A program made the translations under genes and the position numbers. Source: Streptomyces sp. WAC08241 (GTDB lineage Bacteria; Actinomycetota; Actinomycetes; Streptomycetales; Streptomycetaceae). From it: a stretch of DNA of 64,000 nucleotides. The notes below the pieces were generated by a model, which saw only the letters and a program-made list of their open reading frames with translations, was not told the DNA's origin and made no database searches. The stretch spans positions 5,396,501-5,460,500 of the forward strand of contig CP042279.1 in NCBI GenBank assembly GCA_007858575.1. The letters run 5' to 3'. Shown here in pieces: positions 1 to 64,000 of this stretch. Positions within the stretch are counted from its first letter, which is position 1. Each line of letters starts with the position of its first letter.

Positions 1-55
1 GACCAAGGCAAGATCAGGGCGCGATCAGGGCTTGATCAGGACTTGATCGGAGCGG
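1..55. repeat. 11-bp tandem repeat, five copies
   Basis: Five contiguous 11-base units with core GATCAGGGC begin at 1, 12, 23, 34 and 45; the first and last are degenerate. They are followed by a G-rich run of similar short motifs to about 110. The repeat lies beyond the likely 3' end of the macro-domain gene and I see no gene in it. It may extend past the window edge. Confidence 0.6.
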
Positions 56-185
56 GACCGGGACCGGGAGCGGGACGGGGTCGGGGTGGGCTCGGGGTGG
101 GATCGCGCGGAAGAAAGGAAGCGGCTCGCGGGGACGGCGGAATTCCTGTTTCGGCCCGGGTACGGCTCCGCCACCCCCGAGAACC

Positions 186-699
186 CTAGGAGACGTCCCC
201 ACGGCCCCTCGAAGGCCTGGTACGCCGTCTCGTCGAAGAGCACGAACCGCACCTCCTCGACCTCGGTACGGGCCGCCCGCACCGTCTCGACGGCGATCCG
301 GGCGCCGTCCTCCATCGGCCAGCCGTAGATTCCGGTGGAGACGGCCGGGAACGCGACCGTGCGGGCCCCCAACTCATCGGCCACCCGCAGGGATTCCCGG
401 TAGCAGGAGGCCAGCAGCTCCGAGCGGTCCTCTTCCCGCGACCAGACCGGCCCCACCGTGTGGATCACGTGCCGGGCGGGCAGCCGCCCCGCCGTGGTGG
501 CCACGGCCCGCCCGGTCGGCAGCCCCTTGCCGTACTGCGAGGCGCGCAGCTTCCGGCAGGCGGCGAGGATCTCCGGGCCGCCCTTCCGGTGGATGGCGCC
601 GTCGACTCCGCCGCCCCCGAGCAGCGAGGAGTTCGCGGCGTTGACCACCGCGTCCGCCGCCTCGGCGGTGATGTCCCCGCGGACGAGCACGATCCGCAT
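186..699 (-). CDS. Macro-domain protein, probable O-acetyl-ADP-ribose deacetylase
   Basis: A stand-alone macro domain of about 170 residues. The ATG at 699 gives [20 protein letters not shown], followed by the ADP-ribose binding elements [18 protein letters not shown], then GPVWSREED and the phosphate loop [10 protein letters not shown]. The family hydrolyses O-acetyl-ADP-ribose or removes ADP-ribose from targets in the cytoplasm. The open frame runs on to 25, but after [10 protein letters not shown] it becomes low-complexity Arg/Pro/Ser. A one-base shift there gives a stop at 186, matching the usual family length, so I place the end there and suspect a lost base near 195-205. The upstream frame beyond 699 is a GC-rich extension without a ribosome site. 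The substrate is not shown by the sequence. Confidence 0.85.
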
Positions 700-1113
700 C
701 CCACGCTCCTGTCTCCCGATGGGCTTTCGAAGAACTCCGGACCCTACGCGGATCCCCGCGGAACGGCCCCGCCAATACCACCTCCCTCCCCCGGGCCGCC
801 CCCGAGGGACGGTGAACGGCCCGATATGCGGCGCGATGCATACGTACGGGATGACACGGGCCGAAGCGACGTCACACGTTCGGGTGGGCGTCGGGAGCCC
901 CCGGAGCGGGTACGGGGCCGCCGTGACGACCAGGGCGGGGATATCCGGGCGGGGTCGGCCACGACGGGTGAAATAGCCGGTGGGAAAGGCGTTTCCGGCT
1001 CTCACGGATCTGCGACGTGCGCGTGTCTAACCCCGAGCCGACGCCTAAATTGTTCAGAATGTCACTTACTGCCCCAGTTGAAACTACGAAGTTTCGTTGC
1101 CGAGGAGCGTGTC
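700..1113. other. Divergent intergenic region, no gene
   Basis: This 414-base gap separates the macro-domain gene (leftward) from the gene at 1114 (rightward) and should hold both promoters. The part from about 1040 is less GC-rich. A short inverted repeat, GAAAC-N6-GTTTC, lies at 1080-1095 just before the ribosome site of the rightward gene. I find no convincing small ORF or RNA. Confidence 0.4.
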
Positions 1114-2525
1114 ATGCAGGTTCGCAGGTGGCTCCCTGACCAGCCCACCAGCATCGGCCGCCATGACTGGCCGGACGAGGGCGGCGAGGGAACTCATCTG
1201 CGACTGCGGGCCGGCTCCATCGTCGTACTCGACCGGCAGGCCTGGCGCGTCCTGGAGATCACCGGATACCCGGGTGACCACTGGCCGGAGGCGTACGAGA
1301 AGGCCTGGCGCGACCACGTGGAGCTGTGGTGGCACGCCAACGAGCTGCGGCGGGCCAACAACCAGGCGGTCAAACCCGCCCCGGAACGCGCCGAGTTCTA
1401 CAAGCGACCGGTGGTCCTCGTCCTGCGCAACGACAACCTGCCCCGGTCCGCGCCGAAGCACTGGTGCGCCCCCGCCAGCCAGGACTGGCAGGTGCTCCCC
1501 GAGCACTACGCGGTCTGCCGCGCCTGCGGCGAACTGCCGCCCTGCCACCACGGGGAGTACCCGCGCGAGGAGGGCCCGCGCAGGCCGGAGCAGAGCGGCG
1601 GCATCCCGTTCCTGGTGCCGAAGGGCTGCTGCATGGGGTGCGCCGAGCAGATCAAGCCCCGTATGCGGACGGTCCGTTTCCCCGGGCCCAACCTCTGGTA
1701 CCCGGACTTGGGCGAGGACACGGCGGTCTTCCACGCGCGCTCCTCCTGCGAGGACCAGGTGGAGTGCTACCGCGCGCAGTGGCAGCAGGAGTACGAGCCG
1801 CCGGCCGCGCGCCCCGGCACGTCGGCGTTCCCGGGCTTCGACCACTTGTGCTCCCCCGGGCCCGCCAGTCCCCGCCGCAGCCCCCGCAAGCCGCGCAGCC
1901 ACAGTCTCCTCAGTCCCCCAGCTCTCCCAGGTGGCGCACCTCCAGGCCGCGCAGGCGCAGGCCGCCCAGTCCCAGGGCAGATCCCGCAGTCCCTGCCGTC
2001 TCTGCAGTCTCTGCACTCCCCGCAGTCCGCACAGCCCCTCAGTCTTCTCAGCCCTCTCAGCCCCAGGCCTCCCACGCACAGGCTCCGCAGCCCCAGGCCT
2101 CTTCCCAGGGCTCCCAGGCCCCGCTGCCGGCCTCGCACGCCCTCCTGCTGGCCACGGCCCCCGTCCGGGGAGGAGGCGCACGCCGCCCTCACCGTGGGGA
2201 CGACGGGCTCCGGCACCTTCTCGCCCTCCTTCGAGGGCTACCGGGCGGACCCGGATCCCTACCCGACCCCGGACCCCTACGCGAACCCCGAGCCGTACCC
2301 GGCGTCCGACCCCTATCCGGTCCCCGACCTCTACCCCGCGTCCGCCGCGGACCAGGGCCCCGCGAGCCACGCCGTCCGGGCGGCGGAGGAGCTGAGCCGC
2401 ACCCTGACCGACCGCCCGGCCTTCCACAACGCCGAGCAGGCGGCCCGCGTCATCGAGGAACTCACCGCGGCCGTACGCAACATCGCGCTCTGCCTCAACA
2501 ACCCCCGGCCCGCAACCACCCCTGA
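1114..2525 (+). CDS. Conserved Streptomyces hypothetical protein with Cys-rich core and Pro/Tyr repeats
   Basis: I do not recognise a named family. The ATG at 1114 follows GAGGAG at 1102-1107. The first about 240 residues are well conserved in character (MQVRRWLPDQPTSIGRHDW...) and contain cysteine pairs at CRAC, CC-x2-C and near the end of the block, suggesting a metal-binding or disulfide fold. From about 1850 to 2200 the protein is a Gln/Pro/Ala-rich linker read in changing frames. The original frame returns at about 2170 with repeated DPYP/EPYP motifs, then a C-terminal helix-rich end (SHAVRAAEELSRTL...). The final frame is unclear; I end it at the stop at 2525, before a strong terminator. 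At least three lost bases are likely. Function unknown. Confidence 0.7.
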
Positions 2526-2552
2526 TCCCGCTCCCCGTCCAAGGGGACGGCA

Positions 2553-2592
2553 CGAAGGCCCCCGACCGGTTCCTCCCGGTCGGGGGCCTTCG
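2553..2592. terminator. Strong stem-loop terminator, probably bidirectional
   Basis: A perfect 17-bp inverted repeat (CGAAGGCCCCCGACCGG and its complement) with a 6-base loop lies between the 3' end of the gene at 1114 and the 3' end of the oppositely oriented tRNA-Ser. It can end both transcripts. As usual in Streptomyces there is no long T run. Confidence 0.85.
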
Positions 2593-2600
2593 CCATCGGC

Positions 2601-2684
2601 GGTGGGTGTGGGATTTGAACCCACGGTGACTCGCGCCACGACGGTTTTCAAGACCGTTCCCTTAGGCCGCTCGGGCAACCCACC
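2601..2684 (-). tRNA. tRNA-Ser(TGA)
   Basis: Read on the minus strand from 2684, the sequence folds into a type II tRNA. It has acceptor GGTGGGT paired with ACCCACC, a D-arm, an anticodon arm ACGGT-CTTGAAA-ACCGT with anticodon TGA, a long variable arm and the T-loop GGTTCAAATCC. The long variable arm and anticodon identify serine, decoding UCA/UCG-type codons. The CCA end is not encoded. The gene lies downstream of the HtrA-like protease and may share its direction of transcription. Confidence 0.95.
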
Positions 2685-2685
2685 T

Positions 2686-2712
2686 CCGCTCCGGACCGCT
2701 TGGCCGGAGCGG
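2686..2712. terminator. Stem-loop between protease gene and tRNA-Ser
   Basis: A perfect 9-bp stem, CCGCTCCGG/CCGGAGCGG, with a 9-base loop lies immediately upstream of the tRNA 5' end and downstream of the protease gene. It is likely a terminator for the protease transcript or a processing boundary. Confidence 0.55.
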
Positions 2713-2788
2713 CTACAGCGTACCGGCTGGAGAGGCCGGACGGCGGCGGGCAGTGGTCGGTGCCGGCGGAGCCGGGCGCACGAGCGCG

Positions 2789-4266
2789 TCAGCTATCGCC
2801 GGTGCGTTCGCCCAGGACGACGGTGGTCGTGGCGGACTTGCCGTCGCGTTCGTAGGTGATCTCCACCGAGTCGCCCGGCTTGTGGGTCCAGATCTCGCTG
2901 ATGAGGGAGGGCCGCTGTCGATCTGGTGGCCGCCGAAGCCGGTGATCACGTCGCCCGGCTTCAGGCCCGCCTTGGCCGCGGGGCCGTTCGGGGTGACCGA
3001 GGAGGCGCCACCGGTGCCCCGGGCGGCGATCTCGGCGCCCTCGCCCTCGTCGTTCATGTTCACGGTCGCGCCGATCACCGGGTAGACCGGCTTGCCCGTC
3101 TTGATCAACTGCTGGGCGACGTTCTTCGCCTGGTTGACCGGGATCGCGAAGCCGAGGCCGATCGAGCCCGCCTGGGTCTGTCCGAAGCCGCCGCTGGTGG
3201 ACTGGATGGCGGAGTTGATGCCGATCACCGCGCCGCTCGCGTCGAGCAGCGGACCGCCGGAGTTGCCCGGGTTGATCGAGGCGTCCGTCTGCAGGGCGCT
3301 CATGTACGAGTTGCTGCCGCCGGAGCCGTCGCCCGAGGCGACCGGGCGGTTCTTGGCGCTGATGATGCCCGTCGTCACCGTGTTGGACAGGCCGAACGGA
3401 GCCCCGATCGCGATCGTCGAGTCCCCGACCGCCACCTTGTCCGAGTCGCCCAGCGGGAGCGGCTGGAGGTTCTTCGGGGCGTTCTTGAGCTTCAGGACCG
3501 CCACGTCGTAGCCCTCGGCCCGGCCGACGACCTCCGCGTCGTACGACTTGCCGTCGGAGAAGGTCACGGAGAGCGTGCCGCCGTCCGCCGCCGACGCCAC
3601 CACGTGGTTGTTGGTGACGATGTGGCCCTCCTGGTCGTACACGAAGCCCGTGCCCGTACCGCCCTCGCCCTGGGAACCGCCCGACTTCGCCTGAATGGTG
3701 ACCACGCTCGGCAGCGCCTTCGCCGCGACCGCCGCGACCGTCCCCGGGTCGCGCTTGAAGGAGGCCGGGGCCTCGCCCGAGGAGACGGTCGTCGAGCCGG
3801 TGCCGCCGTCCTCGTGCTGGGCCGCCCAGTAGCCGATGCCTCCGCCGACGCCGCCCGCGACGAGCGCCGCCGCCAGGACGGCCGCCACGAGACCGCCGGT
3901 CCGCTTGCGCGGCGCGGCGGGAGCCGGGGGTACGGGCGCGTGCGGGGCGCCCCAGGAGGAACGGCCGGCGGGGCGGCGGCCAGCCGCCCGCCGGGGCCGC
4001 GTGGGCGGCGTGAGCCGCGTGGGCCTTGGGGGCCGCGTGCTGGGCCTCGGGGGCCGCATGGGTTCCCTGGACCGTCGGGGCTCCCTGGGCGTTCGTGTCC
4101 GCCGGGTGGGCGGGGTGCGCCGCGGTCGGCTCGGAGGCCGGAGCCGAAGACGGCGCCGGATCCGGGGCCGGGGCCGGAGGGGCCGACGGGGGTACGGGAG
4201 GCGTCGGAGGGGCGGACGGAGCAGCCGGGTCCCCGGAACCGCCTGGCCCTCGTTCTCGGTGCTCAC
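2789..4266 (-). CDS. HtrA/DegP-like membrane-anchored serine protease with PDZ domain
   Basis: A trypsin-like protease of the HtrA family for extracytoplasmic protein quality control. The GTG at 4266 with an upstream AGGAGAG-type site gives MSTENEGQAVPG. A long Pro/Ala/His-rich cytoplasmic segment follows, then one membrane helix (GGLVAAVLAAALVAGG). The protease domain shows His in TNNHVV, Asp in YDVAVLKL and Ser in GNSGGPLL. A PDZ domain follows (GPAAKAGLKPGDVITGFGG) and the end is VVLGERTGDS. Frame changes occur near 4225, 3965 and 2920; the two domains are otherwise continuous. The alternative upstream start at 4488 would read through a DNA repeat and is unlikely. Confidence 0.9.
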
Positions 4267-4307
4267 AGCTCGCTCTCCTCGTTGACTGCGTTGAACTGGT
4301 GTTGACT

Positions 4308-4414
4308 GCTCGGACCGCTCGGACCACTCGGCCTGTCGGACTCGCTCGGCCGACCCGGCCCGCTCGAACCGCCCGGCCCATTCGAACCGTCCGGCCCGCT
4401 CGGACCGCTTCGAC
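4308..4414. repeat. 9-bp degenerate tandem repeat, about 12 copies
   Basis: About twelve contiguous units of 9 bases (one of 8), with forms GCTCGGACC, CCGGCCCGC and TTCGAACCG, fill 4308-4414 in the gap between the divergent protease and glpQ genes. The unit is a multiple of three and so leaves an open frame on the minus strand, but that frame has no plausible start. It lies just upstream of the protease start. Confidence 0.65.
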
Positions 4415-4610
4415 CGACCTTCCGCCTTCGAACGCCTGCCCACGCCGGCCGTGGATACCCGCGGGTGCCCGCCGTACGGATCAAGCATGCCTGCGTGTGA
4501 CTCTTCCCGACCGCGTGAGGTTGTGGCCGCTCCGGCTCCAGGGTGCTGCGACCAGCTTTTCCCACCGGACGTCAGGCCGCTGTAAGACGGAGCTGTGCAT
4601 TCGCACTGCT

Positions 4611-4624
4611 TCCTTTATAAAGGA
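4611..4624. promoter_or_regulatory. Perfect 14-bp AT-rich palindrome, candidate operator
   Basis: TCCTTTATAAAGGA is a perfect palindrome about 55 bases upstream of the glpQ-like start. An AT-rich perfect palindrome is unusual in this DNA and its position suits an operator overlapping the glpQ promoter. The binding protein is unknown. Confidence 0.45.
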
Positions 4625-4679
4625 CAGAACGGACAGTCCCGGTGTGCCCGCCACGCTCCGCCAATGGCACCATGACGCG

Positions 4680-5499
4680 GTGACTCACGCACGGCAGCAA
4701 CCGAACCGCGCCCCCGTCCAGGTCGTCGCCCACCGCGGAGCGTCCGAGGACGTACCGGAACACACCCTGGCCGCCTATGTGAAGGCCATCGAGGACGGCG
4801 CCGACGCCCTGGAGTGCGACGTCCGGCTCACCGCCGACGGGCACCTGGTCTGTGTGCACGACCGGCGCGTCGACCGCACCTCCAACGGCCGCGGAGCCGT
4901 CTCCACCCTCGAACTTGCCGCTCTCGCCGAGCTCGACTTCGGCACCTGGAAGGGCCGGGGCGAGTCGACGGAGAGCCCCGACCGGCGGGCCCCCGGGTCG
5001 ACCTCCGTCCTCACCCTGGAACGCCTCCTGGAGCTGGTCGCCGACACCGGCCGCCGGATCGAGCTGGCGATCGAGACCAAGCACCCCACCCGCTGGCGGG
5101 CCAGGTCGAGGAGCGGCTGCTCCATCTCCTGAAGCGCTTCGACCTCCACGCGCCCGCGTCCCCGAGGACTCCGCCGTACGGATCATGAGCTTCTCGGCCC
5201 GCTCCCTGCACCGGATCGCCGCCGCCGCGCCGACGCTGCCCACCGTCTCCCTCGCCCAGTTCGTCTCGCCCCGGCTGCGCGACGGGCGGCTCCCCGCGGG
5301 CGCGCGCATCGCGGGCCCCTCCATCCGGATCGTGCGGCACCACCCGGCGGTGATCCTGCGGCTCCAGAAGGCCGGACACCAGGTGCACGTCTGGACGGTG
5401 GACGAGCCGGAGGACGTCGAGCTCTGCGAGCGCCTTGGCGTGGACGCGATCATCACCAACCGCCCGAAGCAGGTGCTGACCCAGTTGGGCCGCGGCTGA
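4680..5499 (+). CDS. Glycerophosphodiester phosphodiesterase family protein
   Basis: A GlpQ/UgpQ-type enzyme hydrolysing glycerophosphodiesters to glycerol-3-phosphate and an alcohol. The GTG at 4680 gives MTHARQQPNR, then the GDPD signature VAHRGASEDVPEHTLAAY with catalytic HRG, the metal ligands in LECDVRLTADG, and the second catalytic His in VCVHDRRVDRTSNG. The C-terminal barrel strand VHVWTVDEPEDV and the sequence GVDAIITNRP end the domain. There is no signal peptide, so it is probably cytoplasmic. The frame shifts near 5094 and 5155, likely from lost bases. It stands alone, divergent from the protease. Confidence 0.88.
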
Positions 5500-5691
5500 C
5501 CCCTCCTCTTTCGTCACTTCCGCCCCATCCGCCCCAGGGACAAAGGGCACATCAGGGGTTACAGGGAGTGCACCGGCGCGTTCCGTCCGTACGCGATCGT
5601 CACGAGTGCCTCATCCCACGCGGATTGGCCGGTTTCCGGTCCAGGTCATCGGGGCATTCACACCGTGGCGTGGGGCAAAGGAGGTCTCGGG

Positions 5692-6207
5692 GTGGCGTTG
5701 GTGGTGGCACAGGAGGTGCCCACGTCGTCGAGCATGGCCGTACCCCATGGCCCTGCGGGCGTGGGTGAGGCGCGGCACCGGATGCGGGACGAGCTGTACC
5801 GCAGCGGGGTCGCGGAATCGGTCGTCGACGACGCGGTACTGATCCTTTCCGAGCTGCTCAGCAATGCCTGCCGGTACGGCAGGCCGCTGGGGCGGGCGGA
5901 TCGCGGCGAAGGGGACGTACGGGCGGCCTGGCGGGTCGACCCGGCGGGCGGCCTGCGGGTCGAGGTCACCGACGGCGGCGGTCCGACGCGACCCGTCCCG
6001 TCGACGCCCTCGGTCACGGCGCGGGGCGGCCGCGGGTTGAACATCATCGGCGCGCTGGCCCAGGACTGGGGCGTGCGCGACAGCGCGACCGGCGAGGTCA
6101 CCGTCTGGGTGGTCGTCACCGAGGGACACCGCCGCGAGGACTTCGCGACGCACGTCGGCGGCGGTTCGAGCTTCGACTTCCTGGACGCGTACGACGACCT
6201 GGACTGA
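5692..6207 (+). CDS. Anti-sigma-factor-type ATP-binding protein (RsbW-like HATPase)
   Basis: A single HATPase_c_2 domain of about 170 residues, the type that binds sigma factors or anti-anti-sigma proteins and may phosphorylate them. The GTG at 5692 follows AAGGAGG at 5679-5685. Motifs are an N-box SELLSNACRYG, a G1 box EVTDGGGPTRP and a glycine-rich lid ARGGRGLNIIGAL. Streptomyces encode dozens of these and the partner cannot be named. The reading frame is intact. The Asp/Ser-rich C-terminus (SFDFLDAYDDLD) is typical of this subgroup. A longer start at 5665 is possible but lacks a ribosome site. Confidence 0.85.
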   Translation: MALVVAQEVPTSSSMAVPHGPAGVGEARHRMRDELYRSGVAESVVDDAVLILSELLSNACRYGRPLGRADRGEGDVRAAWRVDPAGGLRVEVTDGGGPTRPVPSTPSVTARGGRGLNIIGALAQDWGVRDSATGEVTVWVVVTEGHRREDFATHVGGGSSFDFLDAYDDLD

Positions 6208-6350
6208 TGTAGGGTCCGGGACCGGCCCTCGTGATCGGGCCGGTCCCCGGGCGCGGCCCGCCTGAGGGGCGGTGGCGGTCGGGGCGGCTAGGCTCGCGCC
6301 CGAAACAGCACCGCACACAAGCACCGCCGCGATCGGGAGAAAGCCACACC

Positions 6351-7327
6351 ATGGCCAAGAAGCGCCCCCAGACGAAGGCCGGCAAGGCCGGCCAGGCACA
6401 GGTCACGAGCGGGGAGATCCCGGTCGTCGGCGCGCGCGAGCCGTGCCCGTGCGGTTCGGGCCGCCGCTACAAGGCGTGTCACGGCCGGGCCGCCGCGCAC
6501 GCCGTCACCGAGCTCGTCCAGCGCCCCTTCGAGGGTCTGCCCGGCGAGTGCGACTGGGTCGCGCTGCGCGAGCTGGTGCCCGCCGCGACCGTGCCGCTCA
6601 CCCTGAAGGGCGGGCTGCCCGAGGGCGTGCCGTCCGTGACCCTCGCGACCGTGCTGCCGATGGCGTGGCCGGCGCTCCGCCGGGACGACGGCTCCGTCCT
6701 GCTCGCCCTGCAGAACGACTCCACCTCCGGCGACCTGGCCCGCGACCTCGCCGACACCCTCCAGCGCGCCCTGGAGGCCGAGCCGGGCACCCCGGTGCCC
6801 GCGCGCCGCGTGCCGGCCGAGGGCCCGCGCCTCCAGGACCTGCTGGACGCCGACGCCGCGTTCGCCCCCGAGGTCCACACGGGCTTCGAGTTCTGGATCC
6901 CGCAGTCGGCGGACGGCGCCGACCCGGAGGTCGCCGCCTCCCTGGAGCGGGCCAACGCGGCCGCGATCCCGACCGTCCGCCTCACGGGCGTCGACTCCGC
7001 GTACTGGTGCGAGACCCCCGACAAGAACCACCTGCGCTGGGTCATGCCGTACCCGGAGGAGAAGCTCCTCGACGCGCTCGCCCGGCTCCAGGCCGCCGGC
7101 ACCACCTCCCTCGGCTCCGACACCCGGCTCGTCGGCTCCTTCCGCGCCCACGGCCTCGTGGTGCCGGTGTGGGACCTGCCGACCTCCATGACCGCCGAGG
7201 AGTGCGAGAAGCCGGCCGCCGAGTTCTTCGAGCGGCTGACCGGGGCGCTCGCTCGGACGCTCCGCTCACCGCGGAGGAGCGGCGGGCGCGCGGCGGCCTC
7301 ACGAACCGTCAGGTCACTCTGAGCTGA
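6351..7327 (+). CDS. SEC-C motif protein, DUF5926-like
   Basis: A conserved actinobacterial protein of about 325 residues with a basic N-terminus (MAKKRPQTKAGKAG). It has a SEC-C zinc-binding motif CPCGSGRRYKACHGR near residue 35, a motif first known from the SecA C-terminus. The rest (about 70-320) is a conserved domain of unknown function with WIPQSADGADPEV and RWVMPYPEEKL. The frame shifts near 7250; the shifted frame ends LTAEERRARGGLTNRQVTLS at 7327, which fits the family. It is likely cytoplasmic; no role can be assigned from sequence. Confidence 0.82.
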
Positions 7328-7390
7328 TACCCCAGGTGGTATCGGTGACTGACAGACCGACCAGTCGGTGACTTCCACCACAACTCGGTC

Positions 7391-7416
7391 TTCGGACAGG
7401 TAAATCCCTGTCCGAA
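7391..7416. promoter_or_regulatory. Perfect 10-bp inverted repeat, extended
   Basis: TTCGGACAGG and its exact complement CCTGTCCGAA are separated by TAAATC. Outer arms CTCGGT/ACCGAG extend the symmetry to about 16 bp. It lies in the gap between convergent genes, just upstream of the promoter-like element at 7432. It could be an RNA hairpin or an operator. Confidence 0.45.
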
Positions 7417-7431
7417 TAACCGAGATCGAAT

Positions 7432-7459
7432 TTGCGAACCGCAGATCTCTTGTTACGGT
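7432..7459 (+). promoter_or_regulatory. Candidate promoter for a short RNA
   Basis: TTGCGA at 7432-7437 and TACGGT at 7454-7459 with a 16-base spacer resemble a vegetative Streptomyces promoter. Transcription would begin near 7466, directly before the 13-bp hairpin, and there is no protein start nearby on this strand. Confidence 0.35.
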
Positions 7460-7466
7460 TCTGGAA

Positions 7467-7506
7467 GCCCGGTCGCTGGTGCATCCCCCGTCGCCAGCGA
7501 CCGGGC
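7467..7506 (+). terminator. 13-bp perfect stem-loop (terminator or small-RNA hairpin)
   Basis: GCCCGGTCGCTGG pairs perfectly with CCAGCGACCGGGC around a 14-base loop rich in C. On the plus strand it is followed by CTTTCC. It may terminate transcription from both convergent neighbours (SEC-C gene and secreted protein gene), or form the body of a short non-coding RNA started near 7466. Confidence 0.55.
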
Positions 7507-7547
7507 CTTTCCATGTCCGCTTCCGGCCCGGCCGGGGCGTCCGACGT

Positions 7548-8242
7548 TCAACTTCCCTCGCGGTCCACCGTGTTGCTGCCCGCCCGCAGCAGCAGCGGAG
7601 TGCTGCCGCCCTCGCCCGCGCCGGCGAATTCCACCACCGCCGCATACGCCGTGACCGCGCCCGCGCCGCGCTCCCGGGGCGTCTCGCAGGTACCCGGTTC
7701 GTCCTGCGCCGGAACCGCGCAGCGCACGTGCACGGTCCGCCCGCCGGGGCCATGAGGGTCAGAAACGCGTCGAGTTCCTGCCCCGTGGCGTTGCGGTAGT
7801 ACGTGCGCGCCCAGACATCGGACCCCTCGTTCAGGACACACGTCTGCGCCTCGACCCCGCCGGGAGAGGCGAGTTCCGCCCACAGCGCGTGATCCGCTCC
7901 GACGCCGCCGGTGCGTCGGGGGCCGGAGGGACGGAAGGAGGAGCGGGAGGGGCGGAGGGGTCGCGGGAACGGTCGGCTCCGCCGTACGGGATCCGACGCC
8001 GAGGCCCTTCCACGCCCCCCGCGCCTCTCCGTCGCGCCCGGTCTCCCCGTCGTCCGCCGGCTTGCCGTCGCCCTCGCTCCGGGCGCCGGCCGGCCGCGGG
8101 CATCCCCCACCGCCCTCGCCGGTTCCTCCGCACCCATCGGGCCCGCCGGACCCACCGGGCCCGCCGTCGCGACGAGCGGGAGCAGGACGGCGGCCGTGAC
8201 GGCGGCCCCGAGTGCGACCACGCGGAGGTTCACCGGAGTCAT
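7548..8242 (-). CDS. Secreted hypothetical protein
   Basis: The ATG at 8242 begins MTPVNLRVVALGAAVTAAVL, a Sec-type signal peptide. A Pro/Gly/Arg-rich low-complexity segment follows in uncertain frame, then a folded part with LWAELASPGGVEAQTCVLN, ARTYYRNATGQELDAFLTLM and a C-terminal part with two cysteines (CAVPAQDEPGTC). It ends LLLRAGSNTVDREGS at 7548. The three cysteines suggest a disulfide-stabilised exported domain. Frame changes lie near 7750 and in the linker around 7890-8080. I recognise no family. It is next to the primase-like gene in the same orientation. Confidence 0.65.
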
Positions 8243-8413
8243 CGGGCCCACCTGCTCCTGCTCGGCTGGAGATCCTGAACGGTGGGGCGAACATAGCGGC
8301 GGACCACGGGTGCCCGGACGGCCGCGCACCCGTTTCCCGTACGAGTCGGTCCGGGACGCACCCGTTCGGGTGAACGACCGCCGCCGCGCGCGACGGGAGA
8401 CGGCGGTCCGGCC

Positions 8414-9149
8414 TCAGTACGCCAGTCGGCTTCCGCCGCCCGGTGTGCTCGTGCTCGCCTCCACCAGGGCGTCGACCACCGCCTCGACGTCCGGCAGCCA
8501 CGGGCGGGCCGAACCCGCGAGGGGCGCCCGCTCCCAGCGGACCTGTCCGGATCCCGCGACCGAGGGGGCAGCAACAGATAGCCGCCCTCACTGTGGAACC
8601 TCAGCGAACTGGGCACGCTGTCCTTCGCGTACAGCAGCTCGCCCAACCGTTCCAGGTCGTACGGGGCGACGAGGATCGACCACCGGGTGGGGTGGCGATC
8701 ACCGGCCCGAGGCGCATGCCCGTGGCGTCGAGCGCGGCGAGGGCCCGGGCGCCCGCCGGCGCGGGAGGCTGACCGCGCAGGGCGCGCCGCCGCCCGTGGC
8801 GAGGACCACCGGGGCGTCCGGGCGTGCGGTCCACCACCAGCGGACCATGCGCTCGTCCGTGGTGGCCGCGAGCAGTCCGGGGTCGTAGGGGTGCGCGCCG
8901 GGCACCACGCAGTCGGGGTCGGGACAGGAGCAGCCGGGTTCCGCGTCCGTGCGGAGCAGGATCCTCAGACCCGCGGCCGTACGGGACAGCACCTTGAGGC
9001 CCGCGGCCGTGCGGGCTTCGTTCTCAGGCCCGCGCCCGGCAGGACGGGCCAGTTCCATTCGACGGCGAAGGTGACCGCCGCGTCGAGCCGTGCGGTCCTC
9101 GCCCCCGCCGGAACCGGAGCCTGCGTCGCCTTCCGAGGATCTCGCGCAT
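8414..9149 (-). CDS. Bifunctional DNA primase/polymerase-like protein (N-terminal domain only)
   Basis: The pieces read in order as MREILGRRRRLRF, then DAAVTFAVEWNWPVLPGAGL, CSCPDPDCVVPGAHPYDPGL, RMVRWWWTARPDAPVVLATG, ARALAALDATGMRLGPVIAT and GELLYAKDSVPSSLRFHSEG, ending PGGGSRLAY at 8414. The WPV(L)PG start, the CxCPxPxC metal site and the DAPVVLATG strand are the marks of Prim-Pol domains; Streptomyces carry chromosomal single-domain versions of unknown role. The start is the ATG at 9149. I count at least five frame changes, the worst local stretch in this part of the window, so the product should be treated as reconstructed. Confidence 0.7.
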
Positions 9150-9682
9150 GAGCGCTCGTTCCTTTCCGTTGAACGCCGAATTCCCAACACACCACGTGCA
9201 GATTCATTCACCGTGCGTATCAGCGCGTACCGGGTCGGCGGAGTGCCGGGCCGCGTGGGGCGGGGCCGGCCGGGCCGGAAAAACCGTGTACATCCCGGTG
9301 GAGCCAGGTGGAGCCCGATGGAGCCAGGTCAGATCCGGAGCGGTTCAGAACACGTTCCCCGCCAGTCGGTGGCGGGCCGCGGCCTGCGGCGTGGAAGACG
9401 CCGGGGTCCCGCATCACGTTCCGGGGCGATCGCAACTGCCCCTGCCTGTCACCGTCTACGTACCCCGCACGCTCGGAATGACGCGCTTTCAAACGACGCC
9501 AGTCGACCGCAAAAGGTGCACACCGGGGATAATTTTCGGCCAACTTCCCGCTTACTTCAACCCTCTCGCACGACCTCATGGACACCACTTTTCCCGTGGG
9601 GACAATGCTGGACATCGCTCCTCTTGTGCGTGTACATGTGGGTACATCGAGCGGCGCAGGATGACATGGGGTTTGCGATGCT
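9150..9682. other. Divergent intergenic region, no gene
   Basis: This 533-base gap lies between the leftward primase-like gene and the rightward GAF-phosphatase gene. Its right half (about 9480-9660) is relatively AT-rich and contains a direct repeat of GTACAT around 9630-9646, suggesting a promoter region for the phosphatase. The ORFs crossing it lack starts and family features. Confidence 0.4.
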
Positions 9683-11155
9683 ATGGCGTCAAACGCGCCG
9701 GTCGGAAAGCCGACTGACATGAGCGCCCCACGTCTGCCGAAAGTGGCTGGAATCGATTCAACGGTTCCCGCGCCACCGCACACTACGGCGCCCCTCCCCG
9801 GGGTCCCTCCGGCCGCCTCCCCCTCCGACGCGGCCCTTCCTCCCGGAGTCCTGATCCAGGACCGGCTGGCCTCCTGGGTCTCCGACCTCACCACCCTGCA
9901 CGAACTCACCGAGCGCCTGATCAAGACCTCCTCCCTCGACGGAGCCCTCCGCGAGGTGCTCGGCGCCGGAGCCGCCCTCGTCGGCGCCCGCCGCGGCATG
10001 GCCGTCCTCGAACCCGCCGACGGCCTCGGCCCCACCAGCACCATCGGCCTCGGCCTCGCCCACGCCGACCTCGGCACCATCGAGACCGTCCCGCGCGGCT
10101 CGGGCAGTTACGGCCGCCTCCTCGACGGCCTGCCCGAAGCCGGCCCCACGGCTCCCGGTCCTTCCTCCACCCGCCCCGCGCACGTGCCCGAGCCGATCGC
10201 CATCCGCGACGTGCGCACCGAGGAGGGGCTCGACCCGCGCCACCGCGAGGTCGCCGCCCGTCTCGGCTACGCCGCCAGCTACGCCCTGCCCCTCGCCACC
10301 GAGGAGGCCGGCGGGCTCGGCGCGGCCGTCTGGCTCTACGACGAGCCCGCCGAACCCGATGAACGCCGTCGCCACCTCATCGGGCTCTACGGCCGCTTCG
10401 CCACCGAGCACCTCGCCCGGCTCCTCCAGGTCGAGCGCGCCCGCGTGCGGGTCGCCACCGTCGCCGAGGAACTGCTCCCGAGCCGGCTCCCCGCGTCCCC
10501 GGCGTCCGGCTCGCCGTCCGCCACCTCACCGGCCCGCAGGGCGGCGGCGACTGGTACGACGCGCTGCCGCTGCCCGAGGGCGCCTCGGGCTCGCCGTCGG
10601 CTCCGTCTCCGGGACCGGCCCCAGCGCGCTCGCCGCCATGGCCGGCTGCGCGCCTCTCCGGGCGTACGCGGTGATGGAGGGCGAGGACCCGGTCGCCGTC
10701 CTCTCCGACCTCGAACTCCTGCTGCGGCTCACCGAACCCGCCCGCTCCGCGACCGCGCTCTTCGCGTACGCCGAACCCGCGCAGCGCCGGATCGTGCTCG
10801 CCGGGGCCGGGCACGCCCCGCCGCTGGTCGTCGGCGACCGCCGCACCGAGTTCGTCGAGACCTCGCTGTCGGCCCCGCTCGGGATGCTGACGTGCTGGGA
10901 GGCGCCGAGCGTGGAGCTGTCCCCCGCGCCGGGAGAAACGGTGCTCCTCTACACGGACGGGTTGCTGCGCCGTACCGGCGACGCCACGGACCGGGCCTTC
11001 GCCCGGCTCCACGCGGCGGCCGCGAGCGTGCCGGGAGCGGACCGGTCCGACCCGGGCGCGGTCGCCGACCACGTCCTGCGGACCCTCCTGCCCGAGGGCC
11101 TCGACCCGGCCGTGGAGGGGAGGACGTGGTCCTGCTCGCGGCCCGCTTCGCGTGA
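9683..11155 (+). CDS. GAF domain PP2C-type (SpoIIE) serine phosphatase
   Basis: A cytoplasmic regulator of about 480 residues. After a Pro/Ala-rich N-terminus comes a GAF domain (about 55-250; TLHELTERLIKTSSLDGALR, DVRTEEGLDPRHREVAARLG) and then a SpoIIE/PP2C phosphatase domain (GGGDWYDALPL, VGSVSGTGPSALAAM, GAGHAPPLVV, VLLYTDGLLR, ending GEDVVLLAARFA). In the family the aspartates in GDWYD, the glycine loop and the DG of YTDGL bind metal and substrate phosphate. Such phosphatases dephosphorylate anti-anti-sigma factors and would act against the nearby RsbW-like ATPases. In the second motif the expected Asp-Val-x-Gly is read as VSGTG. Frame changes are near 10485, 10590 and 11125. ATG 9719 is an alternative start with GGAAAG upstream. 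Confidence 0.85.
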   Translation: MASNAPVGKPTDMSAPRLPKVAGIDSTVPAPPHTTAPLPGVPPAASPSDAALPPGVLIQDRLASWVSDLTTLHELTERLIKTSSLDGALREVLGAGAALVGARRGMAVLEPADGLGPTSTIGLGLAHADLGTIETVPRGSGSYGRLLDGLPEAGPTAPGPSSTRPAHVPEPIAIRDVRTEEGLDPRHREVAARLGYAASYALPLATEEAGGLGAAVWLYDEPAEPDERRRHLIGLYGRFATEHLARLLQVERARVRVATVAEELLPSRLPASPASGSPSATSPARRAAATGTTRCRCPRAPRARRRLRLRDRPQRARRHGRLRASPGVRGDGGRGPGRRPLRPRTPAAAHRTRPLRDRALRVRRTRAAPDRARRGRARPAAGRRRPPHRVRRDLAVGPARDADVLGGAERGAVPRAGRNGAPLHGRVAAPYRRRHGPGLRPAPRGGRERAGSGPVRPGRGRRPRPADPPARGPRPGRGGEDVVLLAARFA

Positions 11156-11302
11156 GGATTCCGCGTGGGGACGCGCACGCGTGCCGGGGCCTCCCGAGTA
11201 AGCGGACCGTGACGTTCCGGTAATGGGTCTTCCGGCCCTGGGCCCCTTCCGTACGACCGTACGATGGTGGGGGTTCAGTGTCGTACCAGAGGAGGCAGAC
11301 CC

Positions 11303-12762
11303 GTGGCCGAGGAGCTCACCCCGGAGACCCCGGAAGAGACCGAAGACCAGCCGATCAAGCAGCGCAAGAACGGCCTTTACCCGGGCGTGTCCGACGAGCT
11401 GGCCGAGAACATGAAGTCCGGCTGGGCCGACACCGAGCTGCACGGCCTGGAGCCGATCGCCCAGGCCGACCGGACTGCCGAGCGCCGTGCTGCGCTCTCC
11501 GCCCGCTTCCCGGGCGAGCGCCTGGTGATCCCGGCCGGCAAGCTGAAGACCCGGTCGAACGACACCGAGTACGCCTTCCGCGCCTCCACCGAGTACGCGT
11601 ACCTCACCGGCGACCAGACCCAGGACGGCGTCCTCGTCCTGGAGCCGACCGAGGACGGCCACGAGGCCACGATCTACCTGCTGCCGCGCTCCGATCGCGA
11701 GAACGGCGAGTTCTGGCTCGACGGCCAGGGCGAGCTGTGGGTCGGCCGCCGCCACTCCTCGCCGAGGCCGAGCAGCTCCTCGGCATCCCGGCGAAGGACG
11801 TGCGCGAGCTCGCCGGCGCGCTCGCGGAGGCCACCGGCCCGGTCCGCGCCGTCCGCGGCCACGACGCCGGCATCGAAGCCGCGCTGACCGACAAGGTCAC
11901 CGCCGAGCGCGACGAAGAGCTGCGCGTGTACCTCTCCGAGGCCCGCCTCGTGAAGGACTCCTTCGAGGTCTCCGAGCTGGAGAAGGCCTGCGCCGCCACC
12001 GCCCGCGGCTTCGAGGACGTCGTCAAGGTCCTCGACAAGGCCGAGGCCACCAGCGAGCGCTACATCGAGGGCACGTTCTTCCTGCGCGCCCGCGTCGAGG
12101 GCAACGACATCGGCTACGGCTCCATCTGCGCCGCGGGACCGCACGCCACCACCCTGCACTGGGTGCGCAACGACGGCGACGTGCGCTCCGGCGACCTGCT
12201 GCTGCTCGACGCCGGCGTGGAGACCGACGAGCTCTACACCGCCGACATCACCCGCACCCTGCCGATCAACGGCCGGTACACCGACCTCCAGCGCAAGATC
12301 TACGACGCCGTGTACGAGGCGCAGGAGGCCGGCATCGCCGCGGTGAAGCCGGGCGCCGCCTACCGCGACTTCCACGACGCCGCCCAGCGCGTCCTCGCCG
12401 AGAAGCTCGTCGAGTGGGGCCTGGTCGAGGGCCCGGTCGAGCGCGTCCTGGAGCTCGGCCTCCAGCGCCGCTGGACCCTGCACGGCACCGGCCACATGCT
12501 CGGCATGGACGTCCACGACTGCGCCGCCGCGCGCACCGAGGTCTACGTCGACACGACGCTCGAGCCGGGCATGTGCCTGACCGTCGAGCCGGGTCTGTAC
12601 TTCCAGGCCGACGACCTGACCGTGCCGGAGGAGTACCGGGGCATCGGCGTCCGGATCGAGGACGACATCCTCGTCACCGAGGACGGCAACCGGAACCTCT
12701 CGGACGCGCTGCCGCGCCGCTCCGACGAGGTCGAGGCGTGGATGGCCTCGCTGAAGGGCTGA
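11303..12762 (+). CDS. pepP: Aminopeptidase P (Xaa-Pro aminopeptidase)
   Basis: A manganese-dependent M24B peptidase that removes an N-terminal residue preceding proline. The GTG at 11303 follows GAGGAGG at 11288-11294. The N-terminal creatinase-like domain (RLVIPAGKLKTRSNDTEYAF, YLTGDQTQDGVLVLEP) is followed by the pita-bread catalytic domain. Metal ligands are visible: Asp in LLLDAGVETDELY and YTADITRT, His in LHGTGHMLGMDVHD, Glu in TVEPGLYF and Glu in GVRIEDDILVTE. One frame change lies near 11757, between the two domains. A terminator hairpin follows at 12781. Confidence 0.93.
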
Positions 12763-12780
12763 CCCCGCGTACGTTAACAC

Positions 12781-12815
12781 GAAGGGCCTCCGCCGACCGA
12801 CCGGCGGGGCCCTTC
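12781..12815. terminator. Stem-loop terminator between convergent pepP and anti-sigma gene
   Basis: GAAGGGCCTCCGCCG pairs with CGGCGGGGCCCTTC (one bulged T), a 14-bp stem with a 6-base loop, located just after the pepP stop and before the 3' end of the leftward ATPase gene. Confidence 0.75.
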
Positions 12816-12849
12816 TCCGTACCCGTGTCCCTCCGGCGCCCCGGGGTGG

Positions 12850-13336
12850 CTACGCCATGAGGAGGGACGGGGTGTCCTTCCACTTCAGGATCTTGTCGAA
12901 GCTGACCACCGCGCCGCCCCGGCCCGAGCGGTTGCCGAACTGCACGTGGTCGGAGAGCTCCTCGATCAGCCGCATCCCGCGTCCGTGCTCGGCGTCCGCC
13001 GGGGCCGCGGGGAGCTCCGCGTACGGGAAGCCGGGCCCCGAGTCGGCCACCTCGATGCGACAGGTCTCGCCGTCCAGGTACGCCGTCACCCGGTACGCCC
13101 CCGAGAGCGCCCCGCCTGGGCCGTCGGGGCCGTCCGGGCCATCGGGCACCGTGCCGGGGCCGCGCCCGCGCCGCCGTGCTCGACCGCGTTCGCACACGCC
13201 TCGGTCAGCGCCACCGACAGCTCGTACGACACGTCGGGATCGACCCCGCCGTCTCCATCGTGCCCAGCAGTAGCCGGCGCGCGAGCGGCACGCTCGCGGC
13301 TTCGCGCCGCAGATGGAGTGACCACCAGATGCTCAT
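12850..13336 (-). CDS. Anti-sigma-factor-type ATP-binding protein (RsbW-like HATPase)
   Basis: A second small HATPase_c_2 protein, about 160 residues. The ATG at 13336 gives MSIWWSLHLRREAASVPLAR, with the N-box ELSVALTEACANAVEHG, the G1 box RIEVADSGPGFPYAELP and the lid EHGRGMRLIEELSDHVQFG. The C-terminal VVSFDKILKWKDTPSLLMA is typical of Streptomyces family members. It would bind an anti-anti-sigma or sigma partner not identified here. Frame changes near 13255 and 13155. Convergent with pepP. Confidence 0.85.
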
Positions 13337-13564
13337 GCTCCAGCCTCCCGGCATCGGCTCGGCGGACCCGTGGTCCTGCGGCACGACGTACCGATACCTA
13401 TTGCCGTGCGGGCGGTTCCGTAAGCCCCCGGAGGCGTCAAGAGCGCTCGTTCGGCGGATGCCCGCAGCAGGCAGGCCGGTGTATGTCGGCCCGAAGAGAC
13501 CCAAGGACGACCTTCCGGACCTGCCGTACGGCGGTGGGAGGCGTGGTGCGATGATGGGCCCGCC

Positions 13565-14349
13565 ATGTCTGCCCCCGCGCTCGGCCCACGACTGCTGAGG
13601 GCCGCGGTGTTCACCGCGGTCTGCGTCGTGCTGTCCGCGCTGGGACACGCCCTCGCGGCGTGCGCGGGCGTCGCCCCGTGGTCCCTGGCCGCCGGTTTCC
13701 TCGGCGTGTTCGGGGTCGCCGTCCTCTTCGGCGGACGCGAACGCTCCCTCGGCTCCGTCGTCGGCGCCCTCGCGGCCGGACAGCTCGGCCTGCACGTCCT
13801 CTTCGGCCTCGGGCAGCACCGGCTCGCCCTGGGTGCCCAGGCCGACGACGCCCTCGTCCGGATGGCGGCGCGCCTGGTCTGCGGGGCGGGGCCGCGTCCC
13901 TCAGCCCCACCGACGCCACCAGGATCCTCACCGACGCCGGGCTCGACCCGGCCGCCGCCCACGCCCACGCGGGGCACGGCGCGGTCGCCGCGGCGGCCGT
14001 CCCCGCCGACGGCCTGCTGCCCGGCCTGCCCATGCTCCTGGGGCACCTGCTCGCCGCCCTGGCCACGGGTTGGCTGCTGCGGCGCGGCGACCGCGCCCTC
14101 GGCCGGCTCGTCGACCTCTCCGAGCAGGGCGTGACGGAGCTCGCCGAGCACGCCCGGGTCCGCTCGCTGCGGGCCGCGCTCCGTCTCGTACGGGCCCTGC
14201 TCGCCGGGCTGCCGTCGGCGGCGCGCACCGCGCCCCGGCGGACCCTCCGCACGGCCTTCGACTCCTCGCCGCCGCCGGTGGCCGAGGCGCTCAGGGACAC
14301 GGTGATCAGGCGCGGCCCGCCGGCCGCCGACTGCGTCCTCGCAGCCTGA
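13565..14349 (+). CDS. Integral membrane protein of unknown function
   Basis: About 260 residues. MSAPALGPRLLRAAVFTAVC starts the first of four or five hydrophobic helices (LSALGHALAACAGV, SLAAGFLGVFGVAVLF, VVGALAAGQLGLHVLFGL, and after the frame change PMLLGHLLAALATGWLLRRG). A His/Ala-rich loop (DPAAAHAHAGHGAV) precedes the last helix and may bind metal. The Arg/Ala-rich C-terminal tail (RSLRAALRLVRALLAGLP) is cytoplasmic and ends at 14349. One frame change lies near 13885. The gene immediately precedes the copper block and reads the same way, so a role there is possible but not shown. Confidence 0.72.
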
Positions 14350-14398
14350 CGCGGTCCGCTCGACAGGAGTGGGACCGCGTGCGTCCGCACGCCTGACC

Positions 14399-14489
14399 GG
14401 ATTCCCGTCCCGGGTTCCCGTTGTGGATTCCCGTCCCGGGTCGCCGTTCAGGGTTCCCTCGCTGGGTTCCCGTCCCGGATTCCCGGCCC
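14399..14489. repeat. 26-bp degenerate tandem repeat
   Basis: Two 26-base units (GGATTCCCGTCCCGGGTTCC-like) at 14399-14424 and 14425-14450 are followed by a half unit and a third diverged unit at 14464-14489. They fill the gap between the membrane-protein stop and the YcnI ribosome site. Confidence 0.6.
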
Positions 14490-14545
14490 GGCGTGCCGAC
14501 CTTCCCGTCCTTCTCCGTTTCCTCTCCGAGCTGGAGTGTCCCGTC

Positions 14546-15327
14546 ATGAGCGTTTCCCGCATCTCCACCCGTGCCGCCCTCGCCGGGGGCATCGCCCTCT
14601 CCTCCGTCGTGCTGCTCTCCGGCACCGCCTTCGCGCACGTCAGCGTGCAGCTGCTGGGCGAGGCCGCCAAGGGCGGCTACGCGACCGTCAACATCAAGGT
14701 GCCGAACGAGCGCGACAACGCCTCCACCGTGAAGCTGGAGGTCAACTTCCCGCTCGACCACCCGCTCGCCTCCGTCATGCCGCAGCCCGTCCCCGGCTGG
14801 AAGGCCGAGGTGACGAAGAGCAAGCTCGACAAGCCGCTGGAGCTGCACGGCAAGAAGATCAACGAGGCCGTCTCCAAGGTCACCTGGACCGCCGACGGCA
14901 AGGGGATCGAGCCCGGCTTCTTCCAGACCTTCCCGCTCTCCCTCGGCAGTTGCCCGAGGACGCCGACCAGCTCGTCCTCAAGTCGGTCCAGACGTACTCC
15001 AACAAGGAGGTCGTGCGCTGGATCGAGGAGCAGAAGGAGGGCGCCGAGGAGCCGCAGAACCCGGCCCCCGTCCTGAAGCTCTCCGCCGCGTCCGACGACC
15101 ACCACGGCGGCGGCGCTGCGCCGTCCGCCACCGCCTCCGCCTCTGCCTCCGCAGGGGAGAAGGACGGTCACGACGACAAGGCGGGCGACCACGGCAAGGA
15201 CGCCGTGGCTTCCTCCTCCTCTTCCTCCTCCGACACCACCGCCCGGATCCTCGGCGTCGTCGGCATCCTCGTCGGCGTGGCCGGTGTGGCCTTCGGCGTC
15301 CTCGCCGGCCGTCGCCGCTCGGCCTGA
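14546..15327 (+). CDS. YcnI-family (DUF1775) extracytoplasmic copper-binding protein
   Basis: The ATG at 14546 starts a Sec signal peptide (RAALAGGIALSSVVLLSG) ending TAFA|HVSV, so the mature protein begins with His, the copper ligand characteristic of YcnI proteins. The DUF1775 domain follows (TVNIKVPNERDNASTVKLEV, FPLDHPLASVMPQPVPGW, VTWTADGKGIEPGFFQTFPL). A His/Asp-rich linker (DDHHGGG, EKDGHDDKAGDHG), a Ser run and a C-terminal membrane helix (GVVGILVGVAGVAFGVLAGR) with Arg-rich end anchor it outside the membrane. One frame change near 14948. It is the first gene of the copper block. Confidence 0.9.
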
Positions 15328-15366
15328 CGGCCGTACTTCCTCCCGAAGGACACGGAAAGAAACAGC

Positions 15367-16106
15367 ATGTCCGCACAGAAGAAGAACACCCCGAGTCCGA
15401 GGGCGGTCCGGCGCGTCCGGGCCGCCCGGGCCGGCGCACCCCGCTGGTCGTCGCCGCGGCCGCGATCGCCGCGGCGGTCGGGATCACCGTGGCCGTCGGC
15501 CTCGGTGACGACGGCAAGACCTCCGGCGCGGGCAAGGGTTCCGTCGCCGAGGTCTCCGGCGGCTCCGACTCCACCAGGGCCGCGACCGTCCTGGACCGGC
15601 CGTACCCCAAGCCCGCACTCGTCCTCACCGACACCAAGGGCCGGACGTACGACCTGCGCGAGCGCACCAAGGGCAAGCCGACCCTGATCTACTTCGGCTA
15701 CACGCACTGCCCCGACGTCTGCCCCATGACGATGAGCAACATCGCCATCGCCAGGAAGCAGCTCCCCAAGGCCGACCAGGACAAGCTCCAGGTCGTCTTC
15801 GTCACCACCGACCCCGAGCGGGACACCTCCGCCGAACTCGCCAAGTGGCTGCCCGCCGCCGGCGACCCCTCCTTCACCGGTCTCACCGGCGAGTTCTCCG
15901 CCATCCAGGCGGGTGCCCGACAGATCGGCATCGGCATCGACCCGCCGAAGAAGGAGAAGGACGGCAAGGTCGTCTCCATGCACGGGGCCCAGGTGATCGC
16001 CTTCTCGCCCACCACCGACCAGGGCTACGTCCTGTACGGCGAGGACACGACCGTCGAGGACTACGCCAAGGACCTGCCGAAGCTCATCAAGGGGGAGAAC
16101 CCGTGA
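15367..16106 (+). CDS. Sco1/SenC-family copper chaperone
   Basis: A membrane-anchored thioredoxin-fold protein that delivers copper to the CuA site of cytochrome oxidase and, in S. lividans, to other copper enzymes. The ATG at 15367 has GAAAGAAACAGC upstream. An N-terminal helix (VVAAAAIAAAVGITVAVGLG) is read after a frame change near 15440. The core contains YFGYTHCPDVCPMTM with the copper-binding CxxxC, VFVTTDPERDT and the later conserved His in VVSMHGAQVIAFSP. The stop overlaps the next start (GTGA), showing translational coupling to the PCuAC gene. Confidence 0.92.
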
Positions 16107-16573
16107 ACCGCCGCACCACCGCCCTGTCCGCCGCCGTGGCTCTCGCCGCCTCGCTCGCGCTGACCGGGTGCTCGTCCTCGCCCGACGGCCCGGCCGGGAA
16201 CGGGAAGCCGGAACTGAAGGTCAGCGGCGCGTTCATGCCCCAGCCGGTGATGGACATGGCAGGCGGCTTCCTCACCATCACCAACGACGGCGACACGGCC
16301 GACCGGCTGACCTCCGTCACCAGCCCGATCTCGGACGACGTCACGATCCACGAGACGAAGAACCAGAAGATGCAGGAGGTGAAGTTCTTCGACATCCCCG
16401 CGAACGGAAAGCTCTCCCTGGCACGCGGGGGCAACCACATCATGTTCATGTCGCTGAAGGAGAAGCCCCGGCAGGGCGACAAGGTCAGCGTCGAGCTCCA
16501 CTTCGAGAAGTCCGACCCGATCAAGGTCGACCTTCCCGTCGAGGCCGCCAACCACAACCCGCAGCAGCACTGA
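16103..16573 (+). CDS. PCuAC-type extracellular copper chaperone lipoprotein
   Basis: An intact 156-residue lipoprotein: GTG start at 16103, signal peptide, and lipobox ALTGC with Cys at about residue 23. The PCu(A)C domain carries the H(M)x10Mx21HxM-type copper site, seen here as FMPQPVMDMAGGFL, IHETKNQKMQEV and GGNHIMFMSL. The family passes Cu(I) to Sco proteins and CuA centres; the S. lividans counterpart is known as ECuC. It overlaps the Sco stop by four bases, so the two are co-translated. Confidence 0.92.
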   Translation: MNRRTTALSAAVALAASLALTGCSSSPDGPAGNGKPELKVSGAFMPQPVMDMAGGFLTITNDGDTADRLTSVTSPISDDVTIHETKNQKMQEVKFFDIPANGKLSLARGGNHIMFMSLKEKPRQGDKVSVELHFEKSDPIKVDLPVEAANHNPQQH

Positions 16574-16684
16574 CCGCGTTGACGGAGTTCGCACGGAACC
16601 GGTCCGCGCAGGACCCCGATCCCGCGCAGGACCGGCACGCACAGGACCGGTTCGTACAGAACTGACCGACGGAGTGACCCAGAG

Positions 16685-18650
16685 ATGACAACCACCGCCC
16701 CGCGCCTCGGCACCGCCCTGGCACGGCTGCTGATCCTCGCGGCCGCGCTCCTCGGCACGCTGCTCGCCGGCGCCGCGCCCGCCTCCGCGCACGCGGCGCT
16801 CACCGGCAGCGACCCGAAGGACGGGGCGGTGGTCGTCACCGCGCCCAAGGAGGTCAACCTCACCTTCTCCGAGCAGGTCGCCATGAGCGCCGACTCCATC
16901 CGGGTCCTCGACCCGGCGGGGCGGCGGGCCGACACCGGCGAGATACGCGACCTGTGCAGCGGCTCCGTCGTGCGGTACGGGTGGGGCTCCGCGCCGGGCT
17001 GCCCGACGGCACGTACACCGTGGCCTGGCAGGCCGTCTCCGCCGACAGCCACCCCGTCGCCGGCGCCTTCACCTTCTCCATCGGAGCCCCTCCCAGACCT
17101 CCGTCGCCCTGCCCGACCAGGAGCCCGGCGGCGGACTCGTCGGGGCCCTCTACGGCATCGCGCGCTACCTCTCGTACGCCGGTTTCGCCGTCCTCGTCGG
17201 CGGCGGCGCCTTCGTCCTGGTCTGCTGGCCGCGCGGCGCGAGCGTCCGCCCGGTGCAGCGGACGGTGGTGCGGGCCTGGCTGACCCTCACCGGCGCCACC
17301 CTGGTGATGCTGCTCCTGCGCAACCCGTACACCGGCTCCGGCGAACTCTCCGACGCCTTCGACCTCGCGGGCCTGAGGAACGTCCTGGAGACGAAGACCG
17401 GGGCCGCGCTCACCTCCCGGCTGCTGCTGCTCGGCGCGGCCGCCCTCTTCGTGGCCGTCCTCTTCGGCTCCTACACCCGGCGCACCGACCCGAAGGAGAA
17501 GCGGGACCTCGTCTTCGGCCTCGGCGTGGGCGGCACCGTGGTGGCCACCGGGATCGCCGGCACCTGGGCCCTGGCCGAGCACGCCTCGACTGGGATCCAG
17601 CCGGGCATCGCCATGCCCGTGGACATCCTGCACCTCTCGCCGTGGCCGCCTGGCTCGGCGGCCTCACCGTGCTGCTGGTGGCCCTCTACCGGACGCCCTC
17701 CGTCGAACGCGCCGCCGTCGAACGCTTCTCCAAGGTCGCCTTCGCCTCCGTGGCCGTCCTCGCGGCCACCGGGCTCTACCAGTCCTGGCGCCAGGTCGGT
17801 TCCTGGTCCGCCCTGACCGGCACCCGCTACGGCCAGCTCCTCCTCGTCAAGATCGGCCTGATGGGCGTCCTCGTCGGGATCGCCTGGATCTCCCGCCGCT
17901 GGACACAGAGGCTCGCGGACCTGCCTTCGACGAAGGACCTGCCTTCGACCGAGGGGGATACGGGGAGGAAGAAGAAGCGGAGGAAGCGGAGGAAGCGGAG
18001 AACGCCGCGGAGTCCGGGGAAGCGGGCGAGACCGAGGGCGGCGAGGCTCCCGCGGCCGCCTCCGACGTCGATCCCGAGCGGGCCGCTCAGCTCGCCCGGC
18101 AGCGGGCCGCCGTCGCCACCGCCCGGCGCAAGCGGGAGCGGGACGCCGACCCCGAGCGGTCCAGGCTGCGCCGCTCGGTGCTGACCGAGGCCGCCGTCGC
18201 CGTCGTGCTCCTCGCCGTGACCACCGTCCTCACCGCGACCGAGCCCGGCCGCACCGAGGAGGAGGCCGGACGGTCCAACGCCGCCTCGGCCCGGTCGCCG
18301 TGCCCGACCGGCCCGTCGACCTCCGGCTGCCCTTCGACACAGGTGGCGTCGACGGCAAGGGCGTCGTGCGGCTCAGTCTCGATCCCGGCCGCACCGGCGC
18401 CAACGGGCTGCACCTCTACGTCGAGCGCCCCGACGGCAAGCCGCTGGACGTCCCCGAGATCAAGATCGCCCTCACCCTGGAGGCGAAGAACGTGGGCCCG
18501 CTGCCCGTCGCCCCCGACCGCATCCAGGCCGGACACTGGAGCGCGAGCGGCGTCCAGATCCCGATGCCCGGCGAGTGGCGGATCCAGGTGACCGTCCGTA
18601 CCTCCGACATCGACCAGACCACCATCGACAAGAACGTGAAGATCGGCTGA
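16685..18650 (+). CDS. CopC-CopD fusion copper transport protein
   Basis: About 650 residues. A signal peptide (TALARLLILAAALLGTLLAG) ends ASA|HAALTGSDPKDGAVV, placing the CopC copper ligand His at the mature N-terminus. The CopC domain ends with AWQAVSADSHPVAGAFTFSI. The CopD domain has about eight helices (RYLSYAGFAVLVGGGAFVLV, VRAWLTLTGATLVMLLL, LLVKIGLMGVLVGIAWI). An Arg/Glu-rich charged loop and a last helix (EAAVAVVLLAVTTVLTATEP) precede a C-terminal extracytoplasmic domain (DLRLPFDTGGVDGKGVVRLS, GEWRIQVTVRTSDIDQTTID). At least five frame changes occur (near 16970, 17095, 17640, 17960, 18290). It lies within the copper block, 112 bases after the PCuAC gene. Confidence 0.88.
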
Positions 18651-18656
18651 TCCCCC

Positions 18657-19954
18657 GTGAGCGAGAGCGACAACAGCGAGCGCGACAAGAGCGAGACCGG
18701 CGTCCTCGAGGTCTCCCGGCGACGGCTGCTCGGCACCGTCGGCGCGGCGGGCGCGGTCGGCCTGATCGCCGGTGCAGCCGGCGGCGCCGGGATCTCGGCG
18801 GCCGTGTCCGGCGAGGGCACCGGCTCCGCGAACGGCGCCGGCGGTGCGGCGGCCCTGACCACCGTCGGCTCGACCGAGGTGATGTTTCACGGGAAACATC
18901 AGGCGGGCATCACCACCCCGCTCCAGGCCCGTGGCCATCTGGTCGCCTTCGACCTCGCCCCCGGAGCCGGACGCAAGGAGGCCATCGCCCTGATGCGCCG
19001 CTGGTCGGCCACGGCGAAGGTGCTGATGGCGGGCGAGGCGCCGGCCCAGGACACCGGGGTCGCGCTCGACGCGGGCCCCTCCTCCCTCACGCTCACCTTC
19101 GGCTTCGGCCGCACCTTCTTCGACCGCACTGGCCTCACCGCCCGGCGCCCCGCCGGGCTGGACCCGCTGCCGGCCTTCTCCTCGGACGCCCTGGATCCCC
19201 GGCGCTCGGAGGGCGATCTGTGGGTGCAGGTCGGTGCCGACGACGCCCTCGTCGCCTTCCACGCGCTGCGGGCCGTGCAGAAGGACGCGGGGACGCGGCC
19301 CGGGTGCGCTGGCAGATGAACGGCTTCAACCGCTCGGCCGGTGCCACCGCGCGGCCGATGACCTCGCGCAACCTCATGGGCCAGGTCGACGGCAGCCGCA
19401 ACCCGAAGCCCTCCGACCCCGACTTCGACCGGCGGATCTTCGTCCCCGCCGGAGCCGCCGGTGCCGAGGAGTGGATGGCCGGCGGTTCCTACGCGGTGGT
19501 GCGCCGGATCCGGATGCTCCTGGACGACTGGGAGAAGCTGCCGCTGGGCGAGCAGGAGAAGGTGATCGGGCGCCGGAAGTCCGACGGGGCTCCGCTCACC
19601 GGCGGCGCCGAGACCGCCGCGCTCGACCTGAACAAGCGGGGCCCCGACGGCGGAACGGTGATCCCCGACAACGCCCACGCCCGGATCTCCGCCCCCGAAC
19701 AGAACGGCGGGCGGCGATGCTGCGCAGGCCGTTCTCCTTCCACGACGGCATCGGTCCGGACGGGACTCCGGACGCCGGTCTCCTCTTCATCTGCTGGCAG
19801 GCGGACCCGCTCCGGCTTCGTCCCGGTGCAGCGCAAGCTCGACCGGGGCGACGCGCTGTCCCCGTTCGTCCGCCACGAGTCGAGCGGCCTCTTCGCGGTG
19901 CCGGGCGGCTCCGCCGAGGGCGAGTACGTGGGCCAGCGCCTTCTGGAGGCGTGA
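18657..19954 (+). CDS. dtpA: Tat-exported Dyp-type heme peroxidase
   Basis: The GTG at 18657, six bases after the CopCD stop, gives a twin-arginine signal peptide (SRRRLLGTVGAAGAVGLIAG). The mature Dyp fold shows FHGKHQAGITTPLQARGHLV, the distal heme motif GQVDGSRNP (GxxDG, catalytic Asp), YAVVRRIRMLLDDWEKL, the heme region (SFHDGIGPDGTPDAGLLFIC) and the end PFVRHESSGLFAVPGG. The S. lividans DtpA peroxidase sits beside the same copper genes and is linked to GlxA-dependent development; that link is family knowledge. Frame changes lie near 19300, 19715 and 19805. A parS-like palindrome lies inside the gene. Confidence 0.92.
18882..18899. promoter_or_regulatory. parS-like ParB-binding site (one mismatch)
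   Basis: ATGTTTCACGGGAAACAT contains GTTTCACGGGAAAC at 18884-18897, one base different from the consensus GTTTCACGTGAAAC. It lies within the peroxidase coding region where the conserved protein motif is VMFHGKHQ. Confidence 0.6.
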
Positions 19955-19980
19955 GACCAGCGCCTCCTGGAGGCGTGGGA
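19933..19980. repeat. 24-bp tandem duplication across the peroxidase stop
   Basis: CCAGCGCCTTCTGGAGGCGT... (19933-19956) is repeated with two differences at 19957-19980. The unit is eight codons. The first copy contains the TGA stop at 19952-19954, where the second copy reads TGG. The 216-base gap to pheA otherwise shows no gene. Confidence 0.65.
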
Positions 19981-20170
19981 CCGCCCGGACGACGACCGCC
20001 GCGAGGCGTCCGGCCGCCGGAGGGTCCGGGCGCCGGGGCGCGGCCGTCGCCGGAGCGGGGCGCGGTCGCCCGACGGGGGACGGAGCACGGCGCCCATGCC
20101 CGGCCGGTGGTGGGCAGCGGTGTCCGGCAGACGGCCGTCGGCGGGCTCCGGGGACCATTAGGGTGACGGT

Positions 20171-21104
20171 ATGTCCGCCACCCGGTACACCTATCTCGGC
20201 CCCGAAGGCACCTTCACCGAAGCGGCGCTGCGCACGCTTCCCGAGGCCGCGACGCGGGAGCTCGTCCCCATGGTCTCGGTCCCGGCCGCCCTCGACGCCG
20301 TACGGAACGGGGAGGCCGCCGCCGCGCTCGTCCCGATCGAGAACTCGGTCGAGGGCGGGGTGACCGCGACCCTGGACGAACTGGCCTCCGGCGAGCCGCT
20401 GATGATCTACCGCGAGGTGCTCCTGCCGATCGCCTTCGCGCTCCTCGTCCGGCCCGGGACCGAACTCTCGGAGATCAAGACGGTCACAGGCCACCCGGTG
20501 GCCCAGCCGCAGGTCCGGAACTGGCTGCGGAAGCACCTGCCCGACGCCGTGTGGGAGTCGGCCGCGTCCAACGCGGACGGGGCCCGGCTGGTGCGCGAGG
20601 GCCGCTTCGACGCCGCCTTCGCGGGGGAGTTCGCGGCGGCGACGTACGGCCTGGAAGCGCTGGTCACCGAGATCCACGACGCGGAGAACGCCGAGACCCG
20701 CTTCGTGCTCGTGGGCCGGTTGCCCGGCCCGCGGCCCCGACGGGCGCGGACAAGACCTCGGTGGTGCTGTGGCTGGGTGACGATCATCCGGGTGCCCTCC
20801 TCGAACTGCTCCAGGAATTCGCGGTGCGCGGGGTGAACCTGATGCTGATTCAGTCCCGTCCCACGGGAGCGGGGATCGGGAACTACTGCTTCGCCGTGGA
20901 CGCCGAGGGCCATATCTCGGACCGGCGGGTGGGGAGGCGCTGATGGGGCTCAAGCGGATCTGCCCCAAGGTGCGCTTCCTCGGCTCGTACCCGCGGGCGG
21001 GCGTCGCGGTCGAGGACGTGCGGGCGCTGCGGCGCGGCACCTCGGACGGGGAGTTCATGGCGGCCTCCGACTGGTTGGCGAGGGCCCAGGACGGTCGGGC
21101 CTGA
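20171..21104 (+). CDS. pheA: Prephenate dehydratase
   Basis: Converts prephenate to phenylpyruvate in phenylalanine synthesis. The ATG at 20171 begins MSATRYTYLGPEGTFTEAAL. The catalytic domain shows ALVPIENSVEGGVTATLDEL, TVTGHPVAQPQVRNWL and the key DAENAETRFVLVGR (Thr-Arg-Phe active-site motif). An ACT regulatory domain follows (KTSVVLWLGDDHPGALLELL, GVNLMLIQSRPTG), with ESRP-like phenylalanine-binding residues read as QSRP. The end is GVAVEDVRALRRGTSDGEFM... at 21104. Frame changes near 20735 and 20930. The enzyme is free-standing, without a chorismate mutase domain. Confidence 0.92.
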
Positions 21105-21590
21105 TCCGAGAATGGCGGATCGCCCTCCGGAGCGTGCGCGGTCGTCCACAGGTACGAACCACTAGTCCTACCTGCATACTTTTGGTTACCCACAGAGGTT
21201 ATCCACAGGTATTCCGTACGACCTGGGGACAAGTCGACACCGCACTCCGGCAAGGTCGACAAATCGCCCTAGTCGCACCCCTTCGCCGAGGGCTCCATCC
21301 ACAGCGCTCCACCCGCACCCCCGTCAGCATCGCCCGAAAGACCCACTCTTCGGAGTGAGTGATTCCCACCCGAATGAGCGTCTCGATGCTGTTTGATCAC
21401 GGATTTCCCAGGCGCCGGGCGAGAAAAGCCTGCGACTCTTTCCATAGTCCACAGAACTTCCACACAGCCTGTGGATAACTAAATGCACACTCCTCGCCTC
21501 CGGCATTTCCGAGAGTGGCAATTCGGGCGAAACGGCACACGCCCCCTTATCCGGTGGGGTCGCGCCGACACGCACCGGTAGCCTGGTGGG
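21105..21590. other. pheA-serS intergenic region with clustered DnaA boxes
   Basis: A 486-base, relatively AT-rich gap. It contains DnaA-box-like 9-mers TCGTCCACA (21142-21150), TTACCCACA (21186-21194), TTATCCACA (21199-21207), TAGTCCACA (21445-21453) and, on the minus strand, TTATCCACA (21470-21478). Weaker matches occur near 21295. The serS promoter must lie in its right part. No ORF has a credible start or family features. Confidence 0.6.
21142..21478. promoter_or_regulatory. DnaA-box cluster
   Basis: Five 9-mers within 340 bases match TTNTCCACA exactly or with one mismatch; two (21199-21207 plus strand, 21470-21478 minus strand) are perfect TTATCCACA. This density is far above expectation in such GC-rich DNA. 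Clusters of DnaA boxes outside oriC that titrate DnaA are known in Streptomyces. Confidence 0.65.
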
Positions 21591-23680
<2,090 letters not shown>

Positions 23681-23724
23681 ACCGGCCCGGGTCTTCGGAG
23701 AGGTTCCGAGGCCGGGAAAGCTCA

Positions 23725-23772
23725 GGGCTTTCAAGGATCGGGGCTTTCAAGAATCGGTGCTTTCAAGAAAGG
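23725..23772. repeat. 16-bp tandem repeat, three copies
   Basis: GGGCTTTCAAGRATCG is repeated at 23725-23740, 23741-23756 and, degenerate, 23757-23772, between the HAD gene stop and the convergent terminator. Confidence 0.7.
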
Positions 23773-23824
23773 AGGGCGGCCCGCGCGGACCGTGGTCCGC
23801 GCGCTCGAAGCGGCCGCCCCTCCC
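23772..23824. terminator. Nested stem-loop terminator between convergent genes
   Basis: Inner perfect arms CGCGCGGACC/GGTCCGCGCG (23782-23803) lie within outer arms GGGCGGCC/GGCCGCCC and GGAGG/CCTCC. The structure lies between the convergent HAD and rhomboid-like genes and probably ends both transcripts. Confidence 0.75.
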
Positions 23825-23853
23825 TCGGGAGATCCCCCGTGTCCCCCGTACGC

Positions 23854-24543
23854 CTAGTGTGCGCCGGGTCGCCGTTCGTGTGCGACCGGTTTTCCGCGCG
23901 TCAGCGGGTAGCAGGCGAGGCCGACGGCCAGGGCGATCGTGTGCCCCAGATCGGTGTACGTGCGGTCGGTGACGAGCGGGACGACGAAGAACGCGACCAC
24001 GCCCGCCAGATAGAGCCAGCGCCAGGGGCGGGCGAGCCGGTAGGTGAGGACGCCCGCCGAGGCGGCGAGCCCGTAACTGACCCCGATGTCGACGACATGG
24101 GCCATGCTGCGCGGCACGTCGTGGAGGCGGATGGCCGCCAGGACCACCTGCTGGCTGACGAGCGTCGCCGTGACGTGCGCGGCGGCGACGGTGAAGAGCC
24201 ACTTCGCGGTGCCGAGCCAGCGCTCCACGGGCGCGTGCAGGAGCTCGAAGAGCGCCGCGTACAGCACGATGCCGGCCGGGTCCTCGATCCAGAACGCGCT
24301 GCCGAACAGGGCCCGCACCGGATGGTGCGCGAGCTGGTGCAGGTTACTGCTGTTGCGGTGGAGGAAGTAGTTCTCCACGCCGGGCGGGGCGAGCGCGATG
24401 ACGAGGCTGGTGAGCGCGATGACCGCCAGCCACACGTGCGTGCCGGGTGACGAACGCACCCACGACCTGATCGGCCGGGACGGTTCGCCACCCGGAGGGG
24501 TTCTGCTCGGCACCTCGTCGTTCGGCGCCCTTTCGCTCGGCAC
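23854..24543 (-). CDS. Rhomboid-like membrane protein
   Basis: An intact protein of 229 residues. A charged N-terminus (PSERAPNDEVPSRTPPGG) precedes about six helices (VWLAVIALTSLVIALAP, AGIVLYAALFELLHAPVERW, LFTVAAAHVTATLVSQQVVL, GVSYGLAASAGVLTYRLA, LYLAGVVAFFVVPLVTD, GHTIALAVGLACYPL). The layout resembles rhomboid peptidases: a possible catalytic Ser in GVSYG and His in LGHTIALAVG, though the classical GxSG is not exact. Protease activity is therefore uncertain. It follows lpdA in the same orientation, 65 bases apart. Confidence 0.75.
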   Translation of the reverse strand: MPSERAPNDEVPSRTPPGGEPSRPIRSWVRSSPGTHVWLAVIALTSLVIALAPPGVENYFLHRNSSNLHQLAHHPVRALFGSAFWIEDPAGIVLYAALFELLHAPVERWLGTAKWLFTVAAAHVTATLVSQQVVLAAIRLHDVPRSMAHVVDIGVSYGLAASAGVLTYRLARPWRWLYLAGVVAFFVVPLVTDRTYTDLGHTIALAVGLACYPLTRGKPVAHERRPGAH

Positions 24544-24608
24544 CTTTCAGTGCCTACCACCCGGACCTGTGCGATTCCCGGAGAAACCTCCAGGTCTCGG
24601 AGGGAATC

Positions 24609-26011
<1,403 letters not shown>

Positions 26012-26134
26012 GACTGACTCCCGAGGGTGATGAGGGTGTGCGGTCCGCGTACGGCCCCACAGTAGTCCCGTGTCCTTGGGGCAGTGAGTTGTAGGATGAC
26101 TGGGCAACCGGGCAAATGGAGAGGTGGGAACGGC

Positions 26135-26814
26135 ATGGCACTCAGGGCGGCGGGGCGGACCTCGCTGGTGGACTCCGCGGTGGAACAGCTCCGCGGTCAG
26201 CTCGCGGGCGGGGAGTGGTCGGTCGGCGACCGCATTCCCACCGAGCACGAGCTCGCGCAGCAGCTCGGGTGGGCCGCAACACCGTCCGCGAGGCCGTCCG
26301 GGTCCTCGTCCACGCCGGGCTCCTGGAGTCCCGCCAGGGCAACGGCACCTTCGTCCGGTCCACGGCGGACCCGGCGGCCGTCCTGCACGGGGTACGGCAC
26401 GCGGGCGCGGCCGACGTGCTCGAACTCCGGGTCGCCCTGGAGGCCGAGGCGGCCCGGCTCGCCGCCGCCCGGCGCGACACCCACGACCTGCTGCGGCTGC
26501 GGGCCGCCCTGACCACCCTGCGGGAGGAGGGCGACCGGGACGCCGACGCGGACCTCGCCTTCCACCTGGCGGTCGTCGGCGCGACCCACAACGCGGCCTT
26601 CGTGGAGGTCTACCGCTTCTTCTCCGCCCAGGTCCACGAGGTCCTGGTGGAGGCCCTCGGCGACCGGGAGATGCCGCCGGTCGACATCGACGCCCACGAG
26701 GCCCTGGTGGCCGCCGTCGAGGCGGGCGATCCGGAGGCGGCGGAACGACAGGCCCGCGAGCTGCTGCGGGTGCCGATGGAGACGGTGACGGCGCTGACGG
26801 AGCGGACCCGATGA
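26135..26814 (+). CDS. GntR/FadR-family transcriptional regulator
   Basis: The N-terminal winged helix ([47 protein letters not shown]) is followed by an all-helical FCD ligand-binding domain ([53 protein letters not shown]). The FCD metal-site histidines are in [11 protein letters not shown] and DAHEAL. Between QLG and RNTV the text shows a GGG where GGGG restores the family sequence GVGRNT, a clear single-base loss at about 26270. The adjoining MFS gene starts 67 bases downstream and is the likely target. Ligand unknown. Confidence 0.9.
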
Positions 26815-26881
26815 GCGCCGGAGCACGTACGTCCGGTACGGGGGCACATCAGTCAGGTACGGGGCGGACACGTCGACGCCC

Positions 26882-28209
26882 GTGACCACACCCGGCTCCA
26901 CACCTGTGCCCGTCTCCGTGCCTGGCTCCGCGCCCGTGTCCGGCTCCGCGCCGGACCCCGCGCCCGTGCTGGTCGACGCCGAGGCCGGGGTGCGGTCCTC
27001 GGCGGCCGGGGCGGCGGCGGCCCGGCGGGCCCTCCTCGCGCATCCGGCGCTGCTCCTCGTGGGGATCGTGCTGGCCTCGCTCAACATGCGGGCGGCCCTG
27101 GCGAGCGTGGCGCCCCTGGTCGGCGAGATATCCGCTGCCTTCGGGCTCTCCGCGACGGCCAGTTCGCTCGTCACCTCGGTGCCGGTGCTCTTCCTCGGCC
27201 TGGGCGCGGCGGTGGCACCGTGGCTGGGGCGCCGGTTCGGTGCCGAGCGCGTGCTGTTCGCGGCGCTCCTCCTGCTCGGCGTCGGCGTCCTCGCGCGCGT
27301 CCTGCCGTCCGTGTACGCGCTGTACGGCGGCGGGATTCTCGTCGGAACGGCGATCGCCCTGCTCAACGTGCTCATGCCGGGACTGATCAAACGTGACTTC
27401 CCGGACCGGGCCGCGGCGATGACCTCGGTCTACACGGGGGCGATGATCGCGGGCGCCACGGTAGCCGCTGCGGCGGCCGTCCCCCTGGAGAAGGCCCTGG
27501 GCGGCGGCTGGGAGGCCTCCCTCGGCTTCTGGTCGCTGCTCGCCGCGGTGGCGGCGCTCGCCTGGCTGCCCCAGGTCCTGATCGCCCGGGGCCGTACGGG
27601 ACACGCCGTACGGGCCGTCCCGGCCGGTGGCGCCCGCCCGGTGAACGTCCGGCGCTCGGCGCTCGCCTGGCAGGTCACCCTCTTCATGGGCCTGCAGTCG
27701 CTCTGGACCTACGTGCTGATCGCCTGGATGCCGACGATCTTCGTCGACCACGGGATGGACCGCTCCACCGCCGGTGTGGTCTTCGCCTTCAACAACCTGG
27801 TGCAGGTGGCGGGCGCCTTCGTGGTGCCGCTCCTCGCCGGCCGGATGCGGAGCCAGCGACCGCTGGTCGTGCTCGTCACCACGCTGGTCGCGGCCGGTTA
27901 CGCCGGGCTGATGGTGGCGCCGGTGGAGGGCGCCTGGCTCTGGTCGGCGCTCCTCGGCGTCGGTCAGGGCGGTGCGGTCGGGCTCGCCCTGACCCTGATC
28001 GTGCTGCGCTCCGGGGACGCGGTGACCGCGGCCGGGCTCTCGGGAATGGCCCAGACGGTCGGCTATCTGCTCGCCGCCGTCGGCCCGTTGGCGGCCGGCG
28101 CCCTCCACGAGGCCACCGGTTCCTGGACCGCGCCGATCTGCGTGGTCCTCGGCGTCTGCGCGACGGCCCTGGCCGTGGGCTCCTCGCCGCCCGGAACCGC
28201 ACGGTCTGA
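26882..28209 (+). CDS. MFS transporter, CynX/NimT-like
   Basis: A 12-helix major facilitator of about 440 residues. The GTG start gives a Pro/Val-rich cytoplasmic N-terminus, then LLLVGIVLASLNMRAALASV (helix 1, with the NMR-A-SV motif typical of the cyanate/nitroimidazole subgroup). The MFS loop GRRFGAERVLFAALLLLG follows, then later helices including VTLFMGLQSLWTYVLIAWMP and GVGQGGAVGLALTLIVLR. A lost base near 28183 hides the end; the shifted frame gives LLAARNRTV and a stop at 28209. It probably exports or imports a small organic anion and may be regulated by the GntR protein upstream. Confidence 0.88.
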
Positions 28210-28334
28210 GGCCCCGGGCGGGCGTGGCGGGGAGCTGAGGAACCGACCGGAGGGGCGGGGCGGCTCCGGAGGGCCTCCCGGCTCCGGGGGCGACGACCCT
28301 CGGAGCCGTACCGCTTCCGGGTCCCTCTCCGGGC

Positions 28335-29053
28335 CTACTCCTCGCCAGCCAGGGTCAGTCGGCGGAGCTTCTGGCCGGCGAACCAGGTCGCCGCGACCGT
28401 GACCGCCACCAGGAGGACCACCGCCGTGGGGAGTCCGACCTCGGAGGTGACCAGGCCGTCGCCGGTGACCTTCTCCGCGAGGGCGAGCGCCCACTGCTGG
28501 ACGCTCAGGGTGCGGGCGCCCGAGATCAGGGAGCCGAAGAGGGTCTCCCACACCAGGGCGTAGACCAGGCCGATCACCACGGCGTGCCGGCTGACCGTGC
28601 CGAGCAGCAGGAACAGGGCGCTGTAGGCGATGGAGGCCACGAGCGCCGCCACCGTGTAGGCGACGGCCACCTGCTGGCCGTTGCCGTTGAGGACGAACCC
28701 GGCGATCAGCGTCGGCACCGCCGAGAAGACCATCGTCACTGCGATCGCCACGATCAGCTTCGTGAAGATGATCGTGGGCCGCTTCACCGGCTTGGACAGC
28801 AGATAGACGATCGAGCCGTCGTCGATCTCGGGGCCGATCGCGCCCGTGCCGGCGATCACGCCGATCAGCGGCACCATCGTGGCCAGGGCGAAGCCGCCGA
28901 GGACGTCGGCCGCGACCTGGTCGTCCGCGCCGTTGAACATGCGGACCGCCGCCGCGATGACCAGCAGCAGGGCGGGCAGCAGGAAGAGGATCAGGGCCCT
29001 GCGGCGGCCGAGGAGGCCCGGTAGGTGAGCCGGGCGACTGTGGGGTTGTACAT
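28335..29053 (-). CDS. ABC transporter permease (ABC-2 type)
   Basis: The last gene of a four-gene ABC operon. The ATG at 29053 gives MYNPTVARLTYRA, then after a frame change near 28995 a first helix (ILFLLPALLLVIAAAV) and a loop MFNGADDQVAADVLGG. Five more helices follow (ALATMVPLIGVIAGTGAIGP, LIVAIAVTMVFSAVPTLIAG, VAALVASIAYSALFLLLG). The motif EIDDGSIVYLLSKPVKRP after helix 2 is the conserved ABC-2 cytoplasmic segment. It ends TLAGEE at 28335. It pairs with the ATPase whose stop lies 14 bases upstream. Substrate unknown. Confidence 0.85.
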
Positions 29054-29067
29054 CGGTCGGGCTCCTT

Positions 29068-29976
29068 TCAGGCCGCTACGAGGTACGAGAAGACCGATTC
29101 GAGGGACTCGTCCGAGGGCGAGACCGTCAGCAGACGGATCCCCGCTCGCGCGCGACCCTGGGCAGCAGTTCCGTGAACCGCCCGAAGTCGACCGCCTGGA
29201 CGCGCAGTCCGCCGTCCGCGTGGTCGACCTCGATGCCGGCCGTGGACGGGTCGGCGATCAGCGCGGCCGCGAGGGCCCGGTCGTCGCTGGAGCGGACGAG
29301 GTAGCGGTGCGGCCGGTCCGTCATCAGGCGGCGGATCTTGCGGAAGTCGCCGGAGGCCGCGTGCCGTCCGGCCACGATCACCTCGATGTGGGAGGCGAGC
29401 TGCTCGACCTCCTCCAGGATGTGCGAGGAGAACAGGACCGTGCGGCCGTCCGCGCCCATCCGCCGCAGCAGGTCCATCAACTGCATGCGCTGGCGCGGGT
29501 CCATGCCGTTGAACGGCTCGTCGAGCAGGAGCACGGACGGGTCGTGGACGAGGGCCGAGGCCATCTTCACGCGCTGCCGCATGCCCTTGCTGTACGTGGA
29601 GACCTTGCGGTCCTGCGCGTACTCCATCTCGACCGTGGCCAGGGCCCGCTGGGCCTCCTTGGCGCCGAGGCCCTGGAGTTCGGCGTTGGCCAGGACGAAC
29701 TCGCGGCCGGTGAGGAAGTCGTACATCGCCTCCCGCTCGGGCACGACGCCGATGTCGCGGTAGACCGACTCGTTTCCCCAGATCGTCCGCCCGTCGAGGG
29801 TGACGGTGCCGGTGGAGGGTCGAGGAAGCCCCCATCATGTTGATCAGGGTGGACTTCCCGGCGCCGTTGGGGCCGAGGAGGCCCGTGACGCCGGGGCCCA
29901 CCGCCATCGTGACGTCGTTGACGGCCACGACGTTTCCGAACCAGCGGGAGGCGTGGTCGATGTGGAGCGTGGTCAC
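29068..29976 (-). CDS. ABC transporter ATP-binding protein
   Basis: The GTG at 29976 overlaps the upstream permease stop by four bases. Walker A is GLLGPNGAGKSTLINMMG, the signature is STYSKGMRQRVKMASALV, Walker B is SVLLLDEPFNGMDPRQRMQL and the switch His is in VLFSSHILEEVE. The C-terminal accessory domain (VEVDHADGGLRVQAVDFGRF) is typical of ABC-2 exporter ATPases of about 300 residues. Frame changes lie near 29820, between 29760 and 29830, and near 29140; it ends ESVFSYLVAA. Confidence 0.9.
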   Translation of the reverse strand: MTTLHIDHASRWFGNVVAVNDVTMAVGPGVTGLLGPNGAGKSTLINMMGASSTLHRHRHPRRADDLGKRVGLPRHRRRARAGGDVRLPHRPRVRPGQRRTPGPRRQGGPAGPGHGRDGVRAGPQGLHVQQGHAAAREDGLGPRPRPVRAPARRAVQRHGPAPAHAVDGPAAADGRGRPHGPVLLAHPGGGRAARLPHRGDRGRTARGLRRLPQDPPPDDGPAAPLPRPLQRRPGPRGRADRRPVHGRHRGRPRGRRTARPGGRLRAVHGTAAQGRARAGIRLLTVSPSDESLESVFSYLVAA

Positions 29977-30883
29977 AGCCCGACCTTTCGGTAGCGGCGC
30001 ATCAGGATGCCGTACGAGCCGGCGATCAGCGCGAGGACGACCAGGAGGTAGACCACGCCGACTCCGGCGCCCGGGCCTCCGAGCTCGGGGAACATGGGCG
30101 GTGCGCCCAGGAAGGCGGTCTGCACGCCGTCGATGAGGGTGATGGGCGAGAACAGGCCGAGCCATTCGATGGCGCCCTGGTTCTCCGTGGCGTAGGCGAT
30201 GCCCATGAGCGTCGAGACCGCGCCGTACGAGATGGTCAGGACGGCGATGACGGCGGCGACGCCGAAGCCGCGGCGCGGGGTGAGGGCCGCCATGACGAGG
30301 CCGATCCCGCCGAAGAGCAGCGAGAGCAGCGCCACGGAGACGAGCCCCTGGCCGAACATCTTGGTCTGCTCGGCGAAGTCCATCTTGGCGAGCATCGAGC
30401 CGATCCACATGATCAGGAGCGGGACGGCCGTGAGGATGAAGAGGGCCGACGCCATCGCGCCGTACTTGGCGAGGACGTAGTCCGCGCGCTCGATCGGGCG
30501 GGAGAAGTACAGCGGCACGGTCCTGAACCGCAGGTCGCGGGAGACGGACTGGGGTGCCTGGGAGGCCAGGTAGATGCCGATGACGACCTGGAGGAAGATC
30601 GCGTACTGCGTGTACTCGATCGAGAGCCTGGACTGCTTGGTGGCGACCGCGACGGCGACGATGATCAGCGCCGGGACGCACATCACGCCGGCGAGCAGCA
30701 TCGGCAGCACCTTGGACTTGGCGCTGCGGCCCAGTCCGTACGCGCCGCGCAGGGACTGTGAGAAGAGCGACCTGCGCGCGTACGCCCGGCCGAGGCGCGG
30801 GCCGTCGTAGGACCGGTACCCGATGTTGTGGATCCGGGTCGTGTCGGGAGCGGCCTGGGAGGGCTGGGGATCTGGGTGCTCAT
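29973..30883 (-). CDS. ABC transporter permease (ABC-2 type)
   Basis: The ATG at 30883 overlaps the preceding ATPase stop (ATGA). After a frame change near 30855 it reads DTTRIHNIGYRSYDGPRLGR, then six helices (LAGVMCVPALIIVAVAVAT, YAIFLQVVIGIYLASQAPQS, GAMASALFILTAVPLLIMWI, LVSVALLSLLFGGIGLVMAA). The conserved RFRTVPLYFSRPIERADYVL segment follows helix 2. The end RRYRKVGL is at 29973. It belongs with the ATPase at 30880. Confidence 0.88.
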
Positions 30884-31856
30884 CGGGCCGGCACCTCCTC
30901 GTGCGGCGTGGACGCCTCGGCGGCCTCCGGGCGGAAGACCTCGGCGATGTGGTGGCGGCGCTGCTCCATGCGGACCAGGCCGAGGCCGAGACCGGCGACG
31001 GTGTCGCGCACGAGGTCGTACGTCTCCTCCCCCGCGGCCTCCAGGAGCAGGATGTGGCCGGCGCCGGCAGGCCCTCCTCCACGCCCGGGTGGAGGGTGAC
31101 GCCGGCGGCGGTGAGGGCCGTGCGGAGGGCCGCCGTGCCGTCGGGGTGCTCGTCGGAGTCGGTGACCTCGACCGCGAGGGTCGTGGTGGTCCGCGTGAAG
31201 TCGCTGGTGGAGCTGGAGCGCAGGAGGCGTCCGCCGTCGATGACGACGACGTGGTCGCAGGTGCGCTCCAGCTCGCCGAGGAGGTGGGAGGTGACGAGGA
31301 CGGAGATGCCGAAGTCGGTCCAGACCCGGCGGATCAGTCCGAGCATCTCGTCCCGGCCGACCGGGTCGAGGCCGTTGGTCGGCTCGTCGAGGAGGACCAG
31401 CTTCGGGTCGTGGACCAGCGCCTGGGCGAGCTTCACCCGCTGCTTCATGCCGGTCGAGTACCCGCCGATGGGGCGGTAGCGCTCCTCGTACAGGCCGACG
31501 TGGCGCAGGGTGTCGGCCGTCCGCTCGCGGGCGGCGGTCGGGGCAGCCCGGACATGCGCGCCATGTGGACGACGAACTCGGTGGCCGAGACGTCCGGGGG
31601 AGGCAGTCGTGCTCGGGCATGTATCCCACGCGCTCGCGGATCTGGGCGCCGGAGGTGCGGACGTCGAGGCCCAGGACCTCCGCGCGGCCCTCCGTGGCGG
31701 GGGAGAGTCCGAGCAGGATCTTGATCATCGTGGACTTGCCGGCTCCGTTGGCACCCACCAGTCCGGTCACGCCGGGCCCGATGTCCAGGGAGAGCCGGTC
31801 GAGAGCGGTCACCCGGGGAACCGCTTGCTGAGGCTTTCGGTCGCGATCACAGTCAC
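30880..31856 (-). CDS. ABC transporter ATP-binding protein, first gene of operon
   Basis: The GTG at 31856 begins VTVIATESLSKRFP. Walker A is GLVGANGAGKSTMIKILLG, followed by GYMPEHDCLP, signature GGYSTGMKQRVKLAQAL, Walker B KLVLLDEPTNGLDPVGRDEM and the switch His in VTSHLLGELERT. The C-terminal part (AGAGHILLLEAAGEETYDLV, HIAEVFRPE) is the accessory domain. At least three frame changes (near 31815, 31600, 31065). It heads the operon ATPase-permease-ATPase-permease, with start/stop overlaps at the first two junctions, so all four are co-expressed. Confidence 0.88.
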
Positions 31857-32016
31857 GCTTCGAAGGTAGTGGTGTGCGCCACACGTGTCGTCAGACCAAC
31901 GGCTCGACCTCTGTCCGACTACAGGAGTACAAGCCTGTGGGGACGGAACGACGAAAGTCGTCACCTTCCGACCGTCCGACACACCTCCGGGGGCTTACGG
32001 CGGACTCGCGGTCGAG

Positions 32017-32025
32017 TTTTCCACA
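32017..32025 (+). promoter_or_regulatory. DnaA-box-like 9-mer
   Basis: TTTTCCACA, one base from TTATCCACA, in the 276-base divergent gap between the ABC operon and the M24 peptidase gene. Isolated, so weak evidence on its own. A TTGACT at about 32042 may be a promoter element of the peptidase gene. Confidence 0.3.
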
Positions 32026-32132
32026 GGCCGTCGTCCGACCCCTTGACTCAGCCGCCGAGCATTGTCACATTCATCGATGTCAAGTTACGAACGCGTAGCG
32101 CAGCCGGGCGCTCACAGGAGACGGCGGGTGGC

Positions 32133-32978
32133 ATGGCAACGGCAGTGGCAGGTGAACTCTCCGCGGAGCTGCGGGGATTCAGGGAAGTGCAGCGGCTCTC
32201 CTACGCGTGCGCGGAAGCCGTCGCGGCGCAGCTCAAGCCGGGCGTGACCGAGCGCGAGGCCGCCCGGATGCAGCGGGAGTGGCTGTACGAGCGGGGCGTC
32301 CGCGACTGGTTCCACCGGCCGTTCGCCTGGTTCGGGGACCGCACGGCCTTCGTGGACTTCAAGGTGCCGCTCCAGTTCTTTCCCACCGACCGGCGCCTGG
32401 AGGCGGGGATGCCGTTCATCCTCGACATGGCCCCGGTCCACAAGGGGCACACGGCCGACATCGGCTACAGCGGCTGCCTGGGCCTCAACCCCCTGCACGA
32501 CAGACTGCTCGCCGACCTCGCGGCCCACCGCGAACTGATCCTGCGCGAGGTGCGCGAGCGCCGTACGCTGCGCGAGATATACGAGGACGTGGACCGGCTC
32601 ATGGTCCGCCAGGGGTACGCGAACCGACACCGGGCCTACCCCTTCGGCGTCATCGCCCACAAGATCGACTGGGTGCGGGAGCGCCGCTGGTCGCCGACGC
32701 TCTTCGGCTTCGGCACCCAGGCGCTCAAGGGCCTGGCGAGCGACGCCCTGCACGGGCACCGGGACGGCTGGTCGCCGCTCTGGTCGCCGTACAAGTTCTC
32801 TGACCACCCGCCCACACCCGGGCTGTGGGCGGTCGAGCCGCACCTCGGATTCCGGGGTACGGGCGCGAAGTTCGAGGAGATCCTGGTCGTCACCGACTCC
32901 CGGGACCCCGAGCAGAGCGCGTTCTGGCTGGACGACGATCTGCCGCACGTGCGGCGCTGGAACGAGGGAGCGGTCTGA
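32133..32978 (+). CDS. M24-family metallopeptidase-like protein
   Basis: An intact 281-residue protein. The ATG at 32133 gives MATAVAGELSAELRGFREVQ. The pita-bread fold is recognisable from VQRLSYACAEAVAAQLKPGV, MPFILDMAPVHKGHTADIGY, REIYEDVDRLMVRQGY, YPFGVIAHKID and GLWAVEPHLGFRGTGAKFEE. Aspartates in LDMAP and HTADIG, a His in VIAHK and Glu in VEPH and KFEE could form the metal site, though not all classical ligands are obvious. Activity toward peptides is uncertain. Its stop overlaps the next start (TGATG), so it is coupled to the hydrolase-SDR gene. Confidence 0.82.
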   Translation: MATAVAGELSAELRGFREVQRLSYACAEAVAAQLKPGVTEREAARMQREWLYERGVRDWFHRPFAWFGDRTAFVDFKVPLQFFPTDRRLEAGMPFILDMAPVHKGHTADIGYSGCLGLNPLHDRLLADLAAHRELILREVRERRTLREIYEDVDRLMVRQGYANRHRAYPFGVIAHKIDWVRERRWSPTLFGFGTQALKGLASDALHGHRDGWSPLWSPYKFSDHPPTPGLWAVEPHLGFRGTGAKFEEILVVTDSRDPEQSAFWLDDDLPHVRRWNEGAV

Positions 32979-34766
32979 TGACGGAGCTCAAGGGGCCCGG
33001 GAGCGCCGGGTCCGTACGGGCGGGATCGAGCTGTGCGTCGCCGAGCTCGGCGAGACGGGCCGGCCGACCGTCCTGCTCGTGCACGGCTACCCGGACTCCA
33101 AGGAGGTGTGGTCGGAGGTCGCGGTCCGACTGGCCGAGGAGTTCCACGTGGTGCTGTACGACGTCCGGGGCCACGGCCGGTCGACGGCGCCGGCTCGCTG
33201 CGCGGCGGCTTCACCCTGGAGAAGCTGACGGACGACTTCCTCGCGGTCGCCGACGCCGTCAGCCCGGACCGGCCGGTCCACCTCGTCGGTCACGACTGGG
33301 GCTCCGTGCAGGGGTGGGAGTTCGCCACCGTGCCGCGCACCGAGGGCCGGATCGCCTCCTTCACCTCGATGTCGGGTCCTTCCCTCGACCACTTCGGGCA
33401 CTGGATCAAGCGGCGGATGTCCCGCCCCACCCCGCGCCGGATCGGCCAGCTCCTCGGCCAGGGCGCCAAGTCCTGGTACGTGTACATGCTGCACACCCCG
33501 TGCTGCCGGAGCTGGCCTGGCGCGGTCCGCTCGGCAAGCGCTGGCCGGGGATCCTGGAGCGGGTGGAGAAGGTCCCGGCCGGCGACTACCCGACGTCCTC
33601 GCTGCCGGACGACGCGGCGCACGGCGCCTGGCTCTACCGGGACAACGTCCGGGCCCGGCTCTCCCGGCCGCGTCCCGACGCGTACGCGCACGTGCCGGTG
33701 CAGTTGATCGTGCCGACCGGTGACGCCTTCCTCTCCGACCGGCTCTACGACGACCTGGGCACCTGGGTGCCGGAGCTGACCCGGCGCACCCTGCCCGCCA
33801 AGCACTGGGTGCCGCGCACCCGGCCGGACCAGTTGTCCTCCTGGATCGCCGAATTCGTCAGGACCCACGAGGAGCCGGCGGCCGGGGCGCCGAGGGCGGT
33901 CGCGGCGACGGCGGTGAAGAACGGGGTGCGGCCGGAGTACGCGGAGCGGTTCGGCGGCCAGCTCGTCCTGGTGACCGGGGCGGCCAGCGGCATCGGACGG
34001 GCCACCGCCTTCGCCTTCGCGGAGGCCGGCGCCCGGGTCGTGGCCGTGGACCGGGACGCCGACGGGGCGGCCCGTACGGCGGAGATGGCGCGGCTGATCG
34101 GCGCCCCGGAGGCCTGGGGCGAGGCCGTCGACGTCTCCGACGAGCAGGCGGTGGAGAAGCTGGCCGCCAAGGTGGAGGACGCGTACGGGGTCGTCGACGT
34201 CCTGGTCAACAACGCGGGCATCGGGCTCGCCGGCTCCTTCTTCGAGACGTCGAGCGAGGAGTGGGGGCGGGTCCTGGACGTCAATCTGTGGGGCGTGATC
34301 CACGGGTGCCGGCACTTCGGGGCGCGGATGATCGCGCGGGGCCAGGGCGGCCACATCGTGAACACCGCGTCGGCCGCGGCCTTCCAGCCTTCCCGGGCCC
34401 TGCCCGCGTACAGCACGTCGAAGGCGGCGGTGCTGATGCTCAGCGAGTGCCTGCGCGCCGAGCTGGCCGGGCAGGGCATCGGGGTGTCCGCGATATGCCC
34501 CGGCATCGTCAACACCAACATCACGGCGACCACGCGGTTCGCGGGGTGTCGGACGCGGCGGAGGAGAAGCGGCGGCAGAAGAAGGCGTCCCGGCTGTACG
34601 GACTGCGGAACTACCCGCCGGAGAAGGTCGCGGACGCGATCCTGGGGCCGTCCTGCACGACCGGGCCGTCGTGCCGGTGACCCCCGAGGCCCGGGGCGCC
34701 CGCTTCCTGTCCCGGCTGAGCCCGGGCACGCTGCGGGCCCTCGCGCGGTGGCAGCCGCCGGCGTAG
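32978..34766 (+). CDS. Alpha/beta-hydrolase and short-chain dehydrogenase fusion (EphD-like)
   Basis: A two-domain enzyme of about 590 residues. Residues 1-310 form an alpha/beta hydrolase with the oxyanion motif LLVHGYPDSKEVW, DVRGHGRS and VGHDWGSVQGWEF. The Asp in HDWGS is the nucleophile of the epoxide-hydrolase type, and the His appears in AKHWVPRTRP. Residues about 320-590 form an SDR with LVTGAASGIGRATAFAFAEA (NAD(P) site), DVLVNNAGIGLAG, Ser in NTASAAAF and YSTSK (catalytic Tyr-Lys). The arrangement resembles mycobacterial EphD. Frame changes lie near 33015, 33190, 33500, 34545 and 34650. It is translationally coupled to the M24 gene. The substrate is probably a lipid-like molecule (inference). 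Confidence 0.88.
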
Positions 34767-35006
34767 GGAGTCGGGGTAGGGAGCTGGTGTAGGGAGCCCG
34801 GGCCGGGGCCGGTCAGCCTGATGGACGGCCGGCCGGGCGAAGGGCGGGCCCGGCCGGGGCACGGGCGCGGTGAAGGGAGGGCGCGGCCGGGGGCGGGCGC
34901 GGCCGGAGGGGCAGGCGCGGCGAAGGGCGGCCCCGGCGGTCGTACGATCCCTCGCAGGACAGGCTCCGCGGCTGCGGGGTGGTGGAAGCGGTCGGTGGGA
35001 GCGGGT

Positions 35007-35933
35007 TTGTCCGAGCAGTCAGCACAGCCGGAGTACCGGATCGAGGATCTCGCCCACCTCAGCGGGGCCACGGTCCGGACGATCCGCGCCTACCAGGACT
35101 GCGGTCTGCTGCCCCGTCCCGAGCGGCGGGGCAGGGCGAACGTCTACGGGGACGCGCACCTCGCGCGGCTCCGGCGGATCGCCGACCTCCTCGACCGGGG
35201 CTACACCCTGGCCTCGATCAAGGAGCTCCTGGAGGCGTGGGACACCGGCCGGGGGCTCGGCGGGGTGCTCGGGCTGGTCGCGGAGGTCCACGGGCCGTGG
35301 ACGGACGAGGAGGCGGCCCGGATATCGCGCGCCGAGCTGGACGCCCGCTTCGGCGGCACACCGGACGAGGAGGCCATCCGGGAGGCCGTGGAGCTGGGCG
35401 TGCTGGAGCGGATCCCGGACCGGGAGGCGGAGGAGTACCTCGTACCGAGCCCCCAGGAACTGGCGGTGGCGGCCGAGCTGTACGCGGCCGGGGTGCCGCT
35501 GACGGCGATCACCGGGCACCTGAAGGAGCTGCGGGGCAGGTCGAGCACATCGCCTCCCGTTTCCTGGAGTTCACGACCGAGTACGTCTTCGCCCGGTATC
35601 TGAGGCACCGGCCGCCGACGGACGCGGACGCGGCCGAGGCGGCGGAGATGGTGCGGCGGCTCAGGCCGCTCGCCCAGCAGACGGTGGACGCCGAACTGGC
35701 GCGTGCCATGCGCCTTTTCGCCACCCGGCACCTCCAGAGCCACCTGTCGCCGGACGCGCCGGCCACGCAGGACGACGAGCCGCGGCCGGTGGCGCTGCCC
35801 GCCGGGACGGTCCGGGCCGTGCAGGGTCTGGTCGGGGCGGAGGGGGTTACGGCCTTCGTCACGGCGGCCACGGAACGGGAGCTCCACAAGCGGACGTTGG
35901 ACGCCCTCCGCCGGCCACCACACAGAGACATAG
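35007..35933 (+). CDS. MerR-family transcriptional regulator
   Basis: The TTG at 35007 has GGGAG at 34997-35001. The MerR helix-turn-helix is YRIEDLAHLSGATVRTIRAY with the wing GLLPRPERRGRANVYGDAHL and LRRIADLLDRGYTLASIKEL. A long C-terminal effector region of about 200 residues follows (EAIREAVELGVLERIPDREA, EYVFARYLRHRPPTDADAAE, LARAMRLFATRHLQSHLSPD). Frame changes near 35535 and close to the end; I take the stop at 35931-35933. Without the second change the frame would run to 36088 through an AT-rich DnaA-box segment, which is unlikely. The effector is not known. Confidence 0.8.
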
Positions 35934-35972
35934 GGGCTCAAATCGCCCTATTGCCATTAATGGACAGCGTTG

Positions 35973-36026
35973 TTGTCCACAGAAAGGCCAACTTCCCTGT
36001 GGATAAGTCGGCTTGGCTGTGGATCA
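35973..36026. promoter_or_regulatory. Compact group of three DnaA boxes
   Basis: TTGTCCACA at 35973-35981 (plus), TTATCCACA at 35998-36006 (minus) and TGATCCACA at 36018-36026 (minus) lie within 54 bases in an AT-rich gap between the MerR regulator and the 2'-phosphotransferase gene. The first two are perfect matches to the Streptomyces/E. coli consensus. Confidence 0.7.
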
Positions 36027-36092
36027 AACCTGTTCGACGAAGAACCTCGAAATCATTGGCCGGGGCACTCCCGGCTCCGGCATTCTGACGCG

Positions 36093-36652
36093 ATGACCCC
36101 ACGGCAACCCATGGACGAACGCCGCACGGTGAAGGTCTCCAAGTACCTCTCCAAGCACCTGCGGCACCAGCCCGAGCGCATCGGGCTCGTCCTCGACGCA
36201 CAGGGCTGGACCGAGATCGACGCCCTGCTCCGGGCCACCGCCGAGCACGGCTTCCCGATCACCCGCGAGGAACTCGACCACGTCGTCGCGACCAACGACA
36301 AGAAGCGCTTCGCGATCGAGGGCACCCGCATCCGCGCCAGTCAGGGCCACACCGTCCGGGTGGACCTGGACCTGCCGGTCGCGGAACCGCCCGCGTACCT
36401 CTACCACGGCACGGTCGCGGACCGGCTCTCCGCGATCCGGGCGGAGGGACTGCGGCCCATGGCCCGCCACCACGTGCACCTCTCCCCGACCGGGAGACCG
36501 CGACCCGGGTCGGCGCCCGCCGGGGCCGGCCGGTCGTCCTGAGCGTCGACGCGGGCGCCATGCACCGGGCCGGGCACGTCTTCCACGTCAGCGCCAACGG
36601 GGTCTGGCTGACCGACGCCGTCCCGCCCGAGTTCCTCCGCCTCCCGTCCTGA
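36093..36652 (+). CDS. kptA: RNA 2'-phosphotransferase (Tpt1/KptA family)
   Basis: Transfers the 2'-phosphate of spliced tRNA to NAD+ in eukaryotes, forming ADP-ribose 1'',2''-cyclic phosphate; in bacteria the natural substrate is unsettled. The ATG at 36093 gives [20 protein letters not shown], then [20 protein letters not shown], the Arg in [36 protein letters not shown] and ARHHVHLSP, the conserved Arg-His-Arg-Arg type active-site positions. After one frame change near 36490 the end reads [20 protein letters not shown]...FLRLPS. Length of about 185 residues is normal. Confidence 0.92.
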
Positions 36653-36686
36653 CCCCACGGACGGGGCGGGGCGGAAGCCGTGAGGC

Positions 36687-37149
36687 ATGATCGTTTCCAT
36701 GGCCCACCCCCACCTGCCCAGCACCGAGGCGACCGTCACCGCTATCCGTGAGGTCGCCCGTGAGTTCCACCTGGAGATGACGGTCACCGACGACATCGGC
36801 GCGGACCGGACCTCCCGGCGCACCTCGGCGGACGCGTTCGCCGTCCTCGACCCGGACGGCTCCCTGCCGCACGAGGCCTTCGTCGAGCTGGGCGGCTCCC
36901 CGTCGTCACCGTCCAGGTATTCCCCGAGGACGACGCCAGGATCACCGTGGAGGGCATCGAGTTCGCGGACGTCCCCGCGACGCCGTCCCGGCCTTCCTAC
37001 GGTCCGTCCACGGCGACCTCGCCCATGTGAAGGGCCGGTTCTTTCCGCCCGGCTGGTGGCTGGTCGTCCCGCTGCCCGGCGACGAGACGTACAAGGAACT
37101 CGTTCCCGGCGCCTCGCTCACCCCGTGGATGAACCGCAACGCCCGCTGA
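36687..37149 (+). CDS. Hypothetical protein, about 155 residues
   Basis: I do not recognise a family. The ATG at 36687 (or 36699) gives PHLPSTEATVTAIREVAREF, a helix, then strands VTDDIGADRTSRRTSADAFA and VTVQVFPEDDARITVEGIEF. It ends GRFFPPGWWLVVPLPGDETY and LVPGASLTPWMNRNAR. The composition suggests a small soluble alpha/beta domain. Frame changes near 36898 and 36985. It lies 35 bases after the 2'-phosphotransferase gene in the same direction and may be co-transcribed. Confidence 0.65.
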
Positions 37150-37173
37150 CGCCGATGCCGCCGGGGCGCCAAG

Positions 37174-37235
37174 CCCCTGACCCCTGGCCCCTGGCCCCGG
37201 GCCCCGGCCCCTGGCTCCTGGCTCCTGGCTCCTGG
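37174..37235. repeat. 7-bp tandem repeat, about nine copies
   Basis: CCCCTGG/CTCCTGG heptamers are repeated nine times with small changes between the hypothetical gene stop and the DUF72 gene. A unit of seven cannot be coding. Confidence 0.75.
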
Positions 37236-37296
37236 CCCGACGAAAACCCCCGCGTGCCGGGCGAATCCGTCGGCGGACCCGGGGAACACTGGCCGG

Positions 37297-38167
37297 ATGG
37301 GAGAGATCCGGGTCGGAACCTGCTCGTGGACGGACAAGGCGCTGGTCTCCAGCGGCTGGTACCCGAAGGGGCAGCGGGACGCGGAGGGCAGACTGCGCTA
37401 CTACGCCACGCGGTTCCCGGTGGTGGAGGTGGACTCCACCTACTACGGGCTGCCCAGCACCCGCAACAGCCTGCTGTGGGCCGAGCGCACCCCGAGGGGT
37501 TCCGCTTCGACGTGAAGGCGTTCTCGCTGCTCACCGGCCACCCGACCCGTCCGGAGGCACTGCCCGCCGACCTCCGCCCGGCCTTCGCGCGGCAGCGGGT
37601 CGGGACGGTGTCGACCCCGGGCTGCTCGACGAGGTGTGGAACCGGTACAGCGCGGCCCTCGAACCGCTGCGGGAGGCCGGCCGGCTGGGGACGCTGCTGT
37701 TCCAGTTCCCGCACCGGCTCGTGCCGGGAGGACCGGCGGTGGAGTTCCTGCGCCGGTGCCGCGAGCGCGCCGCGGGATGGCCGGTGGCCGTGGAGTTCCG
37801 CAATCCCGGCTGGTGGCACGAGGAGCACGCCGACGCGACGGCCGCCCTCCTGACGGAACTGGACGCGGCCGCCGTGGCCGTGGACATGACGCAGACCCTG
37901 GCCACGTCCGTGCCGCCGGTCGCCCCGGTCACCTCCCCGGACCTCGCGCTGGTGCGCTTCCACGGCCGCAACACCGCCTGGGGCACCGGAACCAAGGAGG
38001 AGAGGTTCCGCCACGACTACACCCCCGACGAGCTCTCGGAGTGGGCCCCGCGCATCCGGGAGATGGCCGAACGGGCCCGGGAGGTCCACGTCCTCTTCAA
38101 CAACTGCTGCGGCGACGCCGCCGTCCGCGCCGCGGAGTCGATGCGGCGGCTGCTCGGCCTCTCGTAG
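37297..38167 (+). CDS. DUF72 family protein (YecE-like)
   Basis: The ATG at 37297 gives MGEIRVGTCSWTDKALVSSG, the DUF72 start motif, followed by YYATRFPVVEVDSTYYGLPS, FRFDVKAFSLLTGH, LGTLLFQFPHRL, WPVAVEFRNPGWWHEEHA and ALVRFHGRNTAWGTGTKEER, ending SMRRLLGLS. The fold is a TIM barrel of unknown catalytic role. Frame changes near 37495 and 37610. The next gene begins 10 bases after the stop. Confidence 0.9.
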
Positions 38168-38177
38168 GGTCGTCCCC

Positions 38178-39073
38178 ATGCGACTGAGCACTGTGATCCT
38201 GCCGATCGACCGCTGGCACGAGGAGGGCCGCCGGAAGTGGCGGCACGCCGAGGAGCTGGGCTTCCACACCGCGTACACCTACGACCACCTGTCCTGGCGT
38301 GCCTTCCGGGACGGCCCTGGTTCGGCGCGGTACCCACGCTCACCGCCGCCGCGGCGGTCACCGAGCGGCTCCGCCTCGGCACCCTCGTCACCTCGCCGAA
38401 CTTCCGGCACCCGGTGACGCTCGCCAAGGACCTGATCACGCTGGACGACGTCTCCGGCGGCCGGATCACCCTCGGCATCGGCGCGGGCGGCAACGGCTTC
38501 GACGCCACCGCGCTCGGCCAGGAGGCCTGGACGCCCAAGGAGCGGGCGGACCGGTTCGGCGAGTTCGTGGCGCTGCTCGACCGGCTGCTCACCGAGGACG
38601 CGGTGACGGAGCGGGGCACGTTCTACGCGGCGGACGAGGCCCGGAACGTCCCCGGCTGTGTCCAGCGCCCCCGGCTGCCGTTCGCGGTGGCGGCGACCGG
38701 CCCGCGCGGGATGCGGCTGGCCGCGCGGTACGGGCAGGCGTGGGTGACGACCGGCGACCCGAAGCTGTACGAGGAGGGGACCCCGGAGCAGTCGGTGGCG
38801 ACGCTGCGCGGCCAGATCGAGCGGCTCGGCAAGGCGTGCGCCGAGGCCGGCCGGGAGGTGGCCGACCTGGACAAGATCCTGCTCACCGGCTTCACCCCGG
38901 ACCGGACGCGTCCGCTGGAGTCTGTGGACGCCTTCGTCGACTTCGCCGGGCGCCACCGCGACCTCGGCTTCACCGAGATCGTGATCCACTGGCCGATTCC
39001 GGACTCCGACTTCGCGGCCGACCAGGCCGTCTTCGAGGCCATCGCCACGGAGGCCCTCGCCCAGCTCGGCTGA
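38178..39073 (+). CDS. LLM-class flavin-dependent oxidoreductase
   Basis: A luciferase-like monooxygenase of about 298 residues, probably using F420 or FMN. MRLSTVILPIDRWHEEGRRK begins the barrel, with the conserved EELGFHTAYTYDHLSW, AVTERLRLGTLVTSPNFRHP, ISLDD-like LITLDDVSGGRITLGIGAGG, PPLPFAVAATGPRGMRLAAR (read as PRLPF) and QAWVTTGDP. It ends ATEALAQLG. One frame change near 38325. The gene follows DUF72 closely and may share a transcript; substrate unknown. Confidence 0.88.
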
Positions 39074-39115
39074 CGCACGACCGTCCCGCGCCCGACGCAC
39101 GACCGTCCCACGCCC
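39072..39115. repeat. 22-bp tandem repeat at the 3' end of the LLM gene
   Basis: GACGCACGACCGTCCCGCGC.. (39072-39093) is repeated with one change at 39094-39115 and degenerates over the next 60 bases. The first copy begins inside the LLM stop codon. Confidence 0.65.
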
Positions 39116-39196
39116 GACGCGCGATGCCCGACATCACGCGCCCGGCGTACGGCGCCCCGCGCCCGACGCACGGTGCACGCGCCCGGAGCCGCCCGG

Positions 39197-39432
39197 TCAG
39201 GGCACCTGCCGGACGTGTCTCCGTCTCTGCGCCGGCAGGGTCGGTGCGTCGGCCCGGGTCAGTGCCCCGGCCAGGCCCGCCAGGACGTCGCCCACCAGGA
39301 CCGGCTCGCGCGCGGCCGGTCCGTCCCGGTCCGCTCGCACTCGGGACAGAGCGCCATCCCCAGACTCGCGACCCACGTCCCGTAACGAGCACCGCAGAAA
39401 TCGCACTCCGCGCTCCGTCGGCCCGCGACCAT
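39197..39432 (-). CDS. Small zinc-ribbon-like protein
   Basis: About 78 residues. The ATG at 39432 gives MVAGRRSAECDFCGARYGTW, with CxxC, a 15-residue spacer and a second CxxC in LCPECERTGT, typical of a zinc ribbon. After a frame change near 39310 the end reads PVLVGDVLAGLAGALTRADA..RQVP at 39197. No named family is recognised. It is leftward between rightward neighbours. Confidence 0.6.
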
Positions 39433-39673
39433 GCCCCGCCCCTCCGAGACGCCGTCAGCTCCCCGGGAAGCCTTCCCGCCCCCGGAAAACGAACGAATGT
39501 TTACGGCCATGTCCGACCGCGCCGGACACGGCACGGCGACCCGGCTCCGGCCGGGAGCGCGGCGGGGCGTCGGCTTCCGCGATCGGCGTGAATCAGCCCC
39601 TCCCTCCCCTTTTCCTCCACTCATATGTGCGGCTCCTCGCACGCCCGTGCGCGAGGTGCGGAAGAATGGGGCG

Positions 39674-40610
39674 GTGACCTCTCCCCGTTCTCCGCGGCCC
39701 CCGCGGTCCCCGCGTCCTTCCGTCCCGGTGCCCCGGCTGATCGCCACCGATCTCGACGGCACGCTGCTCCGCGACGACAAGACCGTCTCCGAGCGCACGG
39801 TCGCTGCTCTCGCCGCGGCCGAGCGGGCCGGGATCGAGGTCTTCTTCGTCACCGGTCGGCCCGCCCGCTGGATGGACGTGGTCAGCGCGCACGTCCACGG
39901 TCACGGCATGGCCATCTGCGCCAACGGCGCCGCCGTCGTCGACCTGCACGCCGGGGGCGCCTTCTGGAGGTCCGCCCGCTGGAGCGGCCGGTCGCCCTGG
40001 ACGTCGTCGAGGCCCTGCGCGCCGCCGCTCCCGGGACCTCCTTCGCGGTCGAGCTCACCACCGGCATCCACTACGAGCCGCACTACCCGCCCTTCTTCCT
40101 CGACCCCGGGGCCACCGTCGCCACTGCCGAGAAGCTCCTCTTCGAGGAGGAGACCGGTGCGGCGGCCCCGTGCTCAAGCTGCTCGCCCAGCACCCGGAGC
40201 TCGACCCCGACGTGTTCCTCGCGGTGGCCAGGGAGACCGCGGGCGACCGGGCCGCCTTCACCCGGTCCAGCCCCACCGCCCTCATCGAGATCAGCGGGTT
40301 CGGCGTCTCCAAGGCCTCCACGCTCGCCCTGTGCTGCGCCGAGCGCGGCATCACGGCCGAGGAGGTCGTCGCCTTCGGCGACATGCCGAACGACATCGAG
40401 ATGCTCACCTGGGCGGGTCGCTCGTACGCGATGGGCAACGCCCACCCGGACGTGATCACCGCCGCCTCGGGCCGTACGACCGGCAACAACGAGGACGGCG
40501 TGGCCGTCGTCATCGAGCAGCTCGTCGCCGAGGCGCTCGCCGGAACCACGGGTCCGCGCCAGCCGCGACGGGCAGGCGTCGGCCGCAGCGGGCCCGCGCG
40601 CCAGCCGTGA
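39674..40610 (+). CDS. HAD-superfamily Cof-type phosphatase
   Basis: A paralogue of the gene at 22875. Motif I is LIATDLDGTLLRDDKTVSER, motif II is in VFFVTGRPARWMDVVSAHV, motif III is the Lys in GFGVSKASTLALCCAERG and motif IV is VVAFGDMPNDIEMLTWAG, with the cap between (GTSFAVELTTGIHYEPHYPP). The GTG at 39674 has only a weak ribosome site, and the N-terminal [14 protein letters not shown] is a low-complexity lead. Frame changes near 39965 and 40170. The C-terminal tail GTTGPRQPRRAGVGRSG runs into a tandem DNA repeat, so the native stop may have been moved. Confidence 0.88.
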
Positions 40611-40720
40611 CGGGCCCATGCCAGGCACAACGGGACCGCGCCAGCCGTGACAGGCTCGCGCCAGGCACAACGGGACCGCGCCAGCCGTAAGGGGCCCGCG
40701 CCAAGCGCACGGGCAGGCCG
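40601..40720. repeat. 40-bp tandem repeat (pairs of 20-bp units)
   Basis: Three 40-base units start at 40601, 40641 and 40681. Each has a CCAGCCGTGACGGG-like half and a CCAGGCACAACGGGACCGCG half. A more diverged copy precedes at about 40559. The array lies between the HAD stop and the convergent histidine kinase stop. Confidence 0.8.
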
Positions 40721-42431
40721 CTAGAGCGGCGCCTCCCACACCACCGTCGTCCCCCGCCGTCCTCCCCGATGCCCGGCCCGCACCAGCTCGCGCCGCCCAG
40801 GGACTCCGCCCGGCGCGCCAGGTTGCGCAGGCCGCTGCGCCGCCCGCCCGCCGGGATGCCGACCCCGTCGTCGGCGACCGACAGGCGTACCCCGGCGGAA
40901 CCGTCGGGCAGGGTGGCGCCGGCGTCGACGACCACCTCGATCCGGCTCGCGTCGGCGTGCCGGAACGCGTTGGAGAGCGCCTCGCGCAGGGCCGCGATGA
41001 GGTTCTTGCCGGTGAGCTCGCCGACCGTCGAGTCGATCGCGCCGAGGAAGCGGTGGGCGGGCTTGAAGCCGAGCGGCACGGCCGCCATGTTGATCTCCCG
41101 CAGGACGCGGGTGCGCAGCCCCGACGGGGCCTCGGCGGGCCCCTGCTGGAGCGCGAAGATCGCCGTGCGGATCTCCTGGATGGTCACGTCCAGCTCGTCC
41201 ACGGCCTTGCCCACGCCCTCGCGCACGGCCGGCACGATCGACCTGCGCTGGGCGCTCTCCAGCATCATGCCGGTGGCGAAGAGCCGCTGAATGACGAGAT
41301 CGTGCAGGTCACGGGCGATCCGGTCGCGGTCCTCGTACACGGCGAGGCGCTCCCGGTCCCGCTGTGCCTCGGCCATCATCAGGGCGAGCGCCGCCTGCGA
41401 GGCGAACTGGTGGCGAGCGTCCGCTCCGTCTCCGTGAACGGACGGCCGTCCCGTACGCGCGGCATGGCGAGCGCCCCGAGCACCCGCCCGCCGCTCTGCA
41501 GCGGAAGGATCATGCTCGGCCCGTACATCGCGGTCATCGGACTGGTCATGCGCGGGTCCGAGGAGGCGTCCGCGACGAAGACCGCCTCGCCCTCGAAGAG
41601 CTGCTCCACCACGTCGCTCTCGGGCGGGACCACCACGCCCAGCCACTTCGTGGACCGGGGCGAGGAGACGGCGACGACCTCCAGGCCGCCCTCCTCGGCG
41701 GGGAGCAGCACGATGCCGGCGTCCGCGTCGGCGAGCCGGCGGGCCTGTTCGGCGACGACCGTGAGGGCGTCGTCGGCGTCGCCGCCCGAGAGCAGGGCGG
41801 TGGTGACGGCGACCGAGCCGTCGATCCACCGTTCGCGCTGGCGGGCGGCCTCGTACAGGCGGGCGTTGCCGATGGCGATGCCCGCCTCGGTGGCGAGCAC
41901 CCGGACCATGTGCACGTCGTAGTCGTTGAACTCGTCCGCGCCGCGCTTCTCCGCGAGGTACAGGTTGCCGAAGATCTCGCCCTGGACCCGGATGGGGACG
42001 CCGAGGAAGGACCGCATCGGCGGGTGCCCGGCCGGGAAGCCCGCCGCGCGCGGATCCTTCGAGAGGTCGGCGAGGCGGATGGTCTGCGGGTCGCGGATCA
42101 GTGCGCCGAGCAGCCCCGCGTGGCCGTCGGGGCGGCGGCCGATCCGGCGGGCCGTGGCCTCGTCGACGCCGAAGGTGACGAAGTCGGAGAGGCCGTCGCC
42201 GTCGTCGTCGACGACGCCGATCGCCGCGTACCGGGCGTCGGCGAGTTCGGCGGCGGTCTCGCAGATCCGGTCGAGGGTGGAGTGGAGTTCGAGCCCGGTG
42301 CCGACCGAGCGCATGGCCTCCAGGAGCTGCGGCACGCGGGCGGTGAGCTCCGTGGACAGCCCCTGGAGGCTGTGAGTGACCCGGGTGGCGGCTTCCAGGG
42401 GGTCCGGGGCGTCGGACTCGGTGGCGGTCAT
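40721..42431 (-). CDS. GAF-domain sensor histidine kinase (DevS/DosS-like)
   Basis: A soluble two-component sensor of about 570 residues. The ATG at 42431 gives MTATESDAPDPLEAATRVTH. Two GAF domains follow: about 60-200 (DRICETAAELADARYAAIGV, RMRSFLGVPI-like HPPMRSFLGVPIRVQGEIFG) and 230-370. A HisKA_3 dimerisation box carries the phospho-acceptor His in DRIARDLHDLVIQRLFATGM, and a HATPase has EALSNAFRHADAS and VADDGVGIP. In mycobacterial DosS the first GAF binds heme; a heme ligand here cannot be confirmed by eye. Frame changes near 41415 and 40760; the restored end is GGTTVVWEAPL at 40721. It lies directly beside the cyd operon. Confidence 0.9.
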
Positions 42432-42454
42432 GGCTTGAGCCTAGTAAGTCCTAT

Positions 42455-45400
42455 TTAGCGAGAAAAGTCAGCCGTCTCCATCGTGGCGATGTCGCCCGCC
42501 ATGGCGATGCCGCCCGTCGCGGTGGTGCCACCCGTCGTAACGATGTCGCCCGTCGCGGCGGTGCCACCCGCCGTGACAGTGCCACCCGTCGCGGCGGCGC
42601 CACCCCTCGCGGTGACGGCGAGCAGATCGGTCGCCCTCTCCTGCTCCAGCATCCGGCGCAGCGGCCCGTCCTCCGCCGCGAGCTCGGCGTACGGGCCGCG
42701 CTGCACGGTCCGGCCCCCGTCCAGGACGAGCACCTCGTCGACGGCGTCGAGGCCGTGCAGCCGGTGGGTGATGAGGACGGTGGTGCGGCCCTCGGTGGCC
42801 CGGAGCAGGTCGTCGGTGAGCGCGTCGGCGGTGGCGAGGTCCAGGTGCTCGGCCGGCTCGTCGAGGACGAGGACCGGGAAGTCGGCCAGGAGCGCCCGTG
42901 CGAGCGCGAGCCGCTGGCGCTGGCCGCCGGAGAGCCGCGCGCCGTGCTCGCCCACCAGGGTGTCGAGCCCTCGGGCAGCCCGTCCACCCAGTCGAGCAGC
43001 CGGGCCCGGCTCAGCGCCTCGCGCAGCTCCCCGTCGTCCGCGCCGACCTTGGCGAGCCGCAGGTTCTCGCGCACGGAGCTGTCGAAGAGGTGCGCGTCCT
43101 GGGCGCACAGGCCGACCAGACGCCGGACCGCGTCCCCGTCCAGCTCCCGGGCGGGCACGCCGCCGAGCCGGTACGTGCCGCCCTCCACGTCCAGGAACCG
43201 CAGCAGCACCTGGGCGAGCGTGGTCTTGCCGGAACCGGAGGCGCCGACGACGGCGACCCGCCGCCCGGCCTCCAGGGTGAGCCCGAAGCCGGTGAGCGCC
43301 GGCCGCTCCTGCCCGGCGTACCGGGCGGAGAGCCCGGACAGTTCGAGGGGGAACGGACCCGCCGGGGAGCGGCGGGCGTCCGCGGCTCCCGTACGGGGAC
43401 GGGGGCGTCGAGCACCTCGAAGACCCGCTCGGCGCTGTGCTTGACGCGCTGCCGGTACTGGACGGCGAGCGGAAGGCCGGTCACGGCCTCGAAGGCGGCG
43501 AGCGGGGTGAGGACGACCACGGCGAGGGACACCCCGTCGAGCCGCCCGTCCCGCACGGCCTGGACGCCGACGCGGGCGGCGGCCGAGCCCGGACCGTCAG
43601 GCCGCAGACCAGCGCCGAGAGCCCGGCCCCGAGCGCGGTGGCGGCGGCCTGCCGGAGGCGATGCCGGTGAGGTCGCGGTCGGCCTCCCGGGTCCTTTCGA
43701 TACGGCTCCGCAGGGCGCCGGCCACCGTCAGCTCGGCGCAGCCGCGCAGCAGGTCGGCCACGGCGGTCGCCAGGGCGCCGCGCGCGGGCGAGCCGCCGTT
43801 CGGCCCGGCGGGCGAGGGCCCCGCCGGCCGCCGGCACGGCGATCCCCGCGACCAGCAGGCCCACGGCGAGGACGGCGCCGGCCTCGGGCAGCAGCCAGGC
43901 GGTGAAGCCGACGGTCCCGACGCCCACGACGAGCGCGGCGCCCGCCGGGAGCAGCCAGCGCAGCCAGTAGTCCTGGAGCGCGTCGACGTCCTGGACGAGC
44001 CGGGCGAGCAGGTCGCCGCGCCGGGTGCGCCCCAGACCGGCCGGGGCGATCCGCTCCAGGCGCCGGTAGACGGAGACCCGCAGGTCGGCGAGCATCCGCA
44101 GGACGGCGTCGTGCGAGACGAGCCGCTCGGCGTACCGGAAGACGGCCCGGCCGATGCCGAAGGCGCGCGTGGCGGTGACCGCCATCATCAGATAGAGGAC
44201 GGGGGCTGTTCGGAGGCCCGGGAGATGAGCCACCCGGACACGGCCATGAGTCCGACGGCGGACCCGAGGGCGAGGCTCCCGAGCAGCAGCGCGAGCACCA
44301 TGCGTCCCTTGAGCTCCCCGGCCATGCCCCGGACCCGCCGCAGGCCGTGCGGGGCCGTGGCGTCCGGGGCGCTTCCGCCCGCGGCGGCCACCGTCCCGGC
44401 CGTTTCGATCACACCGCCCGTGACCGCCGTCCCGGACCAGACCACCGCTTCGGCCGTGCCGGGCGCCCCGGCCGTGGCCGCACCGCCGGCCGACGGCGTC
44501 GCCACCGGCGTCCCGGGGTGCGTGCCCAGGCCCACCACCCGGTCCGCCACCGCGAGCAGGGCCGGGCGGTGGACCACGAGCAGGACCGTCCGGCCGGCCG
44601 CGAGGCGCCGGACCGCGTCGACCACGCCCGCCTCCGTCTCGCCGTCGAGCGCGGCCGTGGGCTCGTCGAGCAGCAGCAGGGGCCGGTCGGCCAGGAACGC
44701 GCGGGCGAGGGCGAGCCGCTGCCGCTGCCCCGCCGAGAGTCCGGCGCCGTCCTCGCCGAGCGGGGTGTCGAGCCCGGCCGGCAGCTCCGCGACGAAGCCG
44801 TCGGCCCCCGCGTCCTGCAGGGCTCTCCCGTACCGCCTCGTCGGAGGCGTCCGGGCGGGCGAGCCGTACGTTCTCGGCGATCGTCCCCGCGAAGAGGTAC
44901 GGGCGCTGCGGCACCCAGGCGATCCGCGACCGCCACGCCTCCGGGTCGAGTTCCGCGAGGTCTCGCCGCCGACCCGGACGGTGCCGCCCGGCTCCGGGGC
45001 CGTGAACCCGAGGACCACGTCCAGCAGCGTGGACTTGCCCGAGCCGCTCGGCCCGACCAGGGCCACCGTCTCGCCCGGCTCGACCGTCAGCGTCGCCGCG
45101 TCGAGCGAGGGCTCGCGCGCCCCGCGTGCCGTACCGTCACGGCGTCCAGTTCGAGGCGTACGGAGTCCGGAACCGCGCCCGTTCCCCCGCCGCGTACCGG
45201 CTGCTCCAGGACGTCGAAGATCTCCTCCGCCGCCGCGAGCCCCTCCGCCGCCGCGTGGTACTGCGCCCCCACCTGCCGCAGCGGCAGGTACGCCTCGGGC
45301 GCCAGGATCAGGATGACGAGCCCGGTGGAGAGGTCGAGGTCGCCGTGGACGAGCCGCATGCCGATGGTCACGGCGACGAGGGCGACTGAGAGGGTGGCGA

Positions 45401-46160
45401 GGAGTTCGAGGGCGAAGGAGGAGAGGAAGGCGATCCGCAGCGTGCGCATGGTCGCCTGCCGGTACGCGGAGGTGATCGCGCGGATCGACTCGGCCTGGGC
45501 CTTCGCCCGGTCGAAGATCTTGAGGGTGGGAAGGCCGGCCACCACGTCCAGGAAGTGGCCGGAGAGCCGCGAGAGCAGCTTCCACTGCCGGTCCATCCGG
45601 GCCTGGGTGTACCAGCCGATGAGGATCATGAAGAGCGGGATGAGCGGCAGCGTGACGACGATGATGGCCGCCGAGACCCAGTCCTCGGTGACGATCCGGG
45701 CCAGGACCGCCACCGGCACGACCACCGCGAGACCCAACTGGGGCAGGTAGCGGGCGAAGTAGTCGTCGAGCGCGTCCACGCCCCGCGTCGCGAGGGCGAT
45801 CAGCGAACCGGCCCGCTGCCCGCCGAGCCACCCCGGTCCGAGCGCGGCGGCCCGGACGAGGAGCCGCCCGCGGAGTTCGGATTTGACCGCCGCGCTCGCC
45901 CGGTGGGCGGCGAGCTCGGTCAGCCAGGAGACCAGCCCCCGTGCCACCGCCACTCCGGCGAGCAGCAGCAGGGGCGTGGCCAGGGCGGAAACCGACCGGC
46001 CCTCCTGGAAGGACCCCACCACGATCTCGGCGACGAGCATCGCCTGGGCGACGACCAGCACCGCTCCGACGAGACCGAGGCCGACCACCGCGGCCAGGAA
46101 GAGACGGGTGGCCCGGGCGTACCGGAGCAGACGCGGATCGATCGGTTTCACGTGAAACAT
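42455..46160 (-). CDS. cydCD: Fused CydD-CydC thiol ABC exporter for cytochrome bd assembly
   Basis: A single gene of about 1,230 codons encoding both half-transporters needed for cytochrome bd assembly. The ATG at 46160 gives MFHVKPIDPRLLRYARATRL. The CydD half has six helices (VVGLGLVGAVLVVAQAMLVA...), Walker A VALVGPSGSGKSTLLDVVLG, signature GLSAGQRQRLALARAFLADR and Walker B PLLLLDEPTAALDG. The CydC half follows (MVLALLLGSLALGSAVGLMA), with signature RLSGGQRQRLALARALLADF and Walker B VLVLDEPAEHLDLATAD. The C-terminal tail is a Gly/Thr/Ala hexapeptide repeat. About ten frame changes occur across the gene. It follows cydB by 24 bases. A parS site overlaps the start codon. Confidence 0.93.
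42489..42614. repeat. 18-bp in-frame tandem repeat in the cydCD tail
   Basis: Seven contiguous 18-base units (core GTGCCACCCGTCGCGGCG) encode hexapeptides of the type AATGGT/VTTGGT at the extreme C-terminus of CydCD. A repeat of exactly six codons keeps the frame. Confidence 0.8.
46145..46158. promoter_or_regulatory. parS, perfect ParB-binding site
   Basis: GTTTCACGTGAAAC is the exact 14-bp parS consensus used by Streptomyces and Bacillus ParB. It overlaps the cydCD start codon, whose first codons read MFHVK because of the site. Streptomyces parS sites are clustered around oriC. Confidence 0.92.
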
Positions 46161-46184
46161 GCCCTCTCTGAGCGCCGGCCGGCC

Positions 46185-47206
46185 CTAGTGGGCGTCGGCG
46201 GTGTGGTGCTGCGCGTCGGCGATGTGCTGCGTACCGATCCGCTTGCGGAACACCCAGTAGGTCCAGCTCTGGTAGAGCAGCACCAGCGGGGTCGCGATCG
46301 CGGCGCACCACGTCATGATCGTGAGCGTGTACGGGCTCGACGAGGCGTTCGTCACGGTGAGGCTCCACTCGGGGCGGAGCGACGACGGCATGACGTCCGG
46401 GAAGAGCGCCAGGAAGAGCATCGCCACGGAGGCGGCGATCGTGACGCCCGAGAGCGCGAACGACCAGCCCTCGCGTCCCGCCCTGATGGCGACGATCGCG
46501 CCGACGAGCGCCACCGCCGCGACCACCATCGCCGCGAGGCTCCAGGCGTCGCCCGTGTGGACCTGGGTCCAGATCAGGAAGGCGAGCGCGAGCACCGCCG
46601 TGACCAGGCCCAGCTTGAGCGCGAGCCCCGGGCCCGCACCCGGATGTCCCCGACCGTCTTCAGCGCGGCGAAGACCGCCCCGTGGAAGGTGAAGAGGGTG
46701 AGCGTGACCAGTCCGCCGAGGAGCGCGTACGGGTTGAGCAGGTCGAGGAAGGTGCCCACGTACTCCATGTCGGCGTCGATCTTCACACCCCGGACGATGT
46801 TGCCGAAGGCCACGCCCCAGAGGATCGCGGGGAGCAGCGAGGTCCAGAAGATGGCCTGCTCCCAGTTCCGCTGCCAGTTCTCCTCGGGCCGCTTCGCCCG
46901 GTACTCGAAGGCCACGCCCCGGATGATCAGGCAGACCAGGATGAGCAGCAGCGGCAGGTAGAAGCCGGAGAAGAGCGTCGCGTACCACTCGGGGAACGCG
47001 GCGAAGGTGGCGCCGCCGGCGGTGAGCAGCCACACCTCGTTGCCGTCCCAGACGGGTCCGATGGTGTTGATGAGGACCCGCTTCTCGGCCCGGTCGCGGG
47101 CGAGCAGCTTGGTCAGGATGCCGATCCCGAAGTCGAAGCCCTCCAGGAAGAAGTAGCCGGTCCAGAGGACGGCGATGAGTACGAACCAGACGTCGTGAAG
47201 TTCCAT
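46185..47206 (-). CDS. cydB: Cytochrome bd oxidase subunit II
   Basis: An integral membrane subunit of the quinol oxidase. The ATG at 47206 gives MELHDVWFVLIAVLWTGYFF, then LEGFDFGIGIL (CydB signature), GPVWDGNEVWLLTAGGATFA and WEQAIFWTSLLPAILWGVAF. After one frame change near 46640 it continues LALKLGLVTAVLALAFLIWT, and the end FRKRIGTQHIADAQHHTADA is at 46185. About 340 residues with eight or nine helices. It lies 18 bases downstream of cydA. Confidence 0.93.
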
Positions 47207-47224
47207 GCCTCGGTCTCCTGAGCC

Positions 47225-48728
47225 TCAGTACGAGAAGGCCATGGGCCGGTCGGGGTCGCGGGTGTCCCCGCCGATCTTGGTGGGCGGGTTGAGGTCGTCG
47301 TCGGTCAGCTCGGGCGGCCCCGCCTTGACGTACTTGACGAGGAGCTTGACCTCGATGACCGCGAGGACGGCGTAGAGCAGGGTGAAGCCGATCATCGAGG
47401 TGAGGACCTCGGCCTGGGAGACGCCGGGGAGACCGCGTCCCGGGTGCGCAGCACGCCGTAGACGACCCACGGCTGACGGCCCATCTCGGTGAAGATCCAG
47501 CCCCAGGAGTTGGCGATCAGCGGAAGAGCATCGTCCAGAGCGCGACGAGCCAGTACCACTTGCCGATCCGGGGACTGAGGGCCTTGTTCTTGAAGAGGAC
47601 CAGGTTCGGCACCTCGTCCTCCCCGTCCGCAGCCCCGGTGCCAGCATGAACTTCTTCCGGGTCAGCCAGAGGCCGATCATCCCCAGGGTCAGGGAGGCCA
47701 TGCCGAAGCCGATCATCCAGCGGAAGCCCCAGTAGGCGACGGGGATGTTGGGCCGGTAGTCGCCGGGTCCGTACTTCTCCTGCTCGGCCTTGTTGACGTC
47801 GTTGATGCCGGGGACGTACGAGCTGAAGTCGTCGTTCGCGAGGAAGGACAGCAGGCCGGGGATCTCGACGGCGACCTTGTTGTGGCCCTTGTCGACGTCG
47901 CCGTAGGCGAAGATCGAGAAGGGGCGGGCGCCTCGCCGTCCCAGAGGCCTCGGCGGCGGCCATCTTCATCGGCTGCTGCTTGAACATGACCTTGCCGAGC
48001 AGGTCACCGCTGATGGCGGTGCCGAGGCCGGCGATGATCAGGGTGATCAGGCCGAGTCGCAGCGAGGTCCGCATCACGGGGATGTGCTTCTTGCGGGCCA
48101 GGTGGAAGGCGGAGATGCCGACCATGAACGCGCCGCCGACCAGGAAGGCCGCCGTGATGGTGTGGAAGAACTGGGTGACGGCCGTGTTCTGGGTGAGCAC
48201 GAGCCAGAAGTCGGTGAGCTCCGCCCGGCCGCGCTCCTCGTTGATGCGGTAGCCCACCGGTGCTGCATCCAGGAGTTGGCCGCCAGGATGAAGTACGCGG
48301 AGAGGACGGTGCCGATCGACACCATCCACATGCAGGCGAGGTGGATCTTCTTCGGCAGCTTGTCCCAGCCGAAGATCCACAGACCGATGAAGGTCGACTC
48401 GAAGAAGAAGGCGATGAGCGCCTCGAACGCGAGCGGGCGCCGAAGATGTCGCCGACGAAGCGCGAGTAGTCGGACCAGTTCATGCCGAACTGGAACTCCT
48501 GCACGATGCCGGTGACGACGCCCATGGCGATGTTGATCAGGAAGAGCTTGCCCCAGAACTTCGTCGCCCTGAGGTACTTCTCGTTCTCCGTCCGCACCCA
48601 GGCGGTCTGGAGACCGGCGGTGAGCGCCGCGCGAGGGAGATCGTCAGCGGGACGAAGAGGAAGTGGTAGACGGTGGTGATGCCGAACTGCCAGCGCGCCA
48701 GCGTCTCTGGCGCAAGAGCGAGGTCCAC
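47225..48728 (-). CDS. cydA: Cytochrome bd oxidase subunit I
   Basis: The heme-bearing subunit. The GTG at 48728 with AAGGAG upstream gives [20 protein letters not shown]; the first conserved motif RWQFG is followed by [10 protein letters not shown], whose His is a heme d/b595 ligand in the family. [75 protein letters not shown] and [15 protein letters not shown] are recognisable and cover the quinol loop and heme b558 regions. At least five frame changes (near 48630, 48440, 48265, 47930, 47625, 47440). First gene of cydABCD, downstream of the Rex site. Confidence 0.93.
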
Positions 48729-48812
48729 GTCGCTTTCTCCTTACATCGCCGTGGTCACATCGGCGGTCCGCCCCGACCATTCCACCGATAGTGGGACGAA
48801 CTGGGGCGCGCT

Positions 48813-48828
48813 TGTGAACGCGTTCACA
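48813..48828. promoter_or_regulatory. Rex operator upstream of cydA
   Basis: TGTGAACGCGTTCACA is a perfect 16-bp palindrome identical to the Rex operator described upstream of the S. coelicolor cyd operon. It lies 85 bases upstream of the cydA start. Rex represses when NADH/NAD+ is low and releases when NADH accumulates under oxygen limitation. Confidence 0.93.
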
Positions 48829-48956
48829 TTCACAAGCATTATGGCTCATACGAAATCCCTACTTGTCTCCGGGGGCCCTTTACAGGACGTCTCTTTGCTC
48901 ACACGTCCTCCGCAGCCCTGAGCACGCCCCCCGCACGCCCCTCGCACGCGAGAACA

Positions 48957-48984
48957 GCCCCCGCGAGCGGCTGCTCGCGGGGCC
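48957..48984. terminator. Stem-loop terminator after hisC
   Basis: CCCCGCGAGC/GCTCGCGGGG, a 10-bp perfect stem with a 4-base loop, lies just downstream of the hisC stop on the minus strand and separates hisC from the cydA control region. Confidence 0.75.
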
Positions 48985-49007
48985 GTCGAAACGCGCCTCG
49001 GTGAGGC

Positions 49008-50105
49008 TCAGAGCTCCTTGCGGAAGCCCTCCGCCGCCTGGAGGAACAGATCGTTCGCCTCGCCCTCGCCGATCGTGACGCGCACGCCCTCGCCGGCGAA
49101 CGGGCGCACCACGACGCCGTGCCGCTCGCACGCCGCCGCGAAGTCGGCCGTCCGCTCGCCGAGCCGCAGCCAGACGAAGTTCGCCTGGGTGTCCGGCACG
49201 GTCCAGCCCTGGGCCACCAGGGCCGCGCGGACTCGCTCGCGCTCGGCCACCAGCGAGCCGACCCGGCCGAGCAGCTCGTCCTCGGCCCGCAGCGAGGCCA
49301 CCGCCGCGTCCTGCGCCAACTGGCTCACGCCGAACGGCACCGCCGTCTTGCGCAGCGCCGCCGCCACCGGCTCGTGGGCGACCGCGAAGCCGACCCGCAG
49401 CCCGGCCAGGCCGTACGCCTTGGAGAAGGTGCGCAGCACGGCGACGTTGGGCCGGTCGCGGTACAGCTCGATGCCGTCCGGGATCTCGGGGTCGCGCACG
49501 AACTCCTTGTACGCCTCGTCGAGCACGACCAGGACGTCGGAGGGCACCCGGTCGAGGAAGCGCTCCAGCTCGGCCCGGCGCACCGCGGTGCCCGTGGGGT
49601 TGTTGGGGTTGCAGACGAAGATCAGCCGGGTCCGGTCGGTGATCGCCTCCGCCATCGCGTCGAGGTCGTGCACCTCGCCGTCGGTCAGCGGCACCTGCAC
49701 CGAGGTGGCCCCGCTGATCTGCGTGATGATCGGGTACGCCTCGAAGGAGCGCCAGGCGTAGATCACCTCGTCGCCCGGGCCCGAGGTCGCCTGGAGCAGC
49801 GACTGCGCGACCCCGACCGAGCCGGTGCCCGTGGCCAGGTGCGAGACGGGCACGCCGAAGCGCTCGGCCAGCTCCTCCATCAGACCGGTGCAGGCCATGT
49901 CCGGGTACCGGTTGAAGGTGTCGGCCCCGGCCACCACGCTCTCCAGGACCCCCGGCAGCGGCGGGTAGGGGTTCTCGTTGGAGGACAGCTTGAAGGCCAC
50001 GGGCCCGCCCGCGGCGGCAGGCTTGCCCGGCTTGTAGGTGGGGACGCCGTCCAGCTCGGCGCGCAGCCTGGGGCTGCCGGTGCTCGTCCCGCTGGTCTCG
50101 CTCAC
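49008..50105 (-). CDS. hisC: Histidinol-phosphate aminotransferase family protein
   Basis: An intact PLP-dependent class I aminotransferase of 365 residues. The GTG at 50105 gives [80 protein letters not shown] (PLP-binding Asn/Pro), [15 protein letters not shown] (Asp and Tyr of the cofactor site) and [14 protein letters not shown] (Schiff-base Lys) are all present. The family interconverts histidinol phosphate and imidazole acetol phosphate. Being outside the his operon it may act mainly as a second copy or on aromatic amino acids. Confidence 0.9.
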
Positions 50106-50179
50106 GGTGTGGCCTCCTCGATCGTCCGTACCGCCAATACTGCTCACCTTAAGAGGATTCGGCCCTGCTGCGAATGGGC

Positions 50180-50188
50180 TGTGGACAA
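50180..50188 (-). promoter_or_regulatory. DnaA box, perfect consensus
   Basis: TTGTCCACA on the minus strand matches the preferred Streptomyces DnaA box exactly. It lies about 75 bases upstream of the hisC start. Confidence 0.55.
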
Positions 50189-50391
50189 CAGGAGGGACAC
50201 GGCTTCCCGGCCGCCTCCGGGTCGTCCCGATGAGTGGGGAGCGCGCGCACGGTGGCGCGCGCCGGTGGCGAGCGCCGTGGCGCGCATCCCCCGTAGAGGT
50301 GAGTTGAGACCTCTTCGAGACTTCGCCCCTCGCCAGGCCCACACCTCCCAGCACCCCCAAGGCACAGACCGAACACAGCAACTACCTTTAT

Positions 50392-50447
50392 ATCGAAGGC
50401 ATTTACTAGCTTTCGATCATGCAGAAACGTGTCTGTCAACGTCTGCA
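50392..50447. promoter_or_regulatory. Candidate LacI-family operator region
   Basis: Two inverted repeats (ATCGAA-N14-TTCGAT and TGCAGA-N16-TCTGCA) lie 50-100 bases upstream of the LacI-type regulator gene, where such regulators usually bind to control themselves. Positional inference only. Confidence 0.35.
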
Positions 50448-50494
50448 TATGCGACCGCCCCGACCGCCCTTCATCGCCCTACTATCGGCTCGCC

Positions 50495-51599
50495 ATGACA
50501 GCAGCAGGGAAGCACCAGGTGAGCCGGGCACAGACCCGGGGGAGCCGGCAGGGCAGGGCGGGCATCAGGGACGTCGCCGCCGCCGCCGGTGTCTCCATCA
50601 CGACTGTCTCCGACGCGCTCAACGGAAGGGCCGGCTCCCCGACGCCACCCGCCGCCACGTCCGCGAGGTCGCCGACCGGCTGGGCTACCGCCCGTCCGCG
50701 GCGGCCCGCACGCTCCGTACCGGCAAGTCGGGACTCATCGGCCTGACCGTGACCACGTACGGGGATGAACCTTTCACCTTCACCGAATTCGCGTACTTCG
50801 CGGAGATGGCCAGGGCGGCCACGTCGGCCGCGTTTCGCCCGGGGCTACGCCCTGGTCATCCTCCCCGCCACCTCCCGCCATGACGTCTGGTCGAACGTCG
50901 CCCTCGACGGCACCGTCGTCATCGATCCCTCCGACCACGACCCCGTCGTCACCGAACTGGTCCGCCAGGGACTGCCCGTCGTCTCCGACGGACGCCCCGC
51001 CGGCACCCTTCCGGTCACCGCCTGGGTCGACAACGACCACGAAGCCGCCGTCCTCGACCTGCTCGACCACCTCGCCGCCGCCGGTGCCCGCCGCATCGGC
51101 CTCCTCACCGGCACCAGCACGGACACGTACACCCGCCTGTCCACCACCGCCTACCTCGACTGGTGCGCGCGGGTGGGCCAGAGCCCGTCTACGAGGCCTA
51201 TCCGGCGCACGACCCGTGCGCGGGCGCCGTCGCGGCCGACCGGCTGCTCGCCCGCCCGGACCGGCCCGACGCCGTGTACGGCCTCTTCGACCCCAACGGG
51301 ACCGACCTCTCGCGGCCGCGCGCCGCTACGGGCTGCGCGTCCCGGACGACCTCCTGCTGGTCTGCTGCAGCGAGTCGGCCGGCTACGCCACCACCGAACT
51401 GCCCCTCACGACGCTCTCGCTCAAACCGCGCCGGATCGGCACGGCGGTCGTCCAGCTCCTCATCGACGCCATCGAGGGGGTCGAGAACGACGGACCGGTC
51501 GAGCAGGTCATACCGACCGAACTCATCGTCCGCACCTCCTCGCAGCGCCGCCCGCCCCGCACGACGGTCAGCCCGCCGCGCTCGCCCGCGAAGGACTGA
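50495..51599 (+). CDS. LacI-family transcriptional regulator
   Basis: The ATG at 50495 gives MTAAGKHQVSRAQTRGSRQG. The LacI helix-turn-helix is IRDVAAAAGVSITTVSDALN, followed after a frame change by VREVADRLGYRPSAAARTLR. The periplasmic-binding-protein fold follows: TGKSGLIGLTVTTYGDEPF, DGTVVIDPSDHDPVVTELVR, AAGARRIGLLTGTSTDTYTR, and ELPLTTLSLKPRRIGTAVVQ before the C-terminus TELIVRTSSQRR. About 365 residues. At least four frame changes (near 50635, 50845, 51180, 51315). The effector is probably a small sugar or nucleoside-like compound (family inference). Confidence 0.87.
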
Positions 51600-51880
51600 T
51601 CCGGGGGCCGGCTCCTGGAGAAGAACGCCTTCGGACACGCCGTTCCCGTCCCTGCCCGTGGGCGGAACGGCCAAACCGATCACCGCACCGGTTCCAACCC
51701 TGGACTGGACCTTCCCAATTCGGGCGAAACGACTGGTGAACCCGGAGTGGACCCGGATTCACCACCCCTGGTGCGTCACACAGGAGGACGCTCATTCCTA
51801 TGATGGGCGGACGACACCGCGGACCACCCCGACTAGGCCGGTCCGCGATGTGCAGGCATCGCGACGGTGGTGGAGGGTCG

Positions 51881-53382
51881 ATGACTCAGGGGCCGGTCAG
51901 GAGCCCGTGGTACGCACGGCGACATTGCGTGACTTCCGCGTACCGCCGTACGCACGCGTGCCCGTGCAGAGCCATGTCGCCGAACCGTCGGGTCCGGAGC
52001 CGTACTCCGCGCCGGACGAGCGCGCGACGGCACACGGCGCTCCCGCGCCCCACTCCGTCCCGGCCGAGCGCCACGCGGAACGTCATGCCGAACGTCACGA
52101 CGAGCTCCATGCCGAGCGCCCGACCGCGCCCCCGCCGCGCACCCGGCCCCGGCCCCGGCCGTCCGGCCGGCCGCCGCCGAGCCGCTGCCTCCTGCCGAGC
52201 CGCTGCCCCCGCCGCGCCCTCCCCGGTCGAGGCCGTGCCGGTGCCGACGCCGATGCCGGTGCACCCCCGGCGGCCGGGTCCGTACCGCAGGCGTCCGTAC
52301 CGCAGACGCCCCCGCTCCCGCCGCAGGCGCCCGCGCCCATGCCCGCCGACCCGACCCTCCACCTCGGCCACCGCACCGTCGCGCCCCCTACCCCGCCTCC
52401 CCGGACGCGCCCGCGGCCCCCGTCGCCTCCGGCCACCCCGGGAACGCGTTCCCCGAGGGCGAACTGCCCGAGGGGTACACGCCGACCGAGCGCGACCTGC
52501 CCGTCATCAACCGCGGCGACACCGTCCAGGTGAAGGCCTCCCCGCCCCCGCCGACGAGGCCCCGGCCGGCGACGGCCCCGGTCCCTCTACGTCGTCGGCG
52601 ACGTCCACGGCTACCTCGACGAACTCGTCGCGGCCCTGCGCGCCCAGGGCCTCGTCGACGAGAACGGCGGCTGGGCCGCGGGCAACGCCCGGCTCTGGTT
52701 CCTCGGCGACTTCACCGACCGCGGCCCCGACGGCATCGGCGTCATCGACCTGGTCATGCGGCTCTCCGCCGAGGCCGCGCCGCCGGCGGCTACTGCAAGG
52801 CCCTCATGGGCAACCACGAACTGCTGCTCATCGGCGCCAAGCGCTTCGGCGACACCCCGGTCAACTCCGGCGCGGGCACCGCCACCTTCCAGGCCGCCTG
52901 GCTGCTCAACGGCGGCCAGAAGCAGGACATGGACCGCCTCCAGGACGTCCACCTCCAGTGGATGTCCCGGCTCGACGCCGTGGTGCGGGAGGACGACCAC
53001 CTCCTCGTGCACTCGGACACCACCGCGTACCTCGAATACGGCGAGACCATCGAGGACGTCAACGACACGGTCCACGAGATCCTCAACCGGAACGACGCGG
53101 ACGAGGTCTGGGACGTCTTCCGGAAGTTCACTAAGCGCTTCGCGTTCCGCGACGACGGGGGCCGCAGGCCGTCCAGGAGCTGCTCTCCACCTACGGCGGC
53201 AGCCGGATCGTGCACGGCCACAGCCCGATCCCGTACCTCCTCGGCCAGGTCGGCACGGAGGACGGCGAGGACGGCGGAGGCCCGGTCGTCGACGGACCGC
53301 ACGTGTACGCCGACGGGCTCGCGATCGCCATGGACGGCGGAGTGACCATGGCCGGAAGCTCCTGGTCGTCCAACTCCCCTGA
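51881..53382 (+). CDS. Metallophosphoesterase with long Pro-rich N-terminus
   Basis: About 500 codons. The ATG at 51881 follows GGAGGG at 51872-51877. Residues 1-230 form a low-complexity region (ERHAERHAERHDELHAERPT, then Pro/Ala/Gln-rich), read in several frames. The catalytic domain has all calcineurin-type motifs: YVVGDVHGYLDELVAALRAQ (GDxHG), WFLGDFTDRGPDG (GDxxDRG), LMGNHELLLIGAKR (GNHE) and RIVHGHSPIPYLLG (HGH). It ends GKLLVVQLP at 53382. The substrate is probably a phosphoprotein or nucleotide; the extension is likely disordered. Six or more frame changes, mostly in the Pro-rich part. Confidence 0.82.
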
Positions 53383-53395
53383 ACGACAGACCGAA

Positions 53396-53431
53396 CGGCT
53401 GACTGGACGGCTGACTGGACGGTCGGCCGAA
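53396..53431. repeat. 12-bp tandem repeat, three copies
   Basis: CGGCTGACTGGA at 53396-53407 is repeated exactly at 53408-53419 and degenerate at 53420-53431, directly after the metallophosphoesterase stop. Confidence 0.6.
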
Positions 53432-53607
53432 CGGCCGGCCGGACACCCGCTATCACCCTGCGCATCCGGGAAGGACGATTTCGGGAAACTCCCTGTCAGC
53501 CCGCCGCGTCGCCGCCCTACCATCGGTGCATCCGTAGCAGGCTCTCCTCCGTTTCCGCCCGCCCGGTCGTCTTCCCACGGCCGTCACGGGCCTACGGAGC
53601 ATCGGGG

Positions 53608-54292
53608 ATGCACATGAACGTGGCTCCGCACCTGCTGACCGAGGACCGTGCCGAGTACGAGCGGGTCCTCGACGACGCACTGAGCACCGCCCACGCACGT
53701 CCGGAACTCGCCGGGGTCGGCACCCGGCTCACGGTCGCGCAGTTGCGCGCGATGACGCTGAACGCGACGGCGCTCGTCACCCCGCGGCCGCGAGCGAGTA
53801 CGACCACTTCGTGAAGGTCCGCGAGCAGAACCGCGCGTCCGCCGGGACCCGCGCCCCTGTCCCGTACGACCTGCCCGGCCCCGGGGCGGGCGTCGTCGCG
53901 ATCGTCACCGTCATGGTGCCCGTCCTCGCGGGCGCCGCCTCCGTCATCTTCCTGCTGGTCGGCGCGGTGCTGCACGCCCTCGCCCCCACCGTGGCGTTCG
54001 GCGCGACCCTGCTCACCGCCGGCCTCGTGTTCGGCTCGCTCGCCGCCGCCGGACTGCTCTGCGCGGCCGCCGGGCTCCTCGTGACGGCCCTGCGCAACAG
54101 CCCGGTCGAGGTGAGCACGGGCGGTCCGGACGACGAACTCTCCCGCGCCCGCGAGGCCTGGCGCCTCGCCCTCCTCGAACGCGGCATCCTCCCTTCCTCC
54201 GCGACGCCCTCGCCGCCACCCCGCCGGACCCGGCCGCCCCTGACGCGCCGGACCGGCCCGCGACTCCCCCGGGGTCGCGGGCCGGTCCATGA
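53608..54292 (+). CDS. Small membrane protein of unknown function
   Basis: About 228 residues. The N-terminal soluble part MHMNVAPHLLTEDRAEYERV is followed by a frame change near 53790, then SEYDHFVKVREQNR. Two or three hydrophobic helices follow (VVAIVTVMVPVLAGAASVIF, GAVLHALAPTVAFGATLL, SLAAAGLLCAAAGLLVTA) and a charged end LSRAREAWRLALLERGILP. A second frame change near 54195 restores FLRDALAATPPDPAAPDAPD and a stop at 54292. No family recognised; it looks like a two-pass membrane protein with cytoplasmic ends. Confidence 0.7.
54250..54288. terminator. Perfect 15-bp hairpin at a gene's 3' end
   Basis: GGACCGGCCCGCGAC pairs exactly with GTCGCGGGCCGGTCC around a 9-base loop. It is inside the last codons of the gene ending at 54292 and faces the 3' end of thiC, so it probably terminates transcripts from both sides. 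Confidence 0.8.
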
Positions 54293-54297
54293 GCGAA

Positions 54298-54350
54298 CGG
54301 ATCCGGAGCTGCCGGATCCCGAGCTGCCGGATCCGGAGCTGCCGGTTCCC
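54298..54350. repeat. 15-bp tandem repeat, 3.5 copies
   Basis: CGGATCCGGAGCTGC at 54298-54312, one variant at 54313-54327, an exact copy at 54328-54342 and a partial copy fill the gap up to the thiC stop codon. Confidence 0.75.
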
Positions 54351-56127
<1,777 letters not shown>

Positions 56128-56137
56128 GAGACCGATC

Positions 56138-56262
56138 TCCCTACGCCGGCATTACCCGGTAACAGGTTCGGCGGTCGGCGCAGCCTCCTCCCGTACGTAC
56201 ATCGGTACGCGCGTACGGTGATCAGCGCCCTCTCAGCCCGGTGCTCCGAGCTCCCGCGTGTG
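56138..56262 (-). promoter_or_regulatory. TPP riboswitch (THI element)
   Basis: Read on the minus strand, the leader of thiC contains the two conserved halves of the TPP aptamer: GGGCTGAGAGGGC (pyrimidine-sensing arm) and CCGAACCTGTTACCGGGTAA followed by TGCCGGCGTAGGGAG. The variable P3 arm lies between. The aptamer ends about ten bases before the thiC start, consistent with control of translation by masking the ribosome site when TPP is plentiful. Confidence 0.95.
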
Positions 56263-56338
56263 CAAAGGTGTCACCACGCTAGCGTCATCCCGGGCGTGCT
56301 GAACAGTGGGCCCCCGCCGTTCTTGCGATGATCGGTCG

Positions 56339-57738
56339 GTGACTTCCCCCAGCAGACCCCCGAGCCGCACGACCACTCCCACGGCACGGGCCCGTCGTCC
56401 CACGGGCACGGACCCGGTTCCGGACCCGATTCCGGGCACGGTACGGGACACGGGCACAGCCACAGCCATGGCCCCGCCGCGCCCGTGTCCCAACACCTGC
56501 GCAAGGTCATCGCCGCCGTCCTGGTCCCCTTCGCCACCGCCGTCGTGGTCGGGCTGGCGGTCCTGTGGCCCGGCGGCACCCCGGCGCACGAGCGCACCGG
56601 CGTCGGTTTCGACCGGCAGACCGAGCAGGGCGAGGTCGTCTCCGTCGAGTACGTCGACTGCAAGGCCGTGAACGCCGGTCAGGTCCCGCCGACCGGGGAC
56701 ACCTCCACCCCGGAGGGACGCGAGGCGGTCGAGGCCCAGCAGGGGAGTGCAAGAAGGCGAGGGTCCAGGTCACCACCGGCCCGAACAAGGGGCGCGAGTT
56801 CACCGAGATCGTGCAGCCGGGAGCACCGCGCCAACTGGAGGAGGGACAGGGCGTGGTGGTGGCGTACGCCCCCGACGCCCCGTACGACCTCCAGTACTCG
56901 GTGACGGACGTGAACCGGAAGGTGCCGTTGGCGGTGCTCGCCGGCATCTTCGCCCTCGCGGTCGTGGCGGTCGGACGGATGCGGGGCTCATGGCCCTGGT
57001 CGCGCTCGCCGTGAGTTTCCTGGTGCTGATGTTCTTCATCCTGCCCGCGATCCTGCAGGGGTCGAACCCGCTGGTGGTGGTGTAGGAGTCGAGCGCGATC
57101 ATGCTGATCGCGCTCTACATGTGTCACGGCCTCTCGGCCCGCACCTCGGTCGCGGTGCTCGGCACCCTGATCTCGCTGCTGCTCATCGGGCTGCTCGGCT
57201 CGCTCTTCATCGGCTGGGCCTCGCTCAGCGGCAACACGGACGACAACACCGGTCTGATCCACGGGCTCTACCCGGACATCGACATGTCCGGTCTGCTCCT
57301 GGCCAGTGTGATCATCGGTTCCCTCGGCGTGCTCGACGACGTGACGGTCACCCAGACCTCGGCCGTCTGGGAGCTGCACCAGGCCGATCCGGGCATGGGG
57401 CCGCGCGGCCTGTACCGGGCGGGGATCCGGATCGGCCGCGACCACATCGCCTCGGTCGTGAACACGCTGGTGCTCGCCTACGCGGGCGCCGCCCTGCCGC
57501 TGCTGCTGCTCTTCTCCATCGCGCAGAGCAGCATAGACGGTGGCCAACAGCGAGCTGGTGGCCGAGGAGATCGTCCGGACGCTGGTCGGTTCGATCGGTC
57601 TGGTGGCGTCCGTCCCGGTGACCACGGCGCTCGCGGCGCTCGTGGTCTCGGCCGACCGCGCCGAGGGCACCGACCGCCCGGGGACCGGCGGCCGGAAGAC
57701 CTCGTCGGGCGGGCGGACGGCGCCGCCGCGCCAAGTGA
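56339..57738 (+). CDS. YibE/F-like membrane protein with His-rich N-terminus
   Basis: About 465 codons. The GTG at 56339 leads, after an early frame change, into a His-rich stretch (PEPHDHSHG, then further HGHG/HSHSHG motifs). The first helix is VIAAVLVPFATAVVVGLAVL. An extracytoplasmic OB-like domain follows (GEVVSVEYVDCKAVNAGQVP, VQVTTGPNKGREFTEIVQPG). The YibE/F membrane core then has at least six helices (FLVLMFFILPAIL, LIALYMCHGLSARTSVAVLG, GLLLASVIIGSLGVLDDVTV, GAALPLLLLFSIAQ). The motif SLGVLDDVTVTQTSAVWEL is the YibE/F hallmark. Frame changes near 56350, 56750, 56985, 57080, 57535 and 57670. The histidines suggest metal binding; the transport role is unproven. Confidence 0.85.
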
Positions 57739-57842
57739 CGGAAGGGCGAGGAGTGGTACGTCCGGTTCGTCGGCGTGCCGGCTCGGGGGTCGGCTACGCA
57801 GAAGGGTCCGGATCAGGACAACTCGACGCCAGTGCGGCGGTT

Positions 57843-58285
57843 TCAGGCCGGGCCGGCGTTCTCTCGGCCAGGATCCGGCCCAGCGCCGCCTCCAGGTTGT
57901 CCTCGAAGTCGCCGAGCGCCCGTTCCTGACCGAGCGGCACCAGCTTGTCCGTCCGGTCGAGGAAGGCGACGAGCGGTGGCGCGCTGGCCCGGAACAGGGC
58001 GCGGTCACCGCCGACCTGGAGCCGGATGGAGACGTCCGAGAGCCGCTCGGGCTCGGTCGGGGCGATGTGCACATCGCCGTCCCCGCTCGGCCGGTTGATC
58101 CCGTCGAGCAGCAGTTCGCGGCCGAAGGCCCAGGTCACGGGTGCGTCCCCGGGGAGGTGGAACGTCATCCGCACCGCGTAGGGATCCCGGGTCTCATACC
58201 GCAGTTCGACCGGGATCTTGAAGGAGAGCTCCTCGGAGACGAGGAAGCTCATCAGGACCTCGGCCTGAACCGACTCTCGCATCAT
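57843..58285 (-). CDS. ssgA: SsgA, sporulation-specific cell division activator
   Basis: A member of the SsgA-like protein family found only in sporulating actinomycetes; SsgA activates septation and localises SsgB and FtsZ in aerial hyphae. The N-terminus MRESVQAEVLMSFLVSEELS and the sequences IPVELRYETRDPYAVRMTFH, DAPVTWAFGRELLLDGINRP and VAFLDRTDKLVPLGQE are nearly those of known SsgA proteins. The open frame runs to 57794, but restoring one base near 57875 gives LAEENAGPA and a stop at 57843, the normal length of about 145 residues. MSFLVSEEL is an alternative start. ssgR lies just upstream in the same direction. Confidence 0.95.
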
Positions 58286-58382
58286 GTACCCCGCAGTAGA
58301 TGAAGCAGTTGTGTGAACACCGCTGCTGAAAGCTGTGACCGAAACGGCCAGGAATGATCCCCGTGGCCCTCTTGACGCAATC

Positions 58383-58395
58383 GTGCTGTAAGCAC
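58383..58395. promoter_or_regulatory. 13-bp palindrome upstream of ssgA
   Basis: GTGCTGTAAGCAC (5-3-5 inverted repeat) lies between the ssgR stop and the ssgA start. SsgR is known to control ssgA in S. coelicolor, and IclR-type proteins bind short palindromes, so this is a candidate SsgR site or part of a promoter. Positional inference. Confidence 0.4.
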
Positions 58396-58419
58396 TAGCA
58401 GATCACAAGGAGTGATTTT

Positions 58420-59175
58420 TCAGATACTGATAGAGAACGCGAGCGATCCGAAGAGCTTTCCGATCTCGTTCCGTAGTCGCTCGACTGCTGGGAGCAACCG
58501 TTCTTGCTGGTGGAGGGGAGGAAGGGCGATTGCGGCCGCCATGGAGCCCGCGGTGAGGGGGGATTGCGGCACAGACCGTGCCGAGCGCATATTCCTGACG
58601 CTCTACCAGGGGTTCCATTCTCCCAAACCGCCCAAACGATCCAAAAGCACACTTCGGTTACTCACCGTGTACGGAGTGATGGATTCCACCGGGTGGCGGT
58701 CAAGGTGGTCTTGACGAGTTCCCGGATCAAGTTGGCTCAAGATGCACTGCCCGATCGCGTGGGCGTGCGCCGTCTCGCGAAATCGGCCCATTCCTCCACG
58801 GCGGGGATGGAGGGGTGTCGGCGACGGCGACGAGTTCGACCTCCCTCCCGGTAGACGGCGAAGTAGACCGGGACGCCGAGCTCGTCCCGCCAACGGGCGA
58901 GAGAGTTCTCGATCTTGATGCGACGATTCTGCACAGCTCGCCGGCGGCGAGCCTGATGACGGCGTCCCCAGGACGAACACGCCCTTCTCGCGGAGCAGAT
59001 AGCCCTCGTGCGTCAGGGTGCGGAGCAGGTGGTACGTGGTGGGGAGCGGAAGGCCCGTCTCACGGGCGAGCTGTTTCGCCGGGGCGCCGTCTGGGTGGGA
59101 GGCCACGGCCTCCAGGAGTCTCAGCGCGCGCTGCACCGAGCCGATCAGGGTTGGAGCGGTCGTCCGCGTAGCCAT
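58420..59175 (-). CDS. ssgR: SsgR, IclR-family activator of ssgA
   Basis: The ATG at 59175 has GGGGGTGA upstream and gives MATRTTAPTLIGSVQRALRL. The IclR winged helix is LLEAVASHPDGAPAKQLARE...TGLPLPTTYHLLRTL, HEGYLLREKGVFVLG. The effector domain is read in several frames (VELVAVADTP, AHAHAIGQCILSQLD, PYTVSNRSVLLDRL, EYALGTVCAAIPLTAGSMAA). The end LRNEIGKLFGSLAFSISI at 58420 gives about 250 residues, close to S. coelicolor SsgR. At least four frame changes. Its position directly upstream of ssgA matches the known pair. Confidence 0.9.
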
Positions 59176-59461
59176 GGCCAAAGGTCACCCCCAGGCGTGA
59201 CGACGGATGCGTCGCACCCGCCCGCGGGGCCGCCCCGCGCCCGCCGGGCCTGGGAAACCGCTGGTCAGTAAGGAGGTCTACGCCTGTAGTCCCCATCGCG
59301 GCGGAGAGATTCCACTCTAGTGGCAGCCTCCGGGCCCCCACCCCGTTCCGCCCGGCCCGTTCCCCCGCCCGGGCTAACACTCTCCGCCGCCGCCATACGG
59401 ATGAGTAGCTTGTGCTACCGGTGCTCGTGCTCGACCACCGGCCCTCCTCGGCAGTCCTCCG

Positions 59462-59680
59462 CTACCAGTCCTCGCGCGAGCGGCCGGAGGAGCTGAACTT
59501 CCGTACGACGTAGAGCAGTCCGGCGACGAGGGCCACGAGGAGCAGCACCTTGAAGAGCAGCCCGATCACGAAGGTCAGGACGCTGGTGATCAGTCCGCCG
59601 AAAACGAGCAGGACGAGGGCGGGTATGGCGACCCACTTCACCCACCAGGGCGTCCCCGCGAGCATCTCCCGTACGGCCAT
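59462..59680 (-). CDS. Small membrane protein, DUF5326-like
   Basis: An intact 72-residue protein. The ATG at 59680 has GAGGTAGG upstream and gives MAVREMLAGTPWWVKWVAIP. One long or two tight helices follow (ALVLLVFGGLITSVLTFVIG, LFKVLLLVALVAGLLYVVRK) and a polar end FSSSGRSREDW. Common in Streptomyces, function unknown. An upstream in-frame extension to 59737 lacks a better ribosome site. The 286-base gap on its 3' side to ssgR shows no gene. Confidence 0.8.
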   Translation of the reverse strand: MAVREMLAGTPWWVKWVAIPALVLLVFGGLITSVLTFVIGLLFKVLLLVALVAGLLYVVRKFSSSGRSREDW

Positions 59681-59841
59681 CGTCCTACCTCGCTTCCCGA
59701 AGGTCCGTTCCGCGCACTCCGCGCCGAACACCCTCAAGGCTAGGCGTCCGCAGGGGCCATCGGTGGCCGTGGGGCCCCCGCTCTCCCCTGATCCGTCCCC
59801 TAGGGGGATCGGGCCCGTCCCCGGATCCGGCCCCGGGTCCC

Positions 59842-60159
59842 TCAGCCCTCCGGGGGCGAGAAGACCACCATGACCCGCAGGTCCTCGCTGATGTGGTGGA
59901 ACTTGTGCTCCACCCCGGCCGGCACGTAGACCACGCTGCCGCGCGCCACCTGGGTCGTCTCCGTCCCGACCGTGATCGCCGCCCGGCCGCTCACCACGAA
60001 GTACACCTCGTCCTGGCGGTGCGGCTGCTGCGGGTCGAGCTCCCCGGCGTCGAGCGCGTACAGGCCGACCGACATGTTCCGCTCCCGCAGGAACTGGAGG
60101 TACGCGCCCTTGTTCGCGGCACGCTCCGCCTCCAGTTCGTCCAGCCGGAATGCCTTCAT
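59842..60159 (-). CDS. Cupin-domain protein
   Basis: An intact 105-residue single-domain cupin. The ATG at 60159 gives MKAFRLDELEAERAANKGAY. Cupin motif 1 is PQQPHRQDEVYFVVSGRAAI (His, Asp/Glu metal ligands) and motif 2 is VYVPAGVEHKFHHISED (His ligand). Such proteins bind a metal and act as small enzymes or sensors; no substrate can be named. Divergent from the holin-like gene 51 bases away. Confidence 0.88.
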   Translation of the reverse strand: MKAFRLDELEAERAANKGAYLQFLRERNMSVGLYALDAGELDPQQPHRQDEVYFVVSGRAAITVGTETTQVARGSVVYVPAGVEHKFHHISEDLRVMVVFSPPEG

Positions 60160-60210
60160 CGCCCGTCCGCCCCTGCCCTCGGTCCGATCACGTCTGCCAC
60201 GATCAGACAC

Positions 60211-60587
60211 ATGATGAATTTCCTAGTCAAGACGCTCGCGAACGCGGGCGCCCTGGGAGTCGCCATCTGGCTGCTCCAGGACATCACCCTGACCGGTGAG
60301 AGCACCGGCAGGAAGATCCTCACCCTCATTCTCGTCGCCCTGGTCTTCGGCCTGGTGAACGCCGTGGTGAAGCCGGTCGTCCAGCTCTTCACGTTCCCCT
60401 CTTCGTCCTGACGCTCGGCCTCTTCACCCTCGTGGTGAACGCCCTGATGCTGCTCCTCACCTCCTGGCTGTCCGACAAGCTGGACCTCAGCTTCCACGTG
60501 GAGGGCTTCTGGACCGCGGTCCTGGGCGCCCTGATCATCTCCGTCGTCTCCTGGGCACTGAACGTCGTGCTCCCCGACCGGGACTGA
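60211..60587 (+). CDS. Phage-holin-family (Pfam 04020-type) membrane protein
   Basis: About 125 residues with four helices: FLVKTLANAGALGVAIWLLQ, ILTLILVALVFGLVNAVVKP, LFVLTLGLFTLVVNALMLLL and FWTAVLGALIISVVSWALNV. The pattern matches the bacterial holin-4-superfamily-like YvlD proteins of unknown function; despite the name there is no phage context here. Start ATG at 60211; one frame change near 60405. The next gene starts eight bases after the stop. Confidence 0.85.
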
Positions 60588-60595
60588 GGGGCACC

Positions 60596-61768
60596 GTGAC
60601 GCACCAGGAACACGCCTCCGGTCCCGACCGGAGGGCCGCCGCGCTCGGCGACGGGACCCGCGCGGTGCGGGCCGGGCTCCCCGAGCCCGTGAAGTACGAA
60701 CCGACCCTCCCGGGCCCGGTGTTCGCCGCCCACTTCCACCTGCCGGGCGAGCCGACCGGTCCGTACACCTACGGCCGCGACGAGAACCCCACCTGGACCC
60801 ACCTGGAGCGGGCCATCGGCGAGCTGGAGGCGCCGGGCGAGGAAGGCGTCGAGACGCTGGTCTTCGCCTCCGGGATGGCCGCGATCTCCGCCGTCCTCCT
60901 CTCCCAGGTGAAGTCCGGCGACGCCGTGGTGCTCCCGACCGACGGCTACCAGGCGCTGCCCCTGCTCCACGAGCAGCTCCGGGCGTACGGGATCGAGGTC
61001 CGCACCGCCCCGACCGGGGGCGACGGGCAGCTCGCCGTCCTCGAAGGGGCCCGGTTGCTGTGGATCGAGACCCCGTCCAACCCCGGACTCGACGTCTGCG
61101 ACATCCGCCGCCTGGTGCGCGAGGCGCACGCCACGGGCGCGCTCGTCGCCGTCGACAACACCCTGGCCACCCCCTCGGCCAGCGGCCCCTGGAGCTGGGC
61201 GCGGACTTCTCCGTCGCCAGCGACACCAAGGGCATGACCGGACACGGCGACGTCCTGCTCGGCCACGTGAGCTGCCGCGATCCCGAGCGGGCGGCGGAGG
61301 TGCGGCGCTGGCGCAAGATCGTCGGTGCCATCCCCGGCCCCATGGAGGCCTGGCTCGCCCACCGCTCGCTCGCCACGCTCCACCTGCGGATCGACCGCCA
61401 GTGCTCGACCGCCCTGGAGCTGGCGCGGACGCTCGCCGGGCGGGCGGACGTCACCGGACTGCGCTACCCCGGGCTGCCCGGCGACCCCTCGCACGCCAGT
61501 GGCCTCCCGGCAGATGCGGCGCTTCGGGCCGGTGGTCTCCTTCGAGCTGGCGGACCGGAAGCGGGCCGAGCGGTTCCTGGAGGAGCTGCGGCTCGTGGAC
61601 GACGCCACCAGTTTCGGCGGGGTGCGCTCCACGGCGGAGCGGCGCGGGCGCTGGGGCGGGGACGCGGTCGCGGAGGGCTTCATCCGCTTCTCCGTCGGCG
61701 CCGAGGACCCCGAGGACCTGATCGCCGACGTGCTGCGCGCCCTCGACGAGGCCGGTTCCGCCGGCTGA
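60596..61768 (+). CDS. Cystathionine gamma-lyase/synthase family PLP enzyme
   Basis: The GTG at 60596 gives THQEHASGPDRRAAALGDGT. Typical features of Cys/Met-metabolism enzymes follow: YTYGRDENPTWTHLERAIGE, VETLVFASGMAAISAVLL, TDGYQALPLLHEQLRAYG, LLWIETPSNPGLDVCDIRRL, VAVDNTLATP and the PLP Lys in ASDTKGMTGHGDVLLGHVSC. It ends RFSVGAEDPEDLIADVLRAL. About 390 residues. The SDTKGMTGHGD segment (SxTKxxxGHxD) is the Schiff-base motif. Frame changes near 61190 and 61510. It probably acts in transsulfuration; which direction is unclear. Confidence 0.88.
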
Positions 61769-61799
61769 ACAGCGGGTACGGGTCTCCCCGTGTGGAGCG

Positions 61800-61836
61800 G
61801 GGCGCTCCGAGCCTCCCCCCGTGGCTCGGAACGCCC
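61800..61836. terminator. Stem-loop terminator after the PLP lyase
   Basis: GGGCGCTCCGAGCC pairs with GGCTCGGAACGCCC (one mismatch) around a 9-base loop, 32 bases after the stop. Confidence 0.75.
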
Positions 61837-61914
61837 TCGGTTCCACGCGCGGAAACCGCCTGCACAAGGCTAGTTGACCGTGCGTCAGTGTCCAATCACG
61901 GTAGCGACAGAGAC

Positions 61915-61932
61915 CTATCGACTTATTTATAG
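61915..61932. promoter_or_regulatory. AT-rich dyad upstream of LysR gene
   Basis: CTATCGACTTATTTATAG contains the T-N11-A-like dyad CTAT/ATAG about 70 bases upstream of the LysR gene; LysR proteins usually bind such sites near their own promoter. The local AT content is unusual for the window. Confidence 0.35.
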
Positions 61933-62001
61933 TTGGACGGTCCTGAGGCGCTGTCAGCCGACCGCCTGAGTCGAACGGCCCCGCGGCCGGGAGGGGCGGA
62001 C

Positions 62002-62892
62002 ATGGATCTTGCCCTGCTGAGGACGTTCGTCACGGTGCACCGGGCCGGCTCTTCACCCGGGCCGCCGCCCTCCTGGGCCTCTCGCAGCCCGCGGTCACCA
62101 GCCAGATCCGGACGCTCGAACGCCAACTGGGCCGGCCCTCTTCCTCAGACGGGCGCGCGGCGTGACCCCGACCAGCATCGGCGACGAGCTGGCGCACCGC
62201 GCCGCCCCGCACCTGGACGCCCTCGTCGAGATCACCGAGACCGGACTCGACGAGGAGAGCGGCATCCGGACCCTTCACGTCGCCGGCCCCCGGAGTTCAC
62301 CGCGCTCCGCGTGCTGCCCGCCCTCACCCCGCTGGTCGGCCGGGGCCTCGCCGTGCGGACCTCCTTCCCCGTCACCACGGAGGAGATCCTCGACGGGCTC
62401 GCCGCCGGCCACCACGACCTCGCCGTCACCACCGCCCGCCCGCGCGGTGGCCTGCTCGTCTCCACTCCGCTCTGCGACGAGGAGCACGTCTTGGTCGCGG
62501 CCCCGCTGGGCGGCCCGGCTCTCCCCGAGGTGCTCCTGAGCAAGGGCGCGGTGGTCCTGGAGCAGCTTCCGGTGGTCGAGGTCCACGAGTCGCTGCCGTT
62601 CGTCTCCCGCTACTGGGCGAGCGTCTTCGACACCGGGCCGGCCGCCGCCGCCACCGTGATCGCCCCCGACCTGCGGGCCGTGCGGGACTCCGCCGCCTCC
62701 GGGGCGGGACTGGCCGTCCTGCCGCGCTACCTGTGCGAGGAGGCCCTGGAGCAGGGGCGGCTCGTGGCGCTCCTCGATCCCCCGGTGCCCCCGCTGCGGA
62801 CCTACTTCCTGGCCGTACGGACGGGGACGCTCGCGCTCGCCCACCTCGCCCGGGCGCACGAGGCGCTGCTGAACGCCGCCGCGGACTGGTGA
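62002..62892 (+). CDS. LysR-family transcriptional regulator
   Basis: The ATG at 62002 follows GGGAGGGG. The winged helix reads MDLALLRTFVTVHRAG, then after a frame change FTRAAALLGLSQPAVTSQIR and TLERQLGRPLFLRRARGV. The effector domain is clear from HLDALVEITETGLDEESGIR, LPALTPLVGRGLAVRTSFPV, ILDGLAAGHHDLAVTTARP, VHESLPFVSRYWASVF and ASGAGLAVLPRYLCEEALEQ. It ends LNAAADW. About 297 residues. Frame changes near 62050, 62135 and 62290, all in the first third. Its target is unknown; no divergent gene is adjacent. Confidence 0.9.
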   Translation: MDLALLRTFVTVHRAGSSPGPPPSWASRSPRSPARSGRSNANWAGPLPQTGARRDPDQHRRRAGAPRRPAPGRPRRDHRDRTRRGERHPDPSRRRPPEFTALRVLPALTPLVGRGLAVRTSFPVTTEEILDGLAAGHHDLAVTTARPRGGLLVSTPLCDEEHVLVAAPLGGPALPEVLLSKGAVVLEQLPVVEVHESLPFVSRYWASVFDTGPAAAATVIAPDLRAVRDSAASGAGLAVLPRYLCEEALEQGRLVALLDPPVPPLRTYFLAVRTGTLALAHLARAHEALLNAAADW

Positions 62893-62977
62893 CCCGCCCC
62901 CGGGGCCCGTCCGGTCTCCCCGTCTTCCCGCCGGGCCGTCGCGTTTCAGTCCCCGCCGGACGGGCCATTTTCTTCAC

Positions 62978-63457
62978 ATGACCGAACGGCCCGTGATCAA
63001 GCGCACCGCACGCGCCATCCTGCTCGACGGGGACGACCTCATCCTCATCAAGCGGACCAAGCCGGGGATGGATCCCTACTGGCTCACGCCCGGCGGTGGC
63101 GTGGAGCCCACCGACTCCACCGTCGTCGAGGCCCTGCACCGCGAGGTGCTCGAAGAGCTCGGCGCCAAGGTCACCGACGTGGTGCCCTGTTTCGTCGACA
63201 CCGTCGAGCACATCGTCGACGGCGGGATCTCCGGGGTGAAGGTCCAGCACTTCTTCGTGTGCCGGCTCGGCTCCATGGACACCTCCCTGCGGCACGGGCC
63301 CGAGATGGACGAGCCCGTCGGCGAGTACGAGATCGTCCGGGTGCCCTTCACCCGGGTCGGCATCGCGGCCGTGCACCTCGTCCCGCTCTCCCTGCGCCAC
63401 TACCTCGACGGCAACATCGAGGGAGTCCGCGCGATGCACGCCCCGGACCTGGGCTGA
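62978..63457 (+). CDS. Nudix hydrolase
   Basis: An intact 159-residue protein. The ATG at 62978 gives MTERPVIKRTARAILLDGDD. The Nudix box GGGVEPTDSTVVEALHREVL..EELGA matches Gx5Ex7REUxEExGU with the metal-binding glutamates. The preceding DPYWLTPGG and following FVDTVEHIVDGGISGVKVQH fit the family. Nudix enzymes cleave nucleoside diphosphates linked to another group; the substrate is unknown. Confidence 0.92.
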   Translation: MTERPVIKRTARAILLDGDDLILIKRTKPGMDPYWLTPGGGVEPTDSTVVEALHREVLEELGAKVTDVVPCFVDTVEHIVDGGISGVKVQHFFVCRLGSMDTSLRHGPEMDEPVGEYEIVRVPFTRVGIAAVHLVPLSLRHYLDGNIEGVRAMHAPDLG

Positions 63458-63497
63458 CCGGATCCGGAGCGGTCTGACCCGGGCGGTCCGGCCCGGA

Positions 63498-64000
63498 TCA
63501 GCCGGAAGCCGTGGGGGCCAGCTCGGCCAGGAAGTCGTGGCGGATGCGTTCCGAGGGGACGCCCGCTCCCCGCAGCGCGTCCACCCCGCGCCGGACCATG
63601 CCCAGCGGGCCCGAGAGGTAGGCGTCGCGCTCCCCCAGGGACCGTAGCGGCAGACGGCGTCCGGGAGGTGCCCCTGCGCCTCGGGTGACCGGGTGGACGG
63701 AGAGCCACGGGAAGGTCTTCTGGAGCCGCAGCATCGTGTCGATGTCGTAGAGGTCGTGACCGCTGCGCGCCCCGTAGAAGACGTCGACCGGCCGCCGGTC
63801 CCCGTGCTCGGCGACGTCCTCGACCAGGGCCTTGATCGGCGCTATCCCCGTGCCGCCGCCGAGGCAGAGCAGCCCGGTGTCCGTGGAGTGGTCGACCGTC
63901 ATGGAGCCGCCCGGCGGCCCGAGCCGCAGCACGTCCCCGGGGCGCGCCCGGTGGACCAGCGCGTTGGACACCCAGCCGGCCGGGACGGCCTTGACGTGGA
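63498..64000 (-). CDS. Ferredoxin-reductase-like flavoprotein C-terminal part (partial)
   Basis: The gene runs off the right edge; only its C-terminal about 165 residues are present. The start of what is visible is HVKAVPAGWVSNALVHRARP, the end of an FAD-binding barrel. The NAD(P)-binding domain shows LLCLGGGTGIAPIKALVEDV, DVFYGARSGHDLYDIDTML and DAYLSGPLGMVRRGVDALR. This combination occurs in flavohemoglobin-type and phenol-hydroxylase-type reductases. In Streptomyces such a domain often follows a globin, but that part is outside the window. A frame change lies near 63660. Confidence 0.8.
   Translation of the reverse strand, partial: HVKAVPAGWVSNALVHRARPGDVLRLGPPGGSMTVDHSTDTGLLCLGGGTGIAPIKALVEDVAEHGDRRPVDVFYGARSGHDLYDIDTMLRLQKTFPWLSVHPVTRGAGAPPGRRLPLRSLGERDAYLSGPLGMVRRGVDALRGAGVPSERIRHDFLAELAPTASG

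Follow-up and report, generated by a model that had tools for sequence, protein, structure and literature searches.

A conserved, helically phased cluster of DnaA boxes between pheA and serS in Streptomyces and related genera, a candidate brake on replication initiation

Background

The datA locus of Escherichia coli, a non-coding cluster of DnaA boxes outside oriC with an IHF site between its essential boxes, works as a DnaA-dependent brake on replication initiation, and opposed boxes are found in the cores of the DARS loci. In Streptomyces coelicolor, D78, a group of DnaA boxes within the oriC region, reportedly bound DnaA more strongly than oriC did, and its deletion is said to have raised initiation, in work attributed to Smulczyk-Krawczyszyn et al. 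in 2006. Passages of PMC5742627, PMC10950094 and PMC4585315 state that DnaA-box clusters repress untimely initiation in S. coelicolor (one of them adding "close to oriC") and likewise in Bacillus subtilis. For datA, further passages record that the spacing of its sites matters (PMC4585315) and that it is located downstream of a tRNA-Gly operon (PMC10950094), while published abstracts describe E. coli DARS1 and DARS2 as non-coding DnaA-binding sequences outside oriC that reactivate DnaA.

Here we analyze a cluster of this general kind in the gap between pheA and serS, within a 64-kb window (C1:5396501-5460500, positions below being counted from its first base) of a 7.28-Mb genome whose closest SerS relatives are Streptomyces. 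Like datA, it is a non-coding DnaA-box cluster outside oriC that lies downstream of a gene unit, in this case pheA; it has a conserved spacer element between its box pairs, and differs in being built of two such inverted pairs, whose boxes B and E lie about 260-270 bp apart. It shares with D78 the placement in the oriC region of Streptomyces, with DARS1 and DARS2 the non-coding position outside oriC, the reported effect of those two being the opposite of a brake, and with the B. subtilis clusters, which reportedly repress untimely initiation, the proposed function. In the literature searched, we found among the matches listed no description of its family-wide spread, of its imperfect box C or of its phasing; likewise, no gene-gap position for D78 was found among the matches listed or in passages of PMC3411110, PMC4285127, PMC5742627, PMC13121528, PMC10950094, PMC13152386, PMC5301196 and PMC4585315.

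Results and discussion

DnaA boxes of the pheA-serS gap

The pheA-serS gap (21104-21590) is 487 bp long and has a GC content of 60%, as against 72% in the 460 kb around oriC. Counting as a box any 9-mer that departs from TTRTCCACA at no more than one base, and as perfect TTRTCCACA itself, as the initial annotation did (the review PMC4285127 gives the perfect S. coelicolor box as TT(G/C)TCCACA), we find six boxes, two of them perfect. The initial annotation had placed a cluster of five boxes, two perfect, upstream of serS: the cluster is real, its two perfect boxes stand and pheA and serS are indeed its neighbors, with the total being six rather than five. Among 2000 dinucleotide shuffles of the gap, with a mean of 0.14 boxes and a maximum of 2, none had six boxes and none had two perfect ones. 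The whole window has 15 matches against 5.1 expected, the maximum among 100 shuffles being 14.

The left part of the cluster begins with the variable box A (TTACCCACA, 21186-21194, plus strand), which starts 13 bp before box B and differs between species. It is followed by the perfect box B (TTATCCACA, 21199-21207, plus strand), the imperfect box C (TTGTCCCCA, 21224-21232, minus strand), starting 25 bp after B, and two conserved GTCGACA repeats within 21233-21265 (21233-21239, and GTCGACAAATC at 21255-21265), which in minus-strand reading resemble two-mismatch boxes. The right part comprises box D (TAGTCCACA, 21445-21453, plus strand) and the perfect box E (TTATCCACA, 21470-21478, minus strand), which starts 25 bp after D and 271 bp after B; a box F on the minus strand about 30 bp further has been lost in the lineage of the window and was found in all but 33 of 211 loci. 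An outlying 9-mer, TCGTCCACA (21142-21150, plus strand), is common to some near relatives only and lies outside the conserved core. Directly before the serS start codon at 21591 is a conserved TAGCCT (21579-21584, plus strand), likely the -10 hexamer of a putative serS promoter.

Both flanking genes are on the plus strand and have broken reading frames (20171-21103 and 21591-22871): the N-terminal part of pheA spans 20171-20836, with the gene ending near 21103, and that of serS spans 21591-22088, with the frame broken downstream. Together with the genome completeness, given as 55.78%, this suggests that the assembly likely has many small insertion and deletion errors.

Between the left and right pairs lies a conserved spacer element (21345-21396) with a dyad-like core (21362-21382) that reads CTCACTCGAAAGTGAG in some other genera. 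A structured RNA in the spacer was considered and rejected: RNAalifold predicted no pairs over 94 unique sequences (the anchor was found in 96 of 123), and a comparison of the spacer with Rfam gave no match up to E = 1; the mean folding z of 24 single sequences was -0.38 relative to simple shuffles. The consensus core has no second copy in the genome at up to three mismatches, and therefore no regulon can be read from it.

Position relative to oriC and other clusters

The genome has a single DnaA-domain match, at C1:5502260, with both the ATPase and the DNA-binding domain, and the 11 boxes following dnaA (5503499-5504060) are the expected oriC. By these coordinates the pheA-serS gap lies about 85 kb from dnaA/oriC, in keeping with the initial suggestion of a counterpart to the clusters described near oriC in S. 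coelicolor. GC skew around oriC was uninformative. In S. canus (G004 C1:3174689-3175171) a second protein, encoded by a 646-aa frame, gives a nearly full-length match to the DnaA ATPase domain (203 bits) besides dnaA.

A scan of 460 kb centered on the oriC region shows five places, oriC among them, where three or more boxes fall within 400 bp. Among the four others, the serS gap has the most boxes with six, followed by the crgA-rhomboid gap with five (three perfect), and by kptA and the region upstream of dnaB with three each. The kptA cluster (35973-36026), at the 5' end of that gene, consists of TTGTCCACA (plus strand), TTATCCACA (minus strand) starting 25 bp later and TGATCCACA (minus strand); the same 25-bp inverted pair as in the serS gap is thus seen here, and it recurs at kptA in S. 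fulvorobeus and S. canus. In the genome of the window, a further cluster immediately precedes dnaB (L014, about 8270-8357); it is also seen in four others (L315, L316, L318 and L321), and may reflect DnaA tuning of the replicative helicase gene. Across oriC, the cluster between the genes for the cell division protein CrgA and a rhomboid protease (L017, about 3877-4107; also L317 and L320) occurs in two other species as well. Genome-wide, perfect TTRTCCACA occurs 41 times against 16 for the pattern read backwards, and 13 of the 41 fall in a 106-kb stretch bounded by the serS gap and the crgA cluster, bounds that were picked after seeing the boxes.

On one side of dnaA, the serS, kptA and dnaB clusters lie at 84, 70 and 34 kb; on the other, the crgA cluster is 21 kb away. 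Perfect boxes were searched for in six genomes, and in the two for which full box lists were compared, the corresponding distances are about 75, 66 and 34 kb, with crgA about 19 kb away on the opposite side, in S. fulvorobeus, and 83, 72, 35 and 29 kb in S. canus; the neighboring genes agree in both, and the S. canus dnaB cluster contains a single perfect box. The initial annotation had offered either the serS gap or the kptA group at 35973 as the possible counterpart of D78. Each may be, and the kptA cluster may sit on the same cosmid as serS. If serS lies on cosmid D78, crgA on H69 and dnaB on H24, these would match the three published clusters, and on this assumption the serS-gap cluster is probably the counterpart of D78.

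Conservation and layout

To trace the cluster among relatives we used the best 80 of 486 loci, picked by SerS similarity and not by boxes (79 titled Streptomyces and one "Actinobacteria bacterium"). All 80 have boxes in the 560 bp upstream of serS and 79 have at least three, with a mean of 5.8 boxes, 3.1 of them perfect, against 0.12 expected from the flanks of each locus. When 297 genomes sampled from the family were searched with the D-E pair pattern, 171 matched, in 9 of 17 genera, with the reversed-control columns at zero. Of 30 loci taken from this search 29 sit at serS, all of genus g7. Some other matches resemble the dnaB cluster, namely G254, G278 and a second match in each of five genomes; two of these were checked and are at dnaB, and the layout set described below was assembled from the remaining matches.

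Among 29 serS loci sampled from the other genera, presence of the boxes follows pheA: all 22 loci with an adjacent pheA carry three or more boxes within 800 bp upstream of serS and none of the seven without it has any, and in lineages lacking this adjacency boxes were found near pheA in 8 of 8 genomes. In g3, g4 and g15 the boxes are downstream of pheA, with serS starting some 0.9 to 2.1 kb beyond them. In g2 and g5 boxes lie about 1 kb upstream of pheA and are at most possible homologs of the serS-gap cluster. Boxes near pheA were seen in each of the 17 sampled genera of the family, so that the non-conservation which the initial annotation had named as one half of its refutation was not observed. 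Outside the family, where 27 of 37 genomes gave loci covering the surroundings of serS (one with just 40 bp upstream), none of 26 upstream regions of 800 bp had a box; pheA was near in 13 of the 27, and six of the 27 whole loci had one or two scattered boxes.

The layout was followed in 238 loci, of which 80 were chosen by SerS, 141 by the D-E pattern (L104-L132, L203-L314) and 17 otherwise, one being without serS. A locus was taken to have it if B is perfect, C with at most one mismatch lies 23-26 bp on, and E holds CCTGTGGA; with B, E and the mismatch limit of C fixed by this rule, only the distances and the finding that C is not perfect are free results. Of 237 loci, most of them from Streptomyces and g7, 226 have the layout and 11 lack it. 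The 226 comprise 211 distinct sequences, some genomes being in the set twice. Over the genus sample it is present in 14 of 29 loci (g1, g6, g8, g9, g12, g13 and g16) and absent from 15, so that it is present in 8 of 17 genera and was not found at serS in sampled g2-g5, g10, g11, g14, g15 and g17. All tested loci of g10, g11, g14 and g17 lack it despite an adjacent pheA; those of g10, g11 and g14 (L147, L149, L151, L153-L155, L158) have four to seven pheA-serS boxes in a different arrangement, which indicates that the layout was rebuilt at least once.

In none of the 211 distinct loci is box C perfect, and in 190 it starts 25 bp after B. It takes six one-mismatch forms (TTGTCCCCA in 154 loci, TTACCCACA in 30, TTATCCCCA in 19 and three others in 8), and this set of forms, none perfect, argues for a weak DnaA site rather than a site for another protein. 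Box C is perfect in L148, which alone of the loci left out of the set (L147-L151 and L153-L162) would pass the rule. The last six bases of box D, TCCACA, are in place in 206 of the 211, partly by selection.

Helical phasing of the box pairs

The distance between boxes B and E peaks at about 250, 260, 270, 281, 290 and 301 bp, and in 189 of the 211 loci it differs by no more than 2 bp from a value offset from 260 by a multiple of 10.5 bp, as it does in 25 of the 31 loci outside 255-275 bp. Steps of 4-35 bp in this distance, obtained by parsimony on a tree of 366 serS bases, on which repeated switches between 260 and 270 may be over-counted, have a mean cosine of 0.46 at 10.5 bp (44 steps), a value reached by none of 20000 control draws. 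The control steps were first pooled from 11 gene gaps (234 steps) that included the pheA-serS gap itself, and the comparison was repeated with the other ten neighboring gaps, many of them short or overlapping and bounded by mechanically assigned ORF ends, which gave 201 steps with a mean cosine of -0.03; in the three that are truly intergenic it is -0.07 over 75 steps. In 77 of the 80 named loci the B-E cosine is 0.57 over 13 steps, reached by 23 of 20000 draws.

Phasing is seen as well in the distance between box E and the start of serS (0.42 over 69 steps, reached by none of 20000 control draws; in 77 of the 80 named loci 0.48 over 25 steps, a value that 8 of 20000 draws attained), and in that from the pheA stop to box B (0.31 over 61 steps), found in 148 of 226 loci. 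The length of the whole gap is weakly phased (0.15 over 33 steps), which counts against one register over the entire gap. The phasing fits a nucleoprotein structure without being specific to contact between the box pairs, and its extension towards the serS start suggests a possible link with serS transcription.

Functional inferences

The cluster is a real, strongly conserved representative of a known kind of element, and one probably already known in one species. Based on the observed sites, their conservation, spacing and position, and their persistence far from serS in some genera, we infer that DnaA would bind here, that the pairs might contact each other and that initiation would be restrained. 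We consider it likely, on the strength of comparative sequence analysis, that the serS gap belongs to the datA/D78 kind of locus and brakes initiation by titrating DnaA or promoting its inactivation. DnaA would bind the two inverted pairs, B/C and D/E, with starts 25 bp apart in each, while weaker flanking boxes, filled via their neighbors, would help the locus to load several DnaA molecules. At about 85 kb from oriC, the locus would be doubled soon after each initiation, and the doubled locus would take up DnaA or promote its inactivation, delaying the next round; the early-replicated position would couple the brake to initiation. In favor of such a brake are the six boxes against 0.14 expected, a cluster of several hundred bp outside oriC beyond chance, and the boxes staying behind pheA in g3, g4 and g15 although serS starts 0.9 to 2.1 kb on. 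Against it, the layout is not universal, box C is perfect in L148, box F was lost in the lineage of the window and the distance from E to the serS start is helically phased too.

This last observation would be expected if DnaA acted here as a transcription factor, with the cluster tuning serS, or pheA, to DnaA activity and replication being affected secondarily, if at all; the stepwise shifts of that distance (cosine 0.42) and the conserved -10-like hexamer beside the serS start codon both agree with such a role. We nevertheless regard it as unlikely, given that the same distance spans 120 to 422 bp among the 211 loci, that the boxes persist in g3, g4 and g15 even where serS is some 0.9 kb or more away, and that three further clusters beside kptA, dnaB and crgA make a similar set. 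A role in plain titration, in which the boxes merely soak up DnaA and their arrangement has no further meaning, seems to us likewise unlikely: the serS gap does have the most boxes of the four non-oriC clusters within 460 kb, and at least 9 of 17 genera keep boxes near pheA without the standard layout, but in the genera with the layout the 25-bp pairs, the imperfect C, the spacer element and the helical stepping would be unexpected if number alone counted.

Given the opposed boxes of DARS cores, the inverted pairs in this non-coding stretch not far from oriC could also point to a DARS-like locus that reactivates DnaA and promotes initiation; this is very improbable, as the S. coelicolor clusters are stated to repress initiation in passages of PMC5742627, PMC10950094 and PMC4585315. 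Several boxes and a GC content below that of the surroundings might equally be read as a second replication origin, which is exceedingly unlikely in view of the 11-box group beside dnaA, the expected oriC. Moreover, the lowest GC fraction over 40 bp is 0.425 in the gap; oriC, with 0.45, is close to this value and the crgA cluster, with 0.35, lies below it, so that the gap is not conspicuously easy to melt.

The brake may also take a more elaborate form, a bipartite DnaA machine shared by the greater part of the genus and by several of its relatives at genus level, with the pairs on one helix face and brought together by a looped spacer, box C weak on purpose, and the locus joined in a set of control sites with those at dnaB, kptA and crgA. 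As a joint claim this is rather unlikely. As part of it, the spacer element might be the functional counterpart of the datA IHF site, bound by an actinobacterial factor, and the weak box C might be filled only by ATP-DnaA or by DnaA held by its neighbors.

General conclusions

The restraint of initiation that the initial annotation ascribed to the serS-gap cluster is partly supported by comparison across genomes, as a probable function. How multi-genomic, filamentous bacteria limit the copying of their chromosomes is little understood, and a family-wide cluster of DnaA sites, arranged over much of the family in a standard layout whose spacing is phased, presents a precise and testable design.
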